A stretch of 39,785 nucleotides of DNA from the NCBI GenBank assembly GCA_003017785.1, contig PYEQ01000002.1, positions 1 through 39,785 on the forward strand. Reading direction: 5' to 3'. The position numbers were made by a program, and so were the translations under genes. The notes under the pieces are model-generated. The model was not told the DNA's origin. It made no database searches and saw only the letters and a program-made list of their open reading frames with translations. Positions within the stretch are counted from its first letter, which is position 1, and each line of letters starts with the position of its first letter. Positions 1 through 39,785 of this stretch are shown here, one piece after another. This stretch comes from a filamentous cyanobacterium CCP5. Lineage in GTDB: Bacteria > Cyanobacteriota > Cyanobacteriia > Phormidesmidales > Phormidesmidaceae.

Positions 1-769
1 GGGTTTCGGCCTTCTTAGTCGCGTATTCTTCTGTTCTAGTGGGGGTGCCCTGAACACTGATGACATCTGTCCGGCTGGAGCCGAGACTCCAGCTATCTGG
101 CTGCGGCTGAACTGACAGGGCAACCTGATTGCTGGCCAGGGTTTTCAGATTATTGTCAAAGTTGCTGTAGGTTTTGACGTAGCCGTTTTGCAGCTCAACG
201 GTGCTATTGCCGAAATACAGAACCTCCCGACAGGTTCCCTGATAGCGGCTGACCTGGGAGGGAACTCCCTGGACCGCAATCACCCGATCGCGATCGGAGC
301 CGAGGGTCCAGTAGACCTGCTGGTTGGGGTTGGCGACCGCCCTGACGGCCACGTTGCCCTCAGCATATTGCAGGTTCCGCTGGTATTCTTGGATTTTTTC
401 TTGGGCCAGGGCATAGTTAGGGTGCGGCTTGGGAACGGCCTCCATGAAGGCGATCGCCTTTTGCCACTGCAAAGCGACGTTTACCCAGTCCTCACTGGAT
501 TCGGCGGTTTGGGTGAGTTCCGCCGCGTCCATGGCAGGGGAGGTGGCCTGGGCAAACGGATCTGCCTCAGTCTGGTTTTGTCCCGTGAAGACCTCGTCCC
601 AGAACTGCATGCCTGTATACCCGGCTATGGCAATGCCCAACCCGAGGGAAATGCCCAGTAGGGACCAGGTGATGCGATCGCGGCGTTTCTGCCCCTGTTT
701 TGTTAGTTCAAAGGTATACAACGGGTGCGATTCTTGACCCTCAAGTTCGGGATGGTGACGCTTAGACAT
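1..769 (-). CDS. Membrane-anchored repeat protein, C-terminus off the left edge
   Basis: This is an open frame on the minus strand from an ATG at 769 to the window edge; 256 residues are visible and the C-terminus is missing. A hydrophobic segment at about residues 34-57 follows a positively charged N-terminus, so it is probably a single-pass membrane protein with the bulk on the far side. A helical, charged stretch (about 90-140) leads to two tandem copies of a motif: YWTLGSDRDRVIAVQGVPSQ near residue 153 and SWSLGSSRTDVISVQGTPTR near residue 226. Each copy carries a V-x-G-x-P core that loosely recalls SmpA/OmlA-type small lipoprotein domains, which is only my impression. I have seen this W-x-x-G-S-x-R motif in cyanobacterial proteins of unknown role. 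No function is assigned. Confidence 0.8.
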   Translation of the reverse strand, partial: MSKRHHPELEGQESHPLYTFELTKQGQKRRDRITWSLLGISLGLGIAIAGYTGMQFWDEVFTGQNQTEADPFAQATSPAMDAAELTQTAESSEDWVNVALQWQKAIAFMEAVPKPHPNYALAQEKIQEYQRNLQYAEGNVAVRAVANPNQQVYWTLGSDRDRVIAVQGVPSQVSRYQGTCREVLYFGNSTVELQNGYVKTYSNFDNNLKTLASNQVALSVQPQPDSWSLGSSRTDVISVQGTPTRTEEYATKKAET

Positions 770-979
770 GGCAGTAAATAATCGGTGAACCCTGGTGGTT
801 GATAGAGCCGTTGCCCCTACTTGGCCGCGGTTTGCTCACGCCGCTAGACTACTCCATGGGAGTCTAATTCTGGCTGGTTTCTAGATATTTTTACGGAAGC
901 TTGTTATCCGCTGGATCTATGCCCAACCGCCATGCTGGCTTAGATTAAACAAGGGATCATTTGCTGAGTAACTACCGCC

Positions 980-1942
980 GTGAAATTTGCTTTTATTATT
1001 GACCCGATTGACCGCCTAGACCCCAGTCACGACACCAGTGTGGCCCTGATGGAGTCAGCCCAAATGCTGGGCCACGAAGTCTGGATCACTGAAATTGGCT
1101 ACCTCAGCGTGATTCAAAGCCAGGCCGTAGCTCGACTATGGCCAGTTACCTTGACTCCGGTAGAGCTGACATCGGGCCGCTGGGTGGCCCCGCCGGTCTG
1201 GTATCAGCTTGCTCAGCCTGCTGAACGCCCGCTACAGGACTTTGATGCTGTATTTATGCGCACCGATCCGCCAGTGACGGTGCCCTACCTCTATGCCACC
1301 TACGTGCTGGACTACATCGATCCGGCCAAAACCCGGGTGGTGAATTCGCCGCGGGGACTGCGGGCCGCCAATGAGAAAATGTACGCCCTGCAATTTACCG
1401 AAGCCATCCCGGAAACCATCGTCAGCCAGGACAAGCTGGTGATTCAAAAAGTCGTTGAGGCCTGGGGGGCAGCCGTACTCAAGCCCCTGGGCGGCAAAGG
1501 GGGCGAGGGGATTCTGTTTTTAGAAGCGGGCGATCGCAACTTCAATTCCATGGTTGAAATCAGCACCGGGCGGGGGCGAGAACCGGTGATGATTCAGACT
1601 TTCTTACCTGCCGCTAAGGAAGGGGATAAGCGGATTATTCTGCTAGATGGCAATCCCATCGGCGCGGTGAATCGGATCCCAACCGGCAGTGAATTTCGTG
1701 GCAATATGGCCGTGGGCGGTCGGGTAGCCGCCGCCGGGATCACCGATCGAGAGCGGGAAATCTGTAGCCAGCTTGCCCCCACCCTGAAGCGGGATGGTCT
1801 AGTGTTTGTGGGTATTGACGTGATTGGCGGCTACCTCACTGAGGTAAATGTCACCAGCCCCACCGGCATTCGGGAAATTGATCGCCTAGATGGGGCGCGC
1901 CTGGGCCATCAGGTGATTGAGTGGATAGCCAGTAATGGTTAA
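980..1942 (+). CDS. gshB: Glutathione synthetase GshB
   Basis: ATP-dependent ligase joining gamma-glutamylcysteine and glycine to give glutathione, the second step of glutathione synthesis, in the cytosol. The 320-residue protein matches the usual prokaryotic GshB length. It opens with MKFAFIIDPIDRLDPSHDTS, typical of the family, and carries the ATP-grasp lid region LKPLGGKGGEGILFLE around residues 165-180 and a C-terminal NVTSPTGIREIDR metal/substrate segment. The start is GTG at 980; no good Shine-Dalgarno sequence precedes it, but it gives the expected N-terminus. In many cyanobacteria a glutaredoxin gene lies beside gshB; none is seen here. A 24-bp palindrome lies 33 bases past the stop. 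Confidence 0.96.
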   Translation: MKFAFIIDPIDRLDPSHDTSVALMESAQMLGHEVWITEIGYLSVIQSQAVARLWPVTLTPVELTSGRWVAPPVWYQLAQPAERPLQDFDAVFMRTDPPVTVPYLYATYVLDYIDPAKTRVVNSPRGLRAANEKMYALQFTEAIPETIVSQDKLVIQKVVEAWGAAVLKPLGGKGGEGILFLEAGDRNFNSMVEISTGRGREPVMIQTFLPAAKEGDKRIILLDGNPIGAVNRIPTGSEFRGNMAVGGRVAAAGITDREREICSQLAPTLKRDGLVFVGIDVIGGYLTEVNVTSPTGIREIDRLDGARLGHQVIEWIASNG

Positions 1943-1975
1943 TTCTAATTGGCTCCATGGCCTTGGCTAGACTCT

Positions 1976-1999
1976 TAGGCCCAGCCATGGCTGGGCCTA
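1976..1999. terminator. Perfect 24-bp palindrome after gshB
   Basis: TAGGCCCAGCCATGGCTGGGCCTA is a perfect self-complementary sequence, so RNA from either strand could fold into a tight GC-rich hairpin. It lies 33 bases after the gshB stop codon. There is no T-run on either side, so it is not a classical intrinsic terminator; it may act as a 3' RNA stabiliser or a weak terminator. Confidence 0.5.
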
Positions 2000-2144
2000 G
2001 TCCCCTGGGCAAATTTCAAAAAATCCATTACACCAAGGGCAGCTACTACCCTGAGCTGCTGTGAATCGAGGAATCGAGAGCCGCCAGGGGCCATTGTCAG
2101 ATGCTTTCTTAGGTAGACCATTACGAGAAAAGGATTCAGTCGCG

Positions 2145-3251
2145 ATGGAATCAAACGAATTAAAAACCCTGCACGCCTATCTATCTAGGCTGGGGCGACG
2201 GCAGTTTATTCGCTATGGTTCTTTAGCGTTGGGGGCCGGTGCGATCGCTGCCTGTGCCGGAGGCCAAAATCCCTCTGAACCGGCCGATTCTACCGATGCC
2301 CCTGACACGTCGGCAGCCGATCCGGGCGACCTCACCCCGATTACCTTTGGTACCAACTGGTACGCCCAGGCCGAGCATGGCGGCTTCTACCAGGCCGTTG
2401 CCGCCGGTATCTATGAAGAATACGGCCTCGATGTCACCATCAAAATGGGCGGCCCCCAGGTAAACGGTACCCAGCTGCTGATGGGGGGCGCGGTGGACTT
2501 TTTCATGGGCTATACCGCCGACGCCATCAAGGCCGTGGTTGAGGGCATTCCCAAGGTCACCGTAGCCGCCATCTTCCAGAAAGATCCCCAGGTGCTGATC
2601 GCTCACCCGGACACCGGCGTCAAAGAACTAGCCGATCTGAAGGGGCGTCCGGTGTATATTTCCTCGGCCGCCAACGTCACTTACTGGCCCTTTTTGGAGG
2701 CCCAATACGACTTCACTGAAGACATGAAGCGGCCCTATAACTTCAACCCGGGGCCGTTTTTGAATGATTCCCAGGCGGCTCAACAGGGCTACCTCAGCTC
2801 TGAGCCCCTGGCCATCCGCAAAGAGGGGGGATTTGATCCGGTGGTGCTGCTGTTAGCCAACTTCGGCTATGACCCCTATGCCTGCACCATTGAAACCCGC
2901 CAAGATGTCATCGACGGCGATCCCGACCTGGTGCAGCGATTTGTCGATGCCTCGATCAAGGGCTGGTACAGCTACTTTCAGAACCCGGAACCGGCAAACG
3001 AGTTAATCAAGCAAGATAATCCAGAGATGACCGACGAGCAAATCGCCTACGGCATCGAAAAAATGCAGGAATACGGCATCGTTGACTCCGGCGACACCAC
3101 AGAGTTGGGCATCGGCGCCATGACCGATGACCGCTGGAAATCCTTCTTCGAGACCATGAGCGAGGCCGGTATCTTTCCGGTCGATACCGACTATACCCAG
3201 GCCTATACCCTGGAGTTTGTCAACAAAGGGCGTGAATACTACCAGGGATGA
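2145..3251 (+). CDS. ABC transporter substrate-binding lipoprotein, NMT1/THI5-like
   Basis: Extracytoplasmic binding protein of an importer. From the ATG at 2145 (AAAGGA upstream) it has 368 residues; the frame stays open to a GTG at 2061, which would add 28 poorly plausible residues. The N-terminus shows a twin-arginine motif (GRRQFIRYG, R18-R19), a hydrophobic segment, then a lipobox ending at Cys37 (AIAAC), so it is probably a Tat-exported lipoprotein. After an acidic, Pro/Ser-rich linker comes the NMT1/THI5-like fold with TNWYAQAEHGGFYQA, a hallmark of binding proteins for pyrimidine-like or thiamin-precursor compounds, and GGAVDFFMGYTADA. The ATPase, permease and amidohydrolase genes follow on the same strand, suggesting uptake of a cyclic N-heterocycle or amide. 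The substrate is inferred, not shown. Confidence 0.9.
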   Translation: MESNELKTLHAYLSRLGRRQFIRYGSLALGAGAIAACAGGQNPSEPADSTDAPDTSAADPGDLTPITFGTNWYAQAEHGGFYQAVAAGIYEEYGLDVTIKMGGPQVNGTQLLMGGAVDFFMGYTADAIKAVVEGIPKVTVAAIFQKDPQVLIAHPDTGVKELADLKGRPVYISSAANVTYWPFLEAQYDFTEDMKRPYNFNPGPFLNDSQAAQQGYLSSEPLAIRKEGGFDPVVLLLANFGYDPYACTIETRQDVIDGDPDLVQRFVDASIKGWYSYFQNPEPANELIKQDNPEMTDEQIAYGIEKMQEYGIVDSGDTTELGIGAMTDDRWKSFFETMSEAGIFPVDTDYTQAYTLEFVNKGREYYQG

Positions 3252-3252
3252 G

Positions 3253-3287
3253 GAGTCAGGAGCCCGGAGTCAAGAGTTAGGAGTCAG
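3253..3287. repeat. Degenerate heptamer tandem repeat (GAGTCAG)n
   Basis: Five consecutive 7-base units (gagtcag, gagcccg, gagtcaa, gagttag, gagtcag) begin directly at the stop codon of the binding-protein gene. They resemble the short tandemly repeated heptamers (STRR type) described in cyanobacterial intergenic DNA. Confidence 0.75.
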
Positions 3288-3588
3288 GTTGAATAAGAGA
3301 TGGTGAAGTGACAAGTTTTGAATGGTGAATGATCGTCAGAGTCAGCCCAACTCAAGCTTAAGACTAATAACTCTAAACCTCCCTACCTCCCAGCCTTCGG
3401 GCAGACGCTACCAATGCCGCCTCACCGCCAATCCCTGGGGGCAGGCTGCGCCAACCTCCCACCCTACTCTTCGCGGAGGGCTCTGCCGATCGCGGAGGGC
3501 TGCCGAACGGGAAGCTGCTTCGCGTCTACGCTCCTCACTCCGCTCATTGCACTCCGCTCACCCGCTCTACTCATCTCCCCCTCTCCCA
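3288..3588. repeat. Repeat-rich spacer between binding protein and ATPase genes
   Basis: Together with the heptamers this makes a 337-base gap inside an otherwise tight gene set. From about 3400 it is packed with short partial palindromes and direct repeats: the unit GCGGAGGGCT occurs twice near 3475-3500, CACTCCGCTCA twice near 3537-3560, and GAAGCTGCTTC is a self-complementary element near 3511. This looks like the small dispersed palindromic repeats found between cyanobacterial genes. The reading frame of the ATPase stays open upstream to about 3322, but that sequence is repeat-derived and unlike any ABC protein, so I treat it as non-coding. Confidence 0.6.
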
Positions 3589-4350
3589 ATGGCCCCCATC
3601 TTCACCCTTAACCAGGTCAGCAAGGTCTTTGCCAACGGCACTGAGGCCCTGCGCAGTATTGATCTGAGCGTACATTCGAGAGAATTTATTAGCCTGGTGG
3701 GGCCCTCGGGCTGTGGCAAGAGCACGATCTTGCGGCTGATTGCCGGACTGGGGCGGCCGTCTGGGGGGAATATCTTTTGGGGCCCTGCACCGGAGCAGCG
3801 AAATCTGGCGTTTGTCTTTCAAGATGCGGCCCTGATGCCCTGGGCGTCGGTGCTAGATAATGTGCACCTGCCGCTGAAGTTAAAGGGAAAGTCTTTGCGG
3901 GCTGCTCGGGCTGCGATCGCCCAATCCCTTCAGATGGTGGGCCTGCAGGGTCTCGAGGATCGCTATCCCCGGCAGCTATCGGGGGGGATGAAAATGCGGG
4001 TATCGATCGCCCGGGCCCTGATCACCCAGCCCAACATCTTGCTGATGGACGAACCGTTTGGGGCCCTAGACGAGATGACCCGCAGCAAGCTCAACAGCGA
4101 TTTGCTAGATCTTTGGGCGCAGCAGCAGTGGACGGTGGTGTTCGTGACGCACAATATCTACGAGGCCGTATACCTATCCAGCCGAGTTGTGGTGCTGGGG
4201 GCCCATCCGGGGCAAGTGGTGGCGGATATTCCCATCGAGGCTCCCTATCCCCGACGGGATCACTATCGCACCTCGCCTCTGTTTAATCGCTACTGCCGAG
4301 AAATTCTGGACTGTCTGTCCGGGACTGGAATGTCCTCTGCCAATCCCTAG
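3589..4350 (+). CDS. ABC transporter ATP-binding protein, nitrate/sulfonate/taurine family
   Basis: Cytoplasmic ATPase that powers the importer encoded by the flanking genes. From the ATG at 3589 it has 253 residues, the normal size for the SsuB/TauB/ThiZ-type family. Visible motifs: Walker A GPSGCGKS (38-45), Q-loop FVFQDAALMPW (Q78), signature LSGGM (130-134), Walker B LLMDEP (151-156) with D-loop GALDE, and the H-loop VTHN. The start is chosen because homology to ABC proteins begins at MAPIFTLNQVSKVF; the longer open frame upstream is repeat sequence. The permease follows after 11 bases, so the two are surely co-transcribed. Confidence 0.93.
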   Translation: MAPIFTLNQVSKVFANGTEALRSIDLSVHSREFISLVGPSGCGKSTILRLIAGLGRPSGGNIFWGPAPEQRNLAFVFQDAALMPWASVLDNVHLPLKLKGKSLRAARAAIAQSLQMVGLQGLEDRYPRQLSGGMKMRVSIARALITQPNILLMDEPFGALDEMTRSKLNSDLLDLWAQQQWTVVFVTHNIYEAVYLSSRVVVLGAHPGQVVADIPIEAPYPRRDHYRTSPLFNRYCREILDCLSGTGMSSANP

Positions 4351-4361
4351 ATTCTGAACCT

Positions 4362-5234
4362 ATGGTTCTCCACGATTCAGCTTCCCCGTCTAATTCTGGC
4401 TATCCGCCTCGCCATCGAGACCGGCTATCTTCTCCGGCTGGCTGGCATCGGCTGGTGTCAGGGGAGGTGCTGGCCCCAGTGCTGGTGGGGGTCGCCATGC
4501 TGGTGCTGTGGCAGCTGGGGGTCTGGATTTTTCAAGTGCCCGAATATCTGCTGCCGGGCCCTATCCGGGTGGCACAGGCCCTGGGTCAGGAATGGTCCGA
4601 GCTGTTTCCGGCGTTGCTGATCACCCTGGAAATTACGGTGGCTGCCTTTGGGGCTGCCACGGTGTCAGGACTGCTGATCGCCGTGCTATTTACCCAGAGC
4701 AAGTGGATTGAGCGCAGCTTTTTTCCCTATGCGGTGATTTTGCAGACGACGCCGATTGTGGCGATCGCCCCTCTGATTATTGTCTGGTTTCAAAACAGCA
4801 CCTTTGCCGCCCTGGTGGTCTGTGCCTGGATTGTGGCTCTATTCCCGATTATTTCTAACACCACCCTGGGCCTCAATAGCGCCGATCACGGCCTGCAAAA
4901 CCTGTTTCAGCTTTACGGGGCCAGCCGCTGGCAAACCCTGCGCTATCTACGGCTGCCCAGCGCCATGCCCTATTTCCTGGGGGGATTGCGGATCAGCGGC
5001 GGACTGGCTCTGATCGGGGCGGTGGTCGCCGAATTTGTCGCCGGTACCGGCGGGGCGCGATCGGGGATTGCCTATCAGATTTTGATGTCCAGCTACAACC
5101 TGCAGATTCCCCGCATGTTTGCGGCCCTGATCATGACCACCGGTCTGGGGGTGCTGATTTTTGTGGCCCTGACCTGGCTCTCCGGTCGGCTGCTGAGCCA
5201 TTGGCATGAAAGCGCCATCCATCGAGAGAATTAG
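4362..5234 (+). CDS. ABC transporter permease, SsuC/ThiX-like
   Basis: Integral membrane subunit of the importer, 290 residues. After about 35 polar residues there are some six hydrophobic segments (starting near LAPVLVGVAMLVLWQLGVWI). The cytoplasmic EAA-type coupling loop is seen as LQNLFQLYGASRWQTLRYLRLPSAMPYFLGG. The sequence PEYLLPGP early in the protein and VVAEFVAGTGGARSGI after the EAA loop are typical of the nitrate/sulfonate/pyrimidine-precursor permease group. It sits between the ATPase gene (11 bases) and the amidohydrolase gene (23 bases), so transport and hydrolysis of the imported compound are probably coupled by one transcript. Confidence 0.92.
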   Translation: MVLHDSASPSNSGYPPRHRDRLSSPAGWHRLVSGEVLAPVLVGVAMLVLWQLGVWIFQVPEYLLPGPIRVAQALGQEWSELFPALLITLEITVAAFGAATVSGLLIAVLFTQSKWIERSFFPYAVILQTTPIVAIAPLIIVWFQNSTFAALVVCAWIVALFPIISNTTLGLNSADHGLQNLFQLYGASRWQTLRYLRLPSAMPYFLGGLRISGGLALIGAVVAEFVAGTGGARSGIAYQILMSSYNLQIPRMFAALIMTTGLGVLIFVALTWLSGRLLSHWHESAIHREN

Positions 5235-5257
5235 GTGATAACTGACGGTATTAACCC

Positions 5258-6601
5258 ATGAGCTGCGTTCCTTTCGTTCACGTTCCCGATAGCCCTCACT
5301 ACTGGCTAACCAATGGTCGGATTCCCAAGGCGCTGCTTGCCTCCACCGATCAACTCACAGCCTTGCCGCAGTTTCTAGACGACCAGCAGGAGGAGCTAGT
5401 CGCCGCTGACATCGAAATCCGTGATGGCCGCATCAGCGCCATTGTGACAGCGGGTGAGGCCCCTGACTCCGGTCTCCGCTGTGACCTGGGCCAGGGCTTA
5501 GTGTGGCCCTGTTTCGTCGACATGCATACCCATCTGGACAAAGCTCACGCCTGGCCCCGCACCCCCAATCCCTTAGGCACTTTTGCCGAGGCGCTAAAGC
5601 AAGCCAATCGCGATCGCCAAGCCTACTGGCGACCAGCCGATCTCAAACGCCGCATGGACTTTGCTCTGGGCTGTAGCTATGCCCACGGCACCCGTGCGGT
5701 TCGCACCCACTTAGACTGCCTCGAAGACCAGGCAGAAACCAGCTTTGCAGTCATCGACGAGCTGCGATCGCAGTGGGCTGGCAAAATCGACATTCAGTTC
5801 GTCAGTTTGGTGCCCATTGAATTTTTCCTGGAAGACAGAGCCCCTGCCCTCGCCCAGTTGCTGGCTAAGTATGGCGGCATTTTAGGGGCCGTCACCTATG
5901 CCCATCCTCAGCTGGAGGCCCAGGTGGAGCGGCTGTTTCAGCTAGCCTCTGACTATGACCTGGCGGTTGATCTCCATGTGGATGAAAGCCTCGACCCCGA
6001 GGATCAGGCCCTAGGGGCGATCGCCCAGATCAAGCTGCGGCAGGGCTTCGAGAACTCCGTCGTGTGCGGCCATGTCTGCAGTCTCTCGGTGCAGTCCGAA
6101 TCAATTGTCAAAACGACCCTGGAACAGATCAAAGCCGCCGATATCAGTATCGTCAGCCTGCCCATGTGCAATCTCTATTTGCAGGATCGCCATCCGGGCC
6201 GGATGCCTCGCTACCGGGGCGTCACCCTCCTCCATGAACTCCAGCATCAGGGGATTCCGGTAGCCCTAGCCAGCGACAATTGCCGGGATGCCTTCTACGC
6301 TTACGGGGATCATGATGGGCTAGAGGTGTTTACCCAGTCGGTGCGGATTGGCCATCTGGATCGGCCCTATGGCTCCTGGCCCCAAGCGGTCACCGTCACT
6401 CCGGCGCAAATCATGGGCCTGGCAGAATCGGGGCGGCTAGGGGTGGGAGCATCGGCAGATTTGGTGCTGTTTAAGGCCCGCAGCCTGAACGAGCTGATTT
6501 CCAGAACCCAGGGCGATCGCGCCGTCCTGCGTCAGGGGCAAGGAATCAATACCACCCCCCCTGACTACGCCGAGCTAGACGATTTGATGGGCTGGGCTTA
6601 G
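5258..6601 (+). CDS. Cytosine-deaminase-like metal-dependent amidohydrolase
   Basis: Predicted cytosolic amidohydrolase of the cytosine deaminase/AtzC-like branch, 447 residues. Metal-binding and catalytic positions are all present: HTH (H90, H92) in FVDMHTHLDKAH, H240 and E243 in DLHVDES, H272 in CGHVC, and D340 in ASDNCRDAF. The order and spacing match cytosine deaminase, where these bind one divalent metal and activate water. Family members deaminate or hydrolyse cytosine, creatinine-like rings, isopropylammelide or hydroxypyrimidines; the sequence alone does not fix the substrate. Its position directly after an ABC importer suggests it acts on the imported compound and releases ammonia or a usable base. 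No frameshift or missing residue is seen. Confidence 0.88.
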   Translation: MSCVPFVHVPDSPHYWLTNGRIPKALLASTDQLTALPQFLDDQQEELVAADIEIRDGRISAIVTAGEAPDSGLRCDLGQGLVWPCFVDMHTHLDKAHAWPRTPNPLGTFAEALKQANRDRQAYWRPADLKRRMDFALGCSYAHGTRAVRTHLDCLEDQAETSFAVIDELRSQWAGKIDIQFVSLVPIEFFLEDRAPALAQLLAKYGGILGAVTYAHPQLEAQVERLFQLASDYDLAVDLHVDESLDPEDQALGAIAQIKLRQGFENSVVCGHVCSLSVQSESIVKTTLEQIKAADISIVSLPMCNLYLQDRHPGRMPRYRGVTLLHELQHQGIPVALASDNCRDAFYAYGDHDGLEVFTQSVRIGHLDRPYGSWPQAVTVTPAQIMGLAESGRLGVGASADLVLFKARSLNELISRTQGDRAVLRQGQGINTTPPDYAELDDLMGWA

Positions 6602-6616
6602 GGTTCTACCGGCCGG

Positions 6617-8380
6617 TCATTCTACCCAGGGCAGAATCACCGTAATACAGGTGCCCTTAGCGCTACTCTCCACCTTCAATAGCCCCCCGTGGAGCTCAAC
6701 GCAGGTTTTAACTACGGCCAGCCCCAGCCCTGTTCCAGGCACTGACCCGACATTTTCACCCCGATAGAACGCCTCAAAGATTTGATTTTGGGCCTCGGCC
6801 GGAATCCCAATGCCCTGATCGATGACCCGAAATCGCAGAGACTGATCGTCCCCGGCCACGACTAGCTGTACGGGTGCGTCCTCAGGGGAGTACTTCACGG
6901 CATTGGAGAGCAGATTCACCAAAATCGAGTGGAGCAGGTTTTTATCGAGGTAGGCTTTGGTCAAGGCGGGTTCTAGGTGCAGATCCAGGGTCTGATTTGG
7001 CTGACGATCTACCTGGTCGAAAATTTGCCGGCAAAATCCCTCTAGCTCAACGATTTCCGGGGCAAACTCCAGCTTCCCCGCCTCCGCTCGACTCAGGGTA
7101 AGCATGTCGTTGACCAGCTGCCCCATCCGCTTTGCGGCCAGCTGAATTCGTTCAATGGTGCTGTACTGCTGGGCGGGAGTGAGCTGGGTCTGATTGGCCG
7201 CCCAGGACTGGGCTGATACCCAAATCACGCTCAGGGGAGTACGGAGCTCGTGGGAGGCCATGGAAAATAGCCGCAGTTTTAGGTTGCTGAGTTCTCGGGT
7301 GCGTCTGATCTCAGACTGCCAGCGGGAGAGATAAATCAATAGGCTAATGGTCACTAGCAGCCCGATTAGCAGAGTCGCCAGGGTGCCCCACAGGGGCGTC
7401 TGGGTGGTGGGGGTAAACACCAGTCGCCACTCCCGCTGGCCCAGACTAATGCGGCGATCGCACTCTTGTTCCCGTTGACACAGAGGATTAGGATGACTTG
7501 GGGCAATGGGCTCAGTCTCCGTCGTTACCCGCTGGGTTTGGGCGTCATAGAAGCCTAAAAACTGCTCGGAGGTAGGGGCCGTTTGGTCGTAGATATAAAA
7601 GTCTACGTCGTAGATTAGGTCTTGCAGGGACTCTTCAACCACGTCTGCGACTCGAAAGACTCCCAATACGTAGCCCTCTAGCTGCTGACGACGGCCTACC
7701 AGGGTGGTGGCTGGGCGATTATAAACCGGAGCAAACACCAAGAAGCTGTACTGGTCTTCTGTCGTCTCCTGAACCAGCTTGATCCGACCGGTCGCGGCGA
7801 TCGCCCCCGTATCCCGGGCCCGCTCCAGAGCAATCCGCCGGGTCAGGTCGGAGGCCAGATCGTAGCCCAGGGCCAGCTCATTGTCCTGCCAGGGTTCTAA
7901 AAACGTCACCGGCACGTAGCTAGGTCGCACTCCAGCGGGAATCAGAGTCCCTGCCGAAGTCCGCTCGGTAATCGTATCCCGGCCCCCCCGGGTGGTGCTG
8001 CGCAGCCAGCGCTCATAGTCAGAGCGGGCGATCGCCGACACCTGCGGAGCCCACTCCAAGGCCTGGATTCCCGGATAGGAGCCCAGTGCCCGCCGCACGA
8101 ACTGACTGAAAGCTACCCCATCCACCTGATTATCCGTTGCCCGGTAAAAGTCACTCAGGGACAAAATCAGGTCGTTATATCGATTGATGGTGCGCTGCAG
8201 GGAGGTAGTGAGGTTGTCAGTTTGGGTTTGAAATTCGCTCTGCCGGGTCAGGCGTTCCCAGCGGCCCACCCAAACAGTCGCCGCGAAGGTCAGCCCCAGG
8301 CCCAGCCCCAGGACCAGGCCCGCAGGCAGATAGCGATACACCTTTAGCGGCAATTTTACCGGCATAGTCCCTGGGGCCAT
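6617..8380 (-). CDS. CHASE-domain sensor histidine kinase
   Basis: Membrane sensor kinase of 587 residues. Order: membrane segment at about 17-37, an extracytoplasmic CHASE domain at about 60-260 (including the SYPGIQALEWAPQV region), a second membrane segment at about 330-351, HisKA with phospho-acceptor H377 in SMASHELRTP, and a HATPase domain with NLLSNAVKYSP, DQGIGIP and GTGLGLAV boxes. CHASE domains sense small extracellular ligands; the ligand here is unknown. An alternative start at MPVKL (8365) is about as likely as ATG 8380. It lies 45 bases after the aminotransferase gene on the same strand. No response regulator is next to it. Confidence 0.92.
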   Translation of the reverse strand: MAPGTMPVKLPLKVYRYLPAGLVLGLGLGLTFAATVWVGRWERLTRQSEFQTQTDNLTTSLQRTINRYNDLILSLSDFYRATDNQVDGVAFSQFVRRALGSYPGIQALEWAPQVSAIARSDYERWLRSTTRGGRDTITERTSAGTLIPAGVRPSYVPVTFLEPWQDNELALGYDLASDLTRRIALERARDTGAIAATGRIKLVQETTEDQYSFLVFAPVYNRPATTLVGRRQQLEGYVLGVFRVADVVEESLQDLIYDVDFYIYDQTAPTSEQFLGFYDAQTQRVTTETEPIAPSHPNPLCQREQECDRRISLGQREWRLVFTPTTQTPLWGTLATLLIGLLVTISLLIYLSRWQSEIRRTRELSNLKLRLFSMASHELRTPLSVIWVSAQSWAANQTQLTPAQQYSTIERIQLAAKRMGQLVNDMLTLSRAEAGKLEFAPEIVELEGFCRQIFDQVDRQPNQTLDLHLEPALTKAYLDKNLLHSILVNLLSNAVKYSPEDAPVQLVVAGDDQSLRFRVIDQGIGIPAEAQNQIFEAFYRGENVGSVPGTGLGLAVVKTCVELHGGLLKVESSAKGTCITVILPWVE

Positions 8381-8425
8381 TGACTCAGGGGCTAGGACCC
8401 CTGAGTAAAGACTGTAATCCCATGG

Positions 8426-9592
8426 CTATTTCTGGGCTAGCACCTGGGCCAGGGTTTCCAGCAGCCGGTCTACGTTTTCTGGGTGGCTGTTGGCCCCCAT
8501 CAGACCGATGCGCCACACCTGACCCGCCAGTTCCCCCAGGCCGCCGCCAATCTCGATGTCGTACTCGTTCAGCAGGGTGCGGCTCACCGCCTTAGGGTCT
8601 ACCCCTGCCGGCACCCGCACTGTGGTCAGGGTCGGCAGCCGAAACTCTCGATCCACGTGGCAGTTGAGACCCAGAGCCTCTAGTCCATCCCACAGCCGCT
8701 CGGCATTTTGCTGGTGACGCTGCCAGCGGGCCTCTAGCCCTTCTTCTGCGAGCAGTCGCAGGGCTTCTCGCAAGGCATAGGTCATGTTCACCGGAGCGGT
8801 GTGGTGATAGGTGCGATCGCTGCCCCAGTACTTCTGCAGCAGGCTGGCATCGAGATACCAGTTGGCCACCGGGGTGCGGCGATTCTGAAGTTTGGCGATC
8901 GCCCGCTCCCCCAGGGTAAAGGGGGAAATTCCCGGCGGGCAGCTGAGTCCTTTCTGGCTGCAGCTATAGGCCAAATCCACCTGCCAATCATCTAGAAAAA
9001 TGGGCACCCCACCCAGGCTGGTAACCGTATCGACGATCAGCAGGCAGTCGAATTCGCGGCACAGGGCCCCGAGGCCCTCTAGGGGCTGACGCACCCCCGT
9101 AGAGGTCTCGGCATGGACAATCGCCAGCACCTGAGGGCGGTGGGTTTCTAAGGCAGCGCGCAGCTCCGCCAGATCAAAGGCCTGGCCCCAGGCCTTGTGA
9201 ATCGTGCGCACATCCCCGCCATAGCGACCCGCCATGTCCACCAGACGATGGCCAAAGTAGCCTTTGACCGCGACCAGCACCACGTCCCCTGGTTCCACCA
9301 TGTTGGCCAAGGTAGCTTCCATCGCCGCTGAACCCGTGCCTGGCACCGGATAGGTGAGCGGGTTCTGGGTTTGCCAGGCATAGCGAAGCAGATCTTGCAC
9401 CTCGTTCATCAACCCCAGATAGGCCGGGTCTAAATGGCCGATGGGCTGCTGATTCATGGCTGCCACCACCGTGGGGTCTGCGTTCGAGGGACCTGGGCCA
9501 AGTAGCAGTCGCTGGGGCACCTGCAGGGGTGTCAGCGAACGACGACTCGCCTGATTAACAGTGGGTGTAGAAACAGACAGAGTGGATGCCAT
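8426..9592 (-). CDS. Alanine-glyoxylate/serine-glyoxylate aminotransferase family protein
   Basis: PLP-dependent class V aminotransferase of 388 residues. The PLP lysine is K214 in YSCSQKGLSCPPG, preceded by the cofactor aspartate in LLIVDTVTSLGG. The N-terminal LLLGPGPSNADPTVVAAM and the HAETSTGVRQP segment are typical of AGT/SGT enzymes, which convert glyoxylate to glycine in photorespiration; related cyanobacterial proteins were historically annotated as the soluble hydrogenase small subunit. A role in photorespiratory glyoxylate removal is the likely one. It lies between two histidine kinase genes on the same strand (63 bases after one, 45 before the next), so co-transcription is possible though no functional link is known. 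Confidence 0.93.
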   Translation of the reverse strand: MASTLSVSTPTVNQASRRSLTPLQVPQRLLLGPGPSNADPTVVAAMNQQPIGHLDPAYLGLMNEVQDLLRYAWQTQNPLTYPVPGTGSAAMEATLANMVEPGDVVLVAVKGYFGHRLVDMAGRYGGDVRTIHKAWGQAFDLAELRAALETHRPQVLAIVHAETSTGVRQPLEGLGALCREFDCLLIVDTVTSLGGVPIFLDDWQVDLAYSCSQKGLSCPPGISPFTLGERAIAKLQNRRTPVANWYLDASLLQKYWGSDRTYHHTAPVNMTYALREALRLLAEEGLEARWQRHQQNAERLWDGLEALGLNCHVDREFRLPTLTTVRVPAGVDPKAVSRTLLNEYDIEIGGGLGELAGQVWRIGLMGANSHPENVDRLLETLAQVLAQK

Positions 9593-9655
9593 GACAAAAC
9601 TTCTCCAGTTGGGCCTCCCTATTCTCTAACGGAATGGGCTGATCGCTAAGGGGGC

Positions 9656-11053
9656 TTAGGCGGATTCCTGGGCCTCGGCCTGGCGCAGCCACAGGATGAA
9701 AACGCTTCCAGGGCCCGTGGTTTCAGTGGCGGCAGGCACTAGACCGCTGAGGGCGGCGGGACTGTAAAGTTCAATGGAGCCCCCCATGGCCGCTATCAGA
9801 TCCTGGGCGATCGCCAGTCCTAGACCAGTACCGGCAATGGTGCCCTCGGCCTGCACCCCCCGATAGCTGCGCTCAAATACCCGGCCCTGATCGGCTGCTG
9901 GGATTCCCGGCCCGGTATCCCCCACGGCAATCCCCTGGTACTCCTGATTCTCAACCTGTTTCAACAGCCCCGTTGCTACCCAGACCCAGGCACCCGCCGG
10001 AGAATACTTCAAAGCATTGTCAAGCAGGTTACTCAGCACCTCCCGGAGGGCTCCAGAGTCCATCCAGACTGGGGGCAAATGTTCGACTAGCCCCTGCCCC
10101 ATTAGAATCTGTCGCTCCTGGGCCACGGCTCCAGCCGACGCCAGCAGCGGCTTGAGGATGTCATCCACGGGCAGGGCCTCCAGGGAAAGCTGCCCCATCA
10201 GCCCCTCCCCAGACCTGCCCGGCCTAGTGGATTCCTGGCTGTTATCAGCCGATGGCAGGGCTAGAGCGGCTGTAGACGGCTGGGTCGGCGATCGCTCCAA
10301 CCGTAAATCCCCATCGGCCACCGCCGCATCAAACTGCCTGGTGAGATCCTGCAGGCGATCGCTTTCCCGGACGATGCCCTCTGCAGCCGAATAGTTCTTA
10401 TCCTCAGGCTCTAGCCGTCGCAGCATTAAGCGACCGAAGGTCCCCATCGCCGTCAGGGGATTGCGAAACTGGTGCAGTAAATCATGGAAATGCTCTGACT
10501 GATGCTGCTGGTCCAGGTAGGTTTGCTGCAGCTGCCGCTGCATCCACTGGCCCCGCTGATCGAGGACGCAGGCGATCGCCAAACTACTGGCTACTTGTTC
10601 CGCCTGTCGCTGGTCGTTTTCAGCCCAAGGCCTTGGCCGCGAACAGACCAGCACCCCCAGCAGTACTTCGTCATAGGCCATCGGCAATACTAGTCGCTGC
10701 CCTGATGGCTCCCCATCCAGGCCAAGAGAGTGATTTGGCCCGCTTTTCCCTTCAAAGGGCGAGGTTATGACCGCCCCATCGGCCCCAGGGGTAATCGCAG
10801 CCGGACCAATTTGAGCCGAATCCGGGGGGGCATCTTCAGGCAGATATCGCTGGTCGGCCTCTGATCGAAGGTTAGAGCGTTCTGGATAGGCATACACCGG
10901 AATCAGAGCCGGACTGCTTTGCCCGGTTTCATCAGGCTCTACCCGGTGATCGGCCAGATAGACTGCCGTCGAGGTTACCCCCAAAGCCTGACTCAAGACC
11001 AACATCTGGGACTGGCACAGGGCAAGGAATTCAGGGCTTGTGGGGACGATCAT
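9656..11053 (-). CDS. GAF-domain histidine kinase resembling Hik2 / chloroplast sensor kinase
   Basis: Predicted soluble sensor kinase, 465 residues, with no membrane segment. A GAF-like domain fills about residues 1-165, a HisKA region follows with H194 in LLHQFRNPLTAMGTFGRL, and a HATPase domain ends the protein (LSNLLDNALKYSPAG, GDTGPGIP, GTGLGLAI). The H-box HQ-x-RNPLTA followed by a TFG motif and the N-terminal FLALCQSQ with Cys13 are, from memory, features of the Hik2/CSK family, in which a conserved GAF cysteine helps hold a redox-sensing iron-sulfur cluster. That assignment is moderate. An acidic insertion at about 240-290 is low-complexity. The aminotransferase gene follows after 63 bases. 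A possible NtcA site lies upstream (11244-11257). Confidence 0.85.
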   Translation of the reverse strand: MIVPTSPEFLALCQSQMLVLSQALGVTSTAVYLADHRVEPDETGQSSPALIPVYAYPERSNLRSEADQRYLPEDAPPDSAQIGPAAITPGADGAVITSPFEGKSGPNHSLGLDGEPSGQRLVLPMAYDEVLLGVLVCSRPRPWAENDQRQAEQVASSLAIACVLDQRGQWMQRQLQQTYLDQQHQSEHFHDLLHQFRNPLTAMGTFGRLMLRRLEPEDKNYSAAEGIVRESDRLQDLTRQFDAAVADGDLRLERSPTQPSTAALALPSADNSQESTRPGRSGEGLMGQLSLEALPVDDILKPLLASAGAVAQERQILMGQGLVEHLPPVWMDSGALREVLSNLLDNALKYSPAGAWVWVATGLLKQVENQEYQGIAVGDTGPGIPAADQGRVFERSYRGVQAEGTIAGTGLGLAIAQDLIAAMGGSIELYSPAALSGLVPAATETTGPGSVFILWLRQAEAQESA

Positions 11054-11243
11054 TAACCAGGATGCTTAGATTATGAGCATCATAAACTTTTGTTAAAGTC
11101 TTGGGGGTTTTGTTCACTGATAACTTAATCAGAACCCACTGAAAGGCTTCTAGAACAGCGATCTAACGCACCTCATCAGCAATTTTAAGAGAAGTTGAAA
11201 TTCTCATATTGAACCGATATACTTTGCAAGGTCTGAGGATTTT

Positions 11244-11257
11244 GTAACTACCACTAC
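11244..11257 (-). promoter_or_regulatory. Candidate NtcA site between Hik2-like kinase and DUF3155
   Basis: GTAACTACCACTAC fits the NtcA consensus GTAN8TAC, and the flanks extend it to TGTAN8TACA. Read on the minus strand toward the kinase, 22 bases separate the site from TATATC, close to the usual spacing to a -10 box in NtcA-activated promoters. Toward DUF3155 the site is too close to the start (35 bases) for class II activation but could repress. Confidence 0.45.
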
Positions 11258-11292
11258 ACCTATAGACGCTGATATGAGAGGAGGTAGGCGGT

Positions 11293-11616
11293 TTGGCTAG
11301 AAGACGGAAGCGCAAGAGTCGTCGTCGTTTGGAAGGTCGTCGAATACTGGAAGCTGTTCCCCAGTATAGTATTGAGAGCGGTGCTGAAAAACCAGTGACT
11401 GCTGCTCGCAACTTTATTCACTCTGAAGGCATTGCTCCCCCGGCATTGCTCTTAGTGAAGCGTAACGAGCATACAACGGATCGATACTTTTGGGCAGAGA
11501 AGGGCCTGTTTGGGGCCCAGTACGTTGAGGAAAATCATTTCCTTTTCCCCAGTTTACGGGTTCTAATCGGTGAGGATGAAGAATCACCCGCGCTGAATGC
11601 AGCCGGGGTTCGTTAA
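11293..11616 (+). CDS. DUF3155 family protein
   Basis: Small basic protein of 107 residues that matches the cyanobacterial DUF3155 family, whose function I do not know. The N-terminus is strongly basic (MARRRKRKSRRR), suggesting nucleic-acid or acidic-surface binding; the rest is a conserved domain with EGIAPPALLLVKRNEHTTDRYFWAEK and GLFGAQYVEENHFLFPSLR. Translation starts at an unusual TTG at 11293, supported by an excellent Shine-Dalgarno AGGAGGT 7-13 bases upstream. The gene is monocistronic: a strong intrinsic terminator follows. It is divergent from the Hik2-like kinase. Confidence 0.9.
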   Translation: MARRRKRKSRRRLEGRRILEAVPQYSIESGAEKPVTAARNFIHSEGIAPPALLLVKRNEHTTDRYFWAEKGLFGAQYVEENHFLFPSLRVLIGEDEESPALNAAGVR

Positions 11617-11674
11617 TCCCAGTTGGGCCAGCGGAATTATCTAGCTAGCTTGAGTTCCTAACTGATTAAGCCAT

Positions 11675-11709
11675 AAAAGGGCGATAGATTTAGCATCTAT
11701 CGCCCTTTT
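11675..11709 (+). terminator. Intrinsic terminator of the DUF3155 gene
   Basis: AAAAGGGCGATAGA at 11675-11688 pairs with TCTATCGCCCTTTT at 11696-11709, a perfect 14-bp stem with a 7-base loop ending in a T-tract. Because the left arm begins with As, it can work on both strands. The remaining sequence up to 11892 holds nothing I can assign. Confidence 0.9.
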
Positions 11710-11892
11710 GCACGATTGCGTTGGCCGAGCGGGTGAGGCCATAGATATTGTCCAAAAGCTGATGACTGAGGCACAGCCCGGCGCGCTATTGTCTAAATTA
11801 GTTGTTCACTTGCTATGGCTTCTAGCCTCAGCCGTTTGCCGTCATAGCTCAACAACAGCCGCCTAAGCTTGATTGGGCCTACAGCCTATCGA

Positions 11893-12405
11893 TCATTGCA
11901 GCCGGTTTTGCTGTAGCGCAATCAGTTCATCTCGATGGGCGATCACCGTTACTTGACTTCCCGCATCGGTTTCTGGCGTCCCCTCCACCGTGAAAGTCAC
12001 GGTTTCTTCGCGCCTCGCCCTGCGCCAGTAAAACCAGCCGGCAGCCGGGGATAGCAGCAGCAGCAGTGAGAATCCGGAGCTATAGTCAGGAAACAGAGTA
12101 GCCAGGACTAGGGCGAAACAAACGCTTCCGATACCGGCTAAGCCGGTGAGGAACACCGCCAGAAACCGGCTAGGTCTGACCAGGCCAGCCAGGATAACCG
12201 GCTGGTCTGGACCAGGATTAAGGCGATGATAGGCGCGATCGCAAAAGTAAGCCTCTAGATCAGTTCGTATCTGTTCGGGGGCTTGGTCTACGGTGAACTG
12301 GAGGGTTTCGATGCGATCTTTAGTGGAAGCCCGAATAAAAAAGAACAGGCCCACCATCAGCAATAGCGTGAGGAAAAAGGTAGAAGATAAAACCGCGTTC
12401 GTCAT
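11893..12405 (-). CDS. Cofactor assembly of complex C subunit B (CCB/DUF3529-type)
   Basis: Membrane protein of 170 residues from the ATG at 12405 (MTNAVLSSTFFLTLLLM); an upstream in-frame ATG at 12441 would add 12 residues. It has a hydrophobic N-terminal segment ending in LFFFIRASTKDR, a cytoplasmic-looking region, then two membrane segments around residues 82-130 (SRFLAVFLTGLAGIG and LLLLLSPAAGWFYWRR) and a soluble tail. This layout matches the cyanobacterial family named after the plastid CCB2/CCB4 factors, which help attach heme ci covalently to cytochrome b6. Photosynthetic electron transport is thus its likely field; petM, another b6f gene, lies about 7 kb away. Confidence 0.8.
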   Translation of the reverse strand: MTNAVLSSTFFLTLLLMVGLFFFIRASTKDRIETLQFTVDQAPEQIRTDLEAYFCDRAYHRLNPGPDQPVILAGLVRPSRFLAVFLTGLAGIGSVCFALVLATLFPDYSSGFSLLLLLSPAAGWFYWRRARREETVTFTVEGTPETDAGSQVTVIAHRDELIALQQNRLQ

Positions 12406-12539
12406 TGCGCCCAGAAAAAAACACCCTTCTAGGGTACGCAAGAACGGGGAATCCTAGCTTCCTTAGCCTTCATAAATCCGCTAAGTCCGGGCCTGTTGCT
12501 CGGTGGAATATTCTTCGCAGCCAGGCTAAACGCCAAAAA

Positions 12540-12584
12540 CCTAGCCAACATTCTGCCACCGAAGCGGGCAGAATGTTGGCTAGG
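12540..12584 (-). terminator. Intrinsic terminator of the PadR-type gene
   Basis: Two perfect 18-base arms (12540-12557 and 12567-12584, CCTAGCCAACATTCTGCC and its complement) enclose a 9-base loop. On the minus strand the hairpin is followed at once by TTTTTGG, which makes it a strong intrinsic terminator about 78 bases after the stop of the PadR-type gene. It also separates that gene from the CCB gene downstream. Confidence 0.88.
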
Positions 12585-12661
12585 CACAATGGTTCGCCAT
12601 CAAAATGAAAGAGTTAAACTCCTTCCGAGTCCAGATTCAAATCCAGAGAGTGACCCAGCAA

Positions 12662-13048
12662 TTATGGGGAGGCTAATACCTGCCCTTCCTGGCAAGCCGG
12701 ATCCCGGCTTTGAGTCTGCATATATTGATACCAGAGCTCAGCCAGTTCTTCAGCATGCATGCGCCAGTCTGGGTTGAGCCGGTACATGCGACGGGGTCTA
12801 CCGCGGCCTTCTACCTTTTTCCAGTAGCCATCGATCGCAGACTCATCTTCTAAAAACTTGAGCGCACCATAGAGCACCGTGTCGGATAGCCGATAGTCGG
12901 GATGACGATGGCTGAGCAGCTGAATCAACTCCGTACCATAGGAGTCTCGCTGTAGCAAAACTGCCAGGACATAGCAAACAGCCAATTCTTTGTTCAGATA
13001 AACCGGGGGTGGATCCTCAAAGAACTGATAGATATCCTCGAATTTCAT
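12662..13048 (-). CDS. PadR-family transcriptional regulator
   Basis: DNA-binding regulator of 128 residues from the ATG at 13048 (MKFEDIYQFFEDPPPVYL). The frame extends 46 residues upstream, but that part is unlike the family. The winged helix-turn-helix covers about residues 20-95: YVLAVLLQRDSYGTELIQLL, then DTVLYGALKFLEDE and the wing region YWKKVEGRGRPRRMYRL, which is the typical PadR sequence. The C-terminal dimerisation helix is short. Cyanobacterial orthologs are well conserved, but I do not know the ligand or target. It has its own terminator (12540-12584). Confidence 0.9.
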   Translation of the reverse strand: MKFEDIYQFFEDPPPVYLNKELAVCYVLAVLLQRDSYGTELIQLLSHRHPDYRLSDTVLYGALKFLEDESAIDGYWKKVEGRGRPRRMYRLNPDWRMHAEELAELWYQYMQTQSRDPACQEGQVLASP

Positions 13049-13379
13049 AGGACGACTCCATTGTTTATCCCAATGCCTTGAATCAGGCAGCTTAGGAAAT
13101 TGACCGTTGCCACTGCCAGCAAATCCTGCACAGTAAAGCAATATCACCGGATTCCGATGGTTATGGGCATGATCGGCCAAAGGCAAGATTCCCTAGGACC
13201 GCAAAGTTGCTTCAGCCAACTTTGGCCAAAATCCATTCACACCGAAGACTCGGAATTTTTCGGTAGGTTAATTCTAAACACTGTTTATCCCTGAAATGAA
13301 TAAATCGGGATAGACGGTAACTATCTGCAAATATTTTTAGAGATTATTAAATTTCTTTTTTCAAAAATAATTTAGCGCC
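13049..13379. other. Spacer upstream of the PadR-type gene, with an AT-rich end
   Basis: These 331 bases lie between two minus-strand genes. The part next to the regulator should hold its promoter, but I see no convincing operator. The 13320-13375 end is AT-rich with an imperfect inverted repeat (AAATTTC / GAAAAAA-rich) just past the stop of the DUF3084 gene, possibly its weak terminator. No coding potential or tRNA was seen. Confidence 0.4.
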
Positions 13380-14774
13380 CTAATTCGGCCAGGGAGAAGG
13401 CAGCTCTAAGTCGGTGTTGGGGGGCTGATTGGGGGAGCTGGTCGTGAATACTACCCGTTCTCCCCGTTGGGCGATCAGCTCAGTTCTCACCGGTCCTACG
13501 GTGTAGATCGGCGCAACGGTCACAGCTCGAATGGTCAATGGCCGACCGTAGGCTTTAATCGCTTCTAGGAATCTCAACAGAGTCTCGGTGCGATTGTCCG
13601 CCACCTGCAGGGCATCTCCAATCACCCCGTCCTGACGGGCTCGAAACTGGGCTGCTGCAATCAGAAAGTTGATCCGCTCAACCAGCTCTTGATCGCTGAG
13701 TTCCTCGGCTGTTAGGGTTGCTGTCGATAGCACCGTCCCAGCCGGATAGATTAGCTCATTCTCAACGGCATAGGTGATGACTTGGATGCAGGGTTGACTC
13801 TGGTTTTCCAGCACACAGGGCTCTCCCACTACGTAGTTGGCGGCTGAAAGGACCCTGACCAGATATTCTTTGCCGTCACTAATCTGGTTGACTAGCTGAT
13901 TCAGCTCCCTCGACTCGGTTTCAATGATGAATTGACCGACAGGGGTACCGGGGGTAATCTGCCTGAGGGCAATGCGGTTGGCCTCTAGCAGCAGCTGCTC
14001 AACAAATTGATTGGCCTGTTCGGGATTGCCGACCCTCACCAGCCCTGACACCAGTTCTTGATTACGCCTGAGGGCAATGTTGCCGCGGAATAGGTCGTCA
14101 TACTGCTCTTGGAGGGCCGCGACCTCAGCTTCCAAAAATTGCTGTTGGGATTCTAGCCCGGCTAGCTGTTGCTCTTTGAGGGCAATCTGCTGGTCCCGTT
14201 CGGCAATGTCTTGATCCCGACGTCTGATCTGTTCATCAATCGTAGCCTGCTGCCGGAGTAGCTCCTGACGCTCACTCTGGAGCTGTTGAATCTCTTGGTT
14301 AAGATTGCTCGCCTGCTGGGAAACGGTCACGAGCTGTTGACGGGTACTTTGGAGCTGCGATCGCGTTTGCTGCTGCTGCTCGTAGGCGCTCTGGAGGGAT
14401 TGGTTAATCTCTTCTAGCTGGGCCTGGGCCTGCTGCTGCTGAGACCGCGACGCTTCCAGCTGAGATTCCACCTCGGTTTGGGCCGATTCAGCCTTAATTA
14501 GTTCTTCCCGGGCTGATTCTAGATCTCCCTGAATTTCGCTCAGCTCAAACACTCCAGTCCTGAGCTGACTGCTAATGCCAAACAGCAGAGCCAGGGTCGA
14601 AGCCGAAATCACGCTGCCGGTGGCGATGCTGACGACAGTCGCGGTTTGCTTGGGGCGTAGGTTAAATAAGCTGAGCCTGGCTTTGCCAACTCGCATGCCG
14701 ATGCGATCGCCCAGTGTCGCAATCACCCCTCCCAGCAGCAAAACAGCCAGTATTAAGACATATCCAGAAACCAT
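13380..14774 (-). CDS. DUF3084 coiled-coil membrane protein
   Basis: Protein of 464 residues matching the cyanobacterial DUF3084 family. It begins with two membrane segments (about 1-20, GYVLILAVLLLGGVIATLGD, and 45-68) separated by the conserved DRIGMRVGKARLSLFNLRP. A long Gln/Glu-rich coiled coil follows (about 78-235), then a soluble C-terminal domain with GTPVGQFIIETESRELNQL and a Pro-rich end. It probably forms membrane-anchored oligomers; its role is unknown. The gene lies 48 bases downstream of ntcA on the same strand, so it may be read from the ntcA promoter and thus respond to nitrogen status; this is inference. Confidence 0.88.
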   Translation of the reverse strand: MVSGYVLILAVLLLGGVIATLGDRIGMRVGKARLSLFNLRPKQTATVVSIATGSVISASTLALLFGISSQLRTGVFELSEIQGDLESAREELIKAESAQTEVESQLEASRSQQQQAQAQLEEINQSLQSAYEQQQQTRSQLQSTRQQLVTVSQQASNLNQEIQQLQSERQELLRQQATIDEQIRRRDQDIAERDQQIALKEQQLAGLESQQQFLEAEVAALQEQYDDLFRGNIALRRNQELVSGLVRVGNPEQANQFVEQLLLEANRIALRQITPGTPVGQFIIETESRELNQLVNQISDGKEYLVRVLSAANYVVGEPCVLENQSQPCIQVITYAVENELIYPAGTVLSTATLTAEELSDQELVERINFLIAAAQFRARQDGVIGDALQVADNRTETLLRFLEAIKAYGRPLTIRAVTVAPIYTVGPVRTELIAQRGERVVFTTSSPNQPPNTDLELPSPWPN

Positions 14775-14822
14775 GCGATGGCGATGCGCAGTTCAGATAC
14801 ACTCTACTGCATGGTTAAGGAG

Positions 14823-15494
14823 CTAGGTGAACTGCTGACTGAGGTTGACCGGGTCGTGGACGGTGATCTTCTTCTTGTGGATAGAAATCATGCCTTCCTG
14901 GCGCAGATCCCCGAGCAGCCGAGTAACGGTCACTCGAGTTGAACCAATGGCTTCGGCGATCGCCTGGTGGGATAGCTTGAGGTCGATGGTAATGCCTTCT
15001 TGACTGGGAACACCGAAGTCGCGACACAGTATCAGCAAGAAGCTGACCAGACGAGAACCCATATCTCGATGGGCCAGGGTCTCAATCATCATCTCAGTCT
15101 GCAGAATGCGAGATGATAGCCCCCGCAGCATGACCAGGGCCAGTTCGGGATTTTCTTCCAGAGCCTGTTCGACCTGTTCAATGGGCACAGAGAGTAGGTC
15201 TACCGGAGTGAATGCCACGGCATGGTAGAAGCGATCGGAGCGATTGCCGGTGATCAGGGAAAGCACCCCAAAAACGCTGTTTTCTCGGAGCAACGCCACG
15301 GTAATTTCTTCTCCCGCTTCGTAGACCCGCGAGAGCTTGACAGCTCCTTTCAGTAGAAAGTAGACCCGTTCTGCCGGATCCCCCGGAAAGAAAATTGTTT
15401 TCCCTCGCTCATAGGACTCCACTACCGGAGGAAATGCCCCCCCTGATAGCTGCTTGAAGACGCTGGCGAGTGGTTTTTCCTGAGTCACTACCAT
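14823..15494 (-). CDS. ntcA: Global nitrogen regulator NtcA
   Basis: CRP/FNR-family activator of nitrogen assimilation, 223 residues, the standard length. It has an N-terminal cyclic-nucleotide-binding-like effector domain (2-oxoglutarate in this family) with [20 protein letters not shown], a long dimerisation helix ([20 protein letters not shown]) and a C-terminal helix-turn-helix [20 protein letters not shown]. It binds GTAN8TAC with 2-oxoglutarate and PipX as co-factors (established for the family). Three candidate sites are found in this window, one of them in its own long upstream region at 15722-15735, which fits the known autoregulation. The DUF3084 gene follows after 48 bases. Confidence 0.98.
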
Positions 15495-15900
15495 AAAAGC
15501 ACGCTACAACTGCCCACATATTTGATACCTGGAACCGAGACTAAGGTGAGATACCGGTATCTGCTGCATCCCATCGGTAGAACGGCAGAGAACAAAAGCA
15601 ACTGTCCGTTTGCCCAGAGAACTTATACCTAATTAGGCCTAAAACACTCCCCTCAAAAATGTCTTAATGCAAGCGTTCTATGACTTTAGATTACTTAACC
15701 CCAAGCCTTTACCACCTGTTTGTATAGCAAGCTACCCTTTTGGCCAGTCCTCTGCTTTTAGGGACGAATGATAGCTAAATCGAGCTTTTTCAGCTAGGCG
15801 CCCCTGCTGATCCCCAGAATATTTTTGAGTTTCCCCGTCAAATCAGGCGCTAAAGGCAATCCGACGTTTTGTGAGAGGACTTAAATTTTAGCTACTGAGG
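15495..15900. other. Long divergent spacer between ntcA and thrC
   Basis: The whole gap between ntcA and thrC (15495-16021) is 527 bases. Besides the NtcA site at 15722-15735 and the hairpin at 15901-15927, it holds a 12-bp palindrome GATACCGGTATC near 15550. Long multi-promoter leaders upstream of ntcA are known in cyanobacteria. I saw no open frame with a credible ribosome-binding site. Confidence 0.5.
15722..15735 (-). promoter_or_regulatory. NtcA-binding site upstream of ntcA
   Basis: GTATAGCAAGCTAC is an exact match to GTAN8TAC. On the minus strand toward ntcA, TTAAGT lies 23 bases after the site and a better TAN3T match, TAATCT, 28 bases after it; the first has near-ideal spacing for an NtcA-activated promoter. 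The site is about 228 bases from the ntcA start codon, so the transcript would have a long leader. Confidence 0.65.
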
Positions 15901-15927
15901 CATACCCGACAAAAAGAGTCGGGTATG
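15901..15927 (+). terminator. Hairpin in the thrC leader region
   Basis: CATACCCGAC (15901-15910) pairs perfectly with GTCGGGTATG (15918-15927) around an A-rich 7-base loop. TTTGACGCTGTTT follows, a poor T-tract. It lies about 95 bases before the thrC start, so it could be a weak attenuator or a 5' stabilising stem if transcription begins upstream; no leader peptide rich in threonine or isoleucine codons was found. Confidence 0.5.
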
Positions 15928-16021
15928 TTTGACGCTGTTTCTCGCCCGTGCTACTATCCGCAAAGCTTAGGTAGCTGTAAGGCTGTCTTTATTCAGCGAG
16001 TTGACTCCGGAGGCGATATTC

Positions 16022-17335
16022 ATGACCCAGGCCCTAGATACTGCGATCGCGCAACACCCTAAAACTCAAACCTTTACTGCCCTACGCTGTCGTGAGTGCG
16101 GGGAAACTTACGACCTTGGCGCCAAGCATGTGTGCGAAGACGTCTGCTTTGGCCCCCTGGAAGTGGCCTATGACTATGACGCCATCCGCCGTCAGGTAAC
16201 TCGGCAGACCATCGAAGCCGGGCCAAAATCGATCTGGCGCTACAAAGAATTTCTGCCCGTAGTCGGCGATAATCCCATCGACGTTGGCACCGGCATGACC
16301 CCGCTACTCCAGGCCAATCGTCTCGCCCGTCGCCTGGGTCTGAAGCGGCTCTACATCAAAAACGACGCCGTTAACATGCCGACCCTCAGCTTCAAGGATC
16401 GGGTAGTCTCCGTCGCCCTCACCCGCGCCCGCGAGCTGGGATTTACCACCGTTTCCTGTGCTAGCACGGGCAACCTCGCTAACTCCACCGCCGCGATCGC
16501 CGCCAATGCTGGGCTGGACTGCTGTGTGTTTATCCCCGCCGATTTAGAAGCCGGCAAGGTGCTTGGCACCTTAATTTATGGTCCTACGGTCATGGCTGTA
16601 GAAGGCAACTATGATCAGGTCAATCGCCTCTGTTCTGAAGTTGCCAACACCCAGGGCTGGGGCTTCGTCAATATCAACCTGCGCCCTTACTACTCGGAGG
16701 GGTCAAAAACCCTGGGCTATGAAGTCGCCGAGCAGCTAGGCTGGCAGCTTCCCGACCACATCGTCGCGCCCCTGGCCTCTGGCTCCTTGTATACGAAGAT
16801 CTATAAGGGGTTCCAGGAGTTCATTAAGGTCGGCCTCGTAGATGATAAGCCAGTGCGCTTCAGCGGTGCCCAGGCAGAAGGCTGCTCTCCCATTGCCCAA
16901 GCCTTCCATGAAGGGCGCGATTTTATCAACCCGGTTAAACCCAGCACCATTGCTAAGTCCATTGCCATTGGCAATCCCGCCGATGGTATCTATGCCCTGG
17001 ACATCGCCCGTAAGACCAACGGTAATATCGCCGCCGTCAGCGACCCTGAAATTGTTGAAGGCATGAAGCTGCTGGCCGAAACCGAGGGCATCTTTACGGA
17101 AACGGCCGGTGGCACCACCATCGCCGTGCTCAAGAAGCTGGTAGAGTCTGGCAAAATCGATCCGGAAGAAACTACCGTTGCCTACATCACCGGCAATGGT
17201 CTCAAGACCCAGGAAGCGGTTCAAAGCTACGTTGGTGAGCCCTTACACATCGAGCCTAAGCTCGATAGCTTTGAGCGGGCCCTGGAACGCTCCCGTACCC
17301 TCGACCGCTTAGACTGGCAGCAGGTTATCGTCTAA
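16022..17335 (+). CDS. thrC: Threonine synthase ThrC
   Basis: PLP-dependent enzyme converting O-phosphohomoserine and water to threonine and phosphate, last step of threonine synthesis, cytosolic. From the ATG at 16022 (GGAGG 9-13 bases upstream) it has 437 residues; a TTG at 16001 is less likely. An N-terminal zinc-ribbon-like stretch carries C23, C26, C38 and C42 ([20 protein letters not shown]). The PLP lysine is K125 in [10 protein letters not shown], and the glycine/asparagine phosphate loop is seen as [13 protein letters not shown]. This is the class II-type plant/cyanobacterial enzyme. An intrinsic terminator follows, then a CysO-like sulfur-carrier gene. Confidence 0.96.
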
Positions 17336-17354
17336 ATGTCTTGGTTCAGGTTTA

Positions 17355-17391
17355 GGGTCGAGACTGCCAGACAGTTTCGACCCGTCTTTTT
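17355..17391 (+). terminator. Intrinsic terminator of thrC
   Basis: GGGTCGAGACTG (17355-17366) pairs with CAGTTTCGACCC (17372-17383) with one G-U pair and a 5-base loop, followed by GTCTTTTT. It should stop most thrC transcripts before the sulfur-carrier gene, so that gene probably has a promoter of its own or relies on read-through. Confidence 0.88.
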
Positions 17392-17453
17392 GGATAGCTC
17401 ATTCCGTCTGTTTTCAGTCCAATCTGTTTTTAGTTAAGTTGCCATTGTCAGAC

Positions 17454-17729
17454 ATGTCCGTTAAAGTCTTGATTCCCACCCCCCTGCAAAAGTTCACCAA
17501 CAACGAAGCCGCTGTCACCTGCGATGGTGGCAATATTGTGGAGCTCCTGGATGCCCTAGAGTCCAACTATCCTGGCATCAAGGCTCGCCTCTGTGACGAT
17601 CAAGGAGAGCTGCGTCGATTCATCAATTTCTACGTCAACAGCGAAGACATCCGCTTTTTAGACGGCAAAAGTACTGCCCTCAGCAGCGGCGATGAAGTCA
17701 GCATTGTGCCGGCGGTTGCAGGTGGCTAA
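17454..17729 (+). CDS. CysO/MoaD/ThiS-type sulfur-carrier protein
   Basis: Ubiquitin-fold protein of 91 residues ending in the diagnostic diglycine (VAGG), the end on which a thiocarboxylate is built after adenylation. Beyond MoaD or ThiS it most resembles mycobacterial Cys[20 protein letters not shown] and [14 protein letters not shown] align with CysO segments I recall. CysO donates sulfur for cysteine synthesis on O-phosphoserine. The start is ATG 17454 ([12 protein letters not shown]); an earlier in-frame TTG at 17439 is less credible. It follows thrC, an enzyme of the same PLP fold type as CysM, after a terminator. No adenylating enzyme or Mec-type protease is encoded in this window. Confidence 0.9.
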
Positions 17730-18237
17730 CAACTCAACCTTAGGCTGGATATATGCTTTGATCTGCTCTGTCCTGGTGGTGTTCAGCTGGATGCCGATCG
17801 CGATCGCCCAGGCGAATACCTACCCTCTGCCCCTCTCTTTCAGCAACGCTGAGCTTAGGGGCAGAGACTTTTCTGGCCAGGAACTGAGGGCGGCAGAGTT
17901 TTCGAATGCCAACCTGGAGCGGGCCGACTTTAGCCACGCCGATGCCAGGGGCGCTATCTTTAGTGGATCAACAGCCACCGGCACCAACTTTCACGGCGTT
18001 GACTTCACCACTGGGATGTTGGACTTCATGAGCTTCGTCGGAGCCGATCTGAGCGACGCCGTATTGGTGGATACAATTTTACTGCAGTCGTCCTTCGAAG
18101 ATACCGATATTGCCGGAGCTGATTTTACCGGCGCAATTTTAGACGGTGCCCAGGCGCGATCGCTCTGTAAAACCGCTACCGGCGTCAATCCTCAAACGGG
18201 GATTTCCACCCGAGACTCCCTTGGCTGTCAGGAATGA
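17722..18237 (+). CDS. Exported pentapeptide-repeat protein
   Basis: From a GTG at 17722 this gives 171 residues and overlaps the sulfur-carrier stop by 8 bases; an ATG at 17692 would add 10 residues but lacks a ribosome-binding site. A Sec-type signal peptide is clear (hydrophobic [23 protein letters not shown], cleavage after AQA). The mature part is made of A(D/N)LXX-type pentapeptides, for example [19 protein letters not shown] and GADLSDAVL, about 20 units, which form a right-handed quadrilateral beta-helix. Two cysteines near the end (LCKT and LGCQE) could form a disulfide. Thylakoid-lumen pentapeptide proteins of this size are known in cyanobacteria and plastids; their role is unclear. 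Confidence 0.88.
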
Positions 18238-18263
18238 TTGTTTGAAAAATGGGCTGATTAACC

Positions 18264-18305
18264 GGCAATCACCCCAGCACCAGTACCTTAGTCGGGGTGA
18301 TTGCC
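18264..18305. terminator. Bidirectional terminator between converging genes
   Basis: GGCAATCACCCC (18264-18275) pairs perfectly with GGGGTGATTGCC (18294-18305) across an 18-base loop; flanking AACC/GGTT can extend the stem past a bulge. TGGTTTAATGCCTTTTT follows on the plus strand. It lies between the pentapeptide gene and the converging ycf39. Confidence 0.75.
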
Positions 18306-18393
18306 TGGTTTAATGCCTTTTTCCAGGGACCTGAACCGATAACCTGGCGGCTGGTTGAATTTGGCGGCTGGTTAGAAGAGAGTACCGAGCTTC

Positions 18394-19350
18394 CTAAAAC
18401 GGCAGCTTTTTCTTGCTAGCTTTCTCACTGTCGTATTCCAGTTCCTTCAGCTTTTTCATAATCCGACCGAAATATTCCTGCATGTACTCTTCGAGAGTCG
18501 TGATTTCACTGCGATCGATACCGAAAGTCTCATAGACTTCATCCATGGGAGCATCAATGGGCTCACTGCCCGCCACGACCTCAACGAAGGCAAGGCGATC
18601 GGCAAAATTCCAGCCCCACTGAAAAAATTGGGCGATTTTGCGAACAGCCCGAATCAATTTCAGGGACATATTTGAAACCTTCGCCGTCTGGCCAGACTTG
18701 CGCTCACAGAGTCGAATGATTTCGTAGGCGCCCCAGGCCCGGGTACCTGCCAGGGGAAAACTCCGCTTAACAGTAGCAGGCACAGATAGAGCCCGAATTG
18801 CAAAGCGGGCAGCATCTTGGGTATTAATGTAGGCCATTGGAGCGGCCTGGCCCATCACCCAAACCCCTTGGCGCTCGAGAATGGGAATAGCATATTGACC
18901 AATCAGACCCTGTAGAAAGCCGCAGGGACGCAAAATGGTGTAGTCCAGACCAGATTCGGCCAGCAGTTTTTCGGTGCAGCGCTTTACGTCCATGAGGGGA
19001 ACATGGGGATACTGCTCAGCATCCAAAATTGAGAAAAAAATGAAGCGCTTAACGCCAGCATTCACGGTCGCTTCAATCAGGTTGAGCTTTCCCTGCCAGT
19101 CTACTCGCATGACCGATTCGGTAGGTCGAGCTGTGGCGGCATCAATGACGGCGTCTATGCCCTCTAGGGCAGCTGGTAGGGTCTCGGGCTTATTTAAGTC
19201 GCCCCGGATCAGATCGACGCACCACTCTCGCAAAAAGGCGGCTCGCTGGAAGCTGCGAACGATGCAGCGCACTTCGTGGCCCTCATCCAAGGCGCGACGA
19301 ACAACCTGCCTTCCGAGCGTACCTGTGGCACCAACGACCAGTAATTTCAT
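18394..19350 (-). CDS. ycf39: Photosystem II assembly factor Ycf39 (atypical SDR)
   Basis: NmrA-like atypical short-chain dehydrogenase of 318 residues, at the thylakoid surface. The N-terminal Rossmann motif GATGTLGRQVVRRALDEGHEVRC binds NAD(P); there is no full SDR catalytic Tyr-x-x-x-Lys dyad in standard form, as is usual in the family. The sequences DYTILRPCGFLQGLIGQYA and PMAYINTQDAARFA are typical of Ycf39. In Synechocystis, Ycf39 works with Hlip proteins to deliver chlorophyll to newly made D1 (established knowledge). A basic, Lys-rich C-terminus is seen. The gene is codirectional with petM just upstream (84 bases). Confidence 0.94.
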   Translation of the reverse strand: MKLLVVGATGTLGRQVVRRALDEGHEVRCIVRSFQRAAFLREWCVDLIRGDLNKPETLPAALEGIDAVIDAATARPTESVMRVDWQGKLNLIEATVNAGVKRFIFFSILDAEQYPHVPLMDVKRCTEKLLAESGLDYTILRPCGFLQGLIGQYAIPILERQGVWVMGQAAPMAYINTQDAARFAIRALSVPATVKRSFPLAGTRAWGAYEIIRLCERKSGQTAKVSNMSLKLIRAVRKIAQFFQWGWNFADRLAFVEVVAGSEPIDAPMDEVYETFGIDRSEITTLEEYMQEYFGRIMKKLKELEYDSEKASKKKLPF

Positions 19351-19434
19351 GGAATGAGGGATTGCAACAAAAGTTAACCTTGATCTAAGAATACCAGATG
19401 TCTCCCATCCCTTTGAACGGGAGACGAGTTCTGG

Positions 19435-19539
19435 CTATTCTTCGCCACCCTGTAGCCGCAGAATCACAAACCCCATGCCCATGCCGATCAGCACGATGGT
19501 GAAGGCGATTACACCGGTATTAAAAATTTCACTGGCCAT
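19435..19539 (-). CDS. petM: Cytochrome b6f complex subunit PetM
   Basis: Single-span membrane peptide of 34 residues: MASEIFNTGVIAFTIVLIGM is followed by GMGFVILRLQGGEE. The one hydrophobic helix and the C-terminal GF-(V/I)-(I/L)-x-(K/R)-LQG-x-EE match PetM, a small subunit at the periphery of the cytochrome b6f dimer. TAGGAG lies 5 bases before the ATG, an excellent ribosome-binding site. A weak 7-bp hairpin (19400-19406/19419-19425) follows on the way to ycf39. It is divergent from pdxA. Confidence 0.92.
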   Translation of the reverse strand: MASEIFNTGVIAFTIVLIGMGMGFVILRLQGGEE

Positions 19540-19637
19540 AGAAGCTCCTATCTCAACAGCATTTGCGTTAGAACAGCGGGAGGGCAGAGTCCTCCGATAG
19601 GCTTAATTTTAGACCACTTTGGGAAGGGGCCAGGGCC

Positions 19638-20723
19638 ATGGCTAATCAGGTTTCACCGCACCGTTTGCTGCCGCGCTTGGCATTGACGTTAGGGGATCCG
19701 GCTGGCATTGGTCCAGAGGTGGTGCTCAAAGCTTTGGGCGATCGCCCCTGGATGGCACAAGCTGAGATTACGGTCGTAGGCAGTGCCGCCGTCTGGGATC
19801 GCACCCAGCGCCATCTGGGCCTAAAGGACAGCCAGGCAGGGGTGAAGTTTTTGGATGTGCCCCTGGAAAGCACCGCCTGGGACTGGGGAGTGGAAAGCGC
19901 CGAGAGCGGCGCTGCCAGCTTTGCTTTTTTGAAAACGGCGATCGCGAAAACCGTGGCCGGGGAGTTTGACGCCATTGTCACTGCTCCCATTGCCAAATCT
20001 GCCTGGAAAAAAGCCGGCCATTTCTATCCCGGCCAAACCGAACTACTAGCGGAAGGGGCCAGAACCGATCGCTTCGGGATGGCCTTTGTGGCCCGTTCTC
20101 CCCACACCGGCTGGATGCTAAGGGCACTGCTGGCAACCACCCACATTCCCCTGACCGCAGTTCCCCAGGCCCTCACCCCGGCGGTCATGGACCTGAAACT
20201 GGGACTGCTGCTCGAGGCATTGGAGCAGGATTTTGGGATTCGACGACCTCGAATCGCGATCGCCGGGCTCAATCCCCATAGCGGCGAGGGGGGGCAGCTA
20301 GGCACGGAAGAACAAGAGTGGCTCATTCCCTGGCTGACGAGTCAGCGGCAACGCTATCCCCATGCCCAGTTGGACGGGCCTATCCCGCCAGATACTATGT
20401 GGGTCAGCCCGGCCCAGGCCTGGTATGGTCAGCGCCCCGTTGTAGCCCACGATGCCTATCTCGCTCTTTATCACGATCAGGGGCTGATTCCCGTCAAGCT
20501 GATGGGGTTTGAACGCGCCGTGAATACCACCCTAGGCCTGCCCTTTATTCGGACCTCGCCGGATCACGGCACCGCCTTCGACATAGCTGGCAAAGGGGTG
20601 GCGGAGGCAACCAGCCTGATCGCTGCCATAGAGCTAGCCATCGATCTGGTCATTCACCGACGCTTAGCTTCAGAAGAACGGTCCCGTCGTCGAGGGCCAA
20701 TCCCCCAGGGCCTTGAAATATAA
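19638..20723 (+). CDS. pdxA: 4-hydroxythreonine-4-phosphate dehydrogenase PdxA
   Basis: NAD-dependent enzyme of the DXP-dependent pyridoxal phosphate pathway, converting 4-phosphohydroxy-L-threonine to the aminoketone used by PdxJ. The protein has 361 residues, slightly longer than the E. coli enzyme. Signature segments are present: [18 protein letters not shown] near residue 16, [21 protein letters not shown] (substrate and metal site), [37 protein letters not shown] (metal-binding H and D) and [18 protein letters not shown]. The start ATG follows GGGGCCAGGGCC, a weak ribosome-binding site. No other vitamin B6 gene is nearby. Confidence 0.96.
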
Positions 20724-20924
20724 ACCTTTTGTAAAGAGCCGAATGAATCCATCCATTCTCAAAGAGCTCTTAAGTAGTCTTTTTCAAGCTTAAGAAGCTA
20801 TAAAATGGCAAAAACGCGAATTTTCCCGGCACTAACGGCGATTTAAAACATTTATTAATGATCGGACTGCGATTTCCAGGAGAAAATGACTGGATACGCG
20901 ATCGCCATCTCCTCAAGAATATCT

Positions 20925-20938
20925 GTAAAATCAGATAC
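20925..20938 (+). promoter_or_regulatory. Candidate NtcA site upstream of DUF4327
   Basis: GTAAAATCAGATAC matches GTAN8TAC exactly, and the flanks make it CTGTA-N8-TACAG, a 5-bp-arm palindrome. It ends 76 bases before the DUF4327 start codon. No convincing -10 box was found at the usual 20-24 base spacing. Confidence 0.45.
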
Positions 20939-21014
20939 AGGAATCCATAAGAATTGTTTCAGCTTCTAGGCGATTCTTGTCTGACCGATTAACTGCAGTT
21001 GCACAGTGTTGATT

Positions 21015-21236
21015 ATGCTTCAGTCTCTTCGATATACCATTGACGCCATTCGTGATGAGGCCCGCAATCTAGTTCATCAGGGAGTGGTCAGTCGTCAGCA
21101 GCCGATCTACACCCTCTGCCGCTTCATCCCTGCGAGGGAATGGGCGCTGGTAGAAAGCGAACTGGAGGTAAACGGATTCTTACTACGCGATCGTGTCAGC
21201 GATCTGGTTGGTCGCGAAGATTGGGACAACGACTAG
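21015..21236 (+). CDS. DUF4327 family protein
   Basis: Small cyanobacterial protein of 73 residues from the ATG at 21015; an in-frame GTG at 21006 would add three. The conserved core VSRQQPIYTLCRFIPAREW and the ending FLLRDRVSDLVGREDWDND match DUF4327 as I remember it. The protein looks soluble and mostly helical, with no metal or catalytic motif that I can name. Its function is unknown. A good NtcA-like palindrome lies upstream. Its stop codon shares the bases CTAG with the stop codon of the converging DUF72 gene, so the two 3' ends overlap by 4 bases. Confidence 0.87.
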   Translation: MLQSLRYTIDAIRDEARNLVHQGVVSRQQPIYTLCRFIPAREWALVESELEVNGFLLRDRVSDLVGREDWDND

Positions 21237-22129
21237 AGCAAGCTGAGCTGTTGAGGCTGATCGGTTAGCTCTTTTCTGCTAGCAGCCAGTTGATCCCATT
21301 TCAACGGGGGCAGATTTGCCCCCGTTTGCTGTAGCTGATGGTAGACCTGACGGGCCATGTCGGGGGAATTGATTTCTTCAGGACAGTGGGCAAAAAAGTA
21401 AACTTCCCGGCCCTGATCGAGCCAATGCCTGAGTCGGGGTATCCATGCCTCCCAGTAGGGCCGATTGCTAGGCAGGTGAGGGTGGCCAATGTAGCGAACG
21501 ATAGTAAATGGCGCTGTGATCACCGGGTGGAGCGGCAGTCTGGGTTTCCTGCGCTCAGATCCCATCTGAGGGTCTGCAGCCCCTGGCGTTTCATAGACGG
21601 GTCGAGTGTCTAACAGCACTCGACCAACCCCCAAAGTCTGAAGCAGCTGATTGAGGTGTTGAGCCTGGGAGGGCTTAAACCAGTCTGAGTGGCGCACCTC
21701 TACCGCCAATGGCCAATGATGCCGGGGCCAACCGTTAAGAAACTGAGTCAGATCCCTAGCTCTGGTTGGTCCGTAGCTGGGGGGAAGCTGCACCATGATT
21801 GGCCCCAGCCTCTGGCCCAAGGGCAGTAGAGATTCGGCAAAGGCGATCGCCGCGGGTAAACGGGGCAGCAAGGGGCCCTGATGGGAAAAAAATTTGGGCA
21901 GCTTAGGACAAAATCGAAAGTCATTAGGCATCACCGCAGCCCAGCGACCTACGGTGTCAGCACCGGGTAGGGCATAAAACGTGGTGTTGCCCTCCACGGC
22001 GGTGAGGCGATCGCAATAGTGCTGCAAAAAGTCCTTTGACTGACTGCCCGATGGATAAAATCCGCCGACCCAGGGCTTAAAGGCCCAGACTGCGCAGCCG
22101 GTGTAGTAAGGTCCACTCACGGGATTCAA
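21233..22129 (-). CDS. DUF72 (YecE-like) TIM-barrel protein
   Basis: Protein of 298 residues in the DUF72 family, which adopts a TIM-barrel fold of unknown activity. The N-terminal YYTGCAVWAFKPWVGGFYPSG, VEGNTTFYALPGADTVGRW and VEVRHSDWF segments are the typical conserved blocks, holding the Glu, Arg and His/Asp that cluster in the barrel. The C-terminal VYFFAHCPEEINSP block is also typical. No signal peptide or membrane segment is seen, so it should be cytosolic. It converges on the DUF4327 gene with shared stop-codon bases. Confidence 0.9.
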   Translation of the reverse strand: MNPVSGPYYTGCAVWAFKPWVGGFYPSGSQSKDFLQHYCDRLTAVEGNTTFYALPGADTVGRWAAVMPNDFRFCPKLPKFFSHQGPLLPRLPAAIAFAESLLPLGQRLGPIMVQLPPSYGPTRARDLTQFLNGWPRHHWPLAVEVRHSDWFKPSQAQHLNQLLQTLGVGRVLLDTRPVYETPGAADPQMGSERRKPRLPLHPVITAPFTIVRYIGHPHLPSNRPYWEAWIPRLRHWLDQGREVYFFAHCPEEINSPDMARQVYHQLQQTGANLPPLKWDQLAASRKELTDQPQQLSLL

Positions 22130-22335
22130 GGGATTAACCTAAACAACCGAACAAGTCTCTTCAGCACATTATTTTTCAGTGCACTAGCACTATAAGATGC
22201 CAAGGAACCGCAGCTGCCGATAGGATTCAGGAATACGACAGTGGCATTTAATAATCTGGCTGCGGAGGAAAAATGCCACACTTGCTACGTTGAACCAATC
22301 TACGGCCAAAACAGCACTTTAGAGGCGATCGCCCC

Positions 22336-23325
22336 ATGCCTTTTCTACACGTTCCTCCCAGCTGGCAGCTACCCGCTTCCCAGGCAACCCCTGAAGCCAC
22401 CTACTGGAATCGGCGCCGCTTGATCAAAACCATGGTGGGAGCAGGCATTGGCAGCATTGCCGTTTCTCTAGGAGCCTGCGCAAGGGAAAAAACCATTGAT
22501 CCAGGCCTCGCCAAGACTCTCGGGCGCCCTCTCAATAATGTTCAGCGCAACCCGGCCTTCGATAACCTGGACCGTGACATTACTCCCCAGGCCTACGCCA
22601 GCAGTTACAACAACTTCTACGAATTTGGCGGTACTAAAAATATTTGGCCCAACGCCCAGGATTTGCCCACGGATCCCTGGCAGTTAGAGGTCACCGGGCT
22701 GGTCAAGAACCCCACCACTTACGACCGGGACGATCTTACCCAACAGTTTGACCTCGAAGAGCGGGTATATCGGTTTCGCTGCGTCGAGGCCTGGGCCATG
22801 GTAGTCCCCTGGATTGGGTTTCCCATGAAGCGGCTGCTGGAACAGGTAGAGCCCACCCCTGAGGCCAAATATGTCAGCTTCACCTCATTCTATGACTCTG
22901 AAGTGTGCCCAGGTCCGGCCTGGGGGTTTGCCCGCAATCTGCCCTGGCCCTATGTAGAAGCCCTCACCATCGAGGAAATGGCCAATGAGCTGGCTTTCTT
23001 TGCCGTCGGCATTTACGGCCGTACCCTACCAAAACAGCATGGCGCTCCCATTCGCATGGTGGTGCCGTGGAAATATGGCTTCAAGGGGGGCAAATCAATT
23101 GTGAAAATTGAATTCACTGCCCAGCAGCCGGCTACCTACTGGAACACGATTTCTCCCAATGAGTACGGCTTCGAGGCCAACGTCAACCCAGAAGTGCCCC
23201 ATCCCCGCTGGTCCCAACAGACAGAACGGCTACTGGGCGAGGGGACCAACCCGTTTGACTGGGAGAAGGTGCCGACTCGCCTTTACAACGGCTATGAAGA
23301 ATATGTCGGATCACTATACGCCTGA
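22336..23325 (+). CDS. msrP: Methionine-sulfoxide reductase catalytic subunit MsrP (YedY)
   Basis: Molybdopterin-dependent periplasmic enzyme that repairs oxidised methionines in exported proteins, 329 residues. A Tat signal is visible (NRRRLIKTMVGAGIG, R26-R28). The molybdenum-ligating cysteine is C149 in YRFRCVEAWAMVVPWIGFP, and SGYNNFYEFG-like (SSYNNFYEFGG), RMVVPWKYGFKG and YWNTISPNEYGFEANVNP-like blocks match E. coli MsrP closely. Unusually, the signal region ends in SLGAC with Cys48 (LGAC), a possible lipobox, so the enzyme may be lipid-anchored. The membrane heme partner MsrQ is not next door. The ATG at 22336 has a weak ribosome-binding site. Confidence 0.94.
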   Translation: MPFLHVPPSWQLPASQATPEATYWNRRRLIKTMVGAGIGSIAVSLGACAREKTIDPGLAKTLGRPLNNVQRNPAFDNLDRDITPQAYASSYNNFYEFGGTKNIWPNAQDLPTDPWQLEVTGLVKNPTTYDRDDLTQQFDLEERVYRFRCVEAWAMVVPWIGFPMKRLLEQVEPTPEAKYVSFTSFYDSEVCPGPAWGFARNLPWPYVEALTIEEMANELAFFAVGIYGRTLPKQHGAPIRMVVPWKYGFKGGKSIVKIEFTAQQPATYWNTISPNEYGFEANVNPEVPHPRWSQQTERLLGEGTNPFDWEKVPTRLYNGYEEYVGSLYA

Positions 23326-23361
23326 GGCCAAAGCCCTGGCTCGATTCCTATGTCTGCCGCT

Positions 23362-23398
23362 GATTGGTGACTGGCAGATGGTCTGCTAGTCACCAATC
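23362..23398. terminator. Hairpin between msrP and the converging gene
   Basis: GATTGGTGAC (23362-23371) and GTCACCAATC (23389-23398) are perfectly complementary, and inside them GCAGA/TCTGC can continue the stem past a 2x2 mismatch. There is no T-tract on either side, so it may protect 3' ends or assist termination between two converging genes. Confidence 0.6.
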
Positions 23399-23404
23399 CA
23401 GGGG

Positions 23405-24469
23405 TCACAATCCCGATTCCCTAACTTTATAGGTGTGTTCTTCGATTGGCAGGTTGTCACAGTCCCAGTCACCATAGCGCAGCTGGAGACGTTTCTCGCC
23501 GGCATAGTCAACTAGCTTGCCGCCGTAGCGTTTGGCATCCAGGCCCAAACTTTGAATCTGGACCTTGCCGTTAAATACGGTGGCGCGGGCTAGGTAAATC
23601 ACCAGGTCATCCCGAGACGGGCGATTGACAGTTGTACTGGCCGTTAGATGGGCCAGGCCACGCTCATCCATTTCTTGGGACAGGGCCATGGCGGTATTGC
23701 GAATGCCGCGAATAGCCACAATATTCGCGGCAACGGCCATGGTGATATCGATGCCGTCGTCGGTCAAAATCGAGTGATTGGACAGATATTGAAAGTTGCG
23801 TTCCCCTAAATCACCGCGAATACGACGGTGAATCAGGTTTTCAGGATAGTAGTGGGTCAGGGCTCCGACAATTGCCCCGCAGGCAGCCCTGGGTTCTCGC
23901 CAGGGTGACTCACGGGTTTTGCCATACACCTGCTGTCCGTTCTCCCGCAGGCGGCCTACGTGGGTCTTTAAATCGATCGCCACCAGGGAAATCGACTGGG
24001 GATTCCCTTCATAAATACGGCGCTTCAGCTGTTCATCGAGCTCGTGGGCAACGGTTACATGGGCTAGGGTAGCGCCATTGTCAGTGCCTCCCCCGGCAGG
24101 GAAAAACGCCTCTAGCTTCAGTTCGCCAATTTCAGAGAGGGTTGCAAATCGGGAAGCTACCACATCCCGATAGCGTTTGGTAGCTTCTCCCTGGTGGATA
24201 CGATCGCCACAGTTGGTATAGGCCAGGGTCGTCACGACGCTGGGCAGGCTCATGTCGGCTCCACAGGCTTTGATGTCCGTAGGGCTAGAGGCTGCAAATT
24301 GGAGCTCATCCCGCAAAATTTGCAGACCGTTGATCAGGGCATAGCGATCGCTGACGATCTCATTGAGATAGTTGTGATAAGCATTTCGCTCCATCCCAAA
24401 GCTGCTAGAAAGCTGCCAGAAACGAGCGACCCTGGCCTCTGTCGCAGCCGCATCAAAGGGCAAAGACAT
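23405..24469 (-). CDS. Unrecognised conserved-looking protein, 354 residues
   Basis: I do not recognise the family. The protein is soluble by appearance, with no signal peptide or membrane segment. It starts at ATG 24469 (MSLPFDAAATEARVARFW), has a helical first 70 residues, a glycine-rich FFPAGGGTDNGATLAHVTVAHE near residue 123, which could be a loop around a metal or phosphate site, a central THVGRLRENGQQVYGK, and an alternating strand/helix C-terminal half (DIDIT-like DGIDITMAVAANIVAIRGIRN). Codon use and HIP1 sites are like the neighbours, and there are no stops or frameshifts, so it is surely expressed. It lies alone between converging msrP and the Ser/Thr kinase gene upstream on the same strand (about 125 bases). 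Confidence 0.85.
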   Translation of the reverse strand: MSLPFDAAATEARVARFWQLSSSFGMERNAYHNYLNEIVSDRYALINGLQILRDELQFAASSPTDIKACGADMSLPSVVTTLAYTNCGDRIHQGEATKRYRDVVASRFATLSEIGELKLEAFFPAGGGTDNGATLAHVTVAHELDEQLKRRIYEGNPQSISLVAIDLKTHVGRLRENGQQVYGKTRESPWREPRAACGAIVGALTHYYPENLIHRRIRGDLGERNFQYLSNHSILTDDGIDITMAVAANIVAIRGIRNTAMALSQEMDERGLAHLTASTTVNRPSRDDLVIYLARATVFNGKVQIQSLGLDAKRYGGKLVDYAGEKRLQLRYGDWDCDNLPIEEHTYKVRESGL

Positions 24470-24593
24470 TCAACAACCCCTCTGGGCAGATTACGCCTTC
24501 AATCATGCCACTGGGGGACTCCCAATGAGACCTGCGCCTAAGCAATCGCTACAGGATTACCGCCGATTTAGCTGGTTCGGTCTATTTATTAGC

Positions 24594-25697
24594 CTATTTA
24601 GAAGAAGAGAAGGCCCCTCGGATTACGTTGGTTCGCGGCATCCCCTGACGGCGGGCTATTTTCCTCATCCGCCATCGCCGAATTGCCGCTGCCTGGCGTT
24701 GAATCGGGGTTAAATATCCACTTTCTACCCCTGGTTCAGCCATGGAGGGGGTCAGCTGGTGGGTATTCATGCAGGCTGATAGGGTGTCAAGGTAGGGCTC
24801 GAGTTCTAAGGCTCTGGCAAGCTCGTCGATGCTGGTGTAGCGATCGTCTGGAGCTGCTTTCAGCATCCGCCGCAAAACTTTTGTGAAATGGGGGCTCAGG
24901 GTAACCGAGCGCTCCCACTGAATTTCCCCTGTGTGGGAATCAACGCCGAACTCAATGGGACCCCTGCAGGTGAGCAGATACAGACAGGTCATGCCGAGGG
25001 CATAGATATCGCTGCTAAAGCAAGGCCTCAACGCTAGCTGCTCCGGGGGGGCGAAACCGGGGGTGCCAACAAACTGGGTCATCGGAGATTGACACACACC
25101 GGATTCACCGTCTGACAAAAACTCCCGCACCGCACCAAAATCGATCAGCACTAGGCGATGGTCGTCCTGGCAGCGAATGATGTTGGGAGGCTTGATATCT
25201 CGGTGGATAATCCGATGCCGGTGCATAAAGCCCAGTACCGGGATGATTTCGCGAAGAAACTCCTTTACCTGGATTTCACTCTGGCGGCCTCGCTGACGAA
25301 CTTCCTGGGCGAGGGTATCGCCATGGATAAACTCCTGGACCAGATAAAATTCACCGTTCAGGGTGAAATAATCTAGCAGCTGAGGAATCTGGGAGTGACT
25401 GCCCAAACTGGCTAGAATACGTGCTTCTCGGCGAAAGCGGACCTTAGCCCGCTCTAGGGATAGGGGATTTTGGGTCTTAGGACACAGCTGTTTAACGACG
25501 CACAGGGGAGCGGAGGGGAGCTGCATGTCCTGGGCTAAGTAGGTGACGCCAAATCCGCCCCGCCCTAGGACTCGTAAGATCTTGTAGCGTTCTCGAAATA
25601 GCTGGCCAGAGCGACAGTAGGCGCGAATTTCCGAATTGGCGGCTCGACCCTGGCGAACCCCTGAAAGACTAGTGGGTGAACTATACATGGTGCCCAA
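24594..25697 (-). CDS. Serine/threonine protein kinase (Hanks type)
   Basis: Soluble protein kinase of 367 residues. Counting from ATG 25697 (an ATG at 25688 is equally possible): an N-terminal extension of about 36 residues, glycine loop GRGGFG (45-50), ATP lysine K69 in CVVKQL, catalytic loop HRDIKPPN (165-172), DFG at 186-188, and an activation-segment end GTPGFAPPEQ (211-220). The last 90 residues are basic and carry no repeats, WD40 units or membrane segment, which many cyanobacterial Spk proteins have; this one is kinase domain plus a short tail. Three cysteines in the N-terminal lobe (C28, C66, C72) are notable but I know of no role. Substrate unknown. Confidence 0.93.
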   Translation of the reverse strand: MGTMYSSPTSLSGVRQGRAANSEIRAYCRSGQLFRERYKILRVLGRGGFGVTYLAQDMQLPSAPLCVVKQLCPKTQNPLSLERAKVRFRREARILASLGSHSQIPQLLDYFTLNGEFYLVQEFIHGDTLAQEVRQRGRQSEIQVKEFLREIIPVLGFMHRHRIIHRDIKPPNIIRCQDDHRLVLIDFGAVREFLSDGESGVCQSPMTQFVGTPGFAPPEQLALRPCFSSDIYALGMTCLYLLTCRGPIEFGVDSHTGEIQWERSVTLSPHFTKVLRRMLKAAPDDRYTSIDELARALELEPYLDTLSACMNTHQLTPSMAEPGVESGYLTPIQRQAAAIRRWRMRKIARRQGMPRTNVIRGAFSSSK

Positions 25698-25852
25698 GAC
25701 CCCGACAAGTTGAGGAAGATAGGGGGCTAAGGTGAAAGATAGATGGACCCAAAGCCCAGAAAACTTAAAGGCAATATAGCATCAGTTGCTAGTTTTCCTG
25801 GGATAGGTTGCATACAGGCTCACCTTAAATTATTCCCATGTGAAGTTGCTGC

Positions 25853-26962
25853 TTAGCGTTTCCGGTCGGGGAATGCTCTCGGCAGCCAGAAGCGAAATTC
25901 GCTGCCCTGACCCAGCTGACTGATCACGCTAATTTCTCCCCCCTGAACTTCCACCAGTCGGCGGCAGATGGTCAGACCAATGCCTGTTCCCCCTGAGTTG
26001 CGATCGCGGGAGCGATCAGCCCGCCAGAATCGTTCAAACACGCTGGGTAAATCGGCCTCTGCAATACCGCTGCCCGTATCTCGAACGGCCAGCCACACCC
26101 GATCGGGTTCTGCCTTGGCCTCCAGGGTGATTTCACCGGATTCCGTATAGCGTAGGGCGTTGCCTAAGAGGTTGACTAAAATTTGCTCAACTCGCTCCGG
26201 ATCGGCTTTGATGGCAGGCAGATCAGACGGAGCACTAAGGCGGATTTCGATGGGGCGATCGCCCACCTGATCGGCAAAGCCCAGCACTAGGCTATGTAAT
26301 AGCGGCGGCAGGTTAACAGTTTCAGTTTGAATCGGCAGATAGCCGGCCTCCAACTTAGAGAGCTCCTGGAGATCGTTGACTAACCGCTGCAGCCGTCCAG
26401 CTTCCCTAGCTAGCCGCTGGTACAGTTCAGCAGAGGGCTCTACAGTGCCGTCACCTAGTCCTTCCAAATATCCCTTGACGATCGTCAGGGGGGTCCGCAG
26501 TTCATGGGTCAGGTCGCTGACCAGTTCTCGCCGCCGCTGTTCTACACCTTCTAAGTCAGCGGCCATGCGGTTGAAGCTATTGGCCAACCGCTGAATTTCG
26601 AGAATTTCTGAAGGGGGAACTCGCTCAGAGAGATGGCCCGCTGCAAACTGGCGAGTGACCGCTTCCATGTGGTCGAGGGGACGAATAATCCGTCGAGATA
26701 CCCAGTAGCTGAGACCACCGGCAGCCCCCGCCCCAATCAACACCGACCAGAGCATGCCTCGGGTCCAAGCAAACTCGAATCCCTGGATGAGCTGAGTTCT
26801 GACCTGACGGACGCTGATGCCATAGCCTTCGATGCGCTCTAGAGAGACCACAAACAGCCGGGGAGAATAAAGCCAGCCTACGCTGGCCAGGGTAATAATT
26901 CCCACTCCCATCACCGCCAGATGGGAGAGAAAGAGTCGGCTGCGCAGGCTGGGCTTTGCCAT
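25853..26962 (-). CDS. HAMP-domain sensor histidine kinase, BaeS-like
   Basis: Inner-membrane sensor kinase of 369 residues. Two membrane segments (about 12-31 and 70-89) bracket a short extracytoplasmic loop of about 38 residues, too small for a folded ligand domain. HAMP (90-142) leads to HisKA with H153 in DLTHELRTPLTIVKGYLEGL and a HATPase domain with NLLGNALRYTESG, DTGSGI and GGTGIGLTICRRL. Kinases with such short loops often sense membrane state, metals or partner proteins. The gene follows the ferredoxin gene by 30 bases, so the two are likely co-transcribed. No response regulator is adjacent. Confidence 0.92.
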   Translation of the reverse strand: MAKPSLRSRLFLSHLAVMGVGIITLASVGWLYSPRLFVVSLERIEGYGISVRQVRTQLIQGFEFAWTRGMLWSVLIGAGAAGGLSYWVSRRIIRPLDHMEAVTRQFAAGHLSERVPPSEILEIQRLANSFNRMAADLEGVEQRRRELVSDLTHELRTPLTIVKGYLEGLGDGTVEPSAELYQRLAREAGRLQRLVNDLQELSKLEAGYLPIQTETVNLPPLLHSLVLGFADQVGDRPIEIRLSAPSDLPAIKADPERVEQILVNLLGNALRYTESGEITLEAKAEPDRVWLAVRDTGSGIAEADLPSVFERFWRADRSRDRNSGGTGIGLTICRRLVEVQGGEISVISQLGQGSEFRFWLPRAFPDRKR

Positions 26963-26992
26963 GAATGCTACTGAGTATCTGCCAGACCTAAA

Positions 26993-27220
26993 TCAGGCCG
27001 GGGTTTCCTGAAGATCGGGTTTTTCTTCCGGCAAAATTGCTCCCTCTACCGGGCAGACCTGGAGACAGATACCACAGTCGATACAGGTTGCAAAGTCAAT
27101 CCAGTACCAGTCAGTTCCCTTAGTGTTTTTACCGGGACCTTCATGGATGCAGGCCACTGGGCAGGCGTCTACGCAGTCAGCGACACCTTCACAGACATTG
27201 GTCACAATCGTATGGGGCAC
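26993..27220 (-). CDS. Bacterial-type ferredoxin, two-cluster ([3Fe-4S]/[4Fe-4S] or 2[4Fe-4S])
   Basis: Soluble electron carrier of 75 residues. The start is placed at a GTG at 27220 because it gives the family-typical MPHTIVTNVCEG and has AGGAGAG 10 bases upstream; an ATG at 27250 would add 10 atypical residues. Two cysteine sets are seen: CEGVADCVDACPVACIHEG and CIDCGICLQVCPVEGAI. The first has C-x6-C-x3-C-P spacing, suggesting a [3Fe-4S] or modified cluster, the second a normal C-x2-C-x2-C-x3-C-P [4Fe-4S]. This protein is widely conserved in cyanobacteria. It lies between hisZ (96 bases) and the HAMP kinase gene (30 bases). Confidence 0.92.
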   Translation of the reverse strand: MPHTIVTNVCEGVADCVDACPVACIHEGPGKNTKGTDWYWIDFATCIDCGICLQVCPVEGAILPEEKPDLQETPA

Positions 27221-27316
27221 GAAACTCAGCTCTCCTAAATTTGATCTCACCGTTGATCAGCCCTAGCTAACAGCAACCCGCTACCAGGTCGCCGACTGGG
27301 TCCAACCGTTACTACG

Positions 27317-28558
27317 CTAAGCTAAGGTCTCGATTTCCGGCAATCCGTCTGCAGAAATCCAGGCAATCCGGCGAATTCGGCGGGTTGCTGCGATCGCCTT
27401 AATCTGATCGCGATCCTGTGCGCAGCTGAGCTGCACCTCTACCCGCACTAGGCTGGTAGCAGTCCGAATGGTTCGGGCATAGGCAAAAGCAGCGGCGGCG
27501 GCCTCTGGCTGGAGGGGAACCACCAGCCACTCAGTAGGCTCAGTCTCCGTAGGCAGCTGGCTCCCCTGGAGCAGGACCTGGTGTAGAGCCTCAACACTGA
27601 GGCTAAAGCCAATGCCCGGAAAACCCTGATGCTGGGGGTGAAAGACCCCCAGCAGGTTGTCATAGCGGCCCCCTTGGCCCAGTACCTGACAGCTTTGGTC
27701 GGTGCGGTGAGCCACTTCAAAGGTCAGGCCAGTGTAGTAGTCAAAGGTCTGAATTAGGCTCAAATCCAGCACAATATCTGGCAGCTGGGGAGAACTTTCC
27801 TCGGGGCGATTTGTTACATCCCGCAGCAACGCAATCAGGGTCTTGAGACGGTTAACCTGCTCCCGCTCAGGGGCAGAAAGATTGAGCGTGCTGGTCTGCT
27901 GGAGAATATCCTCAGGGCGTCCCCTTAGATCCAGCAGGGTCAAGGCCCGCTGTCGCAGCTCATCGCTCAGGGAAAGGTGTTCCAGGGCTACCCGGTCTAA
28001 ATGGGCGATCGCTTCCCGCACCGGCTCGCGCACCCCAGAGGGAAACACGGCCAGGAGAGATCGGGTGAGTCCAGCATCCCCTAGCATCAGCTGCCACTGG
28101 TCTAAGCCCAAACTGTTGAGGCAATCTGCTATCAGCAGCAAGACTTCCGCATCGGCCCACGCACTGCCCGCTCCCAACAGTTCGGCTCCGCACTGATAGG
28201 ACTCCTGCTGCCCACCGTGGCTGCCGCGATCGGCCCGCCGAAAAACGTTGGCGCTGTAGTAAAGCCGCTGGGGGTAGGTCACCCGCGCCAGCCGGGTCAC
28301 CGCCGTGCGAGCGATAGATGCGGTTAGCTCAGGTCGCAGCCCCAACTCTCCTTCGGGGGCAGAACGCAGCTCAATTACCGTCTCTCGATTGATCGCTCCC
28401 CCGGCCATGAGCGTGTCTAGACTCTCCACCGTAGAGGTAATAATCCGATGGTATCCCCACCGCTGAAAGACTTGCTCTAGTCGAGTTTCAATCCAGTGTT
28501 TTTGAGCGACATCCAGCGGCAGCAGGTCGCGGGCGCCTGCGGGAGGTTGATAAACCAT
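27317..28558 (-). CDS. hisZ: ATP phosphoribosyltransferase regulatory subunit HisZ
   Basis: HisRS-like protein without tRNA charging activity that pairs with the short form of HisG to control the first step of histidine synthesis; 413 residues. It keeps the class II synthetase fold motifs (GARDLLPLDVAQKHWIETRL; LRPELTASIARTAVTRL; YYSANVFRRADRGSHGGQQESYQCGAELLG; QVLGQGGRYDNLLGVF; GIGFSLSVEAL) but the histidine-binding and motif 2 region differ from true HisRS, and only part of the C-terminal anticodon-type domain is present. The start ATG overlaps the stop of the J-domain gene as TAATG, so translation is probably coupled. hisG is not nearby. Confidence 0.92.
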   Translation of the reverse strand: MVYQPPAGARDLLPLDVAQKHWIETRLEQVFQRWGYHRIITSTVESLDTLMAGGAINRETVIELRSAPEGELGLRPELTASIARTAVTRLARVTYPQRLYYSANVFRRADRGSHGGQQESYQCGAELLGAGSAWADAEVLLLIADCLNSLGLDQWQLMLGDAGLTRSLLAVFPSGVREPVREAIAHLDRVALEHLSLSDELRQRALTLLDLRGRPEDILQQTSTLNLSAPEREQVNRLKTLIALLRDVTNRPEESSPQLPDIVLDLSLIQTFDYYTGLTFEVAHRTDQSCQVLGQGGRYDNLLGVFHPQHQGFPGIGFSLSVEALHQVLLQGSQLPTETEPTEWLVVPLQPEAAAAAFAYARTIRTATSLVRVEVQLSCAQDRDQIKAIAATRRIRRIAWISADGLPEIETLA

Positions 28559-29484
28559 TACTTTTTCTTTCCACCAAATAGACCAAAAAAGCCGCTGCTA
28601 GACTTCGAGTTTTGGTCAGATGCCTTTGCTTTCTCGGCAGCTCCCTGCTTACGCTGGAGGTGTTTTTGCACCTTTTGAGCTAGCTCATTATCCGGCTGAA
28701 TGTCTAGCGCTCGCTTAGCATGAACGCGAGCCATGGTATTTTGCCCCAGCTTGACATAGACTGCCGCCAGCTGACCGTGGCAGTCGGCACTATCGGGATA
28801 GGTTTTGAGCACCTCCCGTAGCTCTAGCATGGCCTGGTTATAGTCTTGCTCACGCTCAAACATCCTAGCCCGCTCTAGGTAGCTTTCGATAATTACTTCC
28901 CGATTGCGCTTGGGCGGCGGTGGAGCCGCCTTGGCAGCTGAACGAGCAGCCGTTGGAGCCGCCTGGGTCGGGGCGGTGGGCTGGGACTGGGCATCCGCTG
29001 AGCTGCTTTGCTCTCCTCCCTGCCCCATGACGTAGACCAGATTCAGTTCGCTAATCTGCCCAATAACGTTGGCAATGTCCTCCAGGGATTCATACTGGCT
29101 CTTGGTCAGGCTACGGACAGCAGTCAAGTATTCATGCTCAAGGTTTTTTGAGGCCAGCAAAGTTTTAGCAGCGTCGGAGGTGATTTCCGGTGCCGCTGGG
29201 GTTCGGCTCAGCTGCTGGCCTTTCATGCGCAACAGCAGAGTATGCTCAGCCGCCGCCTTTTCCTGGCTGAGGGCTTCATAGGCAGGATTTACTAATTTTG
29301 AGAGCAGTTCGCTGGCCATTTGCCTCTCTTGTTCCGAGGCAGCCCTGAGACTATCTGGGTGTAGACGCCGGGCAATCTGCAAATATCGCTTACGGGCCTC
29401 TTTGGGATTGGAGTTGATGGCGATGCCCAAAACAGCGTGGTGATCTGAAAAGTTTTCCTTAAACAATCCCTGGTCGATTTTCAT
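28558..29484 (-). CDS. J-domain protein with C-terminal TPR
   Basis: Protein of 308 residues from the ATG at 29484 (MKIDQGLFKENFSDHHAVLG); an upstream ATG at 29511 would add nine. An N-terminal J domain (about 11-75) carries the essential HPD (42-44) in ARRLHPDSLR, so it should stimulate an Hsp70 ATPase. A Pro/Ala/Ser-rich linker (about 160-195) is followed by tetratricopeptide-like helices (about 200-280, MFEREQDYNQAMLELREVL, DCHGQLAAVYVKLGQ) and a Lys/Ser/Gly-rich tail. There is no zinc-finger or CTD, so it is a specialised co-chaperone, presumably recruiting a specific client by the TPR part. It precedes hisZ with overlapping TAATG. Confidence 0.9.
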   Translation of the reverse strand: MKIDQGLFKENFSDHHAVLGIAINSNPKEARKRYLQIARRLHPDSLRAASEQERQMASELLSKLVNPAYEALSQEKAAAEHTLLLRMKGQQLSRTPAAPEITSDAAKTLLASKNLEHEYLTAVRSLTKSQYESLEDIANVIGQISELNLVYVMGQGGEQSSSADAQSQPTAPTQAAPTAARSAAKAAPPPPKRNREVIIESYLERARMFEREQDYNQAMLELREVLKTYPDSADCHGQLAAVYVKLGQNTMARVHAKRALDIQPDNELAQKVQKHLQRKQGAAEKAKASDQNSKSSSGFFGLFGGKKK

Positions 29485-29683
29485 GCCAACTACCCGCACT
29501 GACCTGTGCAAACGACGACTGATTGAGGACGATTTTAAGTCAAGCTATCTATGGCTGAGAATTCAGGGTTAATTCTCAGTAGCTCATAATCCACGCTGCT
29601 CTGGCCCATCCTAACGTTCTACCAACAGGCCTGCATTAAATCAGCCGTCCTGTGTAACTAGATGTATCACCAGAACTTCATAG

Positions 29684-30541
29684 CTAGATTTGTTCCGCGG
29701 CTAGCAGCTGCTCTGATTGGGGATTAAACTCAGCCAGCGGCTTGACCTGTTCCAGCACCGACATCATAGCGGGGTGGATTTGGCCGTTGGTAGCCAAAAT
29801 GCGACCTGAACTGATGTCGAAGGGCGACCCGTCATAGGCACTAACCTGTCCACCGGCCTCTTCTACCAGAATGACGCCGGCAGCCAAATCCCACGGTGAC
29901 AGTCCCCGCTCCCAATAGCCATCTAGACGACCGCAGGCAACATAGGCTAGGTCAATGGCGGCAGAGCCTCCCCGTCGGACTCCCTGGGTGAGGTGGGTGA
30001 AGTGGCAAAACTCGGCATAGTTATTATCAAGGCGATCGCGGCGATCGTAGGCAAATCCGGTCACCAGCAGGCTGTCCCTGAGCTGGGCTGCCGATGATAC
30101 CTGGATTGGCTGGCGATTGAGGCTGGCTCCTAAGCCCTTAGCCCCGCGAAACAGCTGTTTGAGAATGGGATTATATATCACCCCAAGCTGGGGCTGCCCG
30201 TCCACTAGTAAGCCAATGGAAACCGCACAAAAAGGATATTGATGGGCATAGTTAGTGGTCCCGTCGAGGGGATCCACAGCCCACAGAAAGGAACTGGTAA
30301 GGTCATCCCCTCCAGATTCTTCGGCCAGGATGGCATGGTTAGGGGGTAGATGCCGCTTCAGAATTTCCAGAACTACTAGTTCTGAGGCTTTGTCGGCTTC
30401 TGTTACCAGATCCCCAGCGCGGCCTTTTTCCTGGATGGACTGCAGATTGCCCCAATAATGCTCCAGAACGGCGCCCCCAGCCAGGGCAGCCTCGGTGGCA
30501 ATGTCTAACCAGCGGGGTAGATCAGGGGACGGCGGCACCAT
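29684..30541 (-). CDS. Inositol monophosphatase family protein (SuhB/HisN-like)
   Basis: Lithium-sensitive Mg-dependent phosphatase of 285 residues. Metal-binding motifs: E74-E75 in AILAEESGG, D90-P-L-D-G-T-T-N-Y (90-98), and WDLAAGVILVEEAGG near residue 221. Family members hydrolyse inositol monophosphate, histidinol phosphate or other sugar phosphates, so the sequence does not fix the substrate; histidinol-phosphate phosphatase is possible and a hisZ gene lies about 1.1 kb downstream on the same strand. The gene starts 15 bases after the stop of the [2Fe-2S] ferredoxin gene, so they probably share a transcript. Confidence 0.92.
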   Translation of the reverse strand: MVPPSPDLPRWLDIATEAALAGGAVLEHYWGNLQSIQEKGRAGDLVTEADKASELVVLEILKRHLPPNHAILAEESGGDDLTSSFLWAVDPLDGTTNYAHQYPFCAVSIGLLVDGQPQLGVIYNPILKQLFRGAKGLGASLNRQPIQVSSAAQLRDSLLVTGFAYDRRDRLDNNYAEFCHFTHLTQGVRRGGSAAIDLAYVACGRLDGYWERGLSPWDLAAGVILVEEAGGQVSAYDGSPFDISSGRILATNGQIHPAMMSVLEQVKPLAEFNPQSEQLLAAEQI

Positions 30542-30556
30542 AGGGAGAAAATTTAC

Positions 30557-30922
30557 CTAATCGTCTTCTAAAGGCAGTCCGACTTGAACTCTGCCTTTGC
30601 CAAAATACCGCCCAAACTGCAGCTCGTAAACCTCGTCCTCGTCTTGGGTTTCAACTTCCAGGTCGCTACAGGGATAGCTAACGCAGAGCAAAGCATAGCC
30701 TTGACGACGGAGATCCGGGGAGAGTCCCATGGCCTCAGGCTGATGGACCTGCCCCGATTTAATCCGTACAGCACAGGTGGTACAGGCCCCATTACGACAG
30801 GCAAACGGTAAATTGATCCCCTGGTTTTCCGCCGTCTGCAAAATGTAGCGGTCTTCTGGGACGTTGGCGACATAGTCGCGATCCTGCTGGCGATGGTGAA
30901 TGTGGATTTTATGGACAGTCAT
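30557..30922 (-). CDS. [2Fe-2S] ferredoxin with C-terminal extension
   Basis: Soluble electron carrier of 121 residues. The plant-type cluster ligands are C42, C47, C50 and C80 in FACRNGACTTC and ALLCVSYP, with the normal spacing. Compared with photosynthetic PetF (about 97 residues) it has a C-terminal extension of roughly 23 residues (DEVYELQFGRYFGKGRVQVG then LPLEDD). Extended ferredoxins of this kind are known in cyanobacteria and as FdC proteins in plants, where the extension alters partner choice; assignment to a specific FdC type is uncertain. It is the first gene of a pair with inositol monophosphatase (15-base gap). Confidence 0.92.
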   Translation of the reverse strand: MTVHKIHIHHRQQDRDYVANVPEDRYILQTAENQGINLPFACRNGACTTCAVRIKSGQVHQPEAMGLSPDLRRQGYALLCVSYPCSDLEVETQDEDEVYELQFGRYFGKGRVQVGLPLEDD

Positions 30923-31064
30923 TGTTTGGCTAAATTAGGCCCTAATAGGCTATTTGTGGGGACAGAGCGCTGATCTTAAGGATGATCTAGACGCAGACCT
31001 TTCTCTCGGAGGAACATATCTGGTAGGATAACAATCCTGTGAGTCATATTCACATCCCCCATCT

Positions 31065-31151
31065 GGAGAGATGGCCGAGTGGTTGAAGGCGCAGCACTGG
31101 AAATGCTGTTTAGGGGCAACTCTAACGAGGGTTCGAATCCCTCTCTCTCCG
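31065..31151 (+). tRNA. trnS-GGA: tRNA-Ser (anticodon GGA)
   Basis: The 87-nt sequence folds as a class II tRNA. Acceptor GGAGAGA (31065-31071) pairs with TCTCTCC (31144-31150), discriminator G31151. The D-arm is GCCGAGTGGTTGAAGGC, the anticodon stem CAGCA/TGCTG holds loop CTGGAAA with anticodon GGA at 31099-31101, a long variable arm follows, and the T-arm is GAGGG-TTCGAAT-CCCTC. CCA is not encoded. Confidence 0.96.
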
Positions 31152-31209
31152 TTTTGATTCCTCTGCTGCTGATTGTTCCTTAGCGGTTTACACCTGCGGG
31201 GAATAGGTC

Positions 31210-32970
31210 CTAGATTCGCTTGACCTTTTTGGGTTTGCCGATTAAGCGCTCGAGCTTCATAAAGGCTAGTCCCAAGGTAACGAGAACCACGCCAATCCAC
31301 TGGATGAAGGCCAGATTGGTTTTATCCCCAGGGATAATCAAAAAGGCCAAAATAGCCGTGACCACCGGACCACTGGAGGCAACGATCGCTGCCTGGGCAG
31401 CCCCCATCAGCCTAACTCCAAAGTTGTTGAACAGATAGCCTAAAAGCGTCAGCACCCCCAGCATGATTCCACCGAGATAGAGCCCCCACTGGCTGCTGGG
31501 TGGACTAGGTTCGAAGCCCAAAAATGACCCGACAATCAAAATCAAGCTGGTCAGTACGAATATAGTGCTGAACTGCAGCAGGCTAACGGGCACCGGATGC
31601 AGTCGCCGAAAGCTAAGCTGCATGGATACTAGATACAGGGCAAAGGCCGCACTGGAGAGCAGGGCCGAACCAACCCCCCAAAGGGACACGCTGCCACCGG
31701 CAATGTCGACACTAATGCGCGGCAGCGCCGTAAACACAATACCCATGGTAATGGCAAACATCACCACCAGCCGCAGGGGAGTGGGGCGATCGCCAAAGAG
31801 GAACCAGGCCAGGGGCACGGTAATCAGCGGATACATAAACAGTAGGGTAACTGCGACTCCGGGGCCAATTTCAGAGATTGCTTTGTAAATTAAGACCTGA
31901 GACATGAACAGGAAACTGCCGCTAGCAATTACCTGAAGCACAGGACGCCGATCTTCGCCGCGGATGAACTGGCGCATGTCTCGCCAGACCCGGGGATAAA
32001 TCCGTTCCGCTAGGACCATCATTAGCGGCAGTACGACGACCATTCTGAGCCACAGCAGCAACAACGAGTTGGTGATATCTAGGGGGAGGGTAGCAGCCAC
32101 GGGAAACCGCCCTAGCAGCTGCCCACCGAAGCCAATGATGCCGACCAGAACGTTATGGACTGACAGAGCCAAGGTGGACAAAACCACTAAGATGAGCCCT
32201 TTCTGCAGATGGGAAGCCGGCTTGGGGACTGGCTCAACTGGCTGATCAGCGGTCTCTGTCGAGAGTTGCCCTGGCACTGACCTGGGCAGCATCACTCGGG
32301 CCTCACCACTGGCGATCGCCGGATCAAGCTGGTTAGTACCAGTGGTGAGGGCGCCCTGACCCGGATGGCTGACTGGCGGGTTCGCTAGCTGGGTCTGAAG
32401 CTGCTGGCTAAGGCGGTTGATCAGGGCCGCCAAAATGGTCTCTCCCTGCTGTTCTAGGCTGTGCATCCGGGTCATCTGCTGGGAGAGCGCGCCCTGGTAG
32501 CTTTCAATATCGCGCTCCAGGGAGCGGAGGGTGGCGTGCAGGGTTTGGTCGAGGGAGTTAAGGGTCTGGTGGGTCTGCGGCAGAGCTGGCTGACCGTCAG
32601 AGAGGCTTTGGCTGGTGAGCGTTTCTTTCAGCTGTCGCTGTAGATGGGTGGCGATCGCCTGGGCCAGTCGTTTAGCCCAAAGCTGCTGCTGGGCCTGCTG
32701 CTGATCGGAAAGCACCGACGCGTAGTCTTGCTGTAGGTCGGTATAGCGGGTTTGCAGCTGCTCGTAATCCCCTTCTAGCTGTTCGATATCGCTCATGAGT
32801 TGCGATCGTCGTCGCATTAGCTGATCGATATCTGTGGTGATCTGACTGGAGAGATGCTGCTGGAGTCCCCTCAGCTTTTCGGTAATCAGATACAGCTGCT
32901 CCTCGGCAGAACTGTCTGGGGGAGAGTGACTAGGTGGCTGGTTGGGGGCTTGGTTTTCAGACGAACCCAT
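31210..32970 (-). CDS. EamA/DMT-superfamily transporter with N-terminal coiled coil
   Basis: Membrane protein of 586 residues with two unlike parts. Residues about 22-200 are a hydrophilic, Gln-rich, strongly heptad-like coiled coil (SAEEQLYLITEKLRGLQQHL then RRRSQLMSDIEQLEGDYEQL). A Pro-rich linker (200-255) follows, then about ten hydrophobic segments (258-575) forming two EamA repeats, as in drug/metabolite transporters (VSLWGVGSALLSSAAFALYL, GVLTLLGYLFNNFGVRLMGA). Typical EamA proteins have about 300 residues, so the N-terminal half is an addition. The transported compound is unknown. The gene converges on the tRNA gene and is divergent from the PAS kinase. Confidence 0.9.
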   Translation of the reverse strand: MGSSENQAPNQPPSHSPPDSSAEEQLYLITEKLRGLQQHLSSQITTDIDQLMRRRSQLMSDIEQLEGDYEQLQTRYTDLQQDYASVLSDQQQAQQQLWAKRLAQAIATHLQRQLKETLTSQSLSDGQPALPQTHQTLNSLDQTLHATLRSLERDIESYQGALSQQMTRMHSLEQQGETILAALINRLSQQLQTQLANPPVSHPGQGALTTGTNQLDPAIASGEARVMLPRSVPGQLSTETADQPVEPVPKPASHLQKGLILVVLSTLALSVHNVLVGIIGFGGQLLGRFPVAATLPLDITNSLLLLWLRMVVVLPLMMVLAERIYPRVWRDMRQFIRGEDRRPVLQVIASGSFLFMSQVLIYKAISEIGPGVAVTLLFMYPLITVPLAWFLFGDRPTPLRLVVMFAITMGIVFTALPRISVDIAGGSVSLWGVGSALLSSAAFALYLVSMQLSFRRLHPVPVSLLQFSTIFVLTSLILIVGSFLGFEPSPPSSQWGLYLGGIMLGVLTLLGYLFNNFGVRLMGAAQAAIVASSGPVVTAILAFLIIPGDKTNLAFIQWIGVVLVTLGLAFMKLERLIGKPKKVKRI

Positions 32971-33259
32971 CTTAGTCGGCCTCGAGTGGCGCTACCTGAT
33001 ATCCGGGTTAGGTAGATGAACTTGATGCTATTGTGCTCAAAATTCTAGAAAGATCTCAGAAAAATTCAACTTAAACCCTCTCCAAGTCTACAAGTCCAGA
33101 AGTGGAGTTTTGCCCAAGAGAAACTACAGTTCTTGAGCTAGATAGGGTAAAAGCAGGCGGAAATTCGCCCTTAAGCCGCCCCGAAGCTGCTGACTCAAAC
33201 AGTATCTGATAGGATTAGTCTCCAGATTTCCAAACCGATCTTCCTGGACGATTGCCTTT

Positions 33260-35059
33260 GTGGCTAGATTTAGCCTGCCCTCAGAGCTGCTGAAGGCGCG
33301 CCTATCGCGTCGGATTATCTTTTGGGTGTTTCTCAGCATTGTGGTGATCGAGGCAATTATTCTGGTGCCATCGGTCTACCGTCGTGAGCGGGAACTGCTG
33401 AACTACCTTAAAGCCCTATCGGCAGCCCAGGCTAATGGTATTTTAGCGGCTAGAGACCTCGGTACCATGGGGACGGCTCCCCTCCTGAACTATCTAGGGC
33501 GTTTGGAGAGTAATCCGGCTGTTAAAGGGGGGGCTCTTTACAGCCAGTCTGGCCAGCTAGTAGGTACCTTTGGTGAACCGCCCCGACTCACCTGGCCTCA
33601 GATTCAGGCTGGACGAACGGATCACTATTGGCGACGGCAGCGCCGTTATGATGCCCTCTGGGAGAGCATGTCAGAACTTGAAGATGACTATCTGCTGGTC
33701 ATTCGCCACGATGCCACCTGGGTTCAGCAGGAGTTTTACAGCTTTATCGGGCGGATTACCGGGCTGGTCTTGATCATTTCTGTGTTCGTCACCGGAGCCA
33801 CTATGGTGGTGCTAGAACGCCTGCTGATCAAGCCCGTATTGAGGCTACGGCAAGATCTCTTAGCGGCTGGCAAAGCTATCCACGAAGATCAGCAGGTCCG
33901 TAATCTGACCTGCACGACCTACAGGAATCGTCAGGATGAATTAGGAGACGTGATCGCTGCATTCAACACGATGCTGAGCCAGATCGAAGAGGCGATCGCC
34001 ACCCGTAAGCAGAGCGAAGATCGGTTTCGGGCCCTGGTGGAGCAGGCGGTTGATGCTTTTTACGTGGTTAATCGCCAGGGCAATATCATCAATGTTAATC
34101 AGCAGGCCTGCGATAGTCTGGGCTACAGCCGCGAGGAGCTGATGGCTCTAAAAGTTGGAGATATCCAGCAAGATTTTACCCAGGCAGACTTGACTAAGGT
34201 TTGGCAGCAGCTTCAGCCAAACCGACCGATTAGCCGAGAGGGCTGCCATCTTCGCAAGGACGGCAGTCAGTTTCCAGTGGAGGTGCGCATCGGACTGCTC
34301 CAAGGCCGGGATGAGGAGTTAATTCTGGCATTGGTCAGAGATGTGACCGAGCGCAAGCAGGCCGAGCAAGCCCTGGCTCGATTAGCAGAAATTGGCGAAC
34401 TCGCCGCCATGATTGTCCATGAGGTTCGTAGCCCGCTGACCACTGTGCTCATGGGCCTGATGTCTTTTCGGCAGATGGAGCTATCAGAACGAGCCCAAAG
34501 ACGCTTGACCTTGGCATTGGAAGAATCGGAACGGCTGCAAATGCTACTCAACGAAATCCTGCAGTATGCTAGGGAGCCGACTTTAGATGCGGGCCTGTTC
34601 GATCTCAACGCTCTGGTCCATGAGCTGGTCGGGATCCTGGGGGAGATGCCGGCAATCAAGGACCATGCTCTAAACCTGACCCTGCCCCCTGGTTCTGTCA
34701 TTGTGGAAGGGGATGCTAATAAGCTTAAACAGGTTTTTATCAATCTAGTGGTTAATGCCTGTGAGGCCAGTCCTGCCGGGGAATCAGTTACCTGGCAGGT
34801 GGCCATCGGCTCCCGTAACCAGATTACTATCACCATTCACAACCAGGGAGAGCCGATTCCTCCCGAAATTTTGCCTAAGCTGATGCACCCTTTCTTCACT
34901 ACCAAGTCCTCTGGCAATGGCCTAGGGCTGGCGATTACCAAGCGAATTGTCGAAGCCCATAAAGGGCAAATCGAGTTCTCCTCATCGGCCGAGGCCGGGA
35001 CAGTCGTAACCGTAACATTGCCAAGGGTCCAATCGACCCAGGCCAGGTCCCAGCTCTAA
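33260..35059 (+). CDS. PAS-domain sensor histidine kinase, NtrB-like core
   Basis: Membrane sensor kinase of 599 residues. Order: membrane segment about 18-38, an extracytoplasmic region about 40-160, a second membrane segment about 163-187, HAMP-like (188-245), PAS (about 252-365, RFRALVEQAVDAFYVVNRQG; ITERKQ-type end VRDVTERKQAEQAL), HisKA with H387 in MIVHEVRSPLTTVLMG, HATPase with FINLVVNACEASP and GNGLGLAITKRIVEAH. The kinase core is of the NtrB/ZraS type. Translation starts at GTG 33260; no ATG lies near in frame. The upstream 289 bases contain no gene. Its stop overlaps by 3-4 bases the stop of the converging membrane protein. Confidence 0.92.
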   Translation: MARFSLPSELLKARLSRRIIFWVFLSIVVIEAIILVPSVYRRERELLNYLKALSAAQANGILAARDLGTMGTAPLLNYLGRLESNPAVKGGALYSQSGQLVGTFGEPPRLTWPQIQAGRTDHYWRRQRRYDALWESMSELEDDYLLVIRHDATWVQQEFYSFIGRITGLVLIISVFVTGATMVVLERLLIKPVLRLRQDLLAAGKAIHEDQQVRNLTCTTYRNRQDELGDVIAAFNTMLSQIEEAIATRKQSEDRFRALVEQAVDAFYVVNRQGNIINVNQQACDSLGYSREELMALKVGDIQQDFTQADLTKVWQQLQPNRPISREGCHLRKDGSQFPVEVRIGLLQGRDEELILALVRDVTERKQAEQALARLAEIGELAAMIVHEVRSPLTTVLMGLMSFRQMELSERAQRRLTLALEESERLQMLLNEILQYAREPTLDAGLFDLNALVHELVGILGEMPAIKDHALNLTLPPGSVIVEGDANKLKQVFINLVVNACEASPAGESVTWQVAIGSRNQITITIHNQGEPIPPEILPKLMHPFFTTKSSGNGLGLAITKRIVEAHKGQIEFSSSAEAGTVVTVTLPRVQSTQARSQL

Positions 35060-35418
35060 AACGCATCGAGATCTAAGGCCTGGGAGCCGCCTTTCTCAAT
35101 CAGCAGCAAAATTTTATTCAGCTGAGACCAGATCAGCAGGGCACTAAATACCGTCAGGGGGACTCCCATGGCATAGGCAACCTTGGCAGAAAATCCAAAG
35201 CTCTGAATGCCGGAGGCGAGAAAGACGCAAATGCCGCTGCAAATGCCGAAGTAGGGAAGCTGCAGCGGGAGGCCCCTGAGGGTGGCCAGAATGCGGGTTG
35301 ACCGGTTTCGATTCCATTCTTTAACGGAATCTTGCAGGGTATTGTTGAAAGCGGTTCCAGAGGCGATCGCGGCCAGCAGGCCAGCAATCAAGAGCACATA
35401 GGGCGGTTGGGGATACAC
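35056..35418 (-). CDS. Small integral membrane protein, unknown function
   Basis: From a GTG at 35418 the product has 120 residues (V/MYPQPPYVLLIAGLLAAIASG); an ATG at 35493 would add 25 residues rich in Trp, Arg and Phe, which I think are non-coding. Three hydrophobic segments are visible: about 6-22, 53-72 (YFGICSGICVFLASGI) and 80-100 (AYAMGVPLTVFSALLIW), with a polar stretch FNNTLQDSVKEWNRNRSTR between the first two and an acidic end. I do not recognise the family; similar proteins exist in cyanobacteria by my impression. It converges on the PAS kinase with overlapping stops. Confidence 0.65.
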   Translation of the reverse strand: MYPQPPYVLLIAGLLAAIASGTAFNNTLQDSVKEWNRNRSTRILATLRGLPLQLPYFGICSGICVFLASGIQSFGFSAKVAYAMGVPLTVFSALLIWSQLNKILLLIEKGGSQALDLDAF

Positions 35419-35551
35419 GGCGTCTCTCGTAACGGGTATGAATGGGCAATGGCGCTGCCAGAACCGGACTGACGGACTGGCGAACCAGGTCAAACCGGAT
35501 TCTAGTATAGTCGCGGCCGGATATCTAGGTGAGAGCGGCCCATCAGATGGC

Positions 35552-37261
35552 TCAGCGTTCCTGGAAAGCTCCCCGGAGATCGGCCATAGCGGGCACGAGT
35601 TCGGTGGCCCGCTCCAGGGAGTAGTCGGTTAGCACATCCCAGGCCACTCCAAATATCCGCGACGGGGTCAGATCGTCTTTAATCAGATGCCATAGGCGCT
35701 GCACTTCCTCGGTGTGGAGTCGTTCATCTTCAGTGAGGGCCAGCAGCAGCAGTCGCCGGAGAGCACTGCCTTCCTCAGACATCAGGTAGCGCAGGCCGAG
35801 ACCGGCGGTGGGGAGTAAGTCAAAAGAGGTATCGCTGCGGGCGATCGCGATCATATTCTCCAGCCGCTGCCACTGGAAGCGACCGTCTTTGAACAAGACC
35901 TCCAGCAGTCTGCGCCGCAGGGAAGCCGTTTCGCCCATTAGCAATCGACGGGACACGTAGGGATAGGCCACATCGACAATTTTGAACTGGGGATTGAGGC
36001 TGAGGGCAAGGCCTTCCTGGGTGACGAGGGACCGAATAATCAGGGCAAACTTGGCCGGTACCCGAAACGGATAGTCATACATCAGCTCAGAAAACTGATC
36101 GGTAATGGTCTTGAAATTAAAGGCCTGCACTTCCTCCCCCAGGGCGCTGCCGAGGACGGTTTCGAGGGCCGGAATAATCGGTTCGGGGTTGGTCTCGGGG
36201 GTTAGAAATCCCAGACTGACAAAGTCCTGGGCCAGGTTGCCGTAGTCCTGGTTGATCAGATGCACCACCGAATCCACCAGGGTCTCTTTGGTCTCCTGGG
36301 GCAGCTGGTCCATCATGCCAAAGTCAATGTAGGCCATGCGGCCATCGGCCATGGCAAACAGGTTACCCGGATGGGGATCGGCGTGGAAAAAGCCGAATTC
36401 TAATAGCTGTCTGAGCCCGGCTACGACTCCGATCTCAATCAGGGAGTCGATATTCAGCCCGGCGGCTTGAATCCGTTCCGTATCGGTGAGCTTGATGCCG
36501 TCAATCCATTCCAGGGTCAGTACCCGGACGCTGCTGTACTGCCAGTGGATAGCAGGGACTTTAATTCTGGCGTCACCGCGAAAGTTGTCGGCAAACCGCT
36601 CGGCGTTATGGCCTTCGTTGACGTAGTCAATTTCTTCGAACAGCTTGATGCCAAACTCATCGACGATCAGCCGCAAATCATGGCCAAGGTTCAGGGGCAA
36701 CACTGTTTCCAGCCATTTAGCCGCCCATCGCAACAGGCAGAGATCTCGGCAGAGGGTATTGACCAGATTGGGCCGCTGCACCTTGACTGCGACATCTTCG
36801 CCAGAAAACAGTCGGGCCCGGTAGACCTGCCCCAGGCTGGCGGCGGCTACGGGCTCTGGGGAAATACTGCCAAAGATTTCCTGGGGCGGCGCTCCCAGAT
36901 CAAGCTCAATGATCCGAAAGGCAACCTCGTTGGAGAAGGGAGGCAGCTGGTCTTGGAGGCGGGTGAGCTCTTCTAAAAAGTCTCGTCTTACCAGGTCTGG
37001 GCGGGTGGAAAGAGCCTGGCCAATTTTAATGAAAGTGGGGCCTAACTCGATCAAAGCCTGCCGGAGCTGAACGGCCCGCTGGGAAATGTTGGCATTTTCT
37101 TGGCCCCGCCAGCGATCGAGCTGCATGGCCAAAAACAGGCTGCCGAGACACCAGCTGACCTGCAGAATCCGCCAGAGGAGCTGCCAGGGCCGTCGCCAAA
37201 AGTACCGCGCGATCGCCTCGGGATCGTATCGACGGAAGGGAGCCGCAGGGGAACTCTGCAC
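35552..37261 (-). CDS. ABC1/UbiB-family atypical kinase
   Basis: Protein of 569 residues in the ABC1K (AarF/UbiB/ADCK) family. Diagnostic motifs: KxGQ (FIKIGQALSTRPDL, about 77-90), the Ala-rich nucleotide loop AASLGQVYRA (140-149), lysine in VAVKVQRP (157-164), catalytic-loop FFHADPHPGNLF and metal-binding YIDFGMMDQLP. These kinase-like ATPases act in quinone and prenyl-lipid homeostasis; plant and cyanobacterial members associate with plastoquinone and tocopherol metabolism. A hydrophobic stretch at about 27-46 may anchor it. The upstream 240 bases hold imperfect inverted repeats but no clear promoter. Confidence 0.94.
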   Translation of the reverse strand: MQSSPAAPFRRYDPEAIARYFWRRPWQLLWRILQVSWCLGSLFLAMQLDRWRGQENANISQRAVQLRQALIELGPTFIKIGQALSTRPDLVRRDFLEELTRLQDQLPPFSNEVAFRIIELDLGAPPQEIFGSISPEPVAAASLGQVYRARLFSGEDVAVKVQRPNLVNTLCRDLCLLRWAAKWLETVLPLNLGHDLRLIVDEFGIKLFEEIDYVNEGHNAERFADNFRGDARIKVPAIHWQYSSVRVLTLEWIDGIKLTDTERIQAAGLNIDSLIEIGVVAGLRQLLEFGFFHADPHPGNLFAMADGRMAYIDFGMMDQLPQETKETLVDSVVHLINQDYGNLAQDFVSLGFLTPETNPEPIIPALETVLGSALGEEVQAFNFKTITDQFSELMYDYPFRVPAKFALIIRSLVTQEGLALSLNPQFKIVDVAYPYVSRRLLMGETASLRRRLLEVLFKDGRFQWQRLENMIAIARSDTSFDLLPTAGLGLRYLMSEEGSALRRLLLLALTEDERLHTEEVQRLWHLIKDDLTPSRIFGVAWDVLTDYSLERATELVPAMADLRGAFQER

Positions 37262-37339
37262 GATTTAGCCTCTAGCTAGCAACTCATATAGAAATATTAA
37301 GCCGAGCCGAGACTCTAGGAGTTAGCGAATTGGCTTAGC

Positions 37340-37398
37340 TTAAGAGCCTGTCGGGGCTGCCCTGCACTTGAGGCGCAGGGAAATTGATAGGCTTCTTA
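37340..37398. repeat. Nested imperfect inverted repeats
   Basis: AAGAGCCTGTC pairs imperfectly with GATAGGCTTCTT, and inside it CCCTGC pairs with GCAGGG. There is no T-run. It lies between the ABC1 kinase gene and the decayed HNH gene on the minus strand and may serve as the end of the latter or as leader structure of the former. The rest of 37262-37502 shows nothing assignable. Confidence 0.35.
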
Positions 37399-37502
37399 AC
37401 ATAGTATAGAAAACTACAAAACCCTTCGCGGCAGAAAAAGGCTGAATGGTCTGAGATTTCCCATTTTTTTCTGTAGGCATCTGTGCATGGGATCCTTGTT
37501 AT

Positions 37503-37926
37503 CTACAGGTAACAGTTCTGTGAAATCAACAGCTGACGCTCCAGGATTCGGGTTGGCCTGTTGAACACCAGGAGCTTTGCGGTTGCCCTACCCGTTGCCG
37601 TAATTCCCTCGATATGGCCACTGTGTCCACTGTTTAGGGCAAAGTGCTCTGCCCAAGATTGACTGCGAGGGTTGAAAAGGAAAGTAATCTCTCCAGTGGC
37701 CGGGATCGTACGTAGCGAGATCCGTTCCTTTATGGCGGTTATAAGACAGGCAAGATAGGACCAAGTTGTCAGCGGTTGTTTGGCCTCCGTGCTTTTGAGC
37801 GATGATATGGTCTACCTCATGGGTGTAGATAGAGAAGTTCTGATGAATCAAGCCATATTCGCATCTGCCTTTGGCTCGATCACTCACGAATTGCCGCAGA
37901 ACAGCAGAGATTTTAGCAGCGCTTAT
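37503..37926 (-). pseudogene. Decayed HNH endonuclease gene (start lost, frameshifted)
   Basis: The middle part, translated from a GTG at 37887, reads RCEYGLIHQ, THEVDHIIAQKHGGQTTADNL and YNRHKGTDLATYDP, an HNH nuclease with the catalytic DH and N present. At about 37698-37703 an extra G (CCCGGCCACTGGA instead of CCCGCCACTGGA) shifts the frame; in the new frame the sequence continues GEITFLFNPRSQSWAEHFAL and GITATGRATAKLLVFNRPTR to a stop at 37503-37505, just the usual family C-terminus. Two zinc-knuckle cysteines are also changed (CEYG, CLSY). The natural start overlapping the preceding gene reads ATA, not ATG. The gene is almost certainly inactive. Confidence 0.85.
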
Positions 37927-38306
37927 GGATTTCCAGAGGCCATTGCTCGCGCTTTCATAAGCAGCATTAGATGCTCAAGCTGCTCGTAGGCATCAAGCTC
38001 AGCGACTTCAGATTCGCTCAGACTTCCTTCTCGATTTTTGTCTAATAGGGAACTAAGGCGATTTTGGGCGGCGGGTGAGACTTTAAACGCGATGATGTCT
38101 TGAGAGGTGGGGCGCGTGACTAGAAAGTCAAGGACTTCAAGATAAGCTCGGGGAAATTCTGATAGGGTCGCCGTGGAGATCGCTACAGATGTTGCTGCAG
38201 GGCTGTCCGTTCTCACGAGTTGGCTCAATAGCTCGGGCAGGCGATCGCGAAGAGGCTCTAATTGTTCTGCCAACTCGTCGGGGATTTGAATGGTTAGCTC
38301 AGCCAT
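37923..38306 (-). CDS. Small antitoxin-like protein upstream of the HNH gene
   Basis: Protein of 127 residues from the ATG at 38306 (MAELTIQIPDELAEQLEPLR); an upstream ATG at 38345 would add 13. The N-terminus has a beta strand plus helix reminiscent of ribbon-helix-helix or prevent-host-death antitoxins (TIQIPDELAEQLEPLRDRL), and the C-terminal half is helical and acidic (SLSESEVAELDAYEQLEHLM). I do not recognise a named family, but such proteins often precede HNH genes in cyanobacteria. Its stop codon TAA overlaps the former start codon of the HNH gene. Whether it still has a function without its partner is unclear. Confidence 0.75.
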   Translation of the reverse strand: MAELTIQIPDELAEQLEPLRDRLPELLSQLVRTDSPAATSVAISTATLSEFPRAYLEVLDFLVTRPTSQDIIAFKVSPAAQNRLSSLLDKNREGSLSESEVAELDAYEQLEHLMLLMKARAMASGNP

Positions 38307-38560
38307 TGCACGCTCTTGAATATAGTTGGCTTGTCTTGACCTCATTTGAGATCCGTTGCCGAATCTGCTGGAAACGCGGCAATAACTAAGGCCGCAGAAA
38401 ACGCAGTTGAGAAAGTGTGGTGTGAGTTGCGATCACCGCCAAGCATCAGGCTCAATGCATTTTTGAACTGCAGTGAATGCATAGAAGATCCAGATTCTCA
38501 GGCTGCTCCCCAAACAATCAAGTGGGTTAGGCTTTGGGGAACACGTTTCGAGAGTCTCCA

Positions 38561-39785
38561 ATGGCTAGCCGTCTCTGGAAATTTCTGACTATCCCAGTTC
38601 AGGATTTGGTGTCGCTAGATGCAGCAGATAACACAGCAGATGCTGCCGATGCGGTGTTGGGACTGGCTCAGGTATTGGCGGAAGAAGGGCCGAATGTGCA
38701 AAGACTGGCTCCTTTAGTCGGTCAGTTGGATTCCTTGCTGGATGCTTTGAATTCGCCTTTGGGCAAAGTTGTGGAGGCGAGCTTGCCATTTGTTTCGATC
38801 GCCACCGGACTGCTGCGGTTTTATCGAGAGATCACAAAAACTGAGCCGACTCTGGCTCAATCGGTAGCTCTGATTGCTCAGTCAGCTTACTTGGAGAGCT
38901 TTCGAGAACAGGTTCAGAGGCTACCAGAAAAGACACGAGTTGGGCTGGTTGCCGCAAGCCAGAAAAATCTGAGTCTGACCGCTGAGATGAAAGCCCTCGG
39001 CGACCTCGAAATTTCTGACAAAGAGGCTCGGCTGGCGACGTTACATTTTCACGAATCGGCTCTAGCTAAAGCATTTAACGCGGCTCTGCGTTCACGACTC
39101 ATCCAGCTACGAGCTTCGGAGCAGTCCGCACAGAGGTTTACAGAACAGGTAGCCCTCAACACCGAACGATATATGCGAACGGCGATCGCAGAAGCCGGGG
39201 ACTCTGTGCAGCGCGTAACCGAATGGTACCGAGTTGGTGGTGATGCAGTATTTGAGAAGTACCTCAGCATCGACACCTATTTGGAAGAGTGGATTGCTCC
39301 AAAGCCCCATGAGCCGGTATTTGCTGAAGCTTTTTCGTTCAAAGACATCTATGTGCCGTTGAAGGCTCAGCTCCTAACCGCTGCTGGGGAGTCCGATCGC
39401 TCTGTACCAGTGGTGCTTGAGCAGTGGGTGCGACGGCAGCTAAATGACCCTGAGCAAACAGATCGGGTGCTGTTTATTCAAGGCGGGCCGGGGCGAGGTA
39501 AGAGTGTATTCTGTCGCATGTTTGCCGACTGGGTGCGCCGCCATGAGCATCCCCGCTGGACGCCGATTTTGATTCGCCTGCGGGATGTGGCAGTGCTCTC
39601 TAGGGACTTTGAGGAAACCCTGGCTAAAGCAGTAGACCGGGATTTTGCTAAGACCGATCCGGGCTGGCTGAGCGATCGCAACGTCAATTTCCTCTTTATT
39701 CTCGATGGCTTCGATGAGCTACTGATGCAGGGCCGCACCAGCGTCGGGCTAGATGAGTTTTTGACTCAGGTAGAACGGTTTCAGG
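38561..39785 (+). CDS. NACHT-domain (STAND) NTPase, C-terminus off the right edge
   Basis: An open frame begins at ATG 38561 and runs to the window end; 408 residues are visible. Residues 1 to about 270 are all-helical by appearance and lack a known catalytic motif, as in the NACHT N-terminal helical domains described in cyanobacterial STAND proteins. Then the NTPase begins: RVLFIQGGPGRGKSVF with Walker A GGPGRGKS at 308-315, RLRDV, and Walker B FLFILDGFDEL at 377-387 with the extra acidic residues (DGFDE) typical of NACHT. The sensor repeats expected at the C-terminus are beyond the window. STAND NTPases of this type act in signalling and anti-phage defence. The start has only a weak ribosome-binding site. 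Confidence 0.9.
   Translation, partial: MASRLWKFLTIPVQDLVSLDAADNTADAADAVLGLAQVLAEEGPNVQRLAPLVGQLDSLLDALNSPLGKVVEASLPFVSIATGLLRFYREITKTEPTLAQSVALIAQSAYLESFREQVQRLPEKTRVGLVAASQKNLSLTAEMKALGDLEISDKEARLATLHFHESALAKAFNAALRSRLIQLRASEQSAQRFTEQVALNTERYMRTAIAEAGDSVQRVTEWYRVGGDAVFEKYLSIDTYLEEWIAPKPHEPVFAEAFSFKDIYVPLKAQLLTAAGESDRSVPVVLEQWVRRQLNDPEQTDRVLFIQGGPGRGKSVFCRMFADWVRRHEHPRWTPILIRLRDVAVLSRDFEETLAKAVDRDFAKTDPGWLSDRNVNFLFILDGFDELLMQGRTSVGLDEFLTQVERFQ

Follow-up and report, generated by a model that had tools for sequence, protein, structure and literature searches.

We propose a model in which an ABC importer and the amidohydrolase encoded directly behind it carry out uptake and deamination in a pathway for the breakdown of folate-derived pterins, with the other genes of the pathway scattered in the genome. 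We hold this model with moderate confidence. It reads the locus in terms of pterins and folate because two candidate partner enzymes, encoded on other contigs, point to pterin/folate catabolism; since both lie outside the stretch of 39,785 nt analyzed here (the window), this reading was not part of the initial annotation. Light and oxygen damage folate and its pterin relatives, and how bacteria discard or recycle the resulting pieces is, to our knowledge, poorly described. If correct, the model names candidate pterin-breakdown genes for cyanobacteria, the streamlined picocyanobacteria included, corrects a misleading "cytosine deaminase" family label, and turns an open list of substrates into a short, testable one.

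Organization of the importer–amidohydrolase locus

Coordinates and Pfam matches bear out the gene order of the initial annotation, with a lipoprotein binding protein, an ATPase, a permease, and an amidohydrolase on one strand:

2145..3251, + strand: substrate-binding lipoprotein of the NMT1/THI5 type (PF09084 NMT1, 91.6 bits; twin-arginine motif and lipobox)
3589..4350, + strand: ABC transporter ATPase (PF00005, 104.4 bits; start at 3589 taken from relatives)
4362..5234, + strand: ABC transporter permease (PF00528, 93.6 bits)
5258..6601, + strand: amidohydrolase PRK07583/NF005759, labeled cytosine deaminase (Amidohydro_3, 112.8 bits; NF005759, 629.4 bits)

The first three genes lie in one operon and encode an ABC importer with an NMT1/THI5 binding protein; the gaps along the four genes are 337, 11, and 23 bases. 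Judged from sequence, the ATPase most likely starts at the ATG at 3589, the longer reading frame from 3322 being an extension without support. The binding protein carries the twin-arginine motif GRRQFIRYG and the lipobox IAAC, both read by eye, and its solved relatives are 4nmy and the thiamin-pyrimidine binder 3ix1. At related loci, copies of the binding protein show 46–74% identity, and permease copies adjoining the deaminase 47–79%. A gene for a CHASE-domain kinase adjoins the locus.

In agreement with the initial annotation, an Rfam search found no TPP riboswitch and a scan for GTA-N8-TAC no NtcA box upstream of the genes. Across the window, a tRNA (31065–31151) is all that Rfam matches at its gathering score, and there are 6 copies of GTA-N8-TAC against a shuffle mean of 2.47, the only nearby copy (2350–2363) lying within the binding-protein gene. 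Promoter and terminator scans gave scores no better than those of shuffles, and there are no repeats of ≥14 bases in 3240–3600.

Partner enzymes and their distribution

The order of the genes at the locus is more than chance because the identical order recurs in another phylum. In rhizobia, the run of binding protein, ATPase, permease, and deaminase is followed by a flavoenzyme, and a creatininase-family gene is usually close by; all three annotated regions on rhizobial plasmids read creatininase–LysR–binding protein–ATPase–permease–"cytosine deaminase"–FAD oxidoreductase–NAD(P)H oxidoreductase–RidA, with urea-degrading genes adjoining one of them. The window holds the four-gene run, and orthologs of the two rhizobial partners are found elsewhere in the same genome (G000):

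Contig C419, 7593-8900, - strand: candidate partner flavin oxygenase, ortholog of the rhizobial flavoenzyme
Contig C121, 1654-2445, + strand: candidate partner creatininase-family hydrolase, ortholog of the rhizobial gene

Related loci combine these genes in several ways. Importer, deaminase, and flavoenzyme are found all together at L092 and L097; importer and flavoenzyme lie close together with no deaminase over the cut-off at L090, L091, and L100; and deaminase and flavoenzyme occur without adjoining importer genes at L093, where they are direct neighbors, and at L098 and L106, where they are about 1 kb apart. The flavoenzyme lies directly downstream of the deaminase at 0 of 38 evaluable cyanobacterial loci and is lacking at 8 of 31 proteobacterial ones. 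In the 3.5 kb upstream of the deaminase, an ABC gene is missing at 20 of the 35 cyanobacterial loci that could be evaluated.

The NF005759 deaminase scores over its cut-off in 44 of the 292 genomes sampled from the cyanobacterial phylum. Among 257 of them, the 35 picocyanobacterial carriers being set aside, the flavoenzyme is present in 39/44 deaminase carriers versus 14/213 genomes without the deaminase, and the creatininase in 52/53 flavoenzyme carriers, in tests that ignore shared ancestry. Speaking against the model, importer and deaminase do not always go together: the 21 genomes bearing the binding protein include 10 with the deaminase and 15 with the flavoenzyme, while 11 Nostoc-size genomes (family f7) carry flavoenzyme and creatininase, in some cases with the importer, and no deaminase over the cut-off. 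Among 289 genomes of the class to which the genome of L083 belongs, 14 have the flavoenzyme, 15 the deaminase, and 13 both. Of 14 control genomes, that of Synechococcus elongatus alone scores over the deaminase cut-off. In picocyanobacteria with a divergent deaminase, the flavoenzyme is found alongside in 34 of 35, the matched stretches being 61–587 bases apart. The coupling of importer and amidohydrolase suggested in the initial annotation is upheld by co-occurrence in other genomes and by the order recurring in another phylum.

Structure prediction from 25 sequences (pLDDT 82) was used and a prediction from a single sequence without alignment (pLDDT 35) was set aside. The flavoenzyme matches PDB entry 6v42 with a Z of 46.5 and 62% identity, the next match having a Z of 28.4, and the C419 flavoenzyme scores 451.6 bits against 6v42 and 51 against the next PDB match, placing 6v42 far above all other solved flavoenzymes. 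The link to folate comes from one PDB title, that of 6v42, which reads "flavin oxygenase ... involved in folate catabolism". Because the C419 flavoenzyme is only ~49% identical to 6v42, its substrate may differ from that of 6v42. Since the flavoenzyme has a fold similar to that of cytokinin dehydrogenases (Z about 23) and a CHASE-domain kinase is encoded next door, a role in cytokinin breakdown was weighed; it was dropped in view of the Z of 46.5 to 6v42.

The creatininase-family partner would also suit the catabolism of a different N-heterocycle, with a hydantoin-, creatinine-, or purine-type ring, in which the target of the flavoenzyme would be something other than folate pterins. RidA in the three rhizobial regions, the urea-degrading genes beside one of them, and the identity of just ~42–51% between cyanobacterial flavoenzymes and 6v42 are consistent with such a pathway. 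However, no other solved flavoenzyme comes nearly as close as 6v42, and much the same gene set is found in both phyla. We regard this alternative as unlikely.

Family and active site of the amidohydrolase

With 629.4 bits against a curated cut-off of 403, the amidohydrolase is a member of NCBIfam NF005759/PRK07583 ("cytosine deaminase"). The metal ligands listed in the initial annotation (H90, H92, H240, H272, and D340) are all present, are invariant in 87 aligned family rows with gaps left out, and align with H61, H63, H214, H246, and D313 of CodA; the catalytic Glu (E243) is retained as well. The cytosine site of CodA includes Gln156, which contacts cytosine, Asp314, and Trp319, and none of them is found in the window enzyme. 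The Gln156 position corresponds to P186 or I187, on which two alignments differ, and neither is a Gln; Asp314 and Trp319 are replaced by N341 and F346, both invariant in the 87 family rows.

In a 51-row tree in which the CodA-type rows were picked by similarity to the paralog L088, and E. coli CodA itself is no row, PRK07583 and the picocyanobacterial enzymes split from the CodA-type enzymes at 100/99 support. This tree places the amidohydrolase in a distinct clade and does not group it with the CodA-type enzymes. Elsewhere, the same genome encodes a CodA-type paralog (577 bits, cut-off 483) that keeps the Gln and Trp and has Cys at 314. Because of the lost Gln, the 100/99 split, and this separate paralog, the amidohydrolase is, as far as sequence can tell, probably not a cytosine deaminase, its NF005759 label notwithstanding.

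A true deaminase of cytosine (or 5-methylcytosine) supplied by a dedicated pyrimidine importer, salvaging cytosine as uracil and ammonia, would account for the equivalog name, for CodA and its relatives being the nearest solved enzymes (119 bits for CodA versus ~70 for AtzC), and for the retained metal ligands and catalytic Glu. Yet the substituted cytosine-site residues, the separate clade, and the CodA-type paralog all argue against it, and we know of no part that the flavoenzyme and creatininase play in cytosine salvage; we consider this reading quite improbable. Salvage of thiamin pyrimidines by a ThiXYZ-like importer and a deformylase- or deaminase-like enzyme, for which the NMT1/THI5 binding protein and its remote resemblance to 3ix1, a formylaminopyrimidine binder, speak, is very improbable indeed, as a TPP riboswitch is absent at gathering score from the window and from 8 proteobacterial loci, and the three annotated rhizobial regions hold no thi genes. 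Triazine hydrolysis ranks lower, AtzC being a more distant match than CodA. The outline of the initial annotation, an imported N-heterocycle that is deaminated, most likely holds, whereas the substrates it named (cytosine, hydroxymethylpyrimidine, and s-triazines) are the poorer fit.

Proposed pathway and comparison with known systems

Gene order, orthology, co-occurrence, and separation from CodA-type enzymes are observed; the kind of substrate, the sequence of steps, and the individual reactions of the pterin pathway are inferred. The binding protein and ABC importer would take up a pterin-like compound derived from the breakdown of folate or of cyanobacterial pteridines. It would then be hydrolyzed by the PRK07583 amidohydrolase, most likely freeing ammonia from the 2-amino-4-oxo-pyrimidine ring; the flavin oxygenase (C419) would attack the ring with oxygen; and the creatininase-family hydrolase (C121) would open the resulting cyclic amide or amidine. 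More tentatively, we speculate that PRK07583 is a widespread pterin-type deaminase that acts with the flavin oxygenase and the creatininase-family hydrolase in the pterin turnover of many cyanobacteria, and that the deaminase–flavoenzyme pair belongs to the conserved picocyanobacterial genome and, in the absence of an importer, would recycle the cell's own folate or pteridine damage products.

We found no report in the literature of PRK07583 activity on a pterin. The open-licence literature yielded no paper recognizably on the 6v42 enzyme or the gene set, although one may exist, and term searches of PMC12746152, PMC12752717, PMC8772269, and PMC9045290 gave no mention of either.

Among known systems, the rhizobial operon with the 6v42/6v43 orthologs shares with the window's genome relatives of the importer, the PRK07583 amidohydrolase, the flavoenzyme, and the creatininase, and has the same order from binding protein to deaminase; it differs in that the flavoenzyme and creatininase of the window's genome are on other contigs and that LysR, NAD(P)H oxidoreductase, and RidA are not seen beside the window locus. 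E. coli CodA (1k6w, 3o7u) has the amidohydrolase superfamily, the metal ligands, and the catalytic Glu in common with the window enzyme, which in contrast lacks equivalents of Gln156, Asp314, and Trp319 and falls in a clade apart from CodA-type enzymes. The binding proteins 3ix1 and 4nmy belong to the NMT1/THI5 family, as does that of the window, but match it with only 38 and 53 bits, respectively, at a locus where no TPP riboswitch was found. Finally, the N-isopropylammelide amidohydrolase AtzC (4cqb, 2qt3) belongs to the same amidohydrolase group as the window enzyme, although its match of about 70 bits compares with 119 for CodA.

The importer locus and its amidohydrolase

The initial annotation placed importer genes and an amidohydrolase with all of its metal ligands on one strand, and this was right: the genes are present, as are all five (5/5) ligands that it named, together with the catalytic Glu243.

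2145-6601, four genes on the same strand: NMT1/THI5-type lipoprotein, ABC ATPase, permease, amidohydrolase
Contig C441 of the same genome: CodA-type paralog, 577.1 bits to PRK09230 (cut-off 483)

The most likely start of the ATPase is 3589, not 3322. The amidohydrolase scores 629.4 bits against NF005759/PRK07583, 'cytosine deaminase' (cut-off 403), and is unlikely to be the cytosine deaminase of this cell. Gln156 of E. coli CodA has no Gln counterpart (I187 in one alignment, P186 in another, both positions being variable within the PRK07583 family), and Asp314 and Trp319 are replaced by N341 and F346, both invariant among 87 aligned PRK07583-type rows; the roles of these three residues in CodA are taken here as given. 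The paralog on C441 keeps the Gln and Trp and has Cys at position 314. In a tree of 51 rows, E. coli CodA itself not being among them, the PRK07583 and picocyanobacterial enzymes separate from CodA-type enzymes with a split of 100/99. One row, L138, owes its PRK07583 label to a tied blast score and is positioned on the CodA side.

A CHASE-domain sensor histidine kinase lies immediately behind the amidohydrolase on the opposite strand (6617-8380, minus strand); a search for it in 80 related loci, some of which stop soon after the deaminase, gave a single weak and non-adjacent match (L066). A glutathione synthase gene directly precedes the binding protein in the window (980-1942) and in the related cyanobacterial loci L007, L011 and L049, and precedes the deaminase in L018-L020 and L023, where the importer is absent. 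Elsewhere in this genome (L089, contig C683, 1063-5645), another amidohydrolase (PRK05985, 523.6 bits) shares a run with genes that resemble, as judged by eye, those for nucleoside-type ABC permeases and a lipoprotein, making a second importer-amidohydrolase pair.

Proposed partner enzymes in related loci

Neighbourhoods were compared in the best 80 loci of 277 relatives scanned, 33 of them proteobacterial and 47 cyanobacterial-like as judged by their record titles, the latter including one MAG titled Herbaspirillum. Within these 80, all three ABC genes lie at most 3.5 kb upstream of the deaminase in 26 of the 29 proteobacterial loci with enough sequence; among 35 cyanobacterial loci, 4 have all three there, 11 some of them and 20 none. 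In 20 of 31 proteobacterial loci from the same set, the immediate downstream neighbour of the deaminase is a flavoenzyme of roughly 468 residues. Two near-identical Xenophilus records have the flavoenzyme upstream, behind the binding protein, 1 locus has it at a greater distance and 8 lack it. Of the 38 evaluable cyanobacterial loci of that set, none has it adjacent, 4 have it farther away and 34 lack it. The flavoenzyme also directly follows the deaminase in L027, a locus too short for these counts. By score thresholds, a creatininase-family gene is found in 19/29 proteobacterial loci of the best 80 of 277. Three annotated rhizobial plasmids carry, in this order, genes for creatininase, LysR, binding protein, ATPase, permease, cytosine deaminase, FAD oxidoreductase, NAD(P)H oxidoreductase and RidA, with differing strands for LysR and RidA. 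Urea carboxylase and allophanate hydrolase genes directly precede one rhizobial cluster (L114, 1-5952). Three flavoenzyme genes stand in tandem behind the deaminase in L060 (9350-13418), and L047 has two copies.

A structure model of the flavoenzyme from 25 aligned sequences (pLDDT 82) matches PDB 6v42, titled 'Crystal structure of the flavin oxygenase with cofactor bound involved in folate catabolism', with Z 46.5 and 62% identity, followed by D-lactate dehydrogenases at Z 28.4. An ortholog is encoded on contig C419 of the window's genome; it scores 451.6 bits against 6v42 and 51 against the next PDB entry. Contig C121 of this genome carries a creatininase-family gene, which is 67% identical to one in cyanobacterial locus L099, where creatininase-family gene, deaminase and flavoenzyme lie within the same 19 kb, and about 35% identical to the creatininase-family protein of rhizobial L050.

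Co-occurrence across genomes

In a phylum sample of 292 genomes, the deaminase (counted over its cut-off) occurs in 44, the flavoenzyme (E 1e-60 or better) in 87, the binding protein (1e-40) in 21 and the creatininase-family gene (1e-60) in 63. The 35 picocyanobacterial genomes whose deaminase is divergent and scores 220-276 bits, below the cut-off, were set aside, which left 257. Of these, 52 carry both flavoenzyme and creatininase-family gene, 1 carries the flavoenzyme without the creatininase, 6 the creatininase without the flavoenzyme and 198 neither. Deaminase and flavoenzyme share 39 genomes (deaminase alone 5, flavoenzyme alone 14), and all three genes are found in 39/257. Fisher values, which ignore ancestry, are 2e-46 for flavoenzyme-creatininase and 8e-29 for deaminase-flavoenzyme. 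Match listings for one family (f7) give 11 genomes with flavoenzyme and creatininase, 1 with flavoenzyme only and at least 12 with neither. Among 289 genomes of the class to which the genome of L083 belongs, 14 have the flavoenzyme (E 1e-80), 15 the deaminase (E 1e-100) and 13 both; by coordinates, the two are adjacent in 9 of these, 3.5-16 kb apart on the same contig in 3 and on two contigs in 1. In one genome of the phylum sample (G170, C11, 96028-98277), a creatininase-family gene adjoins a CodA-type amidohydrolase, not the PRK07583 one.

Importer, deaminase and flavoenzyme genes are all together in L092 and L097; importer and flavoenzyme genes adjoin in L090, L091 and L100, from genomes in which no deaminase exceeds the cut-off; and deaminase and flavoenzyme lie without importer genes alongside in L093 (adjacent), L098 and L106 (about 1 kb apart). 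The flavoenzyme is missing from 6 and the deaminase from 11 of the 21 binding-protein genomes, which counts against a strict link. A small, by eye conserved-looking gene of 94-160 residues with a start like MDSLLINSLLEDLKNP sits near the binding protein or flavoenzyme in L090, L091, L101, L102, L103 and L108.

Of the 35 picocyanobacterial genomes set aside above, 34 carry the flavoenzyme, its matched stretch lying 61-587 bases away from the divergent deaminase, and 5/35 reach the creatininase threshold. Because no binding-protein ortholog was found in these genomes at 1e-40, the substrates of the picocyanobacterial pair would be pterins of the cell itself. The divergent deaminase adjoins the flavoenzyme in L094, L095 and L096, and in L094 and L096 it sits, by eye, between folC-like and miaB-like genes.

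A putative route for pterin-like compounds

Beside the observed gene order, orthology, co-occurrence and clade, we propose a pathway whose individual reactions are suggested by gene anatomy, and whose substrate class, by analogy through 6v42, may be pterin-like. The importer would take up such a compound, the amidohydrolase would deaminate its 2-amino-4-oxo-pyrimidine ring, the flavoenzyme would then oxygenate it and the creatininase-family protein would open a creatinine-like ring. Later release of imines and urea would fit the RidA of the three rhizobial regions and the urea-degrading genes beside one of them. The initial annotation had the cell import an N-heterocycle and strip ammonia from it; this outline holds, but the substrates it suggested are not the best fit. 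We found no published account of the gene set in the open-licence literature searched. The gene set of which the window locus is part also occurs as a compact operon in rhizobia and is scattered here.

Follow-up and report, generated by a model that had tools for sequence, protein, structure and literature searches.

An NNH3-NACHT STAND gene at a cyanobacterial contig end and a family of solo NNH3 genes in a sister genus

Bacterial NACHT proteins studied elsewhere are proven anti-phage proteins (PMC12169576). The bacterial NLR-related proteins are designated bNACHT (Kibby et al. 2023, as cited in PMC12169576). Furthermore, TRADD-N, EAD and ternary conflict systems have been described from multicellular bacteria (PMC8195603, PMC7159879). 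NNH-domain NACHT proteins are common in cyanobacteria, and in the literature searched we found neither a described NNH3 activity nor experiments on any NNH3 protein. Here, we describe an NNH3-NACHT gene in a window of 39785 bp, the whole stretch of DNA analysed; the window spans contig C445 in full, one of 906 contigs in a draft assembly.

The NNH3-NACHT gene and its full-length relatives

A reading frame starting at ATG 38561 comprises 408 codons and stays open through the final contig base, 39785. It contains the following features:

38561..39785, + strand: 5' part of the NNH3-NACHT STAND gene, open at the contig end (open reading frame; homologues)
38699..39340, + strand: NNH3 domain (PF22735), residues 47-260 (Pfam E 5.2e-55; genome search E 2.3e-55)
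39464..39785, + strand: first part of the NACHT NTPase domain (PF05729 positions 1-96 of 167)
39482..39505, + strand: Walker A GGPGRGKS, residues 308-315 (sequence; kept in homologues)
39695..39721, + strand: NACHT-type Walker B FILDGFDEL, residues 379-387 (sequence; DGFDEL invariant across 35 aligned sequences)

The preliminary description of this DNA had named a NACHT STAND NTPase from its two Walker motifs. Both motifs are confirmed at 39482-39505 and 39695-39721, and a Pfam NACHT match bears out the identity. The protein carries a NACHT module with Walker A and a D-G-x-D-E Walker B. Its cut NACHT domain (E 1.6e-05) reaches 25.3 bits against a Pfam cut-off of 26.7 and lies above the cut-off in a second search; the NACHT domains of full-length relatives score 29.7-44.6 bits, above the Pfam cut-off. 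The helical stretch noted ahead of Walker A is present, at about 307 residues rather than about 270. The N-terminal domain, previously listed as unassigned, is assigned by profile search to Pfam's NACHT N-terminal Helical domain 3 (NNH3), with a bit score of 187.2 against a curated cut-off of 27. The missing 3' remainder of the gene was not found in the assembly, where only unrelated pentapeptide proteins matched. Across the same genome, a limit of E <= 0.001 yields 13 NACHT-like matches, of which 11 exceed the Pfam cut-off.

The homologue set comprises 80 loci from public cyanobacterial genomes, and a homologue was found in 34 of 59 related genomes. Full-length homologues are 57-71% identical to the window protein, the nearest relatives belonging to Halomicronema, Nodosilinea and Tildeniella (about 70% identity). 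The intact relatives scanned consist of NNH3, NACHT, a helical region and pentapeptide repeats, and some additionally contain TPR or match a receiver-like domain weakly; the tripartite layout envisaged at the outset is thus seen in full-length proteins. One NNH3-NACHT-pentapeptide protein (L027:8001-11732) bears a weak C-terminal match to the response-regulator receiver domain (PF00072, E 0.0016). The most conserved region is NACHT, with a median pairwise identity of 60%; nearly all homologues keep the Walker A consensus G/A-x-P/A/T-G-R-G-K-S. Among close homologues, NACHT is 83-91% identical compared with 34-66% for the helical and repeat parts, and the C-terminal repeats are the most variable in length (0-271 residues). 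Judging from these orthologues, the window's own copy would continue into a C-terminal part of the same kind. In a predicted structure of a full-length homologue (pLDDT 80), the best Foldseek matches are NLRP3, NOD2 and NLRC4 (E ~1e-8).

We consider it probable, by analogy, that the window gene encodes a cyanobacterial NLR-related STAND protein in which NNH3 delivers an output after a trigger, most likely against phage. As in NLRs, the C-terminal helical and pentapeptide-repeat part would sense the trigger and keep the protein shut. Upon trigger binding, the NACHT domain would exchange or bind ATP and oligomerise, and oligomerisation would cluster the NNH3 domains. The clustered domains may then execute, or pass on, a response that is lethal or arrests growth, with phage as the most likely target. 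The sequences and models themselves establish the domains, their order in relatives, the intact ATPase motifs, the NLR-like fold, the variable C-terminus and the existence of solo NNH3 genes. The oligomerisation, the trigger and the response would follow by analogy with NLRs, and the immune role by analogy with bacterial NACHT proteins that have been tested (PMC12169576). The gene, which had been put forward as the likeliest site in the window for an undescribed system, instead adds a further protein to the known bacterial NLR-related (NACHT STAND) group.

Genomic context and distribution

Two genes on the opposite strand precede the NNH3-NACHT gene:

37588..37920, - strand: degraded HNH endonuclease gene (PF01844 E 7.8e-10; reading frames; intact relatives)
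37923..38345, - strand: gene for a 140-aa protein, lying 5' of the HNH gene (the pair is found elsewhere without NACHT)

The adjacency of these genes to the NNH3-NACHT gene, across 216 bp and on opposite strands, could suggest that all three form one defence system. The data already contradict this, and we regard it as highly improbable. The HNH gene is broken, as the preliminary description had noticed: from about 37705 the reading moves to another frame, and two of the motif cysteines are lost (CEYG/CLSY in the window, CEYC/CLSC in relatives). Of the five closest relatives examined, four also have the 140-aa and HNH genes together; the two are a separate two-gene cyanobacterial module found elsewhere without NACHT, and no homologue of either gene was detected in the NACHT loci searched.

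At 34 homologous loci, the adjacent genes are a mixture of chromosomal ones, with housekeeping genes that change from locus to locus. We compared the nearest genes (134 proteins) with those four or five positions away (115 proteins) in plain tallies, without a significance test. Matches to known defence genes (PADLOC) are scattered singles, similar among nearest and more distant neighbours. The earlier suggestion of a defence island is therefore unsupported, there being no enrichment of defence genes beside the 34 loci relative to distant positions. Nor do these loci share a recurrent partner gene. Uma2 endonucleases, considered as a partner, account for 6 of the 134 nearest and 2 of the 115 distant proteins; they lie downstream at several loci but are of differing kinds and absent from most, and we do not count them as a component. 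The same Uma2-family gene follows a full-length NNH3-NACHT gene at two loci and a solo NNH3 gene in L125. The Uma2-family genes are located at:

L025:11051-11698, L026:11215-11862, L108:12195-13052 and L125:4110-4763: Uma2-family genes

NNH3 occurs in 33 of 291 sampled genomes of the phylum, with few exceptions within a long open frame, and in 38 of 65 genomes of the window's own family. There are several copies per genome. Plasmid matches are confined to four records, and the phage records searched contained no NNH3-NACHT. In Nostoc and its relatives, the neighbourhood is conserved, with a WD40 gene upstream of the NNH3-NACHT gene. Because the near and far tallies are alike, plasmid records are few, phage records lack the gene and the Nostoc neighbourhood is conserved, the NNH3-NACHT gene has the character of a chromosomal accessory gene that stands alone, not of a component of a defence island.

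The same observations allow a non-immune role to be weighed, in which the protein would integrate a signal from metabolism or development and a regulatory partner would dock onto NNH3. A chromosomal location beside housekeeping genes, the scarcity of plasmid records, the absence of phage records and a Nostoc-group neighbourhood conserved as if vertically inherited are in keeping with such a signalling protein. We nevertheless judge it unlikely, given an occurrence that is patchy even inside one family, the several copies per genome and the variable C-terminus. The patchy presence across the phylum resembles that of accessory genes and counts in favour of the NLR-related reading. Weighing against that reading are the lack of any PADLOC model match, the absence of defence-gene enrichment beside the homologues, and an NNH3 domain for which neither a catalytic motif nor a solved relative was found.

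Solo NNH3 genes and the role of the domain

The predicted structure of the window's NNH3 region (pLDDT 81.5) is all-helical. Compared with the PDB and with viral models, it yielded no match at E <= 0.001; searches for solved relatives of the cut protein and of the NNH3 profile were likewise negative, and no catalytic motif was found in NNH3. A HeLo/MLKL-type helical bundle was considered and is unsupported by the same fold search. When NNH3 was tried as a membrane helix, its best 19-residue stretch had a hydropathy of 1.40.

Seventeen genomes of one sister genus (g12, Nodosilinea-like) have stand-alone NNH3 genes encoding 222-229 residues:

L104:8078-8752, L105, L106, L107 and L118-L130 (in L119 at 5082-5756): solo NNH3 genes of genus g12

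All solo proteins stop shortly past a shared domain position (~171 of 213 in the profile), and all 17 frames are intact inside the domain. Pairwise dN/dS ranges from 0.07 to 0.38 with a median of 0.20 (46 pairs with dS below 1), and the corresponding region of three full-length genes gives 0.10-0.14. These ratios indicate that the solo genes are kept under purifying selection. In 12 of the 17 genomes, some of them fragmented assemblies, no other NNH3 (NNH3-NACHT) protein was detected. Because conserved stand-alone genes are under purifying selection, mostly in genomes with no detected NNH3-NACHT protein, NNH3 has a selected function of its own that does not require NACHT in the same protein.

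The solo genes occupy several loci, where their neighbours are housekeeping genes (methyltransferase, phosphofructokinase, FAD-binding protein). At one locus, they occupy the place of the full-length gene (L025:8001-10712) and Uma2 of Tildeniella; DNA identity is lost close to where the solo frame stops and returns downstream of both. At another, the solos of L125 and L128 stand in place of the full-length gene of L026/L131. In the tree, the solos group with one full-length gene inside (L133, the same gene as L025; support 98/90), and two label changes suffice for the solo/full-length pattern. A single origin is compatible with these data. The solos could derive from one truncated gene that moved or from repeated truncation, and either several losses or recombination could have placed L025 inside the solo clade.

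Within the NLR-related reading, a sub-question is whether NNH3 is an adaptor and not the effector, such that NACHT oligomers would display NNH3 and recruit a separate effector encoded elsewhere. We see this as a serious possibility, falling somewhat short of an even chance. An all-helical predicted fold with neither a catalytic motif nor a solved relative would suit an adaptor, and a solo NNH3 protein could be a partner or competitor, for which CARD-only and PYRIN-only proteins provide a parallel. A recurrent effector gene is, however, absent nearby, and in 12 of the 17 solo genomes no NNH3-NACHT protein was detected for which NNH3 could be the adaptor. With such a partner lacking from most solo genomes, an effector (or free regulator) accounts for the solo genes no less well than an adaptor does. 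NNH3 may act as an effector, given that stand-alone genes for it are under purifying selection. More tentatively, and on balance doubtfully, NNH3 could be an effector of death or defence, or a regulator, that works autonomously and without its NACHT switch; it would have a fold lacking a solved counterpart and be maintained in one genus as a solo family truncated at a common domain boundary.

The solo genes provide comparative evidence for NNH3 as a functional unit and offer a small protein for direct activity tests. The solo family is the part of these findings most deserving of specialist attention.

Comparison with known systems

Animal NLRs (NLRP3, NOD2, NLRC4) share with the NNH3-NACHT proteins an N-terminal domain, a NACHT with helical regions and C-terminal repeats, but the latter proteins have pentapeptide repeats in place of LRR, and NNH3 has no solved-fold match. 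The antiviral STAND (Avs) systems follow the same STAND switch logic, yet no PADLOC model matched the window protein (E 1) or four full-length relatives (E 0.1). TRADD-N, EAD and ternary conflict systems are likewise cyanobacterial and modular, with STAND NTPases that go together with repeats of the pentapeptide or TPR kind (PMC8195603, PMC7159879); TRADD-N, EAD, vWA and MoxR components were absent from the homologues scanned. The proven bNACHTs described in PMC12169576 carry a PD-(D/E)XK nuclease or SNaCT domain, whereas the window protein carries NNH3. With bNACHT proteins that combine PF22735 and PF05729, the window protein shares the N-terminal NNH3 domain, the central NACHT and, as seen in its relatives, the C-terminal repeats.
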